Shown: positions 1 to 52,112 of the stretch, one piece after another
Layout of the letters: the number at the start of each line of letters is the position of its first letter
Position numbering within the stretch: position 1 is the stretch's first letter
Assembly (NCBI GenBank): GCA_030525525.1
Contig: JAUNEN010000001.1
Location: 94,934-147,045, forward strand
DNA length: 52,112 nucleotides
Reading direction: 5' to 3'
Origin: Erysipelotrichaceae bacterium
Lineage (GTDB): Bacteria; Bacillota_I; Bacilli_A; Erysipelotrichales; Erysipelotrichaceae
Made by a program: the position numbers and the translations under genes
Notes under the pieces: model-generated
What the model saw: only the letters and a program-made list of their open reading frames with translations
What the model was told of the DNA's origin: nothing
Database searches by the model: none

Positions 1-1
1 G

Positions 2-64
2 TATGTAGCTGATGACAGTGAACAGGCTGATAACCAGGCAAATGATAAGAGTACCAGACATTAG
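2..64 (+). CDS. Possible 3' end of a gene cut by the window edge
   Basis: Reading from base 2 gives 20 open codons and then a TAG stop at 62-64. The residues are hydrophilic and acidic (ADDSEQADNQANDK), as in a protein tail. It would converge on the LysR gene. With only 20 codons the frame could be open by chance, and no family can be assigned. Confidence 0.3.
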   Translation, partial: YVADDSEQADNQANDKSTRH

Positions 65-132
65 TTGATTTTTCCTTTCTTTATCTAGCTGAAGTCTAGC
101 ACCTGTAAATAATTACTTGAAGTTCATTAAAT

Positions 133-1062
133 TCACGATTTGTCAACCTTTTGGTTGACGACAATTTCTTTGACAATTGTGCTGAATGTCTTTACTTCAT
201 TCGCCGCAACTGTCTTTGGATCAGACACTGCTGCCAATGTTGCATACTGCTGTTCGCTCCCGAAAGAATAAACATCAACCTGATCCGTAAACCCCAGTTC
301 ATGTACAAGGATTTCGGGCAGAACAATAATCCCGAGATCCTGCTTCACACACATCAATGCGGTTCTCGCATTCGTTACGGTGATATCGCTGTGCAGAGAT
401 ATCTGATCCTGATCCAGCAGATTGCCCGCATATCTGCGGAAACTTCTTTCATCGCGGTCAAATATGATCCGCTCATTGATCAGATCTTCACTGCCGATCC
501 AGGGATGGCTGAAGCCTTCTTTGGCAATTGCTTTTCGGCACAGCGGCGAATCCTTAGCGGCGGCGATCACCACCGGACTGTCGACGATTCTGTCATAAAT
601 CAGATCTTCATCCGTTTCATCAATCAGGCTCAGGATCACATCCAGCTGTTTTTTCTTCAGCATCTTCAGCAGTTCCGATGTGCTGTTTTCTTCCATGAAT
701 ACATTGATTGACGGATACTCGTCCTGCAGCATCGGCAGAACTTTTGCGGTCATCAGTTCGGCAAAGGACATCTGAAAACCGACCCGCATTCTGCCTGAAT
801 AAAGATCTGCCAGGCGCGCCATTTCACGCTTCATTTTTTCATACAGCTTTTCTTCTTCCTTCAGCATTTCCACATAGCGCTCGCCGGGATATGTCAGCGT
901 AAACCGGTTGCCCTGCCGCACGAAAAGTCTGACCCCGATTTCTTTTTCCTTCTGAATGATGAACTTGCTGAGAGCACTCGGGGTAATATAAAGATTTCTC
1001 GCTGCTTTCGCGATTCCTCCGCAGCGGGCGACTTCAATCACATATTCAATTGTTTTGTCCAT
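133..1062 (-). CDS. LysR-family transcriptional regulator
   Basis: A 309-residue LysR-type regulator. The N-terminal winged helix-turn-helix (about residues 1-60) contains AKAARNLYITPSALSKFI, the usual recognition-helix region. The rest fits the periplasmic-binding-protein-like effector domain, beginning near GRMRVGFQMSFAEL. The reading frame stays open further upstream, but I chose the ATG at 1062 because GGAGG lies 6 nt before it and the LysR domain starts there (MDKTIEYVIEVARCGGI). It lies downstream of the acetyltransferase/aldo-keto reductase genes but is separated from them by a strong terminator, so it is probably its own unit. The stop region contains a perfect inverted repeat (GTCAACC TTTT GGTTGAC, 142-159) without a T-tract. 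Effector and targets are unknown; the neighbouring reductase genes are possible targets. Confidence 0.88.
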   Translation of the reverse strand: MDKTIEYVIEVARCGGIAKAARNLYITPSALSKFIIQKEKEIGVRLFVRQGNRFTLTYPGERYVEMLKEEEKLYEKMKREMARLADLYSGRMRVGFQMSFAELMTAKVLPMLQDEYPSINVFMEENSTSELLKMLKKKQLDVILSLIDETDEDLIYDRIVDSPVVIAAAKDSPLCRKAIAKEGFSHPWIGSEDLINERIIFDRDERSFRRYAGNLLDQDQISLHSDITVTNARTALMCVKQDLGIIVLPEILVHELGFTDQVDVYSFGSEQQYATLAAVSDPKTVAANEVKTFSTIVKEIVVNQKVDKS

Positions 1063-1158
1063 AATGAGCCTCCGGATGGTTTCTCCACTCAATGATATCA
1101 TACCGCCGTATTCCCTGAGGCATACTGAAGAACAGACAGAATGATTCATCCGCAATAC

Positions 1159-1211
1159 AAAAAAACGGCTGATCTCACAAAGTCTCGGCCCTGAAGATGA
1201 GATTTCAGCCG
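1159..1211 (-). terminator. Intrinsic terminator after aldo/keto reductase
   Basis: On the minus strand a 12-bp stem (CGGCTG..ATCTCA pairing with TGAGAT..CAGCCG, two-base bulge) is followed by seven T. It lies just downstream of the reductase stop at 1228 and ends the acetyltransferase-reductase unit. Confidence 0.8.
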
Positions 1212-1227
1212 CTGTATGAACTTTTTA

Positions 1228-2199
1228 TTATTTTCGTGAACCGCGCATGCCGACCGTATCAAGGCGGGCAAGCTGCTCATTGATCTGACGCATTTCATCT
1301 TCACAGAGATCAACATAGACAGAATCGTAATTTTCTTTGACTCTGTGCTTTTTGGTTGTGCCGGGAATCGGAATCAGGAACGGTCTTTGATGCATTTCCC
1401 AGGCAAGAGAAATCTGCGCAGCTGTCGCATTTTTCTTTTCAGCAAAGTCATTGATCAGTTCAAGCAGTACCTGATTCTGATCGATCGCTTCATCCGAGAA
1501 TAACGGCATTCTGCTGCGCCAGTCGCCTTCGCGGTATGTTGTCTTTTTGTTTATTGTTCCGGAAAGGAATCCCTTGGCAAGCGGACAGGCACTTACATAA
1601 GCAAGACCCAGCTCTTCGCAAAGATCGAAATACGTCGCTTCATCTTCACGGTCGAGCATGTTGTACATATTTTCAACTGCCGAAAGCGGGAAGACTGCAT
1701 GCGCCCGTCTGATGTAGTCAACCGGCGCGAAGGAGACACCCCACGCCCTGATCTTTCCTGCTTCATGAAGTTTCTTCATCGTTTCCGCCACTTCTTCCGG
1801 TGAAGTATTCGGATCAATGCGGTGCTGGTAGTAGAGGTCGATGTATTCTGTGCCAAGTCTTGCAAGAGATTCGTCTACCTGCTTCAGAATTGAATCATGT
1901 GAGCTGTCAAGATCCATCGAACCGCCTTCCTCCGGCATATGGAGAATGCCGAATTTGGTTGCGATCAGCACATCCTCACGGCAGTCTTTCAAAGCAGTTC
2001 CGAGGTACCTCTCATTGTCAGGACCGTAGGCAGGTGCGGTATCAAACATCACATAGCCTGTTTCTTTTGCATATTGCAGAAGCTCAGTCATTTTGTTTTC
2101 TGCACCCTTCATGCCATAGGAATGGGTCTGGCCCATGCATCCGTATCCGATCGGCATGAATTCTTTTTCAATTCCTCTGATTTTAATCGGTCTGATCAT
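1228..2199 (-). CDS. Aldo/keto reductase (323 aa)
   Basis: NAD(P)H-dependent carbonyl reductase with a TIM barrel. The catalytic tetrad of the family is visible: Asp and Tyr in FDTAPAYGPDNE, Lys in IATKFG and His in YYQHRID. Length is typical of the longer, YajO/AKR11-like bacterial members, and the C-terminal part (AWEMHQRPFLIPIPGTTK) is the usual cofactor-binding region. The ATG at 2199 has GAGGAAG a few bases upstream. It follows the acetyltransferase gene by 17 nt, so the two are likely co-transcribed and end at the terminator at 1159-1211. The physiological substrate cannot be told from sequence. Confidence 0.92.
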   Translation of the reverse strand: MIRPIKIRGIEKEFMPIGYGCMGQTHSYGMKGAENKMTELLQYAKETGYVMFDTAPAYGPDNERYLGTALKDCREDVLIATKFGILHMPEEGGSMDLDSSHDSILKQVDESLARLGTEYIDLYYQHRIDPNTSPEEVAETMKKLHEAGKIRAWGVSFAPVDYIRRAHAVFPLSAVENMYNMLDREDEATYFDLCEELGLAYVSACPLAKGFLSGTINKKTTYREGDWRSRMPLFSDEAIDQNQVLLELINDFAEKKNATAAQISLAWEMHQRPFLIPIPGTTKKHRVKENYDSVYVDLCEDEMRQINEQLARLDTVGMRGSRK

Positions 2200-2216
2200 C
2201 TTCTGCTTCCTCTTTC

Positions 2217-2777
2217 TTATTTTTTCCCGTCAAGCATTTTGATCACTCTGGCAGGATTGCCCCCGACAATTGCATTTGACGGAACATCCTTTGTGACGAC
2301 TGCACCGCCTGCCACAACAGCATTCTCGCCGATTGTGACGCCCGGCATAATCGAAGCACCGGCACCGATCCATGCATTCTTTTCGATTCTGACCGTGCGG
2401 CATTTCAGGATGTAGCGATTGTCAAAATCATGGTTGTCGGTCACGATCGTGACATGCGGACCGATCTGAACATTGTCGCCGATTTCAATTCCGCCGATCG
2501 ACATGGCGGTGAAGCTGTGATTGAGGAAGACATGATTTCCGAATGTCATCTGTTTGGGGAAATCGATCTGCACCGGCGCAAACAGGCCGAGACCTGCCGG
2601 GACATTTCCGTCAAACAGTTCTTTCAGAGCTTCATCAAATTCCTCAGTGAGCGGCTCGGCATGGTTGAGATGATGCAATGCTTTGTATGTGCGGTGAAGT
2701 TCTGCAACAACCGGTCTGTATTGTTCGGAATGCATGTCAACCGGTTCGCCTGATTTCAGTTTTTCAAAAATATCCAT
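2217..2777 (-). CDS. Maltose/galactoside-type O-acetyltransferase
   Basis: A 186-residue member of the LacA/Maa/NodL family that moves an acetyl group from acetyl-CoA to a sugar hydroxyl. It has the N-terminal Mac helical domain (residues 1-55, MDIFEKLKSGEPVDMHSEQY) followed by left-handed beta-helix hexapeptide repeats (IEIGDNVQIGPHVTI, AWIGAGASIMPGVTIGENAVV). The catalytic His lies in VTDNHDFD, and the tail GGNPARVIK is typical. I chose the ATG at 2777 rather than the upstream in-frame starts because GGAGAG sits 5 nt before it and the length then matches Maa. It is followed 17 nt later by the aldo/keto reductase. Acceptor sugar unknown. Confidence 0.9.
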   Translation of the reverse strand: MDIFEKLKSGEPVDMHSEQYRPVVAELHRTYKALHHLNHAEPLTEEFDEALKELFDGNVPAGLGLFAPVQIDFPKQMTFGNHVFLNHSFTAMSIGGIEIGDNVQIGPHVTIVTDNHDFDNRYILKCRTVRIEKNAWIGAGASIMPGVTIGENAVVAGGAVVTKDVPSNAIVGGNPARVIKMLDGKK

Positions 2778-2886
2778 AAGTGCTCTCCTGTTCTCTTTTC
2801 TGACTTTAATGTAACATTCCCATTCTTCCTTCCGAAGTACAGTTAAGCTGATCGGGTTTCCTATGTAACACAATCGCTGGATTCGT

Positions 2887-2913
2887 TACTTAAAAGGACG
2901 GCACCTGCCGTCC
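2887..2913 (-). terminator. Intrinsic terminator after second aldo/keto reductase
   Basis: Minus-strand hairpin GGACGG-CAGGTG-CCGTCC followed by TTTT, five bases past the stop of the reductase ending at 2918. Confidence 0.75.
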
Positions 2914-2917
2914 CTGT

Positions 2918-3724
2918 TTACTCTTCGTACCAGCCGAACAGTGAATGACCTTCATTCAGTGTCTGAATCCGGTTCATTTCTTCTTCACTCAATGTGAAAT
3001 CAAAGAGATCGATATTTTCTCTGATTCTTGCCGGCTTGCTCGATTTTGGAATCACCGGAATCTGATTCTGCACAAGATATTTCAATGCAATCTGAGCAGA
3101 TGTTTTCTGATGGCTGTATGCAATCTCCTTCAAAACCGGTTCATCGAATATACGTCTTCTGCCTTCCGTAAACGGTGCCCAGCTCTGCATGATCGTTCCG
3201 TTTTCTCTCAGATATTCTACATAAGGCAGCTGTGAATAATAGACATGGCATTCCACCTGATTGACGAAAGGAATTGTATCTGCACTTTTTCTTAATCTGT
3301 CATAAAGTCTTCTGTTCAGATTGGAAACACCGATTGCCCTGATTTTGCCTTCTGAATAAGCTTCTTCAAGAGCTCTGTACATATCGCAATACGCCTGATA
3401 GGGCTCATGGACAAGAATCAGATCGAGATAATCAAGACCGGTTGTCTCAAGACAGTGATCGACTGCCTTCTTTGTTTTTTCATATGATGCATACGGAGAG
3501 TTGATCTTGTCAGTCACAAAGATTTCGCTTCTGTCGTAATTACTCTCTCTGACTGCCCGGCCGACTTCCTTTTCATTGCCGTACATGATCGCTGTATCAA
3601 TCAGGCGGTATCCCGCATCAAGTGCTTCCCTGACGCAATTGACACACTGTCCGCCTCTCAGATCCCATGTGCCAAATCCGATCAGCGGGATTCTGAATGA
3701 TTCTCTGATTTCTGCATATTCCAT
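2918..3724 (-). CDS. Aldo/keto reductase (268 aa, AKR5-like)
   Basis: A short aldo/keto reductase resembling the 2,5-diketo-gluconate reductase/YvgN group. The tetrad residues are Asp and Tyr in LIDTAIMYGNE, Lys in FVTDKI and His in LILVHEP; the cofactor loop VIPKSSKPARIREN is conserved. The ATG at 3724 is preceded by AGAGGAAA. It sits alone between terminators at 2887-2913 and 3820-3857, so it is a single-gene unit. It is distinct from the 323-residue reductase at 1228-2199 and not a recent duplicate. Substrate unknown. Confidence 0.92.
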   Translation of the reverse strand: MEYAEIRESFRIPLIGFGTWDLRGGQCVNCVREALDAGYRLIDTAIMYGNEKEVGRAVRESNYDRSEIFVTDKINSPYASYEKTKKAVDHCLETTGLDYLDLILVHEPYQAYCDMYRALEEAYSEGKIRAIGVSNLNRRLYDRLRKSADTIPFVNQVECHVYYSQLPYVEYLRENGTIMQSWAPFTEGRRRIFDEPVLKEIAYSHQKTSAQIALKYLVQNQIPVIPKSSKPARIRENIDLFDFTLSEEEMNRIQTLNEGHSLFGWYEE

Positions 3725-3819
3725 TTTTATTTCCTCTTTCTCATATTCATTTTGAAAAATGTGCTTCGAAAAAGCAAATGCTTAAAGATCATATCCGCTG
3801 ATCCGTTTTCTGCATAACT

Positions 3820-3857
3820 GAAAAAAAGATCCGGTCTTTATCAAAAGATCAGATCTT
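3820..3857 (-). terminator. Intrinsic terminator after argS
   Basis: Minus-strand AAGATC..GATCTT stem with an inner TCTTT-TGAT-AAAGA stem, then a run of seven T, starting a few bases after the argS stop. Confidence 0.65.
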
Positions 3858-3864
3858 CAGTTGA

Positions 3865-5523
3865 TTACATCTTTTCAGGAGCGCTGACACCGATCAGATC
3901 AAGAGCGTTCTTCATTGTGATCATACATGCGTTCACAAGTCCGAGTCTCTGGTTTGTCAGTTCAGGATGTTCGGGATCGGCAACTCTGCAGCTGTTGTAA
4001 TAGCTGTGGAAATCACGGGCAAGATTCTGGCAGTATGCACAGATTCTGTTGGGCATTCTGGTTTTAGCGGCATCGGCGACAACCTTCGGGAATTCTGTGA
4101 TCTGCTTGAGCAGTGCAGCTTCCTTGGGGTCGCTGAGAAGGTCATACTTCTCAAGTCTTTCGAATGCCGGTGTATCTGCCTTATGAAGGATGTTGAACAT
4201 TCTGGTGTAAGCGTATTGTGCATAGTAGACAGGATTGTCATTGCTTTTTTCTCTTGCCAGATTCATATCAAAATCCATATGTGTGCCGACTTCCTTGGAC
4301 ACAAAGAAATATCTTGCCGCATCGACTCCGACATCTTCGCAGAGTTCTCTCAGAGTGATTGCATTGCCGGTACGCTTGCTCATCTTGACTTCTTCGCCGT
4401 TTTCGACCATTCTGACCATCTGAATCAGATCGACTTCAAGGCAGTCCTTCGGATAGCCGAGTGCTTCCAGAGCGCACTTCATACGGGTCACATAGCTGTG
4501 ATGATCCGCACCCCAGAGGTCGATCAGCTTTGTATAGCCTCTTTCAAGCTTATAGACATGGTTGGCAATATCCGGTGTGAGATATGTCAGAAGTCCGCTT
4601 GCTTTCCTGAGAACACGGTCTTTGTCATCGCCGAACGCTGTGCTTCTGAACCAGAGAGCACCATCCTTTTCGTAAGTCAGATCCTTCTGCTTCATTGTCT
4701 GCAGCACCTGCTCGATTCTGAGGCTGTCATTCTCATAGAAGAAGCGCTCATGAATCCAGGAGTCAAAGGAAACTCTGTAGAGCTCAAGATCCTTTTCGAT
4801 CTTGGCAAGCTCACGCTTGATACCCTCTTCCTTGAAGTAGGCTTTTCTTTCATCCGGATCGGCATTCAGCCACTTGTCGCCATCCTGTTCAGCGATGGCA
4901 ATGGCAATCTGCTTCACATCTTCAGCATGATAGCCGTCTTCGGGCAGTTCGAACGGCTGTCCGAAATATTCGTTGTATCTGGCAATCAGTGAAAGTGCGA
5001 GCATTTCAATCTGGTTGCCGGCGTCATTGACATAGTATTCTCTCAGGACATCATAGCCGCTTGCTTTCAGCACTCTTGTGACAGCATCGCCCCAGGCAGC
5101 TCCGCGTGCATGGCCGCAATGCAGATCACCGGTCGGGTTTGCGGAAACATATTCAACAAGAACCTTCTCGCCGTTACCGGAATTGTTTCTGCCATATGCA
5201 TCGCCGGCATCAAGAATGACGTTGATGACATCCGACAGAGCTGTTTCGGAAATGACGAAGTTGATAAAGCCTGCACCGGCGACAGTCACCGAGCTTGCCT
5301 CAGGCAGATTCTTTTCAATCACAGGTGTCAGGTCGGCAGCGATATCTGTCGGCTTTCTGTGCAGACTTTTCGCCAGACGCATTGCAATGTTGGTTGAATA
5401 GTCCCCCATTTTCGGATCACGCGGTCTTTCCACCATCACCATATTTTCTTCCGGTTCAAGATCGAATGCCTCTTTGACAGAAGTTTTCACCGCCTGCCGG
5501 ATTTTCTCACTGATATCGCTCAT
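3865..5523 (-). CDS. argS: Arginyl-tRNA synthetase
   Basis: Class I aminoacyl-tRNA synthetase (552 residues, the normal length) that charges tRNA(Arg). It has the N-terminal additional domain (residues 1-100), the HIGH-like signature inside VEYVSANPTGDLHCGHARGA (HCGH), the KMSK-like loop as EVKMSKRTGNAITL, and a C-terminal DALR anticodon-binding domain (ARDFHSYYNSCRV, MKNALDLIGV). The ATG at 5523 has AAGGAGG at good spacing. Its own promoter (5553-5581) lies immediately after the terminator of the liv operon, so it is a separate unit although it lies next to it. No T-box or other leader is visible. Confidence 0.98.
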   Translation of the reverse strand: MSDISEKIRQAVKTSVKEAFDLEPEENMVMVERPRDPKMGDYSTNIAMRLAKSLHRKPTDIAADLTPVIEKNLPEASSVTVAGAGFINFVISETALSDVINVILDAGDAYGRNNSGNGEKVLVEYVSANPTGDLHCGHARGAAWGDAVTRVLKASGYDVLREYYVNDAGNQIEMLALSLIARYNEYFGQPFELPEDGYHAEDVKQIAIAIAEQDGDKWLNADPDERKAYFKEEGIKRELAKIEKDLELYRVSFDSWIHERFFYENDSLRIEQVLQTMKQKDLTYEKDGALWFRSTAFGDDKDRVLRKASGLLTYLTPDIANHVYKLERGYTKLIDLWGADHHSYVTRMKCALEALGYPKDCLEVDLIQMVRMVENGEEVKMSKRTGNAITLRELCEDVGVDAARYFFVSKEVGTHMDFDMNLAREKSNDNPVYYAQYAYTRMFNILHKADTPAFERLEKYDLLSDPKEAALLKQITEFPKVVADAAKTRMPNRICAYCQNLARDFHSYYNSCRVADPEHPELTNQRLGLVNACMITMKNALDLIGVSAPEKM

Positions 5524-5552
5524 ATCGGCCTCCTTATCAATAATGCCCGTAC

Positions 5553-5581
5553 ATTATAGCGAAAATGGATCATTTTGTGAA
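5553..5581 (-). promoter_or_regulatory. Probable sigma-A promoter of argS
   Basis: Minus strand: TTCACA, 17-nt spacer, TATAAT, about 30 nt upstream of the argS start codon. It lies between the liv-operon terminator and argS. Confidence 0.7.
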
Positions 5582-5594
5582 CGTTGCTTATCAA

Positions 5595-5620
5595 CAAAAA
5601 CAGGTCGTTATGACCTGTTT
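5595..5620 (-). terminator. Intrinsic terminator of the liv operon
   Basis: Minus strand: AAACAGGTC-ATAAC-GACCTGTTT followed by TTG; a near-perfect 9-bp stem. It overlaps the stop codon of the CBS-ACT gene. Confidence 0.85.
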
Positions 5621-6311
5621 ATGCCTGATCGGGTGCTTTCCAGACAATCACCTGACCATCTTTGCTTGTCTGGATGACATATTCGGAATTGAATCCCGCC
5701 TTTGCCAGAACTTCAGTCATCTCTTCAACCGAAACCTCTCCGGTTGCCTTGATCACGACTTCCGTTCCTCTTTCCTCGCTGTGATAGACGGCAAGACTCT
5801 CCAGGTTGGCATCCTCATCCGCGAAGCACTTGGCAAGCTTGTAGAGAACGCCCGGAACATTATCGCACTTGATGATGAACTTGGTTCCCTGTCTGCCGTG
5901 TCCCATCAGATCCAGGAATGCCTGGAAAATATCTTTCTCGGTGATGATGCCGACGACCCTGCGCTCATCATCAATGACCGGAAGCACGCTGATGCCCGCC
6001 TTGAGCATGGCGCCTGCCGCTTCCTCAAGGAACACATCCGGTGAGATGGTTGTGACATCCGTGATCATGATATCCTTCGCCTTTGTTCTGGAAAGCAGAT
6101 AGTTCAGCTGGAAGATATCCAGGCTGGTCTGGTTCTTTCCGCTTGATTCACTGACCAGACCTTCGGTGATGAGACCGGTCAGTTTCCCGTTTTCATCGAC
6201 AACCGGAAGACGGTGGAAATGATTCTTTGCCATCAGATCCAGGGATTTCGAAATCGATGTGTCCGGGGAGATGCAAATGGGATTCTTTGTCATATGATCC
6301 TTGACATACAT
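5619..6311 (-). CDS. CBS-pair plus ACT domain protein (AcuB-like)
   Basis: A 230-residue cytosolic ligand-sensing protein. Two CBS motifs (residues 1-60, MTKNPICISPDTSISKSLDLM; and about 76-130, DIMITDVTTISPDVFLEEAAGAML) form a Bateman module that in known proteins binds adenine nucleotides. An ACT-like domain follows (about 145-215, GTKFIIKCDNVPGVLYKLAKCF), a fold that often binds amino acids. It is the last gene of the branched-chain amino acid ABC operon, 6 nt after livF, with GGAGG ahead of its start. The position suggests it senses the transported amino acid or energy state and modulates the transporter or metabolism; this is inference. It resembles B. subtilis AcuB in architecture, but no acuA or acuC is nearby. 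Confidence 0.85.
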   Translation of the reverse strand: MYVKDHMTKNPICISPDTSISKSLDLMAKNHFHRLPVVDENGKLTGLITEGLVSESSGKNQTSLDIFQLNYLLSRTKAKDIMITDVTTISPDVFLEEAAGAMLKAGISVLPVIDDERRVVGIITEKDIFQAFLDLMGHGRQGTKFIIKCDNVPGVLYKLAKCFADEDANLESLAVYHSEERGTEVVIKATGEVSVEEMTEVLAKAGFNSEYVIQTSKDGQVIVWKAPDQA

Positions 6312-6317
6312 AGTTGA

Positions 6318-7022
6318 TTATCCTCCGAGGTAAGCCTTTCTTACCTGTTCACTGGCTGCCAGTTCGGCGCCGGTTCCTTCCAGGGTGATTTTGCCGGTTT
6401 CCAGAACATAGGCACGGTCAGCGATTCCCAATGCCATTTTAGCATTCTGTTCAACCAGAAGCACAGTGGTTCCCTGCTGATTGATATCTTCAATAATACG
6501 GAAGATTTCCCTGACAAGCAGCGGGGAAAGGCCCATGGACGGCTCATCCATCAGCATGATCTTCGGCTTCGCCATTAATGCCCTGCCCATCGCGAGCATC
6601 TGCTGTTCGCCGCCGGACAGAGTGCCGGCCAGCTGATTCTTTCGTTCCTCAAGACGTGGGAAGAGCGCGAAGACATTTTTCATGTCCGCCTCTATGCCGT
6701 TTCTGTCTTTGCGGTAATAGGCGCCGAGCTCAAGATTTTCAATCACGCTCATCTGGGCGAATACACGTCTGCCCTCCGGCACCTGGGCAAGGCCCATCGT
6801 GACGATCTTGTGGGGAGGAATCTTTGTGATATCCTGGCCATCGAGATAAACCGCGCCTGAGGCGGGTTTGAGCAGACCGGAGATGGTCTGCAGGGTTGTT
6901 GTTTTGCCGGCGCCGTTGGCACCGATCAGAGTGACGATCTCGCCGTCATTGACCTCGAATGAGATATTCCTGATGGCTTCGATCATACCGTATCTGACAC
7001 TCAGATTTTCCACTTTCAGCAT
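6318..7022 (-). CDS. livF: Branched-chain amino acid ABC transporter ATPase LivF
   Basis: Second ATPase of a high-affinity branched-chain amino acid importer. Walker A is GANGAGKTTT, the ABC signature TLSGGEQQML, Walker B KIMLMDEPS, and the H-loop region VLLVEQNAKMAL; the Gln/Asn combination EQN is typical of LivF. About 234 residues. An in-frame GTG at 7031 overlaps the livG stop (GTGA), but the GGGAGA site sits directly against it, so I prefer the ATG at 7022, which has 8-nt spacing. The gene lies between livG and the CBS-ACT gene in the liv operon. Confidence 0.95.
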   Translation of the reverse strand: MLKVENLSVRYGMIEAIRNISFEVNDGEIVTLIGANGAGKTTTLQTISGLLKPASGAVYLDGQDITKIPPHKIVTMGLAQVPEGRRVFAQMSVIENLELGAYYRKDRNGIEADMKNVFALFPRLEERKNQLAGTLSGGEQQMLAMGRALMAKPKIMLMDEPSMGLSPLLVREIFRIIEDINQQGTTVLLVEQNAKMALGIADRAYVLETGKITLEGTGAELAASEQVRKAYLGG

Positions 7023-7027
7023 AATTG

Positions 7028-7801
7028 TCACTCTCCCAGATACGCCCTGATCACTTCCGGATCGGACTGAATCTCAGCCGGGGTTCCCTGTGCCAGCATC
7101 ATACCGAAGTTGAGTACGGTGATTCTTTCACAGATGCCCATGACGAGCTTCATGTCATGTTCAATCAGAAGGATGGCGATTTTGAAATGGTCGCGCACGA
7201 AGCGGATAGTCTTCATCAGCTCATCCGTCTCCTGCGGGTTCATGCCGGCGGCCGGCTCATCCAGAAGCAGCAGCTTCGGATCGGTTGCCAGTGCACGCGC
7301 AATCTCAAGTCTGCGCTGTTCGCCATAGGGAAGGTTGCCGGCAATCACATCCGCCTTTGTGTCAAGGCCGAAGATCTTTAACAGCTCCATGGCTTTGGCA
7401 TCCGCCTCCTTCTCCTGCTCTGCGAAACGGGGCAGACGGAGGATGGATTCGATTATGCTGTAGCTGATATCGTTGTGCAGACCTGTCTTGACATTGTCAA
7501 GAACGCTCATATTCATGAAAAGGCGGATATTCTGGAATGTTCTGGCAATTCCCGCTTTGTTCACATCGATGGTGCTCATTTTTTCCGTACTCTTGCCGCA
7601 CAGTTCAATCGTTCCTCTGCTTGGCTGGTAGACCTTTGTCAGCATGTTGAACACGGTCGTCTTGCCGGCGCCATTGGGGCCGATCAGACCGCAGATCTCA
7701 TTTTCATATACATTCATGGACAGATCGTTGACCGCGGTCAGACCGCCGAAGTCAATGCCGAGATCCGTCACTTTCAGAACGGGTGTTTTTGTTTCAGACA
7801 T
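7028..7801 (-). CDS. livG: Branched-chain amino acid ABC transporter ATPase LivG
   Basis: First ATPase of the importer, 257 residues. Walker A GPNGAGKTTVF, the LivG-type insert between the Walker A and signature regions (GIARTFQNIRLFMNMSVLDN), signature NLPYGEQRRLEIARAL, Walker B LLLLDEPAAGMNP and switch His LIEHDMKLVM. The NLPYGEQR signature instead of LSGGEQ is normal for LivG. It starts one base after the livM stop and its end overlaps the possible GTG start of livF, showing tight operon packing. Confidence 0.96.
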   Translation of the reverse strand: MSETKTPVLKVTDLGIDFGGLTAVNDLSMNVYENEICGLIGPNGAGKTTVFNMLTKVYQPSRGTIELCGKSTEKMSTIDVNKAGIARTFQNIRLFMNMSVLDNVKTGLHNDISYSIIESILRLPRFAEQEKEADAKAMELLKIFGLDTKADVIAGNLPYGEQRRLEIARALATDPKLLLLDEPAAGMNPQETDELMKTIRFVRDHFKIAILLIEHDMKLVMGICERITVLNFGMMLAQGTPAEIQSDPEVIRAYLGE

Positions 7802-7802
7802 G

Positions 7803-8867
7803 TTACTGAACCCCCTTCCGCTTTGAGGTGAGCTTCTTTTTCAGCTGTTCCGTCTTCACTTTGAGCCATTCATTGTTGGACACCAGCATGATCACAATCA
7901 GCACCACCGCATAGATGAGCATACGGTAGGACTGCAGGAATCTCAGCATTTCCGGCAGGATGACAAGCAGGGCTGTGGAAATGATCGTTCCGCTCATATT
8001 GCTGAGTCCGCCAAGCACGACATAGACCAACAGAAGAATGGAATTGTTGAAGTCGAACTTTGTTGCCACAAAGGATGAATAATTCAATGCATAAAGCGCA
8101 CCCGCCGCACCAGCCAGACAGCTGGAGATCACAAAGGCAAGCGTCTTTGTCTTTGATACGGCAATACCGACGGATTCCGCCGCGATGCGGTTGTCGCGGG
8201 CTGCCATGATGGCTCTGCCGCTGCGCGAATCAATCAGGTTGTAAACCACAAACAGCGCGCAGAGAATCAGGATGAAGCCTGCGGTGAAGCTGGAGGCGGT
8301 GTGGACACCGGTGGCCCCCATCGGGCCTGAGATCAGCATTTTTCCGCCTTCGCCAAGTTCAATCGTGTTTGTGACAAATGCGAAATGAAGTCCGTCTGCG
8401 TCAAAACCGGCATAGAGGTTGTTGACCAGGGACATGATGATCTGACCGAAGGCAAGTGTGACAATGGCCAGATAGTCGCCCTGCAGTTTCAGCACAGGCA
8501 CACTGATCAGCCAGCCGGTCAAAGCTGCCATCACAGCGCCTGCGATGATGCAGATGAGCAGAATCAGTGCAGGATTCATTCCGTTTGCGCTGAAAATGCC
8601 GGAAAGAATGACCGCCGTAAAGGCGCCGATGCTCATAAAGCCCGCCTGGCCGAGGTTCAGCTCACCCGAAATGCCGACGTTCAGATTCAGTCCGAGCGCC
8701 GCCACGATATAGGCGCATACCGGCACCAGAAGAGACATCATGAGTCTGGAAAGATTTCCGGTGGAGATCATGATACTCAGAACGATATAGCTGATGATGA
8801 CAATCATAAAGCTGATTGACCTGCTGCGCCGCTTTGCGCCGAACAGCCAATTCAATAATCCTTTCAT
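7803..8867 (-). CDS. livM: Branched-chain amino acid ABC permease LivM
   Basis: Integral membrane permease, about 354 residues, with roughly ten hydrophobic segments and the conserved LivM stretches LNLNVGISGELNLGQAGFM and GRAIMAARDNRIAAESVGI, the latter being the coupling loop that contacts the ATPases. I use the ATG at 8867, with AGGTGG upstream, rather than the GTG directly abutting the livH stop. It pairs with LivH to form the channel. Confidence 0.95.
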   Translation of the reverse strand: MKGLLNWLFGAKRRSRSISFMIVIISYIVLSIMISTGNLSRLMMSLLVPVCAYIVAALGLNLNVGISGELNLGQAGFMSIGAFTAVILSGIFSANGMNPALILLICIIAGAVMAALTGWLISVPVLKLQGDYLAIVTLAFGQIIMSLVNNLYAGFDADGLHFAFVTNTIELGEGGKMLISGPMGATGVHTASSFTAGFILILCALFVVYNLIDSRSGRAIMAARDNRIAAESVGIAVSKTKTLAFVISSCLAGAAGALYALNYSSFVATKFDFNNSILLLVYVVLGGLSNMSGTIISTALLVILPEMLRFLQSYRMLIYAVVLIVIMLVSNNEWLKVKTEQLKKKLTSKRKGVQ

Positions 8868-8876
8868 GATTCCCAC

Positions 8877-9755
8877 CTACACTTTCACGCTGACTTTCTT
8901 TCCGAGCAGTCCGGTCGGCCTGATCAGCAATACAATGATCAGCACCGCGAACACGATCGCATCGGAAAGCTGGGTTGAAATATAAGCCTTGGCAAAGGTC
9001 TCAATGACGCCAAGCATCAGACCGCCAAGAAACGCGCCAGGAATGGAGCCGATGCCGCCGAACACGGCCGCCGTGAAGGCGCGGATGCCGGGCATGGAGC
9101 CAAGGGTCGGATAAACGCTCGGATAGGCAGCGCATAAGAGCACCGCCGCCACCGCCGCAAGACCTGAGCCGATGGCGAATGTGATTGAGATGATGCGGTT
9201 GACGTTGATGCCCATCAATACCGCCGCTCCTTTGTCTTCGGAGCAGGCCCGCATCGCCTTGCCGGTTTTTGTTTTATTGATAAAAAGTGTCAGAGCACCC
9301 ATGATGACAACGCATGTCAGGATGGTCACGATGGAAAGATAGGAAACGGAAAGCTGCCCGCCGAACAGAGAAAATGATCCGTTCAGAACGGTCGGATAAA
9401 TCTTCGTGTCCGAGCCGAACATCAGCTGGGCCGCATTCTGCAGGAAATAGCTGACACCGATGGCGGTGATCAGTACGGAAAGACTTGACGCATTGCGTAA
9501 CGGTTTGTAAGCGAGTCTTTCAATGGTGACGCCAAGCAGGGTGCAGATCACCATCGCAATCGCGGCTGCCGCGATCAGAGGCATTCCGGCGGATGTCATT
9601 GCGAAAAATGACGCGAAGGCGCCGGCCATGATGATATCGCCATGGGCGAAGTTGAGCATTTTCGCGATGCCGTAAACCATTGAATAGCCAAGTGCGATGA
9701 TCGCATACACACTGCCCAGACCCAACCCGCTGATTAAGTATGATAAGAAAGCCAT
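8877..9755 (-). CDS. livH: Branched-chain amino acid ABC permease LivH
   Basis: Integral membrane permease of 292 residues. The N-terminal LivH hallmark GLGLGSVYAIIALGYSMVYG followed by MLNFAHGDIIMAGAF is clear, as is the coupling loop KTGKAMRACSEDKGAAVLMGI. The ORF extends upstream to 9821, but AAGGAGG lies 7 nt before the ATG at 9755, while the next ATG upstream (9761) is too close to that site. It follows livK after an intercistronic terminator-like hairpin. Confidence 0.95.
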   Translation of the reverse strand: MAFLSYLISGLGLGSVYAIIALGYSMVYGIAKMLNFAHGDIIMAGAFASFFAMTSAGMPLIAAAAIAMVICTLLGVTIERLAYKPLRNASSLSVLITAIGVSYFLQNAAQLMFGSDTKIYPTVLNGSFSLFGGQLSVSYLSIVTILTCVVIMGALTLFINKTKTGKAMRACSEDKGAAVLMGINVNRIISITFAIGSGLAAVAAVLLCAAYPSVYPTLGSMPGIRAFTAAVFGGIGSIPGAFLGGLMLGVIETFAKAYISTQLSDAIVFAVLIIVLLIRPTGLLGKKVSVKV

Positions 9756-9771
9756 AGGCATTCCTCCTTCG

Positions 9772-9817
9772 TAAAAACAAAACAAGGTTACCAAGCATAT
9801 TTCAGATTGGCAACCTT
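9772..9817 (-). terminator. Intercistronic terminator between livK and livH
   Basis: Minus strand: AAGGTTGCCAA..TTGGTAACCTT, an 11-position stem with one mismatch, followed by TGTTTTGTTTTTA. It lies between the binding-protein gene and the permease gene, so it probably makes most transcripts carry livK only, giving excess binding protein. Confidence 0.7.
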
Positions 9818-9841
9818 TCATGAAAGTTCAGTAACTGATGA

Positions 9842-11041
9842 TTACTCAACGCCGACGTAAACGCCGTTTTCGATAATGACAGCCTTCGGTGCCTTGGACA
9901 CTTCACCGCTTTCGGACCATGTCATGGACAGACCTGTGATGCCGTCGAATGTCATGGAAGTGAATTCTTTGATCATAGCTGCTGTGATATCGTCAGTTGA
10001 CATATCAGAAGTGATGCCGGCATTGTCGATTGCCTGCTTGATCGCATAGATGCAGTCATATGCGTCAGCCGCAAACTGGTTCGGAACCTCACCGTACTTG
10101 TCAGTATACTTCTTTACGAAATTTGCAGTCTTCTCATCCTCTGCGTCAGCGGAGAACGGTGTCAGCATATACAGTCCCTCTGCCAGGGATGTATCGAAGT
10201 TTTCCAGAGCCAGGATACCGTCCATGCCGTCGCATCCGAAGAAGTTCGGCGCATAGCCCTGCTTGTTTGCCTCAACGAGGATCTGGGAAGCCGGCTGGTA
10301 GTAAATCGGCAGGAAGACAATATCAGCACCCGCATCGGCAAGCTTCTTGACCTGAACGGAATAGTCCGTATCGGAATCAATGAATGTCTCGGTGTCGACA
10401 ATGGTCAGACCGATCTTGTCCGCTTCCGCCTTGAAGGTGTTGTAGATGCCTGTGGAGTAGTTGTCATCGCTTCTGTAAATGATACCGATCTTGGAGCCGA
10501 GCTCACTGTGCGCCTTCAGATAGTCAGCCGAAGCTGTTCCCTGGTTGGGATCTGTGAAGCACATCTGGAACAGGACACCGTACGGATCTGTATTGTTTGT
10601 GGCGTCTCTGTAAATGATCGCTGTGGAGCTGCCGGACGGTGTGAGCGCGAAGATATTGTCCTGCGCATAGTTCGGAGCGACTGCCTGGCCGCTACCGGAT
10701 GTAACTGTGCCAAGAGAAATCTGCATACCCCAGTCCATCAGTGCGTTGTAAGCGGAAACCGCCTTTTCGCCATCCGCCTGGTCATCCTGGAAATTCATTT
10801 CAATCTGTGTTCCGCCAAGCGCGTTGACTTCTTCAATCGCAATCTCGGCTGCATGCTGGACTGCCAGGCCATACACGGCCGCATTGCCTGTGATCGGGCC
10901 GGAAGCGCCAAGTTTGATTGCGCCTGCATTGCCTTCGGATGAAGAACCGCTGCCCTCAGAGGATCCAGAATTGCCGCAGGCTGTCATTGACAGTGCCATC
11001 AGAGCTGCCAGCCCGCCTTTCACTAATTTCTTGTAATCCAT
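9842..11041 (-). CDS. livK: Branched-chain amino acid ABC substrate-binding lipoprotein LivK
   Basis: Extracellular, lipid-anchored binding protein (399 residues) that delivers Leu/Ile/Val-type ligands to LivHM. The signal peptide is MDYKKLVKGGLAALMALSMTAC with Cys22 as the lipidated residue, followed by a Ser/Gly-rich linker. The mature part is a Leu-binding-protein fold: IKLGASGPITGNAAVYG, GSGQAVAPNYAQDNIF, LGSKIGIIYRSDDNYSTG. The first gene of the liv operon, with a promoter at 11088-11115. Specificity within the hydrophobic amino acids cannot be fixed by eye, but it fits the branched-chain metabolism encoded downstream in the window. Confidence 0.94.
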   Translation of the reverse strand: MDYKKLVKGGLAALMALSMTACGNSGSSEGSGSSSEGNAGAIKLGASGPITGNAAVYGLAVQHAAEIAIEEVNALGGTQIEMNFQDDQADGEKAVSAYNALMDWGMQISLGTVTSGSGQAVAPNYAQDNIFALTPSGSSTAIIYRDATNNTDPYGVLFQMCFTDPNQGTASADYLKAHSELGSKIGIIYRSDDNYSTGIYNTFKAEADKIGLTIVDTETFIDSDTDYSVQVKKLADAGADIVFLPIYYQPASQILVEANKQGYAPNFFGCDGMDGILALENFDTSLAEGLYMLTPFSADAEDEKTANFVKKYTDKYGEVPNQFAADAYDCIYAIKQAIDNAGITSDMSTDDITAAMIKEFTSMTFDGITGLSMTWSESGEVSKAPKAVIIENGVYVGVE

Positions 11042-11087
11042 TTCTTTCCCTCACTTTTGTCCGTTATTTATAAATCAGACAATGACA

Positions 11088-11115
11088 ATTATAAAACGCT
11101 TTCCATGAAAAACAA
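11088..11115 (-). promoter_or_regulatory. Probable sigma-A promoter of the liv operon
   Basis: Minus strand: TTGTTT, 16-nt spacer, TATAAT, ending about 47 nt before the livK start. The leader is too short for a T-box. Confidence 0.65.
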
Positions 11116-11185
11116 TTCTCATTTTCACAGTTTGAACATATTTTCTGCAATTATTTTCAAATTAATGTAAATATTTTCATGATCA

Positions 11186-11220
11186 TATTAAAAGCAGAGA
11201 ATATGCGTTTCATTCTCTGC
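11186..11220 (-). terminator. Intrinsic terminator after the Hsp70-like gene
   Basis: Minus strand: GCAGAGAAT-GAAACGCAT-ATTCTCTGC followed by TTTT; a perfect 9-bp stem 9 nt after the stop at 11230. Confidence 0.85.
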
Positions 11221-11229
11221 TTCAATTGT

Positions 11230-13143
11230 TTAACCGAGCGGAATTTCGACGACTTCCGCCATCTTGGAAAGACATGTTTCAATCTGCAGCGAAATCTCTT
11301 TGACAAGCCGCTCGGTGATTTCTTCATTCTTTTCCTGTTCGAGCTTTGCATAAAGGCTGTTTTTCACTTCGGAAGAAATCACATCAAGGCGTGCTTTCAG
11401 ATGGCTTTTCGGAATCATCAGACGCACCGGCTTCGGAATCCTTGAATTTAACAGCATTTCCTGCATCTTCTCTTTGCCAAGCGCCAGGATCAGTAATGAT
11501 ACGACAGCTCCTGCCACAATGCCGGGCAGACCGTTGGCGACCAGCGCAATTCCGCCGCCTCCGCATAAAAGTCCGATCACAATCGACACGGTCGCATCGA
11601 TCAGCCATGTGATTTCCTTTAAAGCAAACAGACTCTTTGCCTCAACATTGATTTCGATATCGCTCATTGAAAGATAGGAATTGAGTGACAGAGCGGAATA
11701 AGGCACATTGTGCTTCACACAGATCGGCATCGTGAATTCTTCCAGTTCATAGGAAACTGTCTTGAGCCATTTGGAAACCGGCTTCATCAATAACTGCCTT
11801 GCTTCATCGGTATGGAGATAGGAATCAATCTCCTTCTCCATGATCGCATCGATTTCAGCCAGCTTTTCAATCGAACCGGATCTCCATCTTTCTGTGATCG
11901 GAAGTGCCACATGTTCGAGAATCGGTTCTACCATCGATTCAACCGCATCATGATAAAGTTCATTGATATGACTTTCGACAATCCGTTCCACCTGGCTTGA
12001 TTCCACCAGACGGCTGATTTCTTCCTTGAACTGTCTTAACTCTTCATCGATCTTGCCGCACCAGGCAAGTCCGGAAGCGACCGAGAATTCCGGTTCGCTG
12101 GAAGAAATGACAACCGCATCCGGGAATGCCTGACGGCACCATGTACGGATGACAGGCATTTTGGAAACGCCGCCGGTCAGGAAGATCAGTTCAGGCTGTC
12201 TGTCGGTGATCGCTTCCTTTGCCTGTTTCAGGCTGTCCAGGAAGACTTCCTTGAATGACTTGTTTTCCAGTCTTTCAACTTTCTGATTGAAGAGCTGATC
12301 GGCAATCTCTTCGTTGATTGTAAGCGTCAGTTTCACCGGAATCAGTCCGTGCGGGATTGTAACCGGCTGCGTGCATGTATTGTGTTTCCAGTAATCCTCA
12401 TCAGAGAAATATTTTTCCTTGAGTCTTCTTGCCGCAAAGTCGCAATAGCTCTGCCACGGCTCGCTCTCTTTGAAAATATTCCTGATTTTCTTCTCATTGG
12501 GGGAACGCTTAATTGATTCTTCCAGCAGAATCTCATCCATGATCCCGCCGCCTAAGAACACTTCACCGCCGGTTTTCAGTTCCACTTCACGGCCGCCGTT
12601 GATATAGGCAAAGTCGGTGGTTGAAGAACCGATATCGACAACAAGAACCGGCTTATTGAGAATGTCATAGCCGACCTGCAGATGCTTGGACTGGCATGCC
12701 GAAACAAGAGCGGCTCTTGATTCGGAAATGATTTTTGCGGGCGGGTATCCGGTCTTTTCAAAGATCATTCTGTATTCTTCACGGGCAACCCTGTCCCATC
12801 CGGCCGGACAGCCGATATAGAAACAGCAGTCCTCTCCCTGGATCAGCTGACCGCTGAGATATAATTCGCCAAGCACTCCCGACGCAAAGCTTTTGACATC
12901 ACTCAATGCTTCCGGATCAATCAGGAAGCGGCTTTTGAATCTTTCCTTGCGCTTGATCGCATCCGGGTTGTAACATGCCCCTTCGCCAATCAACAGCTTA
13001 CCGTCTTTGAGAAGTGCATAAGCGGTGATAAAGCTTTTTGCTTCATTGATATTCAGCACTTCGGGTATCAGATCCTTTGTGCTGTCGAGTCTGGTAACGG
13101 CGCTTTCCGCATCGCCGAGGTCAAATCCGTAAAACCTGTTCAT
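11230..13143 (-). CDS. Hsp70/actin-like ATPase with C-terminal membrane segment
   Basis: A 637-residue divergent member of the Hsp70/DnaK superfamily, not the housekeeping DnaK. (Residue numbers here count from the ATG at 13149.) The nucleotide-binding motifs are phosphate-1 GFDLGDAESA (residues 8-17), phosphate-2 VVDIGSSTTDF (170-180) and the adenosine motif LTGGVSKMP (324-332). After the ATPase part the usual beta-sandwich substrate domain is not recognisable; instead there is a helical region and a hydrophobic, glycine-rich stretch at about 514-557 long enough for two membrane passes, then an amphipathic tail. The ATG at 13143 has GGAG 7 nt upstream; the ATG at 13149, which would give an ATGA overlap with the previous gene, is too close to that site. 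It is coupled to the GrpE-like membrane protein gene just upstream. I infer a membrane-bound chaperone or switch; the client is unknown. Confidence 0.8.
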   Translation of the reverse strand: MNRFYGFDLGDAESAVTRLDSTKDLIPEVLNINEAKSFITAYALLKDGKLLIGEGACYNPDAIKRKERFKSRFLIDPEALSDVKSFASGVLGELYLSGQLIQGEDCCFYIGCPAGWDRVAREEYRMIFEKTGYPPAKIISESRAALVSACQSKHLQVGYDILNKPVLVVDIGSSTTDFAYINGGREVELKTGGEVFLGGGIMDEILLEESIKRSPNEKKIRNIFKESEPWQSYCDFAARRLKEKYFSDEDYWKHNTCTQPVTIPHGLIPVKLTLTINEEIADQLFNQKVERLENKSFKEVFLDSLKQAKEAITDRQPELIFLTGGVSKMPVIRTWCRQAFPDAVVISSSEPEFSVASGLAWCGKIDEELRQFKEEISRLVESSQVERIVESHINELYHDAVESMVEPILEHVALPITERWRSGSIEKLAEIDAIMEKEIDSYLHTDEARQLLMKPVSKWLKTVSYELEEFTMPICVKHNVPYSALSLNSYLSMSDIEINVEAKSLFALKEITWLIDATVSIVIGLLCGGGGIALVANGLPGIVAGAVVSLLILALGKEKMQEMLLNSRIPKPVRLMIPKSHLKARLDVISSEVKNSLYAKLEQEKNEEITERLVKEISLQIETCLSKMAEVVEIPLG

Positions 13144-13145
13144 AT

Positions 13146-14021
13146 TCATTCTCCTGCCGCCAGACCTTTGCGCAGAACCGTATTGGCAATGACAAGGGCC
13201 GGACGGATTGTCAGTCTGGCTGAGCCGGGCATTCTCTCAAAGAGATTTTTATTCTCGCCGTTGAAATCAACCACTTCGATCTGTTTTTTATGAAGATAGA
13301 ATTTCACATCGGAAATGACTTCTGCCGCAAATTCGTCATTCCGCTGGGCATAGGCATTTTCAAGCAGTCCGCTTAACAGCTGGATATCTTCCTTCTTCAT
13401 GCCTTCTTTTTCATCAAGCAGTGCCTGCTTTGCAAGAAGCGTTTCTTCGCTTCTGATGAGATTCAGTGTTCTGTCCATGGCAGCCGCACCGGCGAGCAAT
13501 ACATGATACGTCTTTGCCCCATCCGGGATCGTTTCTGCATAGAGCTCTTCATCATTTTTCTTTTTTGACTTTGCTGAAATCAGACCTGATACAAAAAGAC
13601 AGATGAGCGCCCCTGCCCACAGTGACAGCCCGAGAATCATATTGGGACTCGGCGGAACCATATCGGTTAAAAGAATCAGAACCGCTGCCGCTCCTGCCGC
13701 CAGCAGGATGCCGACGATTGCCAGAATGAAAAACCATGGCGATTTTTTAGCTTTCTCATGATCGGGACGGTATTCCGATTTTGACCAGATGGTTGACTGT
13801 CCGTCGCAATCCAGAAACCCCGCCGATGTGCGTAATGCTTCAATCATCGCCATCGCGGTTGTCTTGATTTTTTCGCTTGTCTCTTCTTCGTTATAGAGAG
13901 TGAGCATTCTGCTTAATTCCTCCTCAACGCAGCGGACTGTTTCAGCCGAAGATTTCGCAGCCGCCGCATTATGGAGAAAACGTTCTTTATCCTGTTCAAG
14001 AATTGCCTGCATGCCAGCCAT
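13146..14021 (-). CDS. Two-pass membrane protein with GrpE-like C-terminal segment
   Basis: A 291-residue protein with a helical N-terminal part (residues 1-90), two membrane helices (about 95-119 and 127-149), a positively charged stop KSKKKN, and a C-terminal domain of about 140 residues. The last 45 residues contain LHKKQIEVVDFN and TIRPALVIANTVL, which resemble the beta-wing of the nucleotide-exchange factor GrpE (compare GVE-x-I and [TV]-[IL]-RPA-x-V in the family). The gene overlaps or abuts the Hsp70-like gene downstream, the arrangement expected of an ATPase and its exchange factor. AAGGAG precedes the start. The similarity is by eye and short, so the GrpE role is a hypothesis. Confidence 0.65.
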   Translation of the reverse strand: MAGMQAILEQDKERFLHNAAAAKSSAETVRCVEEELSRMLTLYNEEETSEKIKTTAMAMIEALRTSAGFLDCDGQSTIWSKSEYRPDHEKAKKSPWFFILAIVGILLAAGAAAVLILLTDMVPPSPNMILGLSLWAGALICLFVSGLISAKSKKKNDEELYAETIPDGAKTYHVLLAGAAAMDRTLNLIRSEETLLAKQALLDEKEGMKKEDIQLLSGLLENAYAQRNDEFAAEVISDVKFYLHKKQIEVVDFNGENKNLFERMPGSARLTIRPALVIANTVLRKGLAAGE

Positions 14022-14083
14022 AATGTGAACTCCTTATTATCAATAAAAATAATAACATAAATCACATCAGCCGCTCTCATGCA

Positions 14084-14114
14084 AAGAAAAACCGCTCCAC
14101 ACAGCGTGAAGCGG
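14084..14114 (-). terminator. Intrinsic terminator after the zinc-ribbon gene
   Basis: Minus strand: CCGCTTCAC-GCTGT-GTGGAGCGG (nine pairs, one G-T) followed by TTTTTCTTT. It separates the zinc-ribbon gene from the GrpE-like/Hsp70-like pair. Confidence 0.85.
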
Positions 14115-14123
14115 ATTCATGCA

Positions 14124-14759
14124 TTACTTCAGTTTTTCACCGCAGTACGGACAGAAGACTTCATCCCCATCCAGTTCGCCATTGCAATGCGGACAGTATG
14201 TCTTTTCCTTCACCATCTTGGAGCCGCACGCCTTGCAGTAGAGGGCACCGATTCTGTTTTCGGTTCCGCAATACGGGCAGAGATTCTTTTCAGCTTCAGC
14301 CGGCTGTACACGGGTGACAGATTCTTCCTTGATCTCTTCCCTGACAATCGGCTCAACGCCGAGATAGTCCTCAATGAAGGAGAAGATTTCATCGGTCATG
14401 GTAGCCTGTCTTAAAGCACCGATGCCTGCCGTCAGAATCAGCGGATGGAAGAAGACTGCTCCGGCTGCCGCAATGCCGAGTTTTTCGGCCCATTTTTCAA
14501 AGCCGATGGTCACCTTCATGGTGGCGTCATCCTGTTCAAAATCAACTGCCAGGGCTGCGTCCATGCCGAGATACTTTGTCCACTCAGCTCCCGCATCGCC
14601 ACGGCACTGAATCGTATAGCCGCTTCTTGTGCGCATTGTCTGGGTGATCATGTTCTTCTTCACATCCAGATACTCTGCTAATGCATAAGCTGCAGACTGT
14701 GCGCTCTCCGCTGTACGGGGGTAAGTTCTTGTCACTTTATTTCCGATATCCATATTCAA
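14124..14759 (-). CDS. Double zinc-ribbon protein, function unknown
   Basis: A 211-residue protein. The C-terminal 55 residues hold two zinc ribbons: CPYCGTEN..YCKACG and CPHCNGEL..FCPYCG, each with two CxxC pairs. The N-terminal 130 residues have a mixed alpha/beta appearance with a short hydrophobic stretch (LGIAAAGAVFFHPLILTAGIGAL) that may be one membrane segment or a buried helix. It stands upstream of the GrpE-like/Hsp70-like pair but has its own terminator, so linkage is by proximity only. I do not recognise the N-terminal domain. An inverted repeat (14800-14814) lies in its upstream region. Confidence 0.75.
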   Translation of the reverse strand: MNMDIGNKVTRTYPRTAESAQSAAYALAEYLDVKKNMITQTMRTRSGYTIQCRGDAGAEWTKYLGMDAALAVDFEQDDATMKVTIGFEKWAEKLGIAAAGAVFFHPLILTAGIGALRQATMTDEIFSFIEDYLGVEPIVREEIKEESVTRVQPAEAEKNLCPYCGTENRIGALYCKACGSKMVKEKTYCPHCNGELDGDEVFCPYCGEKLK

Positions 14760-14799
14760 TACCTTCCTTTCGTGTGTACATATATTACTTACATCGTTT

Positions 14800-14814
14800 T
14801 TGACCGCCGGTCAA
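14800..14814. promoter_or_regulatory. Perfect inverted repeat upstream of the zinc-ribbon gene
   Basis: TTGACCG-C-CGGTCAA, seven-base arms around one base, about 40 nt upstream of the start codon. The outer TTGACC could serve as a -35 element, which would make the repeat an operator; no good -10 is seen at the ideal spacing. Confidence 0.4.
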
Positions 14815-14865
14815 TAGGTAACAGTGAAATCTTAAATATGACCATGATTCATGCATTGCAGAACA

Positions 14866-14899
14866 AATGAAAACGGGATCAGCTTTTCAGCTCTCCCGT
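14866..14899 (-). terminator. Intrinsic terminator after the YdjC/ChbG-like gene
   Basis: Minus strand: ACGGGA..TCCCGT with inner AGCT-GAAA-AGCT pairing, followed by TTTTC. It lies 25 nt after the stop at 14925. Confidence 0.7.
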
Positions 14900-14924
14900 C
14901 AGTCATATTCATTTGTTTTTTCAA

Positions 14925-15686
14925 TCAGATATCGTCGTAGCTGATCAGTTCAACATCATGTTCATCAAGCCATTTCTTCACTTCCGGATCGCACAGCATG
15001 GCTGCTTCTTTTGTGCGGTTGATATTCAGGCTTGAATTCTTCATCAGATAATCATCCACATAACCGGGGTGACCGATGAAGACATTGGGCATATCTTCCC
15101 TTGCGACTTCAAGAATTCCCCTCTTCAGTGTTTCAAACGGATCATAATCCGGTTTGGAAGATTCCATCGGCAGAATCTGAATCGGCTTGCCGTCAAAGGT
15201 TGAATGGCCGTCCAGTTTCAGCGGCTGAAAGCGCAGACCGTATTTGTCTGCCACATAAGCCAGTGCTTTGTTCAGATTTTCCGAAATGACCGCATGTGCT
15301 TCGAAATAGGAAGGCTCTTTTCCTGTCAGTTCCTTGAATTTCTGATATTGTGCTTCGATTTCAATGACCGCTTCTTCAAAGACAACAAAATCAATGCCGT
15401 TTCTGAATGCTTCACGGTAGGTTTTCGATGATTTGAGTTTTCCGTTTTCATCAATCAGTGAAGGAATCAGTTCCGGATCTGCGCACGGATATTCCAGGCA
15501 CATATTTGTATGCTGGCCGATCGCAACATCATATCCTTCAAGAAGTGCGAGTCCATGGGCAGCGTAAGGCATATTGGGCATCAGTCCGGCGGAAGAGACA
15601 AGACCGTCCTTCACCGTTTTGAGAATGCCGTAGTTGACTGCCTCGCTGTAGCCGATATCATCGGCTCTGATAATCAGCTGTTTCAT
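14925..15686 (-). CDS. YdjC/ChbG-family carbohydrate deacetylase-like protein
   Basis: A 253-residue protein of the YdjC/ChbG fold, whose characterised members remove acetyl groups from chitooligosaccharides. Visible motifs are IIRADDIGYSEAVNYGI at the N-terminus (the Asp pair is catalytic/metal binding), AIGQHTN (metal His), and GHPGYVDD near the C-terminus. The mid-protein motif, usually DSHHHxH, is reduced to EAHAVIS, keeping one His. The start overlaps the stop of the flavin reductase gene by four bases (ATGA), so the two are translationally coupled. Substrate uncertain. Confidence 0.82.
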   Translation of the reverse strand: MKQLIIRADDIGYSEAVNYGILKTVKDGLVSSAGLMPNMPYAAHGLALLEGYDVAIGQHTNMCLEYPCADPELIPSLIDENGKLKSSKTYREAFRNGIDFVVFEEAVIEIEAQYQKFKELTGKEPSYFEAHAVISENLNKALAYVADKYGLRFQPLKLDGHSTFDGKPIQILPMESSKPDYDPFETLKRGILEVAREDMPNVFIGHPGYVDDYLMKNSSLNINRTKEAAMLCDPEVKKWLDEHDVELISYDDI

Positions 15687-16240
15687 TTGAGTGCAAATCC
15701 TGCCTTGAATGCATCGGCAACGATCTCGCCGATCACTCTGTATTTGTTCATGGCAGAGTCAAACATAATCGGCTCCATCTTTGAAAGATCCACTTTCCCG
15801 TCTGTCAGGATCGATTCATCAACGCTCATATTCACGGTTTCACCGGTCAGCAGATACCCGTCTCCGTCCGGTTTCATCTCAACAACTTTGCACTCCAGTA
15901 CAAGCGGATATTCTTCAAATACCGGCGCATTGACGCATGTGCCTCTGACTGCGTGAAAGCCTGCCTTTGCGATTTTGTCTGCTTTCCGGCCGGATTCGAT
16001 GCCGAAATAATCGGATTCAACGACTGTCTTTCTGGTTGCGAATGCGACCGTGAAATCGCCGTTTTTCTCAAGATTGTCGGTTGTCTGATGCTTTGAGAGT
16101 GAAATGATGATCTGATCGGCATCGACCTGTCCTGCCCATGCGGCATTCATCGCATTCGGCTTTCCGTTTTCATCATAGGTTCCGATGATCACGACCGGTA
16201 ACGGTGTGATAATTGTCTTTTTTCCGAAATCTTTTCTCAT
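15683..16240 (-). CDS. Flavin reductase family protein (FMN-binding)
   Basis: A 185-residue split-barrel flavoprotein. The N-terminal PLPVVIIGTYDENGKPNAM..AWAG is the FMN-binding signature, and ISLSKHQTTDNLEKNGDFTVAF follows as in the family. These proteins reduce or bind FMN and often pass electrons to partner enzymes. I chose the ATG at 16240, with AAGGA upstream, over the upstream in-frame start at 16267. The stop overlaps the start of the YdjC-like gene (ATGA), so the two form a small operon; why they are coupled is not clear from sequence. Confidence 0.88.
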   Translation of the reverse strand: MRKDFGKKTIITPLPVVIIGTYDENGKPNAMNAAWAGQVDADQIIISLSKHQTTDNLEKNGDFTVAFATRKTVVESDYFGIESGRKADKIAKAGFHAVRGTCVNAPVFEEYPLVLECKVVEMKPDGDGYLLTGETVNMSVDESILTDGKVDLSKMEPIMFDSAMNKYRVIGEIVADAFKAGFALK

Positions 16241-16304
16241 ATCTTGTTTCCTTCTTTCTATTTCCAATTATGTCATATTTTGAGAAACTTCATCTTCTTT
16301 TTGC

Positions 16305-16342
16305 AAAAAAGAAAAAGGAGCACATCTCATTTGATGTACCCC
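16305..16342 (-). terminator. Terminator of the Val T-box/VOR/ilvE operon
   Basis: Minus strand: GGGGTACATC-AAATGA-GATGTGCTCC, ten pairs including two G-T, followed by TTTTTCTTTTTT. It marks the 3' end of the operon that begins at the Val T-box. Confidence 0.8.
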
Positions 16343-16351
16343 TGAAAGCTG

Positions 16352-17413
16352 TTAAATCTGAACGGTCCAGCCGAACGGATCTTCGCTCTTGCCCCACTGA
16401 ATGGCTGTCAGTGTGTCATAAAGATGCTGAGTCAGTTCGCCGATCTTCTTTTCGTTGACGGTGTAGACCTGATCTTTGTAAACCAGTTCGCCGATCGGGC
16501 TGACAACTGCAGCAGTTCCGCATCCCCATGCCTCTTCGAGGGAGCCATCAGCCATGGCAGCTGCCAGTTCATCGACAGACAGCAGTCTTTCTTCAACCGG
16601 ATAGCCTTCCTTTTTGAGGATTTCGATAATGGATTTGCGGGTGATGCCGGGCAGGATACTGCCGGTCAGTGCCGGAGTGACAACCTTGCCGTTGATCTTG
16701 AACATGACATTCATCGCACCGACTTCTTCGATGTATTTTCTTTCAACACCATCGAGCCAGAGAACCTGTGAATAGCCCTTCTTTTCAGCTCTGTCGCCTG
16801 CTCTGTTGCTTGCTGCATAGTTGCCGCCGCACTTAGCTTCGCCTGTGCCGCCGCGGACAGCTCTGACATCCTGATCTTCAATCATGATGGATACCGGATT
16901 GAGGCCTTCCTTGTAGTAGGAGCCGACCGGGGAAAGAATGATGATGAATGTCGCATGGTTGACCGCATGGACACCGAGAGTTTCATCATTGCCGATGGTA
17001 AACGGACGGATATAGAGGGATGTGCCCGGATCGGAAGGAACCCATCTTTCCTCCATTTTTACAAGGGTCTTTACCGCTTCAACGAAATCTTCTTCCGGGA
17101 ACTGCGGCATGCAGAGTCTTTCTGCAGAGCGGTTCATACGGCGTGCATTCTCGATCGGACGGAACAGCTGTACGCTGCCGTCAGCTTTTCTGTAAGCCTT
17201 TAAGCCTTCGAAGATTTCTGTGCCGTAATGAAATGCTGTACATGCAGGTGAAATGGAGAGGTTTCCGTAAGGAACGATTCTGTAGTCATGCCATCCTTCT
17301 TCCTTGGAATAGTCGGCGATGAACATGTGATCTGTAAAGTACTTTCCGAAGCCGAGTGTGCTGCTTTCGGGAAGCTGTTTCGGTGAATCCGTACGGGTGA
17401 TTTTGATTTCCAT
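16352..17413 (-). CDS. ilvE: Branched-chain amino acid aminotransferase
   Basis: PLP enzyme (353 residues, class IV fold, the longer BCAT2-like bacterial type) that interconverts Leu/Ile/Val and their 2-oxoacids using glutamate/2-oxoglutarate. Visible motifs: FHYGTEIFEGLKAYR (substrate pocket), YIRPFTIGNDETLGVHA, the PLP-Lys region GGTGEAKCGGNYAAS, and VLWLDGVERKYIEEVGAMNVMF. The ATG at 17413 is preferred over an in-frame TTG; AAGG lies upstream. It is the last gene of the operon and directly follows the oxidoreductase gamma subunit (21 nt). There it would aminate the 2-oxoacids made by that enzyme, or deaminate the amino acids if the pathway runs the other way. Confidence 0.96.
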   Translation of the reverse strand: MEIKITRTDSPKQLPESSTLGFGKYFTDHMFIADYSKEEGWHDYRIVPYGNLSISPACTAFHYGTEIFEGLKAYRKADGSVQLFRPIENARRMNRSAERLCMPQFPEEDFVEAVKTLVKMEERWVPSDPGTSLYIRPFTIGNDETLGVHAVNHATFIIILSPVGSYYKEGLNPVSIMIEDQDVRAVRGGTGEAKCGGNYAASNRAGDRAEKKGYSQVLWLDGVERKYIEEVGAMNVMFKINGKVVTPALTGSILPGITRKSIIEILKKEGYPVEERLLSVDELAAAMADGSLEEAWGCGTAAVVSPIGELVYKDQVYTVNEKKIGELTQHLYDTLTAIQWGKSEDPFGWTVQI

Positions 17414-17434
17414 TGTTCTGACCTTCAACTTTCT

Positions 17435-17974
17435 TTAGTCTGTATAGTTTCTTCCGATTTCCATTGCTTTGCGGTTATAGTCGAGCATATCCGCATGACG
17501 TGCTGAAATACACTTTTCAAGAGCAGCTGATACTGTTTCCTCGTTGTATTCACCGAGAACAGAGAGCAGTTTGCCCATCAGAATCATATTGGCAAGCTGG
17601 CTGAATCCATTTTCATCGGCCAGTTTTGTTGCAGGTACATAGTAGACGCTGACATCGTCGCGCTCAACTTTTCTTGCGATCAGGGAGCTGTCAACGAGAA
17701 TGATTCCGCCTTTTCTGACTGCTTTCTCATATTTGTCAAGAGACGGAAGATTCATTGCGACAAGCACATCCGGTGTCAGAACGATCGGTGCGCCGACCGG
17801 CTCATCGGAAAGAATGACTGAGCAGTTTGCAGTACCGCCGCGCATTTCGGGACCGTAGGAAGGCAGCCAGCTGACATTCTTCTCTTCGATTAATCCCTTA
17901 TAGGCAAGAACCTTGCCTGAGAACAGAAGACCCTGTCCGCCGAATCCGGCAAATAAGAATTCTCTGGAAGCCAT
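17435..17974 (-). CDS. vorC: 2-oxoacid:ferredoxin oxidoreductase, gamma subunit
   Basis: The 179-residue gamma subunit of a four-subunit 2-oxoacid:ferredoxin oxidoreductase. The family signature FAGFGGQGLLFSGKVLA is at the N-terminus, and WLPSYGPEMRGGTANCSVILSDEP matches the conserved core. It lies 2 nt after the beta subunit gene and 21 nt before ilvE. The subunit set (separate alpha, beta, gamma, and a ferredoxin-like delta) fits the 2-oxoisovalerate (VOR) or 2-oxoglutarate (KOR) types; I favour VOR because of ilvE and the Val T-box. Gene letter follows common VOR naming, which varies between sources. Confidence 0.9.
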   Translation of the reverse strand: MASREFLFAGFGGQGLLFSGKVLAYKGLIEEKNVSWLPSYGPEMRGGTANCSVILSDEPVGAPIVLTPDVLVAMNLPSLDKYEKAVRKGGIILVDSSLIARKVERDDVSVYYVPATKLADENGFSQLANMILMGKLLSVLGEYNEETVSAALEKCISARHADMLDYNRKAMEIGRNYTD

Positions 17975-17976
17975 GG

Positions 17977-18744
17977 TCAGTCCTCCTTCTTTGCAACGCC
18001 GATTCCGGCGCTTCTGTCTTTGTAAACACCCAGCGGATAGTAAGGAATCATGTTGTCATCGATCCACTTCAGAGCTTCCTTCGGTGTCATGCCCCAGTTT
18101 GTCGGGCAGGAGCTGATCACTTCGATCAGTGAGAAGCCCTTGCCTTCAATCTGGTTCTGGAATGCTTTCTTGATGGCTTTCTTTGCCTTGCGGACATTTG
18201 CAACACTGTTGACAGTGACTCTTTCAAGGTATTCCGGACCTTCGAGTTCGGACAGCATTTCACAGATCTTGACCGGATAGCCGCATGCCTTGACATCGCG
18301 TCCGTAAGGAGAAGTCTGTGTGACCTGACCGGGCAGTGAGGTCGGTGCCATCTGGCCGCCGGTCATACCGTAAATTGCATTGTTGATGAAGATGACTGTG
18401 ATATTTTCATTTCTTGCGGCAGCGTGAACTGTTTCAGCTGTACCGATGGAAGCCAGGTCGCCGTCACCCTGATATGTAAAGACAATCAGGTTGTCCGGAT
18501 CGGAACGCTTGACGCCGGTTGCAACAGCCGGAGCACGTCCGTGGGCAGCTTCGATCATATCGCAGTTGAAATAATCATAAGCCATAACCGAGCAGCCGAC
18601 AGGAGCGATACCGACAGTCTTGCCCTCGATCCCGAGTTCATCGATTGCTTCCGCAACAAGGCGGTGCACGATGCCGTGGGTGCAGCCCGGGCAGTAGTGA
18701 AGAGGAACATCAGCGAGTGATTTCGGTTTGTCAAATACGATCAT
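17977..18744 (-). CDS. vorA: 2-oxoacid:ferredoxin oxidoreductase, beta (TPP-binding) subunit
   Basis: The 255-residue thiamine-diphosphate-binding subunit. HYCPGCTHGIVHRLVAEAI at the N-terminus carries the conserved CPGCxHG; the TPP/Mg motif is YQGDGDLASIGTAETVHAA followed by NITVIFINNAIYGMTGGQ. I chose the ATG at 18744 because GGGAGG sits 8 nt upstream; an in-frame start at 18777 lies inside the alpha gene. It starts one base after the alpha subunit stop. With alpha it forms the active site that cleaves or forms the 2-oxoacid using CoA and ferredoxin. Confidence 0.92.
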   Translation of the reverse strand: MIVFDKPKSLADVPLHYCPGCTHGIVHRLVAEAIDELGIEGKTVGIAPVGCSVMAYDYFNCDMIEAAHGRAPAVATGVKRSDPDNLIVFTYQGDGDLASIGTAETVHAAARNENITVIFINNAIYGMTGGQMAPTSLPGQVTQTSPYGRDVKACGYPVKICEMLSELEGPEYLERVTVNSVANVRKAKKAIKKAFQNQIEGKGFSLIEVISSCPTNWGMTPKEALKWIDDNMIPYYPLGVYKDRSAGIGVAKKED

Positions 18745-18745
18745 C

Positions 18746-19810
18746 TTATTTTCCTCCCTTCTCATTGGCTTCAACAATTGCCTGATAAACCTGATCCGGT
18801 GTCGGAATCATACCGCCGACACGATAGCACAGGCTTACAGGTACTCTGCATTCAGTAGCGAGTCTGACATCTTCGATCATCTGACCCATGGAAAGCTCAA
18901 CGCTGATGATCTGCTTTGCATGATCGGCAGCCTTGGCAAAGACTTTCTTCGGGAACGGCCAGAGAGTGATCGGACGGATGAGACCTGCCTTGATGCCGTT
19001 GGCGCGTGCTTCGTTGACAGCGTTTCTGCTGACACGGGCAGCGATACCGAAAGCAGCGATAATGATATCTGCATCTTCGGTCAGATATTCTTCAGCGAGC
19101 GCTTCCTTTTCTTCAATGACTGCGTACTTCTGATAGCGCTCGATATTTGTCTTTTCAAGCTGTTCGGCATTCAGATAGAGAGAGTTGATGACATTGTGCT
19201 CTCTGGCCATCTTTGTGCCTGTAGTAGCCCAGGGCTTTGCGGGAGCTTCCTTGATGTCAAAGTCAAAGGAAACCGGCTCCATCATCTGACCGATTGTACC
19301 GTCAGCCAGAATCATGGAAGTCATTCTGTATTCATCCGCCAGTTCGAATCCGCGGATTGTCAGCTGTGCCATTTCCTGTACGGAGGACGGTGCCAGAACG
19401 ATCATATGATAGTCGCCGTGTCCGCCGCCTCTTGTAGCCTGGAAGTAATCAGACTGGGAAGGCTGAATGCCGCCAAGACCGGGACCGCCGCGCTGTGCAT
19501 TGACAACAAGCGCAGGCAGATCTGCACCGGCTAAATAGGATAAGCCTTCGCTCTTGAGTGAGATACCCGGGCTTGAGGAGGATGTCATGACACGCTTGCC
19601 TGCGGAAGCGACACCGTAAACCATATTGATGGCTGCGATTTCACTTTCAGCCTGCAGGAATGTTCCGCCGATCTTCGGCATTCTCTTTGCCATGTACGCT
19701 GCGATTTCAGTCTGCGGAGTGATCGGATAACCGAAGTAATGACGGCAGCCGGCCTGGATCGCCGCTTCCGCAATTGCTTCATTTCCCTTCATCAAAACTT
19801 TTTCTGCCAC
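18746..19810 (-). CDS. vorB: 2-oxoacid:ferredoxin oxidoreductase, alpha subunit (VorB-type)
   Basis: The 354-residue alpha subunit, normal length for 3-methyl-2-oxobutanoate:ferredoxin oxidoreductase VorB. The N-terminus AEKVLMKGNEAIAEAAIQAG then YFGYPITPQTEIAAYMAKR is the classic start of the family, and SSSSPGISLKSEGLSYLAG and QRGGPGLGG are the conserved pyrimidine-domain blocks. The open frame continues upstream through the ferredoxin gene in another frame; the real start is the GTG at 19810, which has AAGGTG 6 nt upstream and matches the family N-terminus. It lies 10 nt after the ferredoxin gene. Whether the enzyme oxidises 2-oxoacids or carboxylates acyl-CoA depends on the ferredoxin pool. 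Confidence 0.93.
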   Translation of the reverse strand: MAEKVLMKGNEAIAEAAIQAGCRHYFGYPITPQTEIAAYMAKRMPKIGGTFLQAESEIAAINMVYGVASAGKRVMTSSSSPGISLKSEGLSYLAGADLPALVVNAQRGGPGLGGIQPSQSDYFQATRGGGHGDYHMIVLAPSSVQEMAQLTIRGFELADEYRMTSMILADGTIGQMMEPVSFDFDIKEAPAKPWATTGTKMAREHNVINSLYLNAEQLEKTNIERYQKYAVIEEKEALAEEYLTEDADIIIAAFGIAARVSRNAVNEARANGIKAGLIRPITLWPFPKKVFAKAADHAKQIISVELSMGQMIEDVRLATECRVPVSLCYRVGGMIPTPDQVYQAIVEANEKGGK

Positions 19811-19820
19811 TTCATTCACC

Positions 19821-20027
19821 TTACCTTTCGACCTTGATAATGCAGTCCGGGCACATGATTGCGCAGGATGCGCATCCGATGCACTGCTCCATATCGATGC
19901 ACTCGGCGGGATGATGTCCCTTCTTGTTGATCTTTTCTTTTGAAAGCTGAAGAATGCCTTTCGGGCAGGCATCCGTGCAAAGACCGCATCCTTTGCACTC
20001 GTCTTCTCTGAACGTGATTTTTGCCAT
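19821..20027 (-). CDS. vorD: 2-oxoacid oxidoreductase delta subunit, 2x[4Fe-4S] ferredoxin
   Basis: A 68-residue ferredoxin with two complete cluster motifs, CKGCGLCTDACPKG and CIGCASCAIMCPDC. It is the electron-transfer delta subunit of the complex, encoded directly ahead of the alpha subunit. The longer ORF in which the alpha gene sits overlaps it in another frame, but the ferredoxin frame is clearly the coding one. Confidence 0.93.
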   Translation of the reverse strand: MAKITFREDECKGCGLCTDACPKGILQLSKEKINKKGHHPAECIDMEQCIGCASCAIMCPDCIIKVER

Positions 20028-20069
20028 ATTACCTCTTTCCTTTCCTCGCGGTATGAAATATGAATGCGT

Positions 20070-20735
20070 TTAGTCAACCGGCCGCTTCTGAAGCTTCATC
20101 GGAAACAGATTGTCAATCTTTCCGGCAAGTTTCGGGGCAAGCTTTTCATCAACCGATGTCAGCACAACCGGCAGTTTCGTTAATTCGGAAACCTCTTGTG
20201 CAAAGTGAAGCGAATTGAGTACGCAGGTCTCATCCGTTTCCGCGCCGAGATTGGAGTTGTTGATAATGCCGGTGAATTTCAGCCGGCCTGCTTCTTCGAT
20301 CTCATCCATAACTTCCTTTACGCTTGCCGCATCGGGAGTCAGGGGTCTGTATTGATTGATCACAAGAAACATATCGTAGTTGTTTTCGTCACTGATCATA
20401 CGGGAAAGTCTGCCAAGGGCCAGTGCCCCGCGGTCATCGCCGCCGACATCAATGATCGAATACATCGAAGTATCATCCACAATGGCATACATGTCCTGCG
20501 GAAGTGCAGGAATATCCAGTGAACTGTTTGCGTAGGGCGATACGATCAGTCTGATTCCCGCCTCATCGAATGCATCCTTGCTGTCGAGGGTACGGAAATA
20601 AGGATTGACGATATCAAGATCCGCAATTGCCGTATTCTCATGAAGCTTTTTCAGCTCAAGCGCCATGTTTACAGCGATATTTGTCTTGCCGCTGCCGTAA
20701 TGTCCGGCCAGAAGTGTAATCCGTTTATAGTTCAT
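20070..20735 (-). CDS. P-loop ATPase (MinD/CobQ-like SIMIBI fold)
   Basis: A 221-residue cytosolic nucleotide-binding protein. Walker A is LLAGHYGSGKTNIAVNMAL; the SIMIBI-type Asp region is AIADLDIVNPYFR, and SIIDVGGDDRGALALGRL looks like the Walker B/switch region. MFLVINQYRPLTPD and GIINNSNLGAETDE fit the base-recognition side. The ATG at 20735 lies inside the end of the acyl-CoA synthetase gene (11-base overlap), so translation is coupled. It sits between the synthetase and the ferredoxin gene of the operon. A role in Fe-S cluster or complex maturation is possible but not shown; no CxxC of Mrp/ApbC type is seen. Confidence 0.75.
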   Translation of the reverse strand: MNYKRITLLAGHYGSGKTNIAVNMALELKKLHENTAIADLDIVNPYFRTLDSKDAFDEAGIRLIVSPYANSSLDIPALPQDMYAIVDDTSMYSIIDVGGDDRGALALGRLSRMISDENNYDMFLVINQYRPLTPDAASVKEVMDEIEEAGRLKFTGIINNSNLGAETDETCVLNSLHFAQEVSELTKLPVVLTSVDEKLAPKLAGKIDNLFPMKLQKRPVD

Positions 20736-23019
20736 TTCTCTTGATCTTTCCGCTGACTGTCTTGGGGAGTTCATCCCTGAAGACAACCGCACGAGGATAT
20801 TTGTAAGGAGCTGTCCTGGACTTGACGTAGTTCTGGATTTCCTTCACCAGTTCGTCATTGCCTTCCTTGCCTTTGACAAGTACGATGGAAGCCTTGACAA
20901 TCTGTCCGCGTACGGGATCAGGCATTGCGCTGACGCCGCATTCGAGAACATACGGAAGCTCCATGATGATGCTTTCGATCTCGAACGGGCCGATGCGGTA
21001 GCCGCTGGATTTGATGACATCATCCTTACGGCCGACATACCAGTAGAAGCCGTCTTCATCTTTCCAGGCAACATCTCCTGTATGGTAGTAGCCGTCTTTC
21101 CAGGTCGCCGCTGTTTCCTCTTCATCCTTGTAATAGCAGACAGCAAGTCCGGGCGGAAGTCCGTTTCTGATATCGACAACGATCTCGCCGGTTTCACCGA
21201 CCGGTACCGGTACATCGTTTGCGTCAACCAGAGTAACCGGATAAATCGGAGCAGGTTTGCCCATCGATCCGATCTTATGGGGAGCACCGACCAGATTGCC
21301 GATGATCATGGTTGATTCGGACTGTCCGAAGCCTTCCATGATTCTTAAGCCTGTCGCCTTTTCAAACTGGCGGTAGACTTCGGGATTGAGTGCTTCTCCG
21401 GCAGTTGTCATATGCTTGACGCTGGAGAAGTCATATTTTGAAATGTCCTGCTTGATCATCATTCTTAACATCGTAGGCGGTGCACAGAATGTCGTGATCT
21501 GATATTTTGCAAACATCGGCAGGATGTCGGCCGCATCGAAGCGGTCAAAGTCATATGTGAAGACAGCGCCTTCGGCAAGCCACTGTCCGTAGAGCTTGCC
21601 CCACATTGCCTTCGCCCAGCCGGTATCGCTGATCGTATAGTGGAGGCCGTTGGGATCGACTGTATGCCAGTATCTGGCAGTGTGGAAATGGCCCAGCGGA
21701 TACTGATAGGTATGAGCAGCGATCTTGGGATAGCCGCTTGTGCCGCTGGTGAAGTACATCAGCATCAGATCATGTCCGCCCGGTGCATTCTCGCCTCTTG
21801 CAAAGTGAGAGCTATACATCACATAGTCTTCATCAAAATTCTTCCAGCCTTCTCTTTCGCCGTTTACAATCAGCTTGTATTTCAGGCCGTCATACTTTTC
21901 GCAGGCAAGGTCAACCTGATGGGCAACATCGTCATCGCCCGTACAGATGATTGCACTGATGCCCGCCTTCTCAAAGCGGTAGGCAAAGTCATGTTCCTGC
22001 AGCTGGTTGGTTGCCGGGATGGCAATTGCCCCGAGCTTGTTGAGGCCGAGCATTGCAAACCAGAACTGATAGTGGCGCTTGAGGACAAGCATGACTCTGT
22101 CGCCGCGTTTGATGCCGAGTGCCTTGAAGTAGTTGGCACATTGCGATGAGGCACGCTTCATGTCACGGAATGTGAATCTTCTTTCCGTCTTATCCTTTGA
22201 TACATGCAGCATCGCAAGCTTTTCAGGTTCGCGCTTTGCCAGCGCATCAACCAGGTCGAATGCGAAGTTGAAGTGTTCGATATTCTTGAATGTGATCTTT
22301 GTCGGGGTGCCGTTGTCGTTTTCTTCGACATCGATATAATTCTGCCAGATTCTGGCTGAAGATCTCGGGTCTTCGAGCTGGGCACGGCTTTCCTGAATGA
22401 TCGGTGCCGCACTCAATTCGGGAATCGGCTCGCCGGCCGGATTCAGAACGATTGCATAGAAGACGCAGTCGCTGCCGCCCACCGCGATCATGCCGTGGGG
22501 AGTTTCCGAGTTGTAGTAAATGGAATCGCCCGGGCCGAGCACTTCACTGTGTTCGCCGACCTGAACCTTGAGATATCCTTCAATGACGATATCGCATTCC
22601 TGACCGGCATGTGAAGTTAACTCAATGTCTCTTGACTGGGCAGATTCATCAAAGATGCTGCGGACATAGAGCGGTTCGGCGATTCTGTTCTGGAAGGCAT
22701 ATGCCAGATTGTAATAGGTCATGCCATGTGCCTGGGAAACACGCTGTGCCCCACCTGCACGCGTCAGTGTATATGACTGCAGCCTCGGGCTGTCGCCTTC
22801 GATGATGTCCGTGACGTTGACTCTGCATTTGAGTGCCACTTTATAAATGAATGTGAAGTTCAGATCCTGTTTTCCCTGCTCGCAGGCAAGATACTCTTCA
22901 ACATCGACGCCGCAGGCATTTGCCATCTCGGTAGGCGTATAGCCTGAAGATTCACGCAGTTCGTGGATGCGTGCAGCCATTTCCTGTATCTTATAATCCA
23001 ATCCTGTAATCTGTTCCAT
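20725..23019 (-). CDS. HTH-cupin-acyl-CoA synthetase fusion (Val-linked)
   Basis: A 764-residue three-part protein. Residues 10-77 form an XRE-type helix-turn-helix (MAARIHELRESSGYTPTEMA, CGVDVEEYLACEQGK). Residues 113-195 form a cupin barrel (TSHAGQECDIVIEGYLKV, GPGDSIYYNSETPHGM). From about 245 to the end is an AMP-forming acyl-CoA synthetase of the medium-chain (MACS) type: phosphate loop MYFTSGTSGYPK, GEALNPEVYRQFEKATG, EGFGQSEST, YHTGDVAWKDEDGFYWYVGR and catalytic-Lys tail KTVSGKIKRNEL. XRE-cupin is a common regulator layout, but here it is fused to an enzyme. It heads the operon with the oxidoreductase and ilvE and is controlled by the Val T-box. I infer it activates isobutyrate or a related branched acid, and may bind DNA or sense its ligand. 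The ATG at 23019 has AGGAGA upstream. Confidence 0.9.
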   Translation of the reverse strand: MEQITGLDYKIQEMAARIHELRESSGYTPTEMANACGVDVEEYLACEQGKQDLNFTFIYKVALKCRVNVTDIIEGDSPRLQSYTLTRAGGAQRVSQAHGMTYYNLAYAFQNRIAEPLYVRSIFDESAQSRDIELTSHAGQECDIVIEGYLKVQVGEHSEVLGPGDSIYYNSETPHGMIAVGGSDCVFYAIVLNPAGEPIPELSAAPIIQESRAQLEDPRSSARIWQNYIDVEENDNGTPTKITFKNIEHFNFAFDLVDALAKREPEKLAMLHVSKDKTERRFTFRDMKRASSQCANYFKALGIKRGDRVMLVLKRHYQFWFAMLGLNKLGAIAIPATNQLQEHDFAYRFEKAGISAIICTGDDDVAHQVDLACEKYDGLKYKLIVNGEREGWKNFDEDYVMYSSHFARGENAPGGHDLMLMYFTSGTSGYPKIAAHTYQYPLGHFHTARYWHTVDPNGLHYTISDTGWAKAMWGKLYGQWLAEGAVFTYDFDRFDAADILPMFAKYQITTFCAPPTMLRMMIKQDISKYDFSSVKHMTTAGEALNPEVYRQFEKATGLRIMEGFGQSESTMIIGNLVGAPHKIGSMGKPAPIYPVTLVDANDVPVPVGETGEIVVDIRNGLPPGLAVCYYKDEEETAATWKDGYYHTGDVAWKDEDGFYWYVGRKDDVIKSSGYRIGPFEIESIIMELPYVLECGVSAMPDPVRGQIVKASIVLVKGKEGNDELVKEIQNYVKSRTAPYKYPRAVVFRDELPKTVSGKIKRNEL

Positions 23020-23054
23020 GCATTCTCTCCTGTCTTTTGCTCAGGCAGTATTGA

Positions 23055-23271
23055 TGAAAAAATAAAAGGCATCCCGTGTAAGGACGCCTTGAGCGTGGTA
23101 CCACCTTGACTTGCTTCTCAGATACGTAACGTGTATGAACGGTATTTCCTACTGCAATGTTCAGAAATACAAGCTCCGGGGCGACTTCGTTTTCTGCTGT
23201 TCATCTGCTCTCACCAAACGCAGACTCTCTGGTCGAATCAGCCGGGAAACTACTCCTCCCCTTCATTGCTT
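23055..23271 (-). promoter_or_regulatory. T-box leader, specifier read as GUC (Val)
   Basis: The minus strand shows the T-box core AAGGTGGTACCACGC (23093-23107), followed by a terminator hairpin AAGGCGTCC..GGGATGCCTT (23065-23090) with a T-tract. Stem I features include AGAGAG and TTTGGTGA. The specifier region reads ACGAA-GTC-GCCCCGGAGC; GTC at 23183-23185 codes for valine. The same ten-base spacing to the following GAGC-type element recurs in the two other leaders, which supports the reading. It would allow transcription of the downstream operon when tRNA(Val) is uncharged. Confidence 0.88.
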
Positions 23272-23277
23272 GCGAGC

Positions 23278-23305
23278 ATTATACCAAATACTCATTTTGA
23301 AACAA
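23278..23305 (-). promoter_or_regulatory. Promoter of the Val T-box operon
   Basis: Minus strand: TTGTTT, 16-nt spacer, TATAAT, about 7 nt before the predicted leader start. Same -35 and spacing as the liv and nucleoside-transporter promoters. Confidence 0.7.
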
Positions 23306-23376
23306 ACAGATTTTTCTCAAATCATGCATGATATGCAGGATTTTTTACACTATTTTCTGAAAACTTTTCATTCAAA

Positions 23377-25638
23377 TCAGAGCTTGTTTCTCTGGATTTT
23401 GCCGCTGATGGTCTTGGGCAGGTGATCTTTGAAGACAACGATACGCGGATATTTATAAGGTGCAGTGTTCTTCTTGACATAGTTCTGGATGTCTTTCTTG
23501 AGCTCTTCGCTCGGTTCAACACCCTTGACCAGGACAATACTTGCCTTGACAACCTGACCTCTGATTTCATCCGGCTCGGCGCTGACACCGCATTCAAGAA
23601 CATAGGGAAGTTCCATAATGACGCTTTCAATCTCGAACGGGCCGATGCGGTAGCCGCTTGACTTGATGACATCATCAACTCTGCCGACATACCAGAAATA
23701 TCCGTCTTCATCACGCCATGCTTCATCGCCGGTGTGATAGTAGCCGTCATGCCAGACAGCATTTGTCGCATCCTCATTGCGGTAGTAGCCTTTGAACAGG
23801 CCGCAGGGAATGCCTTCCTTTGTGCTGATGCAGATTTCACCGGGTTCGCCATCCGGTACCGGATTGCCGTCTCTGTCCAGAAGATCGATCTGATAGAGCG
23901 GTGTCGGCTTGCCCATGGAGCCAAGCTTCACGGAGCTGCCGAGCAGATTCGCAATTGCCAGCGTGCATTCGGTCTGACCGAAGCCTTCCATGATCTTGAG
24001 ACCTGTCGCCTTTTCAAACTGACGGTAGACTTCAGGGTTGAGCGCTTCGCCGGCTGTTGTCATATGGACAACTGAAGAAAGATCGTATTTGGAAATATCT
24101 TCCTTGATCAGCATTCTGAGAATGGTCGGCGGTGCGCAGAAGGTTGTGATCTGATACTTCGCAAACATCGGCAGAATCTCACTTGCCTTGAAGCGTTCGA
24201 AGTCATATGTGAAGACTGCACCTTCCTGCAGCCACTGGCCGTACAGCTTGCCCCAGAGAGCCTTTCCCCAGCCGGTATCACTGATTGTAAAATGCAGGCC
24301 GCCGTCACTGACACCATGCCAGTACTTGGCAGTGATGAAATGACCGAGTGCATATTTGCAGGAATGCTCTGCGATCTTTGGATAGCCGGTTGTACCGGAA
24401 GTAAAGAACATCAGCTGCGTATCATCGCCGCACGGGGTATCGGCACTTCTGTAGAAGTGGGTGCTGTAGAGACTGTATTCATCATCGAAATCCTGCCAGC
24501 CTTCCCTTCTGCCGCCGACCAGGATTCTGGTCTTCAGTGTGCCGCATCTTGACTGCGCCAGGTCAACCTGTTCGGGAACATCATCCTGGGTTGTCGCAAC
24601 AATTGCCGTGATGCCGGCGGAAAGGAAGCGGTATTCAAAGTCATGTGCCTGCAGCTGGCTGGTTGCCGGGATGGCAATTGCGCCGAGCTTGTGGAGCGCC
24701 AGGAATGTGAACCAGAACTGGTAGTGACGCTTGAGGACAACCATGACTCTGTCACCCTTGCGGATGCCGAGCGCCTTGAAATAGTTGGCGCACTGGTTGG
24801 ATGCACGCTTCATATCGCGGAATGTGAAGCGTCTTTCCTTCATATCCTTGTCGATGTGGATCATTGCCAGCTTTTCGGGATCCTTGCGGGCAATCGCATC
24901 GACGACATCGAATGCGAAATTGAATTTGTCTTCATTTTTGAAGGAGATCTTCTTCAGTGATCCGTCTTCATCCGTTTCGGTCACGACAAAGTTGTCGCAG
25001 ACAAGCGGACGCTTGTCCTTGGAAGGAATGAATGTATTGCGGATCAGTTTCTCCTGATTGTCGCCGCCGGAAACAACCATGGCGAGGAACAGACACTCAC
25101 GGCCGTCCACCGCAATCATGCCGTGCGGCGTGGAGCTGTTATAGAAGATGCTGTCGCCTTCGCTGAGATATTCGATGTTGTCACCGATCTGCACCTTCAT
25201 GCGGCCGCTGATGACATAGTCGAATTCCTGACCTGCGTGTCTGGTCAGATGAATCGGCTGATCCTGAAGCTCAGGTTCGTATTCATACTGAACATAATAC
25301 GGTTCAGCCAGCTTGTTTCTGAACATCGGTGCCATATTCTGAATGCGGATGCCGTCTTCCTTGATCGCATTCTGAAGATGACCCTTGCGGGTTACCGTGT
25401 AGGAAGAAAGGTTTGCACTTCTTCCTTCGAGAAGATCACTCATACCGACATTGAATGTCAGAGCGCATTTGTGGATGAAGGTAAAAGGCATGTCAGCCCT
25501 ACCGGATTCGTATTCACGATACTGCTCGGGTGTCACCTCGGTCTTTTCAGCCATCTCTTCGATGGTCAGACCGGAGATTTCACGCATTTCATGAATACGC
25601 TGTGCAGTTTCCATCAGTTCGTTTTCTACTCTTTGCAT
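23377..25638 (-). CDS. HTH-cupin-acyl-CoA synthetase fusion (Ile-linked)
   Basis: A 753-residue paralogue of the Val-linked fusion with the same order: XRE-type HTH (RIHEMREISGLTIEEMAEKT, VTPEQYREYESGR), cupin (LTRHAGQEFDYVISGRMKV, EGDSIFYNSSTPHGMIAVDG) and AMP-forming acyl-CoA synthetase (MFFTSGTTGYPKIAEH, EGFGQTECT, YHTGDEAWRDEDGYFWYVGR, tail KTISGKIQRNKL). I chose the ATG at 25638, where GGAGG lies 8 nt upstream, rather than that at 25659, which has no ribosome site. It stands alone behind an Ile T-box, so 2-methylbutyrate is the likely acid; that is inference from the specifier codon. No convincing terminator separates it from the promoter of the Val T-box operon that follows. Confidence 0.9.
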   Translation of the reverse strand: MQRVENELMETAQRIHEMREISGLTIEEMAEKTEVTPEQYREYESGRADMPFTFIHKCALTFNVGMSDLLEGRSANLSSYTVTRKGHLQNAIKEDGIRIQNMAPMFRNKLAEPYYVQYEYEPELQDQPIHLTRHAGQEFDYVISGRMKVQIGDNIEYLSEGDSIFYNSSTPHGMIAVDGRECLFLAMVVSGGDNQEKLIRNTFIPSKDKRPLVCDNFVVTETDEDGSLKKISFKNEDKFNFAFDVVDAIARKDPEKLAMIHIDKDMKERRFTFRDMKRASNQCANYFKALGIRKGDRVMVVLKRHYQFWFTFLALHKLGAIAIPATSQLQAHDFEYRFLSAGITAIVATTQDDVPEQVDLAQSRCGTLKTRILVGGRREGWQDFDDEYSLYSTHFYRSADTPCGDDTQLMFFTSGTTGYPKIAEHSCKYALGHFITAKYWHGVSDGGLHFTISDTGWGKALWGKLYGQWLQEGAVFTYDFERFKASEILPMFAKYQITTFCAPPTILRMLIKEDISKYDLSSVVHMTTAGEALNPEVYRQFEKATGLKIMEGFGQTECTLAIANLLGSSVKLGSMGKPTPLYQIDLLDRDGNPVPDGEPGEICISTKEGIPCGLFKGYYRNEDATNAVWHDGYYHTGDEAWRDEDGYFWYVGRVDDVIKSSGYRIGPFEIESVIMELPYVLECGVSAEPDEIRGQVVKASIVLVKGVEPSEELKKDIQNYVKKNTAPYKYPRIVVFKDHLPKTISGKIQRNKL

Positions 25639-25680
25639 TTCAGCTGCCTCCGCTTTCATTTTTCAGACGGAATGTTTGGA

Positions 25681-25955
25681 TAAAATAAAACACCCGTCTC
25701 AAACAGATTGAGACGAGTGTGAATATCATCACCCGCGGTACCACTCAATTTGCCGTAAAAATACGGCCCCTCACCAGGATCTAACAATCCCTGAGCTTTT
25801 AACGGTGCTGACCGGGATATATCTACTCGGTTTCCCTTTGGTATATCCAGCTCGGAAGTGATGGTCTTTACGGATATCCCCTGCCGGCTTTCACCAACCC
25901 CGGCTCTCTTCTGAAAGGTGTTTTCCTGACGTCTTCGTCACAGCTTTTGTAAACT
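25681..25955 (-). promoter_or_regulatory. T-box leader, specifier read as AUC (Ile)
   Basis: Minus strand: T-box core TTGAGTGGTACCGCGGGTG (25727-25746), then a strong terminator ACACTCGTCTCAA..TTTGAGACGGGTGT with TTTATTTT. Stem I has AAGAGAG and GGTTGGTGAAA. The specifier region reads AAAGACC-ATC-ACTTCCGAGC, with ATC at 25860-25862. Alignment with the Val and Leu leaders puts the specifier at the same distance from the following GAGC. Confidence 0.87.
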
Positions 25956-25961
25956 TGCCAA

Positions 25962-25991
25962 ATAATACCACCGCATGAACCGGTGTGTCAA
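25962..25991 (-). promoter_or_regulatory. Promoter of the Ile T-box unit
   Basis: Minus strand: consensus TTGACA, 18-nt spacer, TATTAT, just upstream of the leader. Confidence 0.7.
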
Positions 25992-26035
25992 TCACTTTCT
26001 TTAGCACTTTATCATTTTACTGCACTAAATTATTT

Positions 26036-28510
26036 TCACTCCAGTCCATACCTCTTAACGGCATCTTCGCGCATCTTGTATTTGAGGATTTTTCCGGCCG
26101 CATTCATCGGGAATGAATCGGTGAATTCGATGTAGCGGGGAACCTTGTGGCGGGCCAGACGCTCTACCATATACTGGCGCATTTCCTCGACACTGACGCT
26201 GCCTTTCTCCTTGAGGATAATCATGGCGAGAGCTTCTTCGCCATAGCGCTTGTCGGGAACGCCGATGACCTGCACATCCCTGACTGCCGGATGGGTGTAG
26301 ATGAATTCTTCGATTTCCTTCGGATACAGGTTTTCACCGCCGCGGATAATCATGTCCTTGAGTCTGCCGGTAATGTAGTAATTGCCGTCCTCATCTTTCA
26401 TGGCGATATCGCCTGAGTGCAGCCATCCTTCCGCGTCAACGGTTTCGCTGGTCGCATCCGGCATTTTGTAATAGCCTTTCATCGTATTGTATCCCTTTGA
26501 GCAGAATTCACCGTTGATGCCCGGACCGACCTCTTCGCCGGTTTCGGGATCGATGATCTTGCACTGGACATGCGGGAATGCATAGCCGACGGTTTCGGTG
26601 CGCACTTCAAGCGAATCAGTCCATGCGCTCATCGTGGAACCCGGTGAGGATTCTGTCTGTCCGTAAACGGAGACGATTCCTCTCATATTCATCTCATTGG
26701 GATCGGCAGCCCGCTTCATGAGTTCCGGCGGACAGCCTGAACCTGCCATGATGCCGGTTCTCATATATGAGAAATCGGTGCTGCGGTAGTTGGGGTGGTT
26801 GAACATGGCGATAAACATTGTCGGTACGCCGTTGAAACATGTAATCCGCTCCTGGTTGATGCAGGCAAGCGACGCCTTGGCACTGAAGTAAGGCATCGGT
26901 GACATGGTTGCGCCATGGGTCATGGAACTGGTCATGGAAAGAACCATTCCGAAACAATGGAACATCGGTACCTGGATCATCATGCGGTCAGCCGTTGAAA
27001 GTCCCATTCTGTCGCCGATGCACTTGCCGTTGTTCACAACATTGTAATGCGTCAGCATGACGCCTTTGGGGAAGCCGGTCGTGCCGGATGTATACTGCAT
27101 GTTGCAGACATCGTGGACACGCACCTTTGAAGCCATATGGATAATCTGTTCCCTGGGAACCATATTTGCTCTTGCCATTGCTTCGTCAAATGTCAGGCAT
27201 CCCTTCTGTCTGAAACCGACCGTGATGACATTGCGTAAAAACGGCAGTCTCTTGCAGTGAAGCGGTTCACCCGGCTGGGACTGTTCGATTTCGGGACAGA
27301 TCTCATTGATGATATTCCGGTAGTTTGAATCAAGTGCGGATTCAATCATCACGAGTGTATGGGTATCCGACTGACGGAACAGATATTCTGCTTCGTGGAT
27401 CTTGTATGCGGTATTGACGGTGACAAGAACGGCACCGATTTTTGTGGTCGCCCAGAATGTGATATACCAGGCAGGCACGTTGGTTGCCCAGATTGCAACC
27501 TTGGAGCCGGCCTTGACGCCAAGCGAAACAAGAGCCCTTGCGAAGTTGTCGACATCTTCGCGGAATTCTTCATATGTTCTTGTGTAGTCGAGTGTTGTGT
27601 ATTTGAAACAGTACTGATCGGGGAATTCCTCGACCAGTCTGTCGAGAACCTGCGGGAATGTCAGACTGATCAGTTCATCCTTTTTCCAGATATATTCACC
27701 CGTTCCGTCATGATTCAGATAGAGATGGGAACGGTTTGAATTGTTTCTTTCGAAGCGGTTCATGTAGTTGATGTAATGCGGGAAGATAAATGCATAATCC
27801 TGCACATCGCTCACCCATTCCGGTTTCCATTCAAGTGAAATATATCCGTCATAGTCGATGGAGGATAACGCCCGCATCATCTCTTTCACCGGCAGCAGTC
27901 CTTCGCCCATGATTGTATAGGAACCATCTTCCGCAAAGTCACGGATATGAACCAGGCGCACATAACCGCCGAGATTCTTGATCGTTGTATCAGCCGATTC
28001 GCCATGATCCTTGAAGGGATGGTGCATGTCCCATAAAACGCCGAGACTGTCATCTGCGAATTCATCCAGCAGATCCTTGAGTCTTGCCGTATCGACATAG
28101 ATGCCTCTGGTCTTGATCAGGAAAACAACATTTTCTTTTTTTGCGGCAGAAAGAATCTGTCTGATATTTTCACGGACAAGGTCTTCATTGTCGCTCATCG
28201 CTTCGGCTGCCACAAAGCCGACACCCATACTGCCTGCCTTATGAACTGTCCATAAAGCCGTTTCAAGCGATCCTTCCTTGTCAAGATCAAGAGATGTATC
28301 AAGATTGATCATCTCGATTCCCCGGTCACGTAAGGATCTCATCGTTGAGCGCACGGCATACGGATCCAAAGGTCCGCCCTTTGCAAAATACTCTTCATGC
28401 TTGAAAAGATCATACAGTTCATATCCGGCAAAGTTCATCTCTTTGGCGATATCCGCATAATCTTCAAAGGAGAGTGAATACCATCCTCTGGTTGAATAGG
28501 AAAGCTTCAT
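26036..28510 (-). CDS. Xylose-isomerase-like TIM barrel fused to acyl-CoA synthetase (Leu-linked)
   Basis: An 824-residue fusion. Residues 1-255 resemble the sugar-phosphate isomerase/epimerase (AP endonuclease 2) barrel: MKLSYSTRGWYSLSFEDY, LGVLWDMHHPFKDHG, YVRLVHIRDFAEDGSY and YDGYISLEWKPEW, giving candidate metal-binding Asp, His and Glu residues. From about 283 on is an AMP-forming acyl-CoA/fatty-acid synthetase with MQYTSGTTGFPKGVML, VYGQTESSPG, WLHSGDIAMKDEDGNYYITG and catalytic-Lys tail NAAGKILKYKMRE. This synthetase belongs to a different subgroup from the HTH-cupin fusions. The start overlaps the stop of the LeuA-like gene (ATGA), with AGGAGG 7 nt upstream. Being in a Leu T-box unit, I infer isovalerate as substrate. 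The barrel's role is unknown; no similar fusion comes to mind. Confidence 0.88.
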   Translation of the reverse strand: MKLSYSTRGWYSLSFEDYADIAKEMNFAGYELYDLFKHEEYFAKGGPLDPYAVRSTMRSLRDRGIEMINLDTSLDLDKEGSLETALWTVHKAGSMGVGFVAAEAMSDNEDLVRENIRQILSAAKKENVVFLIKTRGIYVDTARLKDLLDEFADDSLGVLWDMHHPFKDHGESADTTIKNLGGYVRLVHIRDFAEDGSYTIMGEGLLPVKEMMRALSSIDYDGYISLEWKPEWVSDVQDYAFIFPHYINYMNRFERNNSNRSHLYLNHDGTGEYIWKKDELISLTFPQVLDRLVEEFPDQYCFKYTTLDYTRTYEEFREDVDNFARALVSLGVKAGSKVAIWATNVPAWYITFWATTKIGAVLVTVNTAYKIHEAEYLFRQSDTHTLVMIESALDSNYRNIINEICPEIEQSQPGEPLHCKRLPFLRNVITVGFRQKGCLTFDEAMARANMVPREQIIHMASKVRVHDVCNMQYTSGTTGFPKGVMLTHYNVVNNGKCIGDRMGLSTADRMMIQVPMFHCFGMVLSMTSSMTHGATMSPMPYFSAKASLACINQERITCFNGVPTMFIAMFNHPNYRSTDFSYMRTGIMAGSGCPPELMKRAADPNEMNMRGIVSVYGQTESSPGSTMSAWTDSLEVRTETVGYAFPHVQCKIIDPETGEEVGPGINGEFCSKGYNTMKGYYKMPDATSETVDAEGWLHSGDIAMKDEDGNYYITGRLKDMIIRGGENLYPKEIEEFIYTHPAVRDVQVIGVPDKRYGEEALAMIILKEKGSVSVEEMRQYMVERLARHKVPRYIEFTDSFPMNAAGKILKYKMREDAVKRYGLE

Positions 28511-29916
28511 TCATTTTCCTCCTCATAGACAATCTTGTTGAGCGCATTGATATATGCACTGATGGATGAGCCGATGATGTCGGTTGAAAGACCGCGGCCG
28601 GAGTAGATCTTGCCGCCGACTCTCAGCTTGACAACTGCTTCACCCATTGCTTCACGTCCTTCCGTGACGGCACGGATCTGGAAGTCATCAAGTTCATAAT
28701 GAACGCCGGCAATCTGCTCAATCGCCAGGAAAGACGCATCGACCGGACCGTCGCCCAGTGCCACACTCTCCATGACTTCGCCGTTTTTCTTGAGACGGAT
28801 ATGGGCGCTTGCCGTAAAGACATTTGACGCATTGATAATGTATTCCGCCAGTGTATATGCCGGAGGTACCTGCAATGCATAGGAAGCGACAATCACATCG
28901 ATTTCAGGGGAAGAGATCGCTTCCCTGGTCGCAGCCAGACGCTTGAATTCTTCATAGACACGGATCTGATCCTCTTCGGAAAGGTCATAGCCGAGTTTCT
29001 TTGTTTCATTCACGATTGCCGCAAGATCATCATTCTTTGTGAACATCCTGCCGCTGATATCTTCTCTGACGCCTGTTTCAAACGGAGAGTGCTTGGAGCG
29101 TGTCTCTGTAAACATGCGTTCTGCCTGATCGCTCAGGCGCTTCATCTCAACCGAACGCAGATTCATTCTGATTCCTTTGGAGCTTCCCTTTTTCCAGATC
29201 ATCGCAGCGATATTCTTCAGGGATGCTGTATTCTGCGGGTAGATTGCCGCCTTGATTTCACCGGCACCTGCCACCATTGCCATCGCCATGCAGGCATCCG
29301 CCATGGTCAGCTCATCCGTGCACATGGCGCCGAGTATTGCCTTGTCTTCAAAGGAAACATTTTCCCTGACATCCTTCACGAACTGCTCAAATTCATCCGG
29401 CATCATCGTGCCTGCCGTATCGGTTACGGTAACTGCAGACGCGCCTGCTTCAATTGCACTGTTCAGAATGTCATAGAGGAATTCACGTTCGCTTCTTGAA
29501 GCATCGGATGCAATAAATTCAACATCTCTGCAGAGTGTTTTGGCATAGGTCACTGCATCAATGACATTCTGCTTCATCGCTTCCGGCTTTTTGTGATACA
29601 GATATTCCATCTGAACAAGAGATACCGGAACATTGATCTGAAGTCTGGCTGACTTTGCATTTTTGAGTGCGTCCCATGTCAGATCGATTGCGTCTTTGGT
29701 GCAGGCGGTTTCGACTGCGAGTGTGCTTTCCTGTACAGCATCGGCTGCTGTTTTGATAAACAGACTGTCTGCCTTGACCTGTTCGATGGGTCCGATTTCA
29801 ATCACATCTGCCTTCAGCCTGTCAAGCAGTCTGACAAGCTCTACTTTTTCTTTGAAGGAAAGGGATTTTCCCGCTTCCTGTTTCAATGTCACATCGCTGA
29901 TCCTTACTGTACTCAT
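28507..29916 (-). CDS. LeuA-like protein, catalytic motifs degenerate, Leu-regulatory domain intact
   Basis: A 469-residue relative of 2-isopropylmalate synthase. The C-terminal part (about 345-469) is a well-kept LeuA allosteric domain: GDGPVDASFLAIEQI and SGRGLSTDIIGSSISAYIN. The N-terminal barrel keeps VTVTDTAGTMMPDEF but has lost key residues: the TLRDGxQ motif near the start is TLKQEAG (residues 10-16), and the metal-binding HxHxD region is AMCTDEL (197-203). It is therefore unlikely to be a normal Claisen-type synthase; a leucine-sensing pseudoenzyme or a changed reaction is possible. I chose the ATG at 29916 (GGGAGG 7 nt upstream); the open frame runs back into the leader terminator. 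First gene of the Leu T-box unit, overlapping the TIM-barrel/acyl-CoA synthetase gene. Confidence 0.82.
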   Translation of the reverse strand: MSTVRISDVTLKQEAGKSLSFKEKVELVRLLDRLKADVIEIGPIEQVKADSLFIKTAADAVQESTLAVETACTKDAIDLTWDALKNAKSARLQINVPVSLVQMEYLYHKKPEAMKQNVIDAVTYAKTLCRDVEFIASDASRSEREFLYDILNSAIEAGASAVTVTDTAGTMMPDEFEQFVKDVRENVSFEDKAILGAMCTDELTMADACMAMAMVAGAGEIKAAIYPQNTASLKNIAAMIWKKGSSKGIRMNLRSVEMKRLSDQAERMFTETRSKHSPFETGVREDISGRMFTKNDDLAAIVNETKKLGYDLSEEDQIRVYEEFKRLAATREAISSPEIDVIVASYALQVPPAYTLAEYIINASNVFTASAHIRLKKNGEVMESVALGDGPVDASFLAIEQIAGVHYELDDFQIRAVTEGREAMGEAVVKLRVGGKIYSGRGLSTDIIGSSISAYINALNKIVYEEENE

Positions 29917-29961
29917 GAACTGCCCTCCCGATTTCATTCTTCGTACAACTTTACGGCTCTG

Positions 29962-30256
29962 AATTAAAAAAGCTTTCATCTACATCAGAACCCTGTTCTG
30001 AGAGACGAAAGCTGATCAAACATACTTCCGCGGTACCACTCTCTTTGCATCAAATGCCGCTCATTACGATCGGCCGTTTTTTCGGCGAATCGCGCTTTTT
30101 TTAACGGAAAGCTTCCGGCTCAGCCTACTCATTTCTTTTCAGCTTCGCTGCTTCAGGGCCAGTGTACTGTCTTAATGCCAATGCCTTTCACCAACCGGCA
30201 TCTCTCTTCCGACATATTTCAGACAGCTTTTTTCCCTGTCATCGCATTTCAATATT
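29962..30256 (-). promoter_or_regulatory. T-box leader, specifier read as CUG (Leu)
   Basis: Minus strand: T-box core AGAGAGTGGTACCGCGGAAG (30025-30044), then terminator AGCTTTC..TCAGAAC-AGG-GTTCTGA..GAAAGCT with TTTTTT. Stem I has GGAAGAGAGA and GGTTGGTGAAA. The specifier region reads CAGTACA-CTG-GCCCTGAAGC, with CTG at 30160-30162 at the same ten-base spacing as in the other two leaders. Upstream of the LeuA-like gene, which fits leucine. A one-base shift would read ACT (Thr), so structure prediction should confirm. Confidence 0.82.
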
Positions 30257-30262
30257 GACGAT

Positions 30263-30291
30263 ATCCTACATGATGTTTCAGTCATCGTCAA
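30263..30291 (-). promoter_or_regulatory. Promoter of the Leu T-box unit
   Basis: Minus strand: TTGACG, 17-nt spacer, TAGGAT; the -10 is weaker than those of the Val and Ile units. Confidence 0.55.
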
Positions 30292-30300
30292 CATAAATTT

Positions 30301-31329
30301 TCAATTTTCTGAAAGCATTTTCAGTCTTTTTATGACCGGTCTGAAGAGAAGATGATATCCATATGCAAGCAGAACTGTACATACAAGCACAGACAGAACC
30401 CAGAGCGAATCATTCTGAATATAAATATGTGTTCCTCTTAACATCATTAACGGCAGCTCATGAAGCAGATACAGTTCATATGAGATTGATCCGAAAAATC
30501 TCAGAATCTTCGAATCAGGTACATGCTTCATCGAAACAAGGATCATCAGAATTACAAATGACACCGATAACGCAATGTAAACCGGCAGCTGAAATGCAAA
30601 CGGCAGAAGATACGGCAGCCATGAAGCAGTCAATACGACCGGAATCGTGATCGCATAAAGAATCTTACGATATTTCCTGAGCACACCTTCGCATGTTTCT
30701 TCATAAGCCGCATATACCATACCTGATACAATGATGTGACCGGTGTTATACCACCAGATGCCAAAATTCATGATCATGCAGAAAACGACATAAAGAATAT
30801 TGAAGATGAATGCCCCGATGATCATTTTCCGGGGATGCTTGTTCACTGTCTTCATGAGAATCCAAAAGACAATGTAAAACAGCAGGATATACCAGACATA
30901 CCATGAGAAAATTGCCATCGGTTCCCCTTTTGACAGACCTCTCAGCATTTCCCTGATTCCGATGAATTTTCCCTCAAAAAGATTTACAGCCCACAACAGA
31001 CAATTGTAGAAAGCAAACGGCAGAAGCACCGGCATGATCCTCTTTCTGAACCAGTGTTTTTCATAATCCTTTCTGTTCATGCAGTTTTTCATCAATCCGT
31101 AACCTGAGTAAAACAGAAAGCAGGAAACGGAGAATATCCCGGTAAACAGAAAATGATGAAAGAACAGACCGTCATGAGTGCGTTGGGCCAGGTGATGAAA
31201 CATGACCGCAACCGAAAACCAGCCTTTGAGATTTAATGATGTGTCTTTTGAAAGATATTCCTTCCCTTGTGCTTTATGAAGCGAAAGAAAGAAGATCAGA
31301 TAAAAAACGATGGTCAGCACTTCATTCAT
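30301..31329 (-). CDS. Acyltransferase-3 family membrane protein
   Basis: A 342-residue integral membrane acyltransferase of the OafA/WecH type with about ten hydrophobic segments. The N-terminal LNLKGWFSVAVMFHHLAQ carries the conserved His-containing helix of the family, and FGSISYELYLLHELPLM near the C-terminus matches the usual SYxxYLxH motif. These proteins acetylate or acylate surface sugars or lipids. The ATG at 31329 has AGGAAG 8 nt upstream. It ends one codon region before the Leu T-box promoter and has no obvious terminator of its own. Substrate unknown. Confidence 0.85.
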   Translation of the reverse strand: MNEVLTIVFYLIFFLSLHKAQGKEYLSKDTSLNLKGWFSVAVMFHHLAQRTHDGLFFHHFLFTGIFSVSCFLFYSGYGLMKNCMNRKDYEKHWFRKRIMPVLLPFAFYNCLLWAVNLFEGKFIGIREMLRGLSKGEPMAIFSWYVWYILLFYIVFWILMKTVNKHPRKMIIGAFIFNILYVVFCMIMNFGIWWYNTGHIIVSGMVYAAYEETCEGVLRKYRKILYAITIPVVLTASWLPYLLPFAFQLPVYIALSVSFVILMILVSMKHVPDSKILRFFGSISYELYLLHELPLMMLRGTHIYIQNDSLWVLSVLVCTVLLAYGYHLLFRPVIKRLKMLSEN

Positions 31330-31391
31330 GTTCAATACTTCCTGTTTTGATCTTAGCAGATCCTTGTGGTTTTCAGGCTGTCAATGACCAT

Positions 31392-31419
31392 GCAAAAAGC
31401 AGGGAATGTTTCCCCCTGC
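31392..31419 (-). terminator. Intrinsic terminator after the IlvD/Edd gene
   Basis: Minus strand: GCAGGG..CCCTGC stem with TTTTTGC, directly after the stop at 31422. Confidence 0.8.
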
Positions 31420-31421
31420 CT

Positions 31422-33176
31422 TCAGTCATCATATTTCAGATAAGCGCCTTTCATCGGGCTTGCCGCGTGTTCCGCAAACATGCGGAGCACACCGCTTCTG
31501 TATTTGGAATGATGAGGAACGTAGTTCTTTCTTCTTTCTTCAAGAACCGCATCCATTTCTTCCGGTGTTTTCTTTTCACCCTTCACACCGACAATATTGA
31601 GTTTCCTTTCGGGAATATTGATCTCAATCAGATCGCCCTCTTCGACAAGCGCAATCGGTCCGCCTGCCATCGCTTCCGGCGAGCAGTGTCCGATAACCGG
31701 TCCTGTGGAAGCTCCCGAGAAGCGTCCGTCCGTGATGAGTGCAATTGATCTGCCGAGTTCGGGATCAGAGCTGATCGCTTCGGAAGTATAGAACATCTCA
31801 GGCATGCCGCTGCCTTTGGGACCTTCATAGCGGATAAAGACTGCATCTCCCGGATTGACTTTATGGTGAAGGACTGCATCAAGGCACTCTTCTTCGGAAT
31901 CAAACGGTCTTGCCGAAAGAACGACATCGAACATCTCTTTCGGGCATGCCGTATGCTTGATGACTGCACCTTCAGGTGCGAGGTTGCCTTTGAGGACTGC
32001 GATTGAGCCATCCGTTCCCATCGGTCTGTCATACGGCCTGATGATATCTTCCTTGCTCAGGTTCAGAGAGAACTTCTCATTGAAGCGCTCCAGCCACTTG
32101 GCACATTTTTCATAGAAGCCGTTTGTCTTCAGTTCCCTGAGATTTTCACCGAGTGTTTTTCCGGTGACCGTCATTGCGTCAAGATGCAGATGATCTTTGA
32201 TTTCTTCCATGATGGCAGGTACGCCGCCCGCATAATAGAAGACTTCCGCCGGCCATTTTCCGGTAGGTCTGAGATCCAGCAGGAAATGCGCATTGCGGTG
32301 CAGTCTGTCAAATGTATCGCCGTCAATCTCAATTCCGAATTCATGTGCAATCGCCGGCAGATGCAGCAATGAGTTGGTCGAACCGGAAATTGCCGCATGA
32401 ACAAGAATTGCATTTTCAAAGCTTTCAATTGTGATGAGATCGGAAACCTTTGTGCCTTCAAGTGCCATTTCTACTGCACGCTTTCCGGATTTGTATGCAT
32501 ATTCCAAAAGATCCGGGCTGTCCGCCGGCAGCAGTGCACTGCCCGGCAGTGAGAGACCGAGCGCTTCCGCCATGATCTGCATTGTGGAAGCCGTTCCGAT
32601 GAATGAACACGCCCCGCATCCCGGACATGCATGATGCTTTGCCCAGTTCAGCCGTTCTTCGGTAATCTCTCCTCTTTCATATCTTGCACTGTAGTAGCCG
32701 AGTTCATTGAGTGTCAGAAGTTCAGGACCAGCACACATCGTACCGCCGCTGACAACGATCGAAGGCAGATTGACTCTGGCCAGTCCGATGAGATTGCCCG
32801 GCATTCCCTTGTCACAGCTGGCAATAAAGACACCTGCGTCAAAGGGTGTTGCGTTTGCCTGGATTTCAATCATATTTGCAATCATCTCGCGGCTTGCGAG
32901 TGAGTAGTTGATTCCGTCCGTTCCCTGGCTTTCACCATCGCACATATCCGTGCAGAAATACCTTGCGCCATGTCCGCCACCGTCTTTGACACCTCTGCGG
33001 GCTGCCTCGACAAGTTTGTCAAGATGGCCGCTGCCGGGATGGGAATCGCCGAATGTACTTTCAATGAAAACCTGGGGAAGTGAAAGCTCTTCCGGCTTCC
33101 AGCCGGTGCCGATCCGAAGCGGATCAAGCTCAGGTGCCAGCTTTCTCATCTGCTGACTTTTCAGTTCATGATTCAT
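31422..33176 (-). CDS. IlvD/Edd-family dehydratase
   Basis: A 584-residue member of the dihydroxy-acid/6-phosphogluconate dehydratase family, Fe-S-dependent enzymes that remove water from polyhydroxy acids. Recognisable blocks: GINYSLASREMIANMIE, FIASCDKGMPGNLIGLARV, IVVSGGTMCAG, CPGCGACSFIGTASTMQIMAEALGLSLPGSAL and the C-terminal ITDGRFSGASTGPVIGHCSPEAMAGGPIA. The first cluster cysteine of IlvD (in the P-C-x-x-H-L block) appears as HPGSGHL, without Cys, while CTDMCDG contributes extra cysteines. No ilvB, ilvC or T-box accompanies it. It may be a sugar-acid dehydratase rather than the BCAA enzyme, so I give no symbol. Confidence 0.85.
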   Translation of the reverse strand: MNHELKSQQMRKLAPELDPLRIGTGWKPEELSLPQVFIESTFGDSHPGSGHLDKLVEAARRGVKDGGGHGARYFCTDMCDGESQGTDGINYSLASREMIANMIEIQANATPFDAGVFIASCDKGMPGNLIGLARVNLPSIVVSGGTMCAGPELLTLNELGYYSARYERGEITEERLNWAKHHACPGCGACSFIGTASTMQIMAEALGLSLPGSALLPADSPDLLEYAYKSGKRAVEMALEGTKVSDLITIESFENAILVHAAISGSTNSLLHLPAIAHEFGIEIDGDTFDRLHRNAHFLLDLRPTGKWPAEVFYYAGGVPAIMEEIKDHLHLDAMTVTGKTLGENLRELKTNGFYEKCAKWLERFNEKFSLNLSKEDIIRPYDRPMGTDGSIAVLKGNLAPEGAVIKHTACPKEMFDVVLSARPFDSEEECLDAVLHHKVNPGDAVFIRYEGPKGSGMPEMFYTSEAISSDPELGRSIALITDGRFSGASTGPVIGHCSPEAMAGGPIALVEEGDLIEINIPERKLNIVGVKGEKKTPEEMDAVLEERRKNYVPHHSKYRSGVLRMFAEHAASPMKGAYLKYDD

Positions 33177-33225
33177 GAGATCTCCTTCATGTTTTGTTCT
33201 GCTTTAATAGTACACGATTTGAGCC

Positions 33226-33254
33226 AAAACAAAAGGACTCCGATGTGAGAGTCC
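33226..33254 (-). terminator. Intrinsic terminator after the HTH regulator
   Basis: Minus strand: GGACTC-TCACATCG-GAGTCC followed by TTTTGTTTT, just past the stop at 33262. Confidence 0.8.
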
Positions 33255-33261
33255 GCTCTGT

Positions 33262-33819
33262 TTACTTTTCTGACTGAAGCCATTTGCTGACTTCTTCAGA
33301 AATGTTGATTGACTTGTTTCCTCTGATACCGATCAATGCACAGAGTTTTTTCCGGAACGCCGGGTTGGCGCATCTCTCTGCCGCATATTCTCCCACTCCG
33401 TTGACAAAGTGTTCGACATCATAAGGTCTGCGTGAACCGGAACGGATCCGTGATAAAAACGACGGGTCGTAGTTCAGATAACCAGCCAGCTTATGATAGT
33501 TGACATCCAGTTCTGAAGTCAGAAGATTGAAATTGTTCCGAATTGTTTCGAAATCATCTTTCTTGTCGGTTACCCTGAGCAGATCTTCCACCGTTTCGCG
33601 GTCAAGATCATCTGCCTGGAGTTTATCAGCCAGAATGACGATTCCGTCAATCAGCTGTCTGAGTGATCTCCCTTCACTCCGTGGCAGGCGTTGGGAATTG
33701 CAGTATCTGGAGATTGATGCCCTGGACAACCCGGTCGCATCAGCCAGATCTTTTCTAGAGCATCCCAGACGTTTCAGGATGCCGCAGAGGTTATTACCAA
33801 AATCCTTGTTGTAATGCAT
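33262..33819 (-). CDS. XRE-like DNA-binding protein
   Basis: A 185-residue protein with two HTH-like segments. The first (about residues 8-45, GILKRLGCSRKDLADATGLSRASISRYCNSQRLP) is a clear lambda-repressor-type motif; a second region (NYHKLAGYLNYDPSFLSRIRSG, about 107-130) looks like another copy. The rest is helical. I place the start at the ATG at 33819: a promoter 33827-33855 would put the transcript start at or next to this codon, so the mRNA may be leaderless; an in-frame ATG at 33876 lies upstream of that promoter and has no ribosome site. A palindrome centred on the start suggests self-control. It stands alone between terminators. Confidence 0.75.
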   Translation of the reverse strand: MHYNKDFGNNLCGILKRLGCSRKDLADATGLSRASISRYCNSQRLPRSEGRSLRQLIDGIVILADKLQADDLDRETVEDLLRVTDKKDDFETIRNNFNLLTSELDVNYHKLAGYLNYDPSFLSRIRSGSRRPYDVEHFVNGVGEYAAERCANPAFRKKLCALIGIRGNKSINISEEVSKWLQSEK

Positions 33820-33855
33820 TACCTGTATTATGGCATTACGTTTGCATGTTGCCAG
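33811..33855 (-). promoter_or_regulatory. Promoter and palindromic operator candidate of the HTH gene
   Basis: Minus strand: CTGGCA (33850-33855), 17-nt spacer, CATAAT (33827-33832). The 12-base perfect palindrome GTAATGCATTAC (33811-33822) covers the start codon and predicted transcript start, and a second GTAATGC lies between the -35 and -10 boxes, 17 nt away. This is the layout of an autorepressor operator. Confidence 0.45.
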
Positions 33856-34031
33856 TCCGATTACCGTTTTTGTCATTGACAGCGTTGGAATTCTTCAGTG
33901 ATTTACTGCTTTATTGACGCTTCTGTCATTTAAATGAATTCCCGCCCGATCCGGATTCAATCAGTTTCCGTTATCACCCATCATTTGCTTTTTTATTCCG
34001 TTTATCATCGCAAAGCAACTGCACATATCAG

Positions 34032-34075
34032 AAAAAGATGTCTCAAAGTGATGGACTTTTTCACCTGAAGACATC
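34032..34075 (-). terminator. Intrinsic terminator after the LRR gene
   Basis: Minus strand: GATGTCT..AGACATC stem enclosing an inner GGTGA..TCACT pairing, followed by TTTTTC. The rest of 33877-34111 holds no gene that I can see. Confidence 0.65.
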
Positions 34076-34111
34076 CAGATATATCCAGCTTATTTGATTT
34101 TCTGTACGCAG

Positions 34112-34630
34112 TCACTGACTGTCTTTATGTATGATTTTTACTTTTTCGCAATCTTCAAAGGCATGCGGGTGAATCTCTGCTTTCCCAGAGATCACAACCT
34201 CTTCAAGATTTTCGCATCTGAGAAATGCCCTGCCCATGATTTTGAGTGCAGGAGACAGCAATGTGATCTTTCTTAACTCATGGCAGTCCTGAAAACAGAA
34301 CGGCGGAATAATATAGACGCCTTCCGGAATCACAAGCTCTTCAAATGATGAGCGCACAAATGCATACTGCCAGAAGGTATTCAGAGATGAAGGCAGATCG
34401 ATCTTTTTCAGTGACGAGCAACCGTCAAACACAAAGCCGCCGATATCGGTCAGTGTATCCGGAAGGATCACTTCTTCAATCTCTTTATGCCCTTTGAAAA
34501 TATCATCCATCAATACCGATATATCACATCCGTACCATGATGAAGGTACGGTGACTTTTGCGTCATCGCCCTGATAGAACTGAATCATATATGTTTCGTT
34601 GTCAGCGTGTTTGTACCAGAAATCCTGCAT
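34112..34630 (-). CDS. BspA-type leucine-rich repeat protein
   Basis: A 172-residue protein made almost wholly of BspA/LRR_5 repeats with the pattern [LI]xxIgxxaFxxCxxLxxixlP: DIGGFVFDGCSSLKKIDLPSSL, YAFVRSSFEELVIPEGV, FCFQDCHELRKITLL, RAFLRCENLEEVVISG and HAFEDCEKVKII. No signal peptide or anchor is present, so it is probably cytosolic, unlike many BspA-type surface proteins, and short for the family. Start at 34630 with AAGG upstream. Function unknown; the repeats suggest protein binding. Confidence 0.82.
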   Translation of the reverse strand: MQDFWYKHADNETYMIQFYQGDDAKVTVPSSWYGCDISVLMDDIFKGHKEIEEVILPDTLTDIGGFVFDGCSSLKKIDLPSSLNTFWQYAFVRSSFEELVIPEGVYIIPPFCFQDCHELRKITLLSPALKIMGRAFLRCENLEEVVISGKAEIHPHAFEDCEKVKIIHKDSQ

Positions 34631-34644
34631 GGCATTACCTTATC

Positions 34645-34679
34645 ACAAAATGAAGGCCATATGTCAGGCATATGACCTT
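34645..34679 (-). terminator. Intrinsic terminator after the mgtC pair
   Basis: Minus strand: AAGGTCATATG-CCTGA-CATATGGCCTT, 11 pairs with one G-T, followed by CATTTTGT. Confidence 0.7.
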
Positions 34680-34685
34680 TTTCAG

Positions 34686-35375
34686 TTAAATCAGTTCAGC
34701 TGAAACAATCCCGTTCATCTCATCAATCTGATCAGCGAACTCCTGCTGTGTCATATCATTGGAAACTTTCAGTGTCAGCAGTGCACTGTACAGGGCAGCA
34801 CCGCTGTCTTTGTTCGATGTGATTTTAAGATTGGTGATCGCGGCGTCATGATCCTTGCAGAAGCGCATCACTTCATCAAGATCGCTGCGGTGATAATAGC
34901 TTAAGGCAATACTGAATTCCGGCGCAAACTGAATGCGGTTACGGATGTTGTTCAGGGATGTTTCAACAAAGATGATCATCAGTGTACCAAGAATTCCGCC
35001 TTCATAGAATCCTGCTCCGATGCATAGTCCGATGAGGCCGCTTGTCCAAAGACCTGCTGCCGTTGTCAGACCCTTGACCTTCTGCTTACGGGTCACGACG
35101 ATTGTTCCGGCACCGATAAATCCAAGACCTGTCACTACACCTGCCGCAATTCTTGACACATCGGTGGGCAGTGAAAGGCCGACATAAAGATAGATTCCGG
35201 TCATTGACGCAATCGCAGCGCCGAGCACAACCAGTATGTGGGTACGGAACCCGGCCGGTTTGTTATGATAGGACCTTTCCAGTCCGATGACTGTTCCGAT
35301 TATAAAAGAAAGAAGAAGCTTGATCAGAACTGCCGCAAAGCTTACGCCGCGGAAAGAATCAAATACATGCAGCAT
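34686..35375 (-). CDS. MgtC/SapB family membrane protein (first copy)
   Basis: A 229-residue membrane protein. The N-terminal 140 residues hold about four to five membrane helices with family motifs IGTVIGLERSYHNKPAGFRTHILVVLG-like blocks (IGLERS, KPAGFRTH), GVVTGLGFIGAGTIV and GLTTAAGLWTSGLIGLCIGAG. The C-terminal 80 residues form a soluble ACT-like domain (EFSIALSYYHRSDLDEVMRF). The ATG at 35375 has AGGAGG 8 nt upstream; the in-frame GTG three codons earlier is too close to it. It follows its paralogue by 13 nt. Proteins of this family are linked to Mg2+ limitation and ATP-synthase control in some pathogens; the role here is unknown. Confidence 0.9.
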   Translation of the reverse strand: MLHVFDSFRGVSFAAVLIKLLLSFIIGTVIGLERSYHNKPAGFRTHILVVLGAAIASMTGIYLYVGLSLPTDVSRIAAGVVTGLGFIGAGTIVVTRKQKVKGLTTAAGLWTSGLIGLCIGAGFYEGGILGTLMIIFVETSLNNIRNRIQFAPEFSIALSYYHRSDLDEVMRFCKDHDAAITNLKITSNKDSGAALYSALLTLKVSNDMTQQEFADQIDEMNGIVSAELI

Positions 35376-35388
35376 ATCGTACACCTCC

Positions 35389-36123
35389 TCAGGAAATCAG
35401 TTCTTCAATCGCGATCACGCTGTCAAGTTCCGCAATGGAGGAAAGCATGTCGGAATGCGATACATTCTCTTTGCTTAAACGCAGATTCATGATTGCCGAA
35501 GGATATTCATCCCCTTCTTTTGTAACTCTTTCAAATTCAATGTCCTGTATCTCTGCATTCTTTGCCTTGATGACATTCGTGATCTCAGATACATTTTCGA
35601 TTTTCTCAAATTCAACGGAAAATGTGATATTACGGCATCTGCGCTTGTAGCGTCTTTCCAGCGGCTGCATCACATTGAGTGCAATCACGATCAGCACACA
35701 GCTGAAGATCACGCATTCATAGAAACCTGCCCCGCACGCAATTCCCATACAGACAGAAGCGAAAAGTCCCGTTGCGGTTGTCAGGCCTTTGACCTGCTGG
35801 TGGGCTCCCGAAATGATGGAACCGGCTGCGATGAAACCGATTCCTCCGATCACTGCCGCCGAAAAACGGGAAGCGTCAAATTTGAGACCGACTGATGCCA
35901 CCGTATCCGCCCATACGGTATTCATCATTTCATATTCATATAATGCAAGCATCACTGACATACTTGCCCCGATGCCCGTCAGCATATATGTTCTGAAACC
36001 GGCCGTCTTTGATCTTCTGGTTCTGCCGTAGCCGATGATGCCGGAAGAAATCATTGCCAGAACCAACCTGAAAATGACTGTCGGGAAATGAAATTCCCGC
36101 AGATATTGAAAAACAGTATTCAT
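35389..36123 (-). CDS. MgtC/SapB family membrane protein (second copy)
   Basis: A 244-residue paralogue of the next gene with the same layout: membrane part with IIGYGRTRRSKTAGFRTYML, GGIGFIAAGSIISGAHQQVKGLTTATGLFASV and GAGFYE, then a soluble C-terminal domain (NITFSVEFEKIENVSEITNV). The usual GLER motif at the first helix is GYGRTRR here. AGGAG precedes the ATG at 36123. The two genes form one unit ending at 34645-34679. A heteromeric pair is plausible. Confidence 0.9.
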   Translation of the reverse strand: MNTVFQYLREFHFPTVIFRLVLAMISSGIIGYGRTRRSKTAGFRTYMLTGIGASMSVMLALYEYEMMNTVWADTVASVGLKFDASRFSAAVIGGIGFIAAGSIISGAHQQVKGLTTATGLFASVCMGIACGAGFYECVIFSCVLIVIALNVMQPLERRYKRRCRNITFSVEFEKIENVSEITNVIKAKNAEIQDIEFERVTKEGDEYPSAIMNLRLSKENVSHSDMLSSIAELDSVIAIEELIS

Positions 36124-36206
36124 ATCCGACTCCTGAGTGCATCAGTTCAATTGATTAACATTGTTACCTGTTGCTGTTTTCCACATTGTATCATGGCTCA
36201 AAGCAC

Positions 36207-36238
36207 CAAAAAAGGCAGAAGAGCTGATTTCTCCTGCC
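36207..36238 (-). terminator. Terminator of the BMP-type ABC transporter operon
   Basis: Minus strand: GGCAGGAGA-AATCAGC-TCTTCTGCC (nine pairs, one G-T) followed by TTTTTT. Confidence 0.85.
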
Positions 36239-36249
36239 AATTTAAGCAA

Positions 36250-37281
36250 CTAACGTTCCTCGCGGAAATAGGATATACCGAGTGATTGCGGATTCTGGTT
36301 TTCCCGCCGTTTGCGTTTGGATACCAGAATCAGAATCACGATTGTTACAAGATACGGGATCATGCGGTAGAGATTCTGCATGTGGCTCGGATTCGATGTG
36401 CCCAATGCCTTCGCAAGTGCAATCGAGATTGAGCCGGGTATATACAGATAGACCCAATAGCAGATACCGAAGACAAACGAGCCCCAGATTGCCGAGATCG
36501 GCTTCCAGCTTGTGAAGATGACAAGCGCGACTGCCAGCCAGCCGAGTGCTTCGATGCCGCCGCCTGTATCCCATGTGCCTTTGATATAGTCCATGACATA
36601 GTACACGCCGCCAAGGCCTTCGATCATGGCGCCGATTGTTGTTGCGACATATTTGTATTTGATGACATTGATGCCGGCCGCATCGGCGGTTGCCGGATTT
36701 TCACCGACCGCTCTGAGATTGAGGCCTGCTCTTGTTTTCTTTAAGAAATACCCTGCCGCAAGTGCAATCAGAATGGATGTATATGTCAGAAAGCCGTAAT
36801 TGAAGAAGATTGTTCCGAAGATACCGAGACTGTTTGCAAGTCCGGGAATCTGTGCTCTGTAGGCACTGGAAGCTGCCGCTACGGAGATCTGGCCGACGCC
36901 GCCGGAAAGCTTGACTAACGAGCCGCCGAAGAAGTTTGCAACGCCGCTGCCAAAGATTGTCAATGTGAGACCGGTGACATTCTGATTGGCACGCAGGGTA
37001 ACGGTCATAAAGCAGTATAACAGCCCGCCTAAGCCGCTGGCGGCAAGTGCGCAGATCAGTGAGATGATCAGACTGACAACAGCATTTGGCGCAGGGTTTC
37101 CGTTTTCATAGAAGAATGCACCGGCAAGCGCGCCGATGGCCCCAAGGTACATGATACCCGGAACACCGAGGTTCAGGTTGCCGCTCTTTTCAGTCAGGAT
37201 TTCACCGACCGAGCCGAGCATGATGATGGTGCCGAATGTGACGGCTGCGTTGATCCACGCAAGCAGTGAAGTCATTGACAT
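36250..37281 (-). CDS. BMP-type (nucleoside-like) ABC transporter permease 2
   Basis: A 343-residue membrane permease of the BPD_transp_2/YufQ-NupQ type, with about eight to ten hydrophobic segments. Conserved blocks: EILTEKSGNLNLGVPGIMYLGA and GLNLRAVGENPATADAAGIN. The ATG at 37281 has GGAGG 9 nt upstream; starts further upstream overlap the previous permease. Last gene of the transporter operon. By family context it forms the channel with the next permease; nucleosides are the usual substrate. Confidence 0.9.
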   Translation of the reverse strand: MSMTSLLAWINAAVTFGTIIMLGSVGEILTEKSGNLNLGVPGIMYLGAIGALAGAFFYENGNPAPNAVVSLIISLICALAASGLGGLLYCFMTVTLRANQNVTGLTLTIFGSGVANFFGGSLVKLSGGVGQISVAAASSAYRAQIPGLANSLGIFGTIFFNYGFLTYTSILIALAAGYFLKKTRAGLNLRAVGENPATADAAGINVIKYKYVATTIGAMIEGLGGVYYVMDYIKGTWDTGGGIEALGWLAVALVIFTSWKPISAIWGSFVFGICYWVYLYIPGSISIALAKALGTSNPSHMQNLYRMIPYLVTIVILILVSKRKRRENQNPQSLGISYFREER

Positions 37282-37282
37282 A

Positions 37283-38404
37283 TCAGGCAGCCTCCTTCCC
37301 CTTTTTGCTTCTGAATCTGATCTGATAATTGATGAAGAACTCACTTGCCAGAATGAAGAAGAGAATAATACCGGTCAGGATTTCACTTGCATATGTATTG
37401 AAGTTGAAATCCGAAGCGATCTGATTGGCGCCTCTTGAAAGGAAAGCCAGAATCGCCGTAATGAGTGACATTGCCAGCGGATTGAATTTTCCGAGCCACG
37501 CCACAATGATTGCCGTGAATCCGCGTCCGCCTGCAGTCAGAGATGAAATCGTATGGGAGACGCCGGCAACTTCGAGGAAACCTGCAATGCCGCAGATTCC
37601 GGCTGAGATTGCCATTGTTCTTAAGATAACCTTTGAAACCGAGATACCGGCATATCTTGCCGTATTCTCACTTTCACCGGCAACGCTGATTTCAAATCCA
37701 TGCTTGGAGTGCTTCATATAGAAATACATCGCCGCTGTCAGAATTGCTGCAATTAACACAACCGGTGCAAACTGCTGTCCGAACAAAGGAGAAAGCCAGC
37801 CTGCTTTTGTATCACCGTTGATAATACCGACTGAATGAGACTGTTTCTTATCCCATAAGTCGACGCAGAATTCAACAAGCTGCAGTGCGACGTAGTTCAT
37901 CATCAGGGTAAACAGTGTTTCGTTTGTTTTGTACTTTGCCTTGAAATAGGCAGGAATGAGTCCCCATACCGCTCCTGCAAGAGCTGCCGAAACAGCCATC
38001 AGGATGATCAGGAAGAAACCGGGAACCTTGCCGCCGAGATGAATCATCCATGCGGCAGAGACAAGACCGCCGATTAAGATCTGTCCTTCCGCGCCGACAT
38101 TCCAGAATCTTAACTTGAAGGCAGGTGCCAGACCGATCGCAATGATCAGCAGCATTCCCATATCCTTGAGTGTCTGCCAGATTCTGCGGCTTGTACCGAA
38201 GGCACCGGAGAACATCGAAGCATAGACGCTGATCGGATTGAGGGATGTGATGCTCATGATAAACAGCGCACACACAAGAAGTCCCGCCAGCACGCAGACA
38301 AGTCTGATGAGCCATGCCTTTGCGACAGGAATATCAGCTCTTCTGACGAGATGGATCAGAGGCTCCTTGACACTGTCATGCGGTTTTTCGTATTTGTTCC
38401 TCAT
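37283..38404 (-). CDS. BMP-type (nucleoside-like) ABC transporter permease 1
   Basis: A 373-residue membrane permease of the YufP-NupP type. Conserved blocks: LAPAFKLRFWNVGAEGQILIGG and KHGFEISVAGESENTARYAGISVS, plus GRGFTAIIVAWLGKFNP. The start overlaps the stop of the ATPase gene by four bases (ATGA), so they are translationally coupled. An N-terminal cytosolic tail of about 28 residues precedes the first helix. Confidence 0.92.
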   Translation of the reverse strand: MRNKYEKPHDSVKEPLIHLVRRADIPVAKAWLIRLVCVLAGLLVCALFIMSITSLNPISVYASMFSGAFGTSRRIWQTLKDMGMLLIIAIGLAPAFKLRFWNVGAEGQILIGGLVSAAWMIHLGGKVPGFFLIILMAVSAALAGAVWGLIPAYFKAKYKTNETLFTLMMNYVALQLVEFCVDLWDKKQSHSVGIINGDTKAGWLSPLFGQQFAPVVLIAAILTAAMYFYMKHSKHGFEISVAGESENTARYAGISVSKVILRTMAISAGICGIAGFLEVAGVSHTISSLTAGGRGFTAIIVAWLGKFNPLAMSLITAILAFLSRGANQIASDFNFNTYASEILTGIILFFILASEFFINYQIRFRSKKGKEAA

Positions 38405-39939
38405 GCCTTTGCCTCCTCATTCACGATATTGGTCATGCGTCTGCCGACTTCTTCTTTTGTCACCGTACGGGCATCCAGCATGCCGTTTGCCTTTCCTCCG
38501 CAAAGCACCAGGATTCTGTCTGCCAGAGCAAGCAGTACATCAAGGTCTTCACCGACATAGATCACGGCAACGCCTTTTTTCTTCTGCTCGGTGAGCAGAT
38601 TGTAGATGGTATAGGATTTGGAAATATCCAGTCCTCTGACCGCATATGCAGTCATCAGGATGACCGGTTCAGCCGCAATTTCACGGCCGACAAGTACTTT
38701 CTGAACATTTCCGCCGGAAAGTTTTCGGACCGGCGTGTCAAGACTCGGTGTGCTGACATCGAGTTCGTTTTTGATTTCGTCTGCGATCTTCAATGAGCTG
38801 GTGCGGTTGAGAAACGGTGAACGGCCCCTGTCATATTCCTTCAGCATCATGTTTTCCGTCATACCCATGGAAGCGACAAGACCCATACCGAGTCTGTCTT
38901 CGGGCACGAAGGAAAGATGAATGCCGAGGTTGCGGATTTCACGGACCGGTACACCGGCAAGATCTTTCTCGTTTCCGCTCGGATCGGTATAGACAATGCT
39001 GCCGCCTTCTTCAATTCTCTGAAGACCGGCAATCGCTTCAAGAAGTTCCTTCTGTCCGCATCCGGAAATACCGGCGATGCCGAGAATCTCACCGCTGTAG
39101 ACATCGAACGATACATCATCAAGTGCCTTGATGCGCTCATCGTTGTAAACAGTCAGGTGTCTGACTTCAAGACGCTTTTCAGGATTGACAGGCATGGGTC
39201 TGTCAATATCGAGTGTCACCTTTTCGCCGACCATTGCCTCAGTCAGAATCTGTTCGGTCGCAACCGGTGTCGGAATGGTTGTAATGTACTGTCCTTTTCT
39301 CAGGATCGTCACACGGTCGGAGAGCTCAAGAACTTCATTGAGCTTGTGCGTGATCAGTACAACCGCTTTTCCGTCTGCGCGCATTGCCTTCAGAACCTTG
39401 AACAGCTTGGCGGTTTCCTGAGGTGTGAGAACTGCGGTCGGTTCGTCAAGAATCAGGATATTCGCACCGCGGTAAAGGATTTTGACAATTTCAAGTGTCT
39501 GCTTCTGGGCAACACTCATCTCATAGACCTTCTGCTCGGGGTCGATGTCAAAACCGTACTGGGCTGCGATTTCCCTGACCTTCTGGTTAACTTCTTTCAG
39601 ATCATAGGTACGGGAGCCTTCAATGCCGAGAATGATGTTTTCGGCAGCCGTGAAGACATCGATCAGCTTGAAGTGCTGATGAATCATACCGATGCCCAGT
39701 CTGTACGCATCATGGGGACTCTTGATTGTCACTTCCCTGCCGTTTACATAAAAGTATCCTTCATCCGGATAATAGATACCCGCCAGCATGTTCATCAGAG
39801 TTGTTTTTCCCGATCCGTTCTCACCCAGAATCGAAAGAATCTCTCCGTAGTTGATACTCATGCTGACATGGTCATTGGCCGTAACGCTTCCGAAGCGCTT
39901 GGTCACATTTTCCATACGGACAGCCGATCTGTCTTCCAT
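38401..39939 (-). CDS. BMP-type ABC transporter ATPase with two nucleotide-binding domains
   Basis: A 512-residue ATPase with two ABC domains, as in YufO/NupO and RbsA. Domain 1: Walker A GENGSGKTTL, signature MSVAQKQTLEI, Walker B ILILDEPTAVL. Domain 2: GISGCGQKELLEAI in place of a full Walker A, signature KLSGGNVQKVLVGREI, and PVILMTAYAVRGLD at Walker B, where relatives usually have PTRGLD. A degenerate second site is normal in this family, though AYAVRGLD is unusual in detail. I use the ATG at 39939 (GGAGG 10 nt upstream); the ATG at 39948 is one base from that site. It energises the two permeases. Confidence 0.93.
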   Translation of the reverse strand: MEDRSAVRMENVTKRFGSVTANDHVSMSINYGEILSILGENGSGKTTLMNMLAGIYYPDEGYFYVNGREVTIKSPHDAYRLGIGMIHQHFKLIDVFTAAENIILGIEGSRTYDLKEVNQKVREIAAQYGFDIDPEQKVYEMSVAQKQTLEIVKILYRGANILILDEPTAVLTPQETAKLFKVLKAMRADGKAVVLITHKLNEVLELSDRVTILRKGQYITTIPTPVATEQILTEAMVGEKVTLDIDRPMPVNPEKRLEVRHLTVYNDERIKALDDVSFDVYSGEILGIAGISGCGQKELLEAIAGLQRIEEGGSIVYTDPSGNEKDLAGVPVREIRNLGIHLSFVPEDRLGMGLVASMGMTENMMLKEYDRGRSPFLNRTSSLKIADEIKNELDVSTPSLDTPVRKLSGGNVQKVLVGREIAAEPVILMTAYAVRGLDISKSYTIYNLLTEQKKKGVAVIYVGEDLDVLLALADRILVLCGGKANGMLDARTVTKEEVGRRMTNIVNEEAKA

Positions 39940-39964
39940 ACTTCCCATACCTCCTTAACAACGA

Positions 39965-40002
39965 TACAAGGGAAGCCGCCATCAATGCGGTTTCCCTTGT
40001 AC
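39965..40002 (-). other. Strong intercistronic hairpin between binding protein and ATPase genes
   Basis: Minus strand: ACAAGGGAA-ACCGC..GCGGC-TTCCCTTGT, about 13 pairs, without a clear T-tract after it. Its place suggests protection of the binding-protein mRNA or partial termination, raising that gene's expression above the rest. Confidence 0.55.
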
Positions 40003-40035
40003 TTCTTTTTTGATTGAATCCTTTTTCAGTATTGA

Positions 40036-41334
40036 TCAGTTGTTGGAATTTGAATCAATACCGTCAATGATGAAGCTGAAGTAAGGAGCGGAACGGAAAC
40101 CGTCCTTTGTATCAGATTCATAGAACACGCCGTCCTTGACCGGGAAAATGTCAGCTGTGCCGTCGAAGTCGAGATCGCAGCCATCCTTTTCAGTCAGTTC
40201 AGCTCCGTTGACTGTGAATGTGGAAACATCGAATACATTGAGGCTGCCGTCCTTGATTGCAGCTTCAACTTCAGCGACCTTTGCGTCTGTGCCAGCAGCG
40301 CAGGAGTCACCGAGCTTTGTAACGTTGACAGCACCTGTCTCATAGCCCTCGGACCAGTCAACAGCGATATCCATTGCCTTGCCTGCAAGCCACTGTGTAA
40401 ATGCATAGTTGTAATAAACAGACCAGTCGTTGGAAGCGGAGGTCAGAGCTGCCTTAGGAGCAACTTCCAGCATGGAAACGTTGTAGCCGACAGAGTAGAC
40501 CGGCTTGCCGCTTTCGTTGGCTGCCTGGATTGCACTCGGAGCACCTGTTGTATCAGCGTGCTGGGAAATGATGACGCATCCGTCAGCGATCAGCTTTTCA
40601 GCTGTTGTGCCTTCAGCGACCTGATCAGCCCAGGAGCTTGTGTATTCAACGATCATATGAACGTTCGGAACGATTGCCTTGACGCCGAGATAGAATGCTG
40701 TGAAGCCGGAAACAACTTCTGCATAAGGGAATGCACCGACATAGCCGATCTTGACATCGCCGTCTGCTGTGTAGGCATCCGGTGTCTTTTCAGGGGAAAC
40801 TTCACCGTTTTCGATGAGTTCAGCGAGCTTCATGCCGCCGACGATACCTGAAACATAACGTGACTGATATGTCTGGTTGAATGCGTTCTTGAAGTTTGCA
40901 AGGCCGGAGTTAGCGGCTGTGTCACCTGTCATGGAGATGAATGTGACATCTTCATGATCGGCAGCGACCTGCTGCATATATGTCTGATGTCCGTAAGAGT
41001 TGGAAATAACCAGTGTAGCACCCTGATCAACGAGGTCTTCAGCTGCGTCTGCGCATGCCTGATTCTCTTCGATCATATATTTCCACATGATTTTGTCAGA
41101 AGAGATGCCGAGGTCTTCAGCTGCCTTCTTGATGCCTTCAATGTGAGCTGCTGTATAGCCTTCGTTCTCATCACCGACGAGGATAACGCCGATTTTGCCG
41201 TCTGTTTCAACTGTATCTGTAGTTTCAGTGTTTCCGCTCTCGCCTTCTGTTTCAGAAGCGGGAGTGCTGCTGCCGCAGGCTGCCATGGAAACAGCGAGCA
41301 GTGCAGATAATGCTGCGGTAAGAACCTTTTTCAT
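40036..41334 (-). CDS. BMP-family ABC substrate-binding lipoprotein
   Basis: A 432-residue extracellular lipoprotein of the BmpA/PnrA (Med) family, whose known members bind purine nucleosides. Signal peptide MKKVLTAALSALLAVSMAAC with Cys20 lipidated, then a Ser/Thr/Glu-rich linker, then GKIGVILVGDENEGYTAAHI and VISNSYGHQTYMQQVAADH, typical of the fold. The frame is open far upstream, through an attenuator-like region, but GGAGGG lies 6 nt before the ATG at 41334 and the signal peptide starts there. First structural gene of the transporter operon. Nucleoside specificity is inferred from the family. Confidence 0.92.
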   Translation of the reverse strand: MKKVLTAALSALLAVSMAACGSSTPASETEGESGNTETTDTVETDGKIGVILVGDENEGYTAAHIEGIKKAAEDLGISSDKIMWKYMIEENQACADAAEDLVDQGATLVISNSYGHQTYMQQVAADHEDVTFISMTGDTAANSGLANFKNAFNQTYQSRYVSGIVGGMKLAELIENGEVSPEKTPDAYTADGDVKIGYVGAFPYAEVVSGFTAFYLGVKAIVPNVHMIVEYTSSWADQVAEGTTAEKLIADGCVIISQHADTTGAPSAIQAANESGKPVYSVGYNVSMLEVAPKAALTSASNDWSVYYNYAFTQWLAGKAMDIAVDWSEGYETGAVNVTKLGDSCAAGTDAKVAEVEAAIKDGSLNVFDVSTFTVNGAELTEKDGCDLDFDGTADIFPVKDGVFYESDTKDGFRSAPYFSFIIDGIDSNSNN

Positions 41335-41387
41335 GTTTTCCCTCCATTTCTCACCCGAAATTGATGCAGTCTTCATGCTTTTCTGTA

Positions 41388-41430
41388 TTAAAAAACGGGA
41401 TCGTCTTGTCTGAACCAGAAGCGATTCCGT
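41388..41430 (-). terminator. Attenuator-like terminator before the BMP gene
   Basis: Minus strand: ACGGAATCG..CGATCCCGT (eight pairs, one mismatch) followed by TTTTTT. It begins on the last base of the leader ORF's stop codon, 54 nt before the BMP start codon. Confidence 0.65.
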
Positions 41431-41522
41431 TACTTTGCAGAAATACAGCATAAAGCCGCAATAAAATCACAGCCGTGATTCAGCAGGAAGATTGTTCTGA
41501 CTGTTTTCTGATGTAGAACCAT
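41430..41522 (-). CDS. Leader ORF of 30 codons upstream of the BMP transporter operon
   Basis: ATG at 41522 with an excellent AAAGGAGG site 7 nt upstream, 30 codons, TAA at 41430-41432. The product would be MVLHQKTVRTIFLL.. to ..ALCCISAK, with a hydrophobic second half. It is the first ORF after the promoter at 41554-41581, and its stop codon touches the terminator hairpin. This is the geometry of leader-peptide attenuation, though I see no run of one regulatory codon. It could instead be a genuine small protein. Confidence 0.5.
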   Translation of the reverse strand: MVLHQKTVRTIFLLNHGCDFIAALCCISAK

Positions 41523-41553
41523 AAACCTTCCTCCTTTCGCTTGTGATGAATTG

Positions 41554-41581
41554 ATTATAAACTCTCAATCTGAAAAAACAA
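41554..41581 (-). promoter_or_regulatory. Promoter of the BMP transporter operon
   Basis: Minus strand: TTGTTT, 16-nt spacer, TATAAT, placing the transcript start roughly 25 nt before the leader ORF. The rest of 41335-41773 holds the leader, the attenuator and the peptidase terminator. Confidence 0.7.
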
Positions 41582-41708
41582 CGATTTCATCGGAGATTTC
41601 TTGATGTAAACGCTTAACAATTTCGCAAAAATGATAAACACAGGAAACTTTTCAGACAGTTTTCATTTGTTTTCATTTTTCAACCATCATTCTTCACGCA
41701 TAAGACAT

Positions 41709-41753
41709 AAGAAAAACGGGATCTGCAGTCTGATCCTGCGGATTCCCGTTTTG
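41709..41753 (-). terminator. Intrinsic terminator after the clostripain-family gene
   Basis: Minus strand: AAAACGGGA..GCAG-loop-CTGC..TCCCGTTTTTC, an interrupted stem with a T-tract, 20 nt past the stop at 41774. Confidence 0.75.
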
Positions 41754-41773
41754 TGTATCTGTATGATTTTGAA

Positions 41774-44584
41774 TCAATATTCCGTGAACGGTGTGAATCT
41801 GGCGCTGCCGTAGATATCTGTCAGCTCATAGCCGAAGAGAATTCTGTCAGCGTTCACAGTCATATCGGTGATCTCAAGGATTGCTTCGCCACTGTCATCG
41901 ACTTCCACCGTGATCGGATCGCCAATTTCGTATGTATCATCGAATGATCCGTCCGCGTTGTAGCAGTCAGCGATGAACTGAATGGTATCGCCTTCGTTGA
42001 TCGGCAGCAGTTTGCCGTCTGTGTTGATGTCATAGACAGCTTCTGCACCAAGGATATGACCAGTTTCATATTCATCGGAGAATTCAACCAGCAGATGAAC
42101 TTCATTGCCGTTGAGAAGTGCCGGAATATAACCCTTTGTTGTGTAATCGGAATCGCTCACATATTCATCGCTTAACAGATAATAGGAGACAAGCTGATCA
42201 TTGACTGCCAGCCATAAGCCGTCATAGTCGATCACAAGGTCGCCGTCACTGTCAAACTCGAAGATATTATCAGCACCCAGATCAACATATCCGTTTCCGT
42301 CATCCACCCAGACATTCAGTTTGACATCCTGAACAAGAGCCCATTCATCATTGCTTAAGGACAGAACATTCTTTCCGTTCTTTTCGCTGATGATCAGATC
42401 TTCGCTGTCAATATGGCTTCTGCCATAGAGTGCTGAGAAGAGATCGATGATGCTTGAGTCATAGGAACCGCTGCCGCCGAGCAGCTGATCCAGTGCGCTG
42501 GATGTTCCGGAACTGCCGCCGAAGAGGCTTGAGAGATCAAGCTGTTCATAGGATGTTCCGTTGCCGGCAGAGCTGCCCCCGAGCAGATTGAACAGAGAGT
42601 TCGAAGTGCTGCTGTTGACAAGCTGTCCGCTTGCGGCAAGCGATGCGAAGCGTCTGACTGCACTTGCATAATCGGAGTCAAAGCCGATGTTGTTGTAGAT
42701 GTTCAGGATTGAATTCACCATCTGAGTACGGCGGTAAGGGAAATAAATCGAAATGCCGTAGGAGTTGGTGATATTTCTTGTGCGGTTGTATTTGATGCAT
42801 GACTGCAGAGCATTGATCAATGCTTTGCTTTCAGAAGTATTGAGAGCAGAGCAGAAGTGAATCAGGTCAATCTGATCCAGTTTGTTGGATTGTGCAAATT
42901 CACGGGTTGCGCTTCTTGCGTCAGCTACATTCTGATAGTTGTTTGTATTGACGTCGCTCGAAATCTTCTTTGCAAATGCGGAAAGAGCTGACGGGACTGT
43001 ATTCTTGAATTCAGCCAGATCGATCAGTGACAGCGTGTTCTTGTCTGCGCTTGAGGAGCCGGACTGCTTCTTTGTGCAGAAGTCATCGATGATTGCCTGC
43101 CCGATATCCAGTGAGCTCATCGAGCTGTTTGCTGCAAATCTGCTCAGCCAGTCGGTATAGTACCAGCCTGTTCCCGGTTCAGTTTCTTCGGAAGCCAGCA
43201 GATAATCGCCATAAGGTTCCACAGCAACTGCTGTTTCCATATTTGCCATCAGACATGCATCAAAGCCGATGATGTCAAACTTGACGCCGCCTGCTTCAAG
43301 AGCTTTCTGAATCTGATCAACCGGCATTGAGCCGTTGGGATACAGTTCATCATAGCCGTATCCTGTGACACTTCCTCCGCCATGATCCCAGAAGACCAGG
43401 ATATAGCGGTTGGCAGGATAGTTCGCCGCACCATAGCGGATAAACTCTGCCAGGGTTCCGGCATCAGTCATCGCCTTGCGGCCGAGATTGCTTTCCAGCG
43501 GTTCCAGTCCACCGTCGACAACTCTCCAGATCTGGTTTGTGCCGGCCTTGACTGCATTATTGCGCCATGTCTTTGTTCCGCCGGTTTCAACGATGATGTT
43601 GATCTTGTCAGAATGTGTCGCAGCTGCCATTTCGGTCAGATCCTGTGTTGCCATACCGTAGTTTGACTCAAGGTCTGTACCGCACATATAGACAAGCATT
43701 GTAACCTGATCATTTCCGTTTCCGACAAGAGTCGTATACTTCTTTCTCGATCCGGTTGCCACCTGTGTATTCACGGCAGTCGAAGATGCATCGACATAGC
43801 TTGTGTTATGGGAAACAGCTGTGCCGTAGTTCCACGCACTTGCTGTATTTGCACCGCTGTTTGGCGTCGGGGTCGGGGTCGCTGCCGGAGTCGGCGTCGG
43901 GGTTGTATTGCCCGAAGGTGTGCTGCCGCCTGAGCAGCCGCCTCTGCCGAACATAAAGAATAAGACAAGCAGGATGAGCAGAATAAACAGGAATCCGCCG
44001 CCGCCTTTTCTGCGGTTGTTATAGGAAGAAGATGAGTTCAGCGGCACAGCATTCGAGTGTTGCGATGAGTGCTGAACGGATGAATGCTGGGATGGTGCAG
44101 AATGCTGGATCTGTGATTGCTGGGATGCGTAGTTATTCGGATTATTCAGGGCATTCAGGAGATCCTGCATTGAGATGTTATTGTTGTTGGTAATCGTGCT
44201 GTTGCTTGAAGCCGCCTGATTCTGAAGCAGATTCAGCAGATCGCTGATATCAATATTATTGTTATTGGTAACGTGCGTATTGGTTGACTGAAGACCGTTG
44301 AGAAGGTCGCTGATATCAAATCCGCCGCCGCTTGCACGGGTCGGTCCCTGCGAGTCATTTGAACGCAGGATTTTCATGATATCATTCAGGTCAAATGCAT
44401 CTGAGCTTCCGCTTCCGAACAGTCCCTTCTGGCTGGAAGAGGACTGTTCTTTCCGGCCGGATTCGCGCTGTCCGCGTCCGCTGTTTCCGGTTGCCTGATC
44501 TTTACCGAGACCTTCGCCGCGGCGCTTCACTTCACCGCTTTTGCCGGAATCGTTTCTTTTTCTGGAGTGCGGTCTTTCTGACAT
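41774..44584 (-). CDS. Clostripain-family (C11) cysteine peptidase, membrane-anchored
   Basis: A 936-residue protein. Residues 1-55 are basic and polar; 60-150 hold four spaced copies of a D[IL]xD[LI][LM]NxL-type motif (65-75, 90-100, 112-122, 138-148) separated by Asn-rich linkers; 155-190 are Gln/Ser/His-rich. One membrane helix follows RRKGGGG (about 197-213), then a Cys/Gly stretch and a Thr-Pro repeat linker (226-241). The C11 peptidase domain starts near 290 (VTMLVYMCGTDLESNYG) with catalytic His401 (WDHGGG) and Cys444 (FDACLM). A C-terminal beta-rich region of about 250 residues ends the protein. With no cleaved signal, the repeat region would be cytosolic and the peptidase outside. 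GGAGG precedes the ATG at 44584. Single-gene unit. Confidence 0.88.
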   Translation of the reverse strand: MSERPHSRKRNDSGKSGEVKRRGEGLGKDQATGNSGRGQRESGRKEQSSSSQKGLFGSGSSDAFDLNDIMKILRSNDSQGPTRASGGGFDISDLLNGLQSTNTHVTNNNNIDISDLLNLLQNQAASSNSTITNNNNISMQDLLNALNNPNNYASQQSQIQHSAPSQHSSVQHSSQHSNAVPLNSSSSYNNRRKGGGGFLFILLILLVLFFMFGRGGCSGGSTPSGNTTPTPTPAATPTPTPNSGANTASAWNYGTAVSHNTSYVDASSTAVNTQVATGSRKKYTTLVGNGNDQVTMLVYMCGTDLESNYGMATQDLTEMAAATHSDKINIIVETGGTKTWRNNAVKAGTNQIWRVVDGGLEPLESNLGRKAMTDAGTLAEFIRYGAANYPANRYILVFWDHGGGSVTGYGYDELYPNGSMPVDQIQKALEAGGVKFDIIGFDACLMANMETAVAVEPYGDYLLASEETEPGTGWYYTDWLSRFAANSSMSSLDIGQAIIDDFCTKKQSGSSSADKNTLSLIDLAEFKNTVPSALSAFAKKISSDVNTNNYQNVADARSATREFAQSNKLDQIDLIHFCSALNTSESKALINALQSCIKYNRTRNITNSYGISIYFPYRRTQMVNSILNIYNNIGFDSDYASAVRRFASLAASGQLVNSSTSNSLFNLLGGSSAGNGTSYEQLDLSSLFGGSSGTSSALDQLLGGSGSYDSSIIDLFSALYGRSHIDSEDLIISEKNGKNVLSLSNDEWALVQDVKLNVWVDDGNGYVDLGADNIFEFDSDGDLVIDYDGLWLAVNDQLVSYYLLSDEYVSDSDYTTKGYIPALLNGNEVHLLVEFSDEYETGHILGAEAVYDINTDGKLLPINEGDTIQFIADCYNADGSFDDTYEIGDPITVEVDDSGEAILEITDMTVNADRILFGYELTDIYGSARFTPFTEY

Positions 44585-44764
44585 AATGTTCCTCCCTGGT
44601 ATTAATATTGATTTAATTATATCTGAAATTTTTAGACGGTAACATAAAACGCATGTATTTAAATCTTAATTTCCATGCATGTAACTGACATCGGACGGTG
44701 AGTTTGCTGTATTCTTTCAGGCAAAATACGTCTAAAATATACTGGTAAGGAAAGAGGTGTTCTC

Positions 44765-45169
44765 ATGATAAGAATAGCAATCTGCTGCGGCGAAGGTTTT
44801 GCGTCAGGATTTCTTTCCAGACATCTCGCTACAGCAACAGTCAAAGAAAATCTTCAGAATGAAGTGCAGTTTGTCTTCATTCCTTTCTATCAGCTCTATG
44901 ACAGACAGAATGAAGTGGATATTGCTATGGCACTGCCTCACATCCATCCCCAGGTTCAATCTGACAAAAGGGAATACAGCATACCGATCTACATCATCCC
45001 TTATAAAGTCGTCATCAAACCCAGCGCCAGAGAATATCTCGAGGATGCCGAAGATCTGCTGAAGCTTGCGGATGGAAAAGGCGGTCTGATCTGCTTCCCG
45101 GGCGAAGAAAGATTCCAGTATGTCAACCGTCTTGAATCCCACCGCCGATGGCTTGCAAAGCAGAAATAA
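44765..45169 (+). CDS. PTS EIIB-like small protein
   Basis: A 134-residue protein. The start MIRIAICCGEGFASGFLSRHL resembles the phosphocysteine loop of lactose/cellobiose-type EIIB domains, with Cys7 or Cys8 in the active position; the rest has the alternating beta/alpha look of a small Rossmann-like fold. No EIIA or EIIC gene is nearby, so transport is doubtful. It opens a plus-strand operon, 19 nt ahead of a metallophosphoesterase. AGAGGT precedes the ATG. Could be an orphan regulatory EIIB or an unrelated protein with a similar loop. Confidence 0.6.
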   Translation: MIRIAICCGEGFASGFLSRHLATATVKENLQNEVQFVFIPFYQLYDRQNEVDIAMALPHIHPQVQSDKREYSIPIYIIPYKVVIKPSAREYLEDAEDLLKLADGKGGLICFPGEERFQYVNRLESHRRWLAKQK

Positions 45170-45188
45170 CTGCGGCTAAGAAGAATTT

Positions 45189-46124
45189 ATGATTTACGTT
45201 ACCGGTGATACGCACGGCAGTATCGACATCCGAAAACTGCTTGAAAACCAGGTTACCGATCAGATGAGTGAAGAGGATTATCTGATTATATGCGGGGACT
45301 TCGGTCTGATCTGGAACTACAAAAAAGAAATCCGCAAGGAGCGCAAATGGCTCGAATGGCTGAATAAAAGACCGTGGACAACTTTGTTCTGCGATGGCAA
45401 TCATGAATGCTTTCCCCGCCTTTACAGCTATCCTGAATCAGAGTGGCATGGCGGAAAAGTTCACGTGATCCGTGATAAAGTCCTGCATCTGATGCGGGGA
45501 GAAATCTTCGAAATCGAAGGAAACAGCATCTTTGTCATGGGCGGTGCATCTTCGCATGACCGCGGTCCTCTCAAGGGAGATACGGAAATTGTTCAGGGAA
45601 AAAGCTGGTGGCCTGAGGAGATTCCTTCAGACGAAGAAATGGAAAACGGCCTGAAGAATCTCAAAGCTCATAACAATCAGGTTGACTACATCATCACCCA
45701 TTGTCTTCCCACAACCTATCAGGACATTGTCAAACGCGGGGAATTCCCTGCCGACAAAGCGACAGATTATCTTGAAACAATCAGTCAGACAGTCGCTTAT
45801 AAGCACTGGTACAGCGGACACTATCACGTCAATATCGATGTCATCGATAAAATCTCGGTTGTCTTCTCAAGAATCATCAAGATCGGCGATACGATCATGG
45901 AGAGCGAAACAATGCTGGGCATTCCCAAATTTCGCAAAGGCGATGCCGTTCTTTTCCGCCACGAAGGAGAAGAAATGATGGGAACGATCAAAGAGGTCTG
46001 GCCGTGGGGGCCCTTCTTCAAGCATGATGAACCTTACTACGGGGTTACGCCTTTCGATGATGAACCGAAAAAACCGTTTCAGGTCAAAGAAACAGATATT
46101 ATTGAAAAGAGTCTGATCATATAA
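45189..46124 (+). CDS. Calcineurin-like metallophosphoesterase
   Basis: A 311-residue phosphoesterase with all metal-binding motifs: GDTHG (residues 6-10), GDFG (about 37), GNHE (about 71), THCLP and GHYH. Residues 242-311 form an extension (RKGDAVLFRHEGEEMMGTI) that looks like a small beta-barrel, possibly a binding domain. It lies between the EIIB-like gene and the P-loop gene with short gaps (19 and 17 nt). The ribosome site is weak (AAGAAG), so its translation may depend on the upstream gene. Substrate unknown; phosphodiester or phosphoprotein are both possible. Confidence 0.88.
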   Translation: MIYVTGDTHGSIDIRKLLENQVTDQMSEEDYLIICGDFGLIWNYKKEIRKERKWLEWLNKRPWTTLFCDGNHECFPRLYSYPESEWHGGKVHVIRDKVLHLMRGEIFEIEGNSIFVMGGASSHDRGPLKGDTEIVQGKSWWPEEIPSDEEMENGLKNLKAHNNQVDYIITHCLPTTYQDIVKRGEFPADKATDYLETISQTVAYKHWYSGHYHVNIDVIDKISVVFSRIIKIGDTIMESETMLGIPKFRKGDAVLFRHEGEEMMGTIKEVWPWGPFFKHDEPYYGVTPFDDEPKKPFQVKETDIIEKSLII

Positions 46125-46141
46125 CGCAACAGGAGGAATAT

Positions 46142-46639
46142 ATGAAAATCTTATTTGTCACAGGCCCTTCCTTCTCCGGAAAAAGCATTTATATCCGCAA
46201 GACATATGCAGACGCAAAAGTCGTCAAAATCAGTACATTCAAAGAAGTCGTCGATGTTGCCTTAAGCAATGAGGAGCTTGAAGAGCTGGCAAAGAATTCA
46301 TACTTCTACTGCCGCGAAGCACTCATGAATACCATCCGCAAAGCCAATGAGGATGACACCGTGATTCTGGAATGTCAGCTGCTGAACAAAGCTTCCAGAA
46401 AATTCTATCTGGATGCGGTCAGGGAAGTAAGCGAAGCACCGGTTGAATGTGTCCTCATGCGGCCGGAAGAAGAAAAGATCAAAGAACTGCTTGCCGACTA
46501 TCCGACCCTTGTCAGCCTTCATCAATATGAACTTGGCAAACTGGAGATGCCGAGTGTTGAAGAAGGATTTGCGGCAGTCCATATCATCCGTCCGGAATTT
46601 GAAGATACCGACTGGCATACCCTTGTCCACACAAACTGA
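46142..46639 (+). CDS. P-loop kinase-like protein
   Basis: A 165-residue protein with Walker A TGPSFSGKSIYIRKTYA at the N-terminus and VILECQLL as a candidate Walker B/DxD-equivalent segment, in the size range of small nucleotide or sugar kinases. The helical middle carries a possible lid. CAGGAGGA precedes the ATG. Encoded after the phosphoesterase, so a kinase/phosphatase pair acting on one substrate is possible; this is inference. The operon ends at 46648-46678. Confidence 0.72.
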   Translation: MKILFVTGPSFSGKSIYIRKTYADAKVVKISTFKEVVDVALSNEELEELAKNSYFYCREALMNTIRKANEDDTVILECQLLNKASRKFYLDAVREVSEAPVECVLMRPEEEKIKELLADYPTLVSLHQYELGKLEMPSVEEGFAAVHIIRPEFEDTDWHTLVHTN

Positions 46640-46647
46640 GTCAAATG

Positions 46648-46678
46648 AAATACGCAGGCCACTACCTGCGTATTTTTC
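46648..46678. terminator. Convergent bidirectional terminator
   Basis: AAATACGCAGG-CCACTA-CCTGCGTATTT followed by TTC on the plus strand: a perfect 11-bp stem. It lies between convergent genes (stops at 46639 and 46682); the minus-strand reading gives TATTTCATTT after the stem. Confidence 0.85.
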
Positions 46679-46681
46679 ATA

Positions 46682-48124
46682 TTAACCGAGTGCTTTGATG
46701 AAATCTGTATACGGCTTTTCTTCCTGCCACTCCGACAGACTGCGGACAATCAGTTCGTGATCTTTTCCTTCGTGAAGACCGCTGACCTGAATGATATAAG
46801 CAAGCTCATCATTTACGTACAGCGGGAATGCCCCGCCGCTTAAAGCATGGAGTCCATCCTTCTTCCATCCTTCATATTCGGATGTGATCATATTTTTTAC
46901 ATATGCCCATGCGCTTGAGTGACCGGTATCAAGAACGCATTTCTTTTTGCCGTCCATATATTTCAGATTGGCTGCCGTTTTGCCTTCCATCATGTACTGG
47001 AAAACAGTCAGATCATCATTCACCCTGTCAATCCTGACTGACACGCCGCGGTCATACTCAAGGGCTGTTTTCGCAATGACATTTCCAAGCGCAAGCGCAT
47101 CCGCATTGTCAAATGAAGAAACCGAAAGCTCTTTTTCCTGTTCTTCAAGCACGTTCAGATCATTCTCTTCATATTCAGCAAACTGCGAACGGATGACATC
47201 AAGAATATGCGCCTCCCTTATCATTGCATCATAAGGCATGACGGGACTTTCATGAACACCTTCACTGACAAGTGATGCAAAGTGATGAATCTGGGAATAG
47301 AAATCATCATGTTCATATTCAGCTTCAATGACTTCCTTTCCCTTCTCATTTTCAAGGATCAATGTGACAGGCCTGTGCAGATTGACAACCGTCAGTTTTC
47401 CTTTCGAACCGCAGATCACTGCATTCTTCGGTGCATTGCGGTCAAACCCGGATTCAAGCACGGCAGTCTTTGCGCCAAATTTCATGGTGCAGTCTGAATA
47501 AAGATCCACCCCATTGAAATAAGTCGCATATGTCTTGACGGGTTCAGGCTCCCCTTCAAGAAGATCTTCAAGGATGCTGGCGCAATAGATTCCCCCATCA
47601 AGCAATGCCCCGCCGCCTGAAGCAGCTGTATGGTAGGATTTCCCGAAGAATTCCTTCGGCATCGCAAAGCACATGCTTGTTTCAACCTTTTCAATTTCTC
47701 CGATTGCCCCTGAAGCAAGCAGTTCCTTCATTTTCAGATAAGCAGGCACAAAGCGCGGCTTCATGGCTTCCATGAAAAGTGTATTGTTTCGTTTTGCACA
47801 TTCTGCAATTCCGATTGTTTCTTCTTCACTGACGGCAGCCGGCTTTTCGCATAAAACCGGAATACCTTTTTCAAGAGCCTTCAGTGCCCACTCTTTATGC
47901 ATCACATGCGGAAGTGCAAGATAAATCGCATCGATGTTTTCATCTTCCAGCAAAAGATCATGACCGACATATTTCTTTTCGCAAGGATACTCCTTCGCAA
48001 ATGCTTCAAGTTTTTCTGCCGATCTGCCGCTGATTGCGTACAGAATACTGTTCTGTTCATTCGTAAGACTTGCCGCAAAACGGTGGGCAATATTGCCTGC
48101 GCCGAGAATTCCCCATCGGATCAT
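46682..48124 (-). CDS. Gfo/Idh/MocA oxidoreductase fused to a UPF0303 domain
   Basis: A 480-residue fusion. Residues 1-320 are a Gfo/Idh/MocA dehydrogenase: MIRWGILGAGNIAHRF (NAD(P)-binding glycine motif), catalytic-Lys motif CEKPAA at 92-97, and GGGALLDGGIYCASI for the conserved Asp/His region (His replaced by Tyr in GGIY). From about 335 a second domain matches UPF0303/HbpS-like proteins: FDNADALALGNVIAKTALEY, GHSSAWAYVKNM, GGAFPLYVND and IIQVSGLHEGKDHELIV. I use the ATG at 48124 over the GTG at 48145. UPF0303 proteins are usually separate, of about 160 residues. The combined function is unknown. Confidence 0.85.
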   Translation of the reverse strand: MIRWGILGAGNIAHRFAASLTNEQNSILYAISGRSAEKLEAFAKEYPCEKKYVGHDLLLEDENIDAIYLALPHVMHKEWALKALEKGIPVLCEKPAAVSEEETIGIAECAKRNNTLFMEAMKPRFVPAYLKMKELLASGAIGEIEKVETSMCFAMPKEFFGKSYHTAASGGGALLDGGIYCASILEDLLEGEPEPVKTYATYFNGVDLYSDCTMKFGAKTAVLESGFDRNAPKNAVICGSKGKLTVVNLHRPVTLILENEKGKEVIEAEYEHDDFYSQIHHFASLVSEGVHESPVMPYDAMIREAHILDVIRSQFAEYEENDLNVLEEQEKELSVSSFDNADALALGNVIAKTALEYDRGVSVRIDRVNDDLTVFQYMMEGKTAANLKYMDGKKKCVLDTGHSSAWAYVKNMITSEYEGWKKDGLHALSGGAFPLYVNDELAYIIQVSGLHEGKDHELIVRSLSEWQEEKPYTDFIKALG

Positions 48125-48275
48125 ATGATTTTCTCCTCCTGCCACTGCCTATATTTTATCATGATCAGTCTTTCTCATGCGATTATGAACTTTTGCTCAC
48201 ATTTCGGGCATCAGACTGTTTTTTTGTTTTGTTTTGAGTACAATAACTGACGGAATTGATAACAGGGAGGCTGCT

Positions 48276-48575
48276 ATGATTACACTCAATATCTCAGCTC
48301 CGATTCTGCGTGATTCAATCCGCGACCATCTGGAAGAATCGGAAGAAGCGAAATACACCTACCTTGGCATGATCGGACCGATTGAAATGCAGTTTTCTGT
48401 CAATCTCGATGATGCCCGACAGGCAATCAGCACAACCAAAAGAATTATCCGGAATATCCCGTACGGAAACATCATCATGTTCAGGGTTCTGCTTGACGGT
48501 CAGTTCTTCGAAAACGGTCCGGTTTACAGACCCGGCGACCGCGAATATGCCGCAACAAGACCGGGCCGTATGTAA
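48276..48575 (+). CDS. Unknown 99-residue protein
   Basis: A small soluble protein starting MITLNISAPILRDSIRDHLE and ending YAATRPGRM. GGGAGG lies 5 nt before the ATG at 48276 and a terminator starts at its stop codon, so it is a genuine single-gene unit. The pattern suggests alternating strands and one or two helices with no cysteines and no membrane segment. I do not recognise the family. Confidence 0.75.
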   Translation: MITLNISAPILRDSIRDHLEESEEAKYTYLGMIGPIEMQFSVNLDDARQAISTTKRIIRNIPYGNIIMFRVLLDGQFFENGPVYRPGDREYAATRPGRM

Positions 48576-48600
48576 GCATCCTTTCAGGGATGTTTTTTTA
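48576..48600 (+). terminator. Intrinsic terminator after the 99-residue protein
   Basis: CATCC-TTTCAG-GGATG followed by TTTTTTT. Confidence 0.75.
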
Positions 48601-48686
48601 TTGCGGGCACAGCTTTTCCCGATGAGCGCAAAAAGAACCATTTCCGCAGAAGATTATGCAGTAAAATGGATACAAGAGGTAGAACC

Positions 48687-50486
48687 ATGAAACAATCATT
48701 ACTATATCCATGCACCAATGCATGCAGAAATTTCATCAGCCTTGACGGCTTATGGAAGATGCAGTTTGATCCGGAAGGAACCGGATCAGAACAAAACTGG
48801 CAGAACGGCCTCCCTGAACCTTTCAGCATGCCTGTCCCTGCCAGCTTCGCAGACATTTTCACAGAAAAGGAAAAACGTGATTACTGCGGTGATTTCTGGT
48901 ATGAAACAAAGTTTTATCTGGACGATGATGATTCAAGGAATGTGATTCTTCGCTTTGGCAGTATTACCCATCGTGCCGATGTTTACGTCAACAGTATCAA
49001 AGCAGGTTACCATGAAGGCGGCTTTACTCCCTTTGTGCTTGATATCACCGGCCTTGTTCATTTCGGAAACAAAAACAGAATCAGTGTCAGGGTCAACAAC
49101 GAACTGAATGAAACATCCATTCCCTGCGGAAGTGTGAAAACCCACATTGACGGTCACAAAACAGCGGCTCCCTATTTTGATTTCTTCAATTATTCCGGAA
49201 TTCAGAGAAGCGTTCATCTGCTGAGAGTCCCGAAGGAATCAATCATTGATTATGACACCGTCACAAAACTTGAAGGAAATGATGCCGTCATTTCCTATCA
49301 TGTGACAACAGACGGAGATCATGAAGTCATTGCAGAACTGTTTGATTGTGAACATCAGAAAGTCGCTTCTTCAAAAGGTAAAGACGGAGAGCTCTCTGTC
49401 AAAGATGCGCATTTATGGAAAGTGAGAGATGCATATCTTTATTCCCTTGTACTTCAGATCGTCGATGAAGAAGGAAACACAATTGACAAATATCCGGCAA
49501 AGCTCGGCATCCGTACAATCGAAACAAAGGGAAAAGAAATTCTGCTCAACGGAAAACCGGTCTATCTGAAAGGATATGGAAAACATGAAGACTTTGAAGT
49601 CATCGGCAGGCAGTTCAATTACGCAGTTGCCGCAAGAGACTTTGAATGTATGAAATGGACCAATGCCAACTGCTTCAGAACAAGCCACTACCCCTATGCG
49701 GAAGAATGGTATCAGATGGCGGATGAAGAAGGCTTCCTGATCATCGATGAAGTTCCTGCTGTCGGTATGATGCGTTCATTGATGAATTTTGCGGCAGCCG
49801 GTGCTGGCGGAAAGGATACACGCTTCTTTATGGCAGATACGGTCAAAGAGCTTCAGAACAATCACCGGAATGCAATTGAAGAGATGATCATCCGCGACAA
49901 GAATCATCCCTCTGTGATCGCATTCAGTCTGTTCAACGAGCCTGAAACCACCTACCCGGAAGCGCACGATTATTTCAGACCGCTCTTTGATTTCGCCAGA
50001 CAGATTGATCCTGAGAAGCGTCCCCTCACCGGTGCACTTCTGGTCAACAGCACACCGGACAAAGATACATGTGCTTCCCTTTGCGACATCATTGCACTCA
50101 ACAGATATTACGGCTGGTATATTGCCGGCGGACCGGATCTTCCTGAAGCGGAAGCAGCCTTCAGGAAAGAGATGGATGAATGGGCAAAGGTCTGCGACAA
50201 CAAGCCTCTCATCTTCACTGAATTCGGTGCCGATACCTATGCATCGGAACATAAGCTGCCTAGTGTCATGTGGGCCCAGGAATATCAGAATGAATACTAT
50301 GAGATGAACTTCAGAGTCATGAGCTGCTATGACTTTGTTCAGGGAGAACTTGTCTGGAACTTCGCCGATTTCCAGACAACCGAAGGCATCATGCGTGTCA
50401 ACGGCAACAAAAAAGGAATCTTCACAAGAAACAGACAGCCTAAAGATGCAGCTTACCTGCTGAAGAAACGCTGGAGTGAAAAATAA
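48687..50486 (+). CDS. uidA: Beta-glucuronidase (glycoside hydrolase family 2)
   Basis: A 599-residue cytosolic enzyme that releases glucuronic acid from glucuronides. The sugar-binding jelly-roll (residues 1-170, SLDGLWKMQFDP, GDFWYETKFYL), the immunoglobulin-like domain and the TIM barrel are in the usual order. Catalytic acid/base Glu is in FSLFNEPET and the nucleophile Glu in FTEFGADT. NKKGIFTRNRQPK contains the NxKG motif that marks glucuronidases against galactosidases. The ATG at 48687 has GAGGT 6 nt upstream and fits the family N-terminus better than the ATG at 48666. No glucuronide transporter lies next to it. Confidence 0.93.
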   Translation: MKQSLLYPCTNACRNFISLDGLWKMQFDPEGTGSEQNWQNGLPEPFSMPVPASFADIFTEKEKRDYCGDFWYETKFYLDDDDSRNVILRFGSITHRADVYVNSIKAGYHEGGFTPFVLDITGLVHFGNKNRISVRVNNELNETSIPCGSVKTHIDGHKTAAPYFDFFNYSGIQRSVHLLRVPKESIIDYDTVTKLEGNDAVISYHVTTDGDHEVIAELFDCEHQKVASSKGKDGELSVKDAHLWKVRDAYLYSLVLQIVDEEGNTIDKYPAKLGIRTIETKGKEILLNGKPVYLKGYGKHEDFEVIGRQFNYAVAARDFECMKWTNANCFRTSHYPYAEEWYQMADEEGFLIIDEVPAVGMMRSLMNFAAAGAGGKDTRFFMADTVKELQNNHRNAIEEMIIRDKNHPSVIAFSLFNEPETTYPEAHDYFRPLFDFARQIDPEKRPLTGALLVNSTPDKDTCASLCDIIALNRYYGWYIAGGPDLPEAEAAFRKEMDEWAKVCDNKPLIFTEFGADTYASEHKLPSVMWAQEYQNEYYEMNFRVMSCYDFVQGELVWNFADFQTTEGIMRVNGNKKGIFTRNRQPKDAAYLLKKRWSEK

Positions 50487-50565
50487 CTGACTGCGGGCAA
50501 AAATCGTTTCTTTTGTGAAGCGTGTTCTAAAATAGAATTGATAAAGAAAACGGAGGATATTGTTC

Positions 50566-51039
50566 ATGACAGCTTTAGTTGCTTATTTCACAGCGAGCGG
50601 CGCCGGTGTCACCGAAAAAATCGCCGACCGTCTCTGCCGTATTCTCGATGCGGAAATCTATGAGATCAGACCTGAAGCACCTTATACAAAGGAAGATCTT
50701 GACTGGACAAAGACAGATTCAAGAAGCAGCGTGGAGATGGCTGATAAAAACTGCCGTCCTGCCCTTGCCGACAAAGATGCACATGTAGAAAATGCAGATG
50801 TCATCTACATCGGTTTCCCGGTATGGTGGTACAGAGAGCCTTCCATCATTGACACATTTGCAGAAAGCTATGATTTCAGCGGAAAGAAGATTGCACTGTT
50901 TGCGACAAGCGGCTCCAGTGACATCGGAACAGAAGCACCCGAAAGAATCGAAAAGTTCACCGGCGCAAAGGTTGTCGGCGCAAAGCGCTTCCCTGCTTCA
51001 GCAAACGACGAAGAACTGAAAAACTGGGCAAAGTTCTGA
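50566..51039 (+). CDS. Flavodoxin-like protein
   Basis: A 157-residue flavodoxin fold protein. FMN phosphate-loop region ALVAYFTASGAGVTEKIADRL at the N-terminus, then VIYIGFPVWWYREPSIIDTF and ALFATSGSSDIG, as in the short flavodoxin_4 group. It may carry electrons or act as an NAD(P)H:quinone/FMN reductase. The ATG at 50566 has GGAGG upstream; a TTG two codons earlier is possible. It ends in its own terminator. Confidence 0.9.
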   Translation: MTALVAYFTASGAGVTEKIADRLCRILDAEIYEIRPEAPYTKEDLDWTKTDSRSSVEMADKNCRPALADKDAHVENADVIYIGFPVWWYREPSIIDTFAESYDFSGKKIALFATSGSSDIGTEAPERIEKFTGAKVVGAKRFPASANDEELKNWAKF

Positions 51040-51057
51040 TTTGCCGAAAATCAATAT

Positions 51058-51089
51058 ACGGTCAGGTTTGCAGGCCTGATCGTTTTTTT
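51058..51089 (+). terminator. Intrinsic terminator after the flavodoxin gene
   Basis: ACGGTCAGG-TTTGCAGG-CCTGATCGT (nine pairs, one G-T) running into a T-tract of seven. Confidence 0.85.
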
Positions 51090-51170
51090 GTTTTTATCGG
51101 ATAAATTCAGTCGTTTTTATTGAAAAATATCGGAATTTCATTACTATACAAAATGCGGAGAAAGAAAACT

Positions 51171-52025
51171 ATGATCAAAAATATTAAAGCAGTCGCAGCG
51201 GATATTGATATGACACTGACAGCCAAAGGCGGAGATCTGCCCGAAATCACAAAAAAAGCATTCGATGTTCTTCATGAAAACGGCGTGCTGATCGGCCTTG
51301 CGACAGGACGTGAGCTCAATGACAGACTGTATAACCAGGGAGCCGAGTGGAAGCTTGACTACCCGCTGGACTTCCTGATCGGAATGAACGGCGGCATGCT
51401 GTGGGACAGAGTCCATGGAAATGTCTGGACAATGGATCTGATGAGCACGGACACCATGAAGGAGATTCTTACCTTCATGAAGCCGATCATTGATGAATAT
51501 GAAGTATCTGTCAATGTCGAAGGCGGCGGCAACCACGCAGCCATGCACATCAAGGGCGAACTGTTTGCCTCGATGAAAAGACGCGGCTGGAAGTTTGATG
51601 ACTTCACAGGCGATATCGAAGGCTTCTGTTCCAAACCCTGCTACAAATTCCTCTTCAGAACCACACCTGATGTAGAAAAACTCATCCGTGAAAAATTCAC
51701 ACCGGTCTACAGCGACAGATTCCAGATCATCAGCACCTTCCCGGGTACTGTTGAAATCATGGACAAAAATGTCTCCAAAGGCACAGGCCTTGCTAAAATC
51801 TGCGACGCAAACGGAATCAGCCTATCTGAAGTCATCGCATTCGGCGACAATGAAAATGACAATCCGCTCTTAGAGAGTGCAGGCTGGGGTGTATGCCTGT
51901 TAAACGGATCGGAAGGCACAAAGGCAATTGCCGATGACATCACAGAACTTGATTGTGAAGCAGGCGGCGCCGGTCAGTATCTTGTTGAAAAATACCTGAA
52001 ACCCAACGGCCTCTGGAAAGACTGA
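51171..52025 (+). CDS. HAD-superfamily phosphatase (Cof/subfamily IIB)
   Basis: A 284-residue sugar-phosphatase-like enzyme. Motif I is AADIDMTLT (nucleophile and acid/base Asp), motif II GLATGRE, motif III Lys near DKNVSKGTGL, and motif IV AFGDNENDNPLLE, with an alpha/beta cap between II and III, as in the Cof type. Motif I has Met in place of the usual Gly in DxDGT. I chose the ATG at 51171 (GGAG upstream) over a TTG at 51120. Substrate unknown. Confidence 0.92.
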   Translation: MIKNIKAVAADIDMTLTAKGGDLPEITKKAFDVLHENGVLIGLATGRELNDRLYNQGAEWKLDYPLDFLIGMNGGMLWDRVHGNVWTMDLMSTDTMKEILTFMKPIIDEYEVSVNVEGGGNHAAMHIKGELFASMKRRGWKFDDFTGDIEGFCSKPCYKFLFRTTPDVEKLIREKFTPVYSDRFQIISTFPGTVEIMDKNVSKGTGLAKICDANGISLSEVIAFGDNENDNPLLESAGWGVCLLNGSEGTKAIADDITELDCEAGGAGQYLVEKYLKPNGLWKD

Positions 52026-52064
52026 ACATGCATATGAAAAGGAACCTGGAATGAGGTCAATGGT

Positions 52065-52093
52065 GTCAACCTATATAAAGGTTGGCATTTTTT
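52065..52093 (+). terminator. Intrinsic terminator after the HAD gene
   Basis: GTCAACCT-ATATAA-AGGTTGGC followed by ATTTTTT. Confidence 0.8.
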
Positions 52094-52112
52094 GTTTTAA
52101 GTTAATCCTACC

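Follow-up and report, generated by a model that had tools for sequence, protein, structure and literature searches.

Hsp70 machines are as a rule soluble, with peptides as their substrates, and in Hsc70 ATP is bound and hydrolysed by D10, K71, E175, D199, T204 and D206. The closest described arrangement to the locus presented here is the HSP70-GrpE theme of GAP1-N2 GTPase neighbourhoods, in which GrpE is encoded beside Hsp70-type proteins, some of them without a peptide-binding domain (Kaur et al. 2020, PMC7159879). Bacterial dynamins offer a further comparison; their genes are usually paired, as are those for Cj-DLP1/2 (PMC6104087). Here we describe an accessory two-gene cassette that is carried by some bacteria of the gut and rumen and by one cyanobacterial plasmid. 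The copy analysed is located within a stretch of 52,112 nucleotides of DNA from an Erysipelotrichaceae bacterium (hereafter the window; GCA_030525525.1, contig JAUNEN010000001.1, positions 94,934 to 147,045). We propose, with a probability of roughly 0.55, that the cassette encodes a membrane-bound Hsp70-type ATPase machine together with a dedicated and highly diverged GrpE-like exchange factor. A literature search, which did not reach most subscription journals, found no published description of the pair.

Both genes of the cassette are on the reverse strand of the window. The first (positions 13,146–14,021) encodes the partner, a two-pass membrane protein of 291 amino acids, and the second (positions 11,230–13,149) encodes the ATPase, a protein of 639 amino acids; each open reading frame was confirmed at the coordinates given in a preliminary description of this DNA. 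The stop codon of the partner gene and the annotated ATG of the Hsp70 gene overlap by 4 nt. In most relatives the ATPase begins at the second methionine (position 13,143), and Met3, at that position, is probably the family start. Across 40 related loci the spacing between the partner stop and the ATPase start is almost always −4 to +3 nt. Upstream of the partner gene there is an extended −10 promoter-like element (TGTTATTAT, positions 14,049–14,057, reverse strand). The pattern TGnTAnnnT is present in 28 of the 40 loci and in 27 of these is situated 28–36 nt upstream of the first-gene start; in control shuffles of the same bases, counting the pattern anywhere in the 120 nt upstream, it occurred at a mean of 6.5 loci and a maximum of 12. 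Further upstream, a terminator-like hairpin (a 10-bp stem followed by a T-run; positions 14,092–14,114, reverse strand) separates the cassette from a gene for a double zinc-ribbon protein (positions 14,124–14,759, reverse strand). The tight spacing, the terminator-like hairpin and the conserved promoter-like element suggest that the cassette is a bicistron with its own promoter. The zinc-ribbon gene was considered as a third component and rejected, as only the closest relatives have it next to the cassette and the terminator-like hairpin lies in between. Searches of the three neighbouring genes (ATPase, partner and zinc-ribbon) with Pfam, NCBIfam and PADLOC identified no known system.

The N-terminal part of the ATPase is an Hsp70-type nucleotide-binding domain (residues 3–366; positions 12,052–13,143, reverse strand). 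In particular, the Pfam profile PF00012 matched with an E-value of 4.9e-8 (32.1 bits against a cut-off of 20.6), the match covering only the ATPase part of the profile (positions 159–374 of 599). When a profile built from 14 relatives was compared by hhalign with the DnaK of the same genome, residues 3–366 aligned with a probability of 97% (E-value 5.8e-11, 25% identity), and the alignment ended at residue 366 of 639. Residues D10, K72, E143, D172, T177 and D179 align with the active-site residues of DnaK and Hsc70 and are invariant in the relatives, the Calothrix copy discussed below included. Consistent with these findings, the ATPase part of an AlphaFold2 (AF2) model matched the nucleotide-binding domain of DnaK/Ssz1 with a Z-score of 17.4, the model of the whole protein having a pLDDT of only 63. 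The match to PF00012 above its cut-off and the aligned active-site residues place the product in the Hsp70/actin-fold ATPase superfamily.

The nucleotide-binding domain is followed by 273 residues of long helices that include a hydrophobic hairpin. This C-terminal helical/membrane domain (residues 368–639; positions 11,233–12,048, reverse strand; AF2 helices spanning 369–632) replaces the peptide-binding domain; neither a DnaK-type interdomain linker nor a beta/alpha substrate-binding domain was found. It is always fused to the ATPase domain, and searches of Pfam and of PDB sequences with residues 368–639 returned no family above chance. The hairpin (residues 510–568; positions 11,446–11,622, reverse strand) is modelled as helices 510–529 and 541–568, with hydropathy peaks at 520–538 and 540–558 (Kyte-Doolittle 2.11 and 2.21) and a glycine-rich turn followed by a basic segment. 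On a biological insertion scale the hairpin is only marginal, and it could, being glycine-rich, be buried in the helix bundle instead of in the membrane. A remnant of the C-terminal domain that contains stop codons is present in another genome (G116:C24:8825–9109), which carries an intact cassette elsewhere.

The partner consists of a helical N-terminal domain (residues 1–80), a two-helix membrane hairpin and a C-terminal domain of 125 residues. Its hairpin (residues 95–151; positions 13,569–13,739, reverse strand; AF2 helices 95–118 and 126–151) contains two clear membrane segments, at 99–117 (Kyte-Doolittle 2.92) and 130–148 (2.17). The AF2 model of the partner has a pLDDT of 76, and Foldseek alone returned no significant match for it. 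An internal duplication relating the N- and C-terminal domains was rejected (score 12.9, below that of shuffles). By hydropathy, both proteins of the cassette have membrane segments. The preliminary description had proposed a divergent Hsp70 without the usual peptide-binding domain, a hydrophobic segment at its C terminus and a two-pass membrane partner. All of this is borne out: the PF00012 match is confined to the nucleotide-binding domain and homology stops at residue 366, the paired hydropathy peaks of the ATPase support a membrane hairpin, and the two segments of the partner are unambiguous.

The partner gene adjoins the ATPase gene in every complete locus examined. We found the ATPase in 50 of 294 genomes of an Erysipelotrichales sample and the partner tail in 48 of 288 genomes of a second such sample; the cassette is present in about one-sixth of the sampled genomes. 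All 48 genomes with the partner tail are also among those with the ATPase, and the two ATPase genomes missing from the partner-tail list are one in which the locus meets a contig end (G292, L007) and one in which the partner is visible at the locus (G291, L010). The only cases of one gene without the other lie at the end of a contig or in genomes that do not belong to the second sample. Comparison of 22–23 larger loci revealed no other gene common to the surroundings of the pair; the neighbouring sequences that were read encode, for example, branched-chain amino-acid transport (in the window), ribosomal protein uS4, cyclophilin and MATE transporters. Because the two genes are always adjacent at complete loci and their flanks are unrelated, they form a cassette, and the pair is obligate. 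The genes are under purifying selection (dN/dS of 0.06–0.11 against six relatives), which indicates that they are functional rather than chance open reading frames. The window's assembly also contains a further partner gene, which belongs to another subfamily and lies at a contig end where its ATPase gene is cut off (L147:3–860, G000:C21); this gene represents either a second cassette or contamination of the bin.

Copies with 60–62% identity occur in some rumen Clostridia; a sample of 398 genomes of their phylum contained a single carrier. In a phylogenetic tree the Clostridial copies fall together with those of three Erysipelotrichaceae genera (support 99/97), and the copies of one genus are split; judging from this tree, the grouping and the split point to transfer of the cassette between lineages. 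No phage or viral copies were found. A plasmid of the cyanobacterium Calothrix brevissima NIES-22 carries a gene for an ATPase with 29.6% identity (NIES22_68840, AP018209.1), preceded by a gene for a protein with two membrane segments. This upstream gene is frame-broken in the deposited record just before the conserved tail (L043:7600–8002); read across the break, its product keeps the tail (YFDFEPS...VTLAPALLKGDRLLRRGRV), which hhalign aligned with the family tail at a probability of 90% (E-value 1.9e-6). The frame shift may be a sequencing error, the result of decay or a programmed shift. The Calothrix genes resemble the cassette in architecture, gene order and tail motif but differ in being annotated as hypothetical proteins and in the frame shift of the upstream gene.

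The genome from which the window derives has a separate, CIRCE-controlled hrcA-grpE-dnaK-dnaJ set, ahead of which there are two CIRCE-like inverted repeats (L148:5883–5953). A search for CIRCE at the cassette found none, and heat-shock control of the cassette by HrcA was rejected on this ground. The preliminary description had envisaged a self-contained membrane chaperone separate from DnaK-GrpE. The exclusive pairing and the separateness hold; the chaperone role is unproven, since the ATPase lacks the client-binding domain and the cassette includes no J-domain partner, no third gene of this or any other kind being conserved with it. The chromosomal DnaJ, encoded elsewhere in the genome, could serve the cassette. 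Given that the ATPase lacks a peptide-binding domain, the cassette is probably not a general chaperone.

The candidate GrpE-like region of the partner is its C-terminal domain (residues 167–291; positions 13,149–13,523, reverse strand), which runs from a long helix through two further helices into a small beta domain. Its tail carries the motif FD..P..TIRPALV..G.LLKKGLA, and comparison of 24 family tails shows the stretch around IEVVDF...TIRPALV to be conserved, F, P, T, PA and KG being invariant. The predicted fold matched GrpE of E. coli (1dkg_A; Z 7.7, rmsd 7.4 over 119 residues) and GrpE of Geobacillus (4ani_A; Z 7.1, rmsd 6.0 over 127 residues), VIA-align scores of Z 7–8 being near background and arising by chance for helical models. 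Among the matches listed, only these two cover residues 160–291, and both alignments end at both C-termini, in register. Pfam and NCBIfam did not find GrpE, nor did a search of PDB sequences that used 24 relatives, and the GrpE profile PF01025, which detects the true grpE of the same genome, matched none of 24 partner relatives up to an E-value of 10; on this basis we rejected the partner as a sequence-level member of the GrpE family. Profile–profile alignment by hhalign to 28 GrpE sequences gave a score of 23.5, which beat all of 200 column shuffles (maximum 19.7) despite a reported probability of only 6%, and a simple gapped profile alignment gave 18.6, which is not above chance, several of 150 shuffles scoring higher. 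An ungapped scan of the 19-residue tail placed TIRPALVxDGxLLKKGLA on the final ELQKGYKLKDRVIRAAMVK of GrpE, with a score of 9.3 for the best register against −1.5 for the next. This register puts LLKKG, not TIRPA, on the last GrpE strand, and it agrees with the fold alignments ending at both C-termini. The resemblance to GrpE noted in the preliminary description is thus supported in part, by the predicted fold and the score above shuffles and not by the profile libraries, and the specific matching of TIRPALV to GrpE probably had the wrong register. We regard the resemblance as weak at the level of sequence and as moderate at that of the predicted fold. Taken together, the fold matches, the score above shuffles and the tail register favor a diverged GrpE-like origin of the tail as the likelier account, and they support, though they do not prove, a GrpE-like fold.

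These findings suggest a model for how the two proteins might work. ATP-driven closing and opening of the Hsp70 nucleotide-binding domain would be passed to the long-helix bundle that stands in place of the peptide-binding domain, and this bundle would hold the hydrophobic hairpin in the cytoplasmic membrane. The two-helix hairpin of the partner would anchor it in this membrane too, leaving both of its ends cytoplasmic, and its GrpE-like domain would open the cleft of the ATPase so that ADP is released. Such a machine would likely use ATP to remodel, gate or assemble a membrane target. The nucleotide exchange, the membrane topology and the work on the membrane are inferred. A membrane-anchored ATPase and exchange factor of this kind would demonstrate that the Hsp70-GrpE cycle can drive other kinds of work, and the cassette, being small, separate from DnaK and mobile between lineages, is directly testable in a laboratory host.

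The pair could be real and nucleotide exchange not the role of the partner, if its C-terminal domain were an unrelated helical-plus-beta domain that anchors, regulates or senses for the ATPase. We consider this possible and less probable than an exchange factor: the missing profile match, the low hhalign probability and the ease with which common helix arrangements can yield Z-scores of 7–8 all speak for it, but the sole two structures listed over residues 160–291 are GrpE proteins whose C-termini align in register, the ungapped register of the tail is in agreement with GrpE, and the gene is obligately paired with that of an Hsp70 ATPase. An actin-like, polymerising cytoskeletal ATPase of the MreB/FtsA type bound to the membrane is the most improbable reading, since the MreB_Mbl profile reached only a sub-threshold E-value of 9.1e-5 (ATPase residues 110–205), against the stronger, above-threshold Hsp70 match, and MreB structures occur in a list of fold matches that is led by DnaK and Ssz1.

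We also consider it unlikely that the cassette encodes a machine for membrane remodelling that has the layout of a bacterial dynamin but is powered by an Hsp70/actin-type ATPase. The order of elements in the AF2 model (nucleotide-binding domain, long helices 369–479, hairpin 510–568 and returning helices 581–632) would suit such a machine, as would the pairing of the genes (PMC6104087) and a weak match of ATPase residues 366–496 to LeoA (E-value 0.075). That match is within chance, however, no dynamin family appeared among the profile matches, and the nucleotide domain is of the Hsp70 type rather than a dynamin-family GTPase. Equally doubtful is the version that joins this idea to a GrpE-derived factor, in which a membrane-inserting helical trunk on an Hsp70 ATPase would be cycled by a membrane-embedded exchange factor; were it true, the membrane itself would be the substrate of an Hsp70 system. 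A role in an anti-phage or conflict system ranks slightly lower. The patchy distribution, unrelated flanks, plasmid copy and signs of inter-genus transfer in the tree would fit such a role, and GAP1-N2 neighbourhoods include HSP70, GrpE and HSP70 without the peptide-binding domain (PMC7159879); at one locus (L041:3972–8501) a gene for a STAND-like NTPase of 1509 amino acids, not seen at the other loci, is directly downstream. Against this, PADLOC matched none of the ATPase, partner and zinc-ribbon proteins except for the chance-level LeoA hit, most of the genes nearby have everyday functions in metabolism, transport or the ribosome, and no third gene accompanies the pair consistently: the 22–23 loci have no other gene cluster in common with the cassette, as conserved GAP1-N2/DO-GTPase neighbours would be.

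Compared with known systems, then, the cassette shares with the GAP1-N2 systems a GrpE or GrpE-like gene beside that of an Hsp70-type protein, which here, as in some members of those systems, lacks the peptide-binding domain, whereas it has no conserved third gene, its ATPase domain continues into a membrane domain and its exchange-factor-like partner is predicted to be membrane-anchored. With the bacterial dynamin-like pairs (Cj-DLP1/2, PMC6104087) it has in common the paired genes and a hydrophobic membrane element accompanied by long helices, but its enzyme is an Hsp70/actin-fold ATPase, not a GTPase, and there is no sequence match. It differs from DnaK-GrpE in that its ATPase is without the substrate-binding domain and linker, both of its proteins contain membrane hairpins, its partner escapes GrpE profiles and its genes lack CIRCE. 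Like DnaK-GrpE, it has an ATPase domain, homologous to that of DnaK, in which the active-site residues are intact; the tail of its partner is moderately GrpE-like in predicted fold, and its genes stand side by side with the exchange-factor-like gene first, as in the grpE-dnaK of the same genome.

Follow-up and report, generated by a model that had tools for sequence, protein, structure and literature searches.

How is the expression of the ABC importer operon on the minus strand of the window, a 52,112-nt stretch of an Erysipelotrichaceae genome, controlled? A leader stretch of about 200 nt lies ahead of this operon, which is of the BMP type. The initial annotation had read in it, in order, a promoter, the sequence AAAGGAGG, a 30-codon ORF, a stop codon touching a hairpin, and then the binding-protein gene. 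All of these are present on the minus strand (Table 1), and the TAA stop codon is itself the foot of the terminator hairpin.

Table 1. Features of the leader and of the operon behind it, in window coordinates.
Feature	Position	Strand	Details
Promoter	41554..41581	-	-35 TTGTTT at 41581-41576, 16-nt spacer, -10 TATAAT at 41559-41554
Shine-Dalgarno (SD) sequence AAAGGAGG of the leader ORF	41530..41537	-	Purine-rich SD at the same position in 12/12 leaders
Leader ORF, 30 codons MVLHQKTVRTIFLLNHGCDFIAALCCISAK plus TAA	41430..41522	-	ATG at 41522, TAA at 41432-41430
Conserved element GTGATTTTATTGCGGC within the ORF, encoding D-F-I-A	41455..41470	-	Longest run conserved across the six aligned sequences; RNA polymerase may pause at TGC|GG
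Predicted small hairpin GCGGC/GCUGU, 3' half of the ORF	41444..41460	-	From RNA folds; weak covariation
Intrinsic terminator	41390..41431	-	Hairpin 41431-41394 and six T at 41395-41390; 5' arm overlaps the stop codon
BMP/PnrA-type substrate-binding lipoprotein gene	40036..41334	-	PF02608, E 3.3e-25, 89.1 bits against a cut-off of 24.1; start at 41334
ABC transporter ATPase, two ABC domains, same operon	38401..39948	-	PF00005, two stretches
ABC transporter permease 1	37283..38404	-	PF02653 (BPD_transp_2)
ABC transporter permease 2	36250..37344	-	PF02653 (BPD_transp_2)

A consensus scan of the window listed neither the leader promoter nor the leader terminator, because the -35 is weak and the stem contains a mismatch and inner loops. 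The folding of the hairpin is modest (-12.6 kcal/mol, with 10 of 200 dinucleotide shuffles folding as well). By a separate script, the window holds 38 terminator-like sites, and at three of them, the leader included, an SD-preceded short ORF ends at the stem. A terminator-like site of the upstream clostripain-family gene lies at 41736-41719. Since the arrangement is not unique within the window, conservation is the evidence that counts, and the support for the leader promoter and terminator comes from conservation among loci rather than from the consensus scan.

To make this comparison, relatives of the BMP gene were collected from two sources: 70 genomes of the genus, 25 of which had a match, and a named genome collection, of whose 205 loci 80 were kept. 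The relatives of the window genome are Erysipelotrichaceae, several labelled 'Solobacterium sp.', and many apparently come from ruminant guts. In a tree of 86 distinct loci, the window BMP falls within a clade of 16, and 12 of these keep the layout (L001, which is the window, L102, L002-L010 and L103); the other 11 BMP proteins are 68-89% identical to that of the window. The frame of the leader ORF is open in all 12 loci, whereas the same spans, read in the two other frames, are open in only 3 of 24 cases (Fisher P 4e-7). With one locus per lineage the counts are 8/8 versus 2/16 (P 6e-5), and neither P value corrects fully for ancestry or for the choice of starts by SD scan. This choice brings in a mild circularity, as the starts were picked by that scan and the L103 start was added by eye; the scan also lists scattered short ORFs ahead of other BMP genes. 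Among the six closest loci, the gaps inside the ORF columns common to all six are 6, 3 and 3 nt long, and those outside are 1 or 2 nt, once 13. The end of the stop codon lies between 1 nt inside and 7 nt before the 5' arm of the terminator in 10 of the 12 loci, and within the hairpin in the remaining two (L103 and L007). The terminator folds in all 12 leaders, and the promoter reads TTGNNN-N16-TATAAT in 11, the exception (L003) keeping its -10. At the level of sequence comparison, then, the leader arrangement is real and conserved. The leader ORF and attenuator proposed by the initial annotation are supported by these counts, and the ORF is conserved in relatives in the sense that its frame is kept.

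The four remaining members of the clade depart from the layout in different ways. L011 and L012 have a different -10 and possibly a leaderless ORF: in their BMP leaders (L011:1245-1441 and L012:1235-1436) there is no usable start behind the SD, and an ATG stands about 7 nt after the -10. L013 has a GTG ORF that runs beyond the hairpin. In L104, an xpt gene takes the place of the leader ORF and ends before the terminator; this terminator resembles the leader terminators of L011 and L012, which may hint that the leader arose after loss of xpt. A DNA search and a covariance model, run over the 70 genus genomes, gave strong matches to the leader only before BMP. Likewise, no leader ORF of this layout was seen by eye before Xan_ur_permease (NCS2/AzgA-type) genes at 28 loci in the 16 leader-clade genomes; at some of these loci, L150 for one, the upstream sequence is short.

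The closest solved chains to the BMP protein are 3s99 (E 2.9e-24) and 6pi5 (E 1.9e-23). The latter is AtzT, described as purified with guanine bound and as having a guanine Kd of about 110 nM, and adenine was modelled in the structure of 3s99 (PMC6834077). In an alignment read by hand, with an inferred chain numbering offset of 5, Tyr45, Ser97, Glu165 and Trp194 of AtzT align with Tyr, Ser, Glu and Trp of the window protein, and Asn169, Asn218 and Asn220 have no clear counterpart. BmpD, a more distant relative, is described as binding purine nucleosides (PMC7093131). A motif search of the 86 loci places xpt, or an xpt-like phosphoribosyltransferase gene, directly upstream of BMP in L104, L020, L045, L084 and L095, outgroup loci among them. 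Judged from these findings, the likely cargo is a purine, either as the base or as the nucleoside. Two adjacent MgtC-family genes (34686-36123, minus strand) come next after the importer operon and are possibly co-transcribed with it.

The sister clade provides a link to purines that the initial annotation had missed. Among its 18 loci, 17 carry a purine riboswitch just upstream of BMP (15 found by cmscan, L105 and L106 by a genome search), the one without being L071. Read by hand, all 17 contain GACTATG with the C that we take to mark a guanine-type purine riboswitch. The order of the operon is the same in both clades, and the ATPase follows BMP in 16/16 leader-clade loci and in 16/17 riboswitch loci, the 17th being cut off by a contig end. 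RF00167 is present in 44 of the 70 genus genomes, in none of the 14 leader-type genomes (those with loci of the L001-L012, L102 and L103 type) versus 44 of the 56 others; a P value for this contrast overstates independence, because the 14 genomes come from one clade and the pattern reflects one or few phylogenetic events. A lenient repeat of the search on the 14 genomes gave only an 18-bit match with E = 9, in G102. The other two members of the leader clade, G054 and G108, have one purine riboswitch each, away from BMP, and that of G054 precedes a purine-type permease. The riboswitch and the leader stand at the same place of the same operon and, if the leader works as we propose below, both control purine uptake through RNA; they differ in that the riboswitch RNA senses the base directly and needs no ORF. 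Because the sister operon is under a guanine-type riboswitch, we take purine supply to be the most likely purpose of the leader as well.

Based upon these comparisons, we think it probable, with moderate confidence, that the leader acts as a transcription attenuator coupled to translation, in front of a purine-uptake operon and in the position where relatives have a guanine riboswitch. RNA polymerase would start about 25 nt before the leader ORF, and the strong SD would load a ribosome. If this ribosome kept pace with the polymerase, it would be at the stop codon as the terminator emerges and would cover the 5' arm, so that transcription could continue into the importer genes. If the polymerase ran ahead, or the leader were left untranslated, the hairpin would form and transcription would stop at about 41390. 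Readthrough would be set by whether the ribosome keeps up, and therefore the coupling between ribosome and polymerase would be the sensor and the sequence of the peptide would be largely irrelevant. The layout, the frame conservation, the terminator and the mutual exclusion with the riboswitch come from the comparison of sequences; we infer translation, termination, the direction of the effect, the signal and the purine ligand. B. subtilis is reported to couple transcription and translation only loosely, which counts against this explanation.

Parts of this scheme are known from other leaders. The E. coli pyrBI leader, a UTP-sensitive and translation-coupled attenuator, likewise has a short ORF that reaches the terminator. 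It is described as reading nucleotide supply through the coupling of transcription and translation (PMC3641672). The window operon differs from it in being probably a purine importer, in a Firmicute, with TTT N TGCGG as the conserved tract instead of a long U-run; its response to an NTP is hypothetical. In E. coli, translating ribosomes are described as almost fully repressing a terminator placed a few bp after the stop codon, since they cover the mRNA; the effect has faded at a distance of about 27-30 nt (PMC4824070). The idea of the initial annotation that a ribosome at the stop would cover the 5' arm gains from this and from the stop positions in the 12 leaders. In tlrB (yxjB) of B. subtilis, also a Firmicute leader ORF with an intrinsic terminator, a ribosome nearing the leader stop is described as interfering with the terminator hairpin after a NusG-dependent pause, and the antiterminator is given there as not identified (PMC6851288). 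There, by contrast, the signal is tylosin, the pause is NusG-dependent and the controlled gene encodes an rRNA methylase (PMC6851288). The ATP-sensing mgtM leader of Salmonella mgtCBR resembles the window leader in that its amino acids are unconserved and particular nucleotides are conserved, but it is described as having no recognisable intrinsic terminator and as being induced by high ATP (PMC3641672).

The leader peptide is mostly not conserved: its common piece is an F-x-A core, mostly followed by A or G, which is found in almost all leaders and stands about 10-12 residues before the stop in close relatives. The last residues differ by lineage (SAK, MER, FKA, FME, FIE, DRN, DVV or REG), and none of the last eight positions is conserved among the leaders. 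Substitutions at the first, second and third codon positions number 12/13/9 between the window and L102, 10/12/8 between L003 and L004, and 15/9/20 between L102 and L005; the close-relative pairs show no consistent third-position excess. As the substitutions are spread over the codon positions, the peptide drifts while the frame stays. Searches found no Pfam match for three leader peptides and no NCBIfam match for two. The initial annotation had raised the possibility that the nascent chain senses a ligand, and one could imagine a peptide that, with a purine, nucleoside or drug in the tunnel, stalls the ribosome around the stop codon and thereby blocks the terminator, as in TnaC or SpeFL. The near-universal core would suit such a sensor. 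So would the L011/L012 pair, in which 26 of 59 differences are at third positions, an excess that suggests that peptide constraint may exist in that branch; their common peptide, Y-A-L/M-I-T-G-F/I-H-A/T-L-W-N-T-R-I-S-x-A-D-G, is FHALWNTRISHADG-like. Against it stand the variable last residues, the other pairs, and the codons of the core itself, where Phe is kept as TTT and Ala as the rare GCG. In eight genes of the window, these make up 33% of the Phe and 16% of the Ala codons; selection on the peptide does not require such a choice. With its claim weakened in this way, a nascent-chain sensor appears unlikely to us. An unconserved peptide with a core conserved at the codon level suggests that what is selected is translation as far as the hairpin, together with a short nucleotide element, and not a sensing peptide.

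Could the RNA act without the ORF? The fold of the leader is better than those of shuffled sequences (z -3.27). In the six closest loci, RNAalifold predicts pairing of the 5' end to GTGAT and of the SD to the ORF, and the sister operons do use a riboswitch. All of this would fit a structured leader or riboswitch of an unfamiliar kind with an incidental ORF. Against it, the frame is open in every leader, and the SD and the start are kept. In addition, the covariation term of the six-sequence fold (+0.34) gives no support, the structural model gives at best a weak match to leaders beyond the closest six, and the leader has no Rfam match, including none to RF00167 above the gathering score. A pure RNA element is therefore, in our judgement, quite improbable. 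The leader ORF and terminator also form the classic layout of an attenuator of the trp or his type, in which one scarce charged tRNA would stall the ribosome, but there is no amino acid and no run of regulatory codons for one amino acid common to the leaders, nor is an antiterminator conserved, and we give this explanation hardly any credence. Finally, the anatomy is like that of tlrB, and a general translation-stress (antibiotic) attenuator of the tlrB/erm kind could have come to stand on an importer by chance. The operon is an importer with purine links and not a resistance gene, which makes this very unlikely.

Three pairings were considered and set aside. A conserved antiterminator was rejected after each of the 12 leaders had been folded up to the 3' arm of the terminator, as the 5' arm had no common partner; attenuators such as pyrBI and tlrB, whose 5' arm is blocked by the ribosome, do not require such pairing. 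Sequestration of the SD by the ORF is clear in L103 and in L006-L009 and does not exceed shuffles in the others, so it is not general and we do not claim it. The helix formed by CATCAC at the 5' end and GTGAT is uninformative because it is invariant in the six closest loci, and it is not kept outside them.

Within the favoured scheme of a translation-coupled attenuator, the conserved element in the ORF raises the further question of which signal could be read. TTT N TG(C/A)G occurs in 11 of the 12 leaders; 10 of these 11 have Y-1/G+1, 8 have a G at -11, and one has G-10. The pause consensus of E. coli is described as G-10 Y-1 G+1, with RNA polymerase waiting before G (PMC9291695). The motif of the leaders matches this consensus in part only, and the consensus is that of E. 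coli. If GTP were low, RNA polymerase might wait at TTT N TGC|GG in the middle of the ORF, since the E. coli consensus needs an incoming G. The leading ribosome could then catch up and mask the terminator, and purine uptake would be switched on, with the ORF selected only as a ribosome track. A low-GTP signal would be a physiologically neat choice: scarcity of purines would turn the operon on, the response also expected from the riboswitch of the sister clade. That a GTP-sensing, translation-coupled attenuator replaces the guanine riboswitch, as a purine counterpart of pyrBI in a Firmicute, is possible but rather doubtful.

The anatomy of the leader is of a known kind; its novelty lies in the operon it precedes, in its exchange with a riboswitch and in a frame that is conserved without its peptide. 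Literature searches found no leader ORF before a BMP operon and no purine-sensing leader peptide, which is not proof of absence. Orthologous operons of a single genus appear to use two unrelated RNA-level devices for one task: some have a riboswitch that binds its ligand, others a translated leader with a terminator at its end. The pair offers a natural test of riboswitch gain, loss and replacement. The leader would also be a case of a conserved small ORF in which the act of translation, rather than the product, seems to be under selection. If it does read GTP through coupling, it would represent a purine version of pyrBI attenuation as well as evidence for functional coupling in a Firmicute.

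Other candidate RNA elements were seen in the window and in its relatives. Two T-box leaders lie in the window on the minus strand, at 23077-23275 and 29998-30251, scoring 123.2 and 97.6 bits, above the Rfam gathering score. In leader-type genomes, a possible hairpin of GGTTTTTCC, AAGG and GGAAAAATC lies between the promoter and the SD of an AzgA-type purine permease (L153, and also L149), at the position that a purine riboswitch occupies in another genome (G054, L155).
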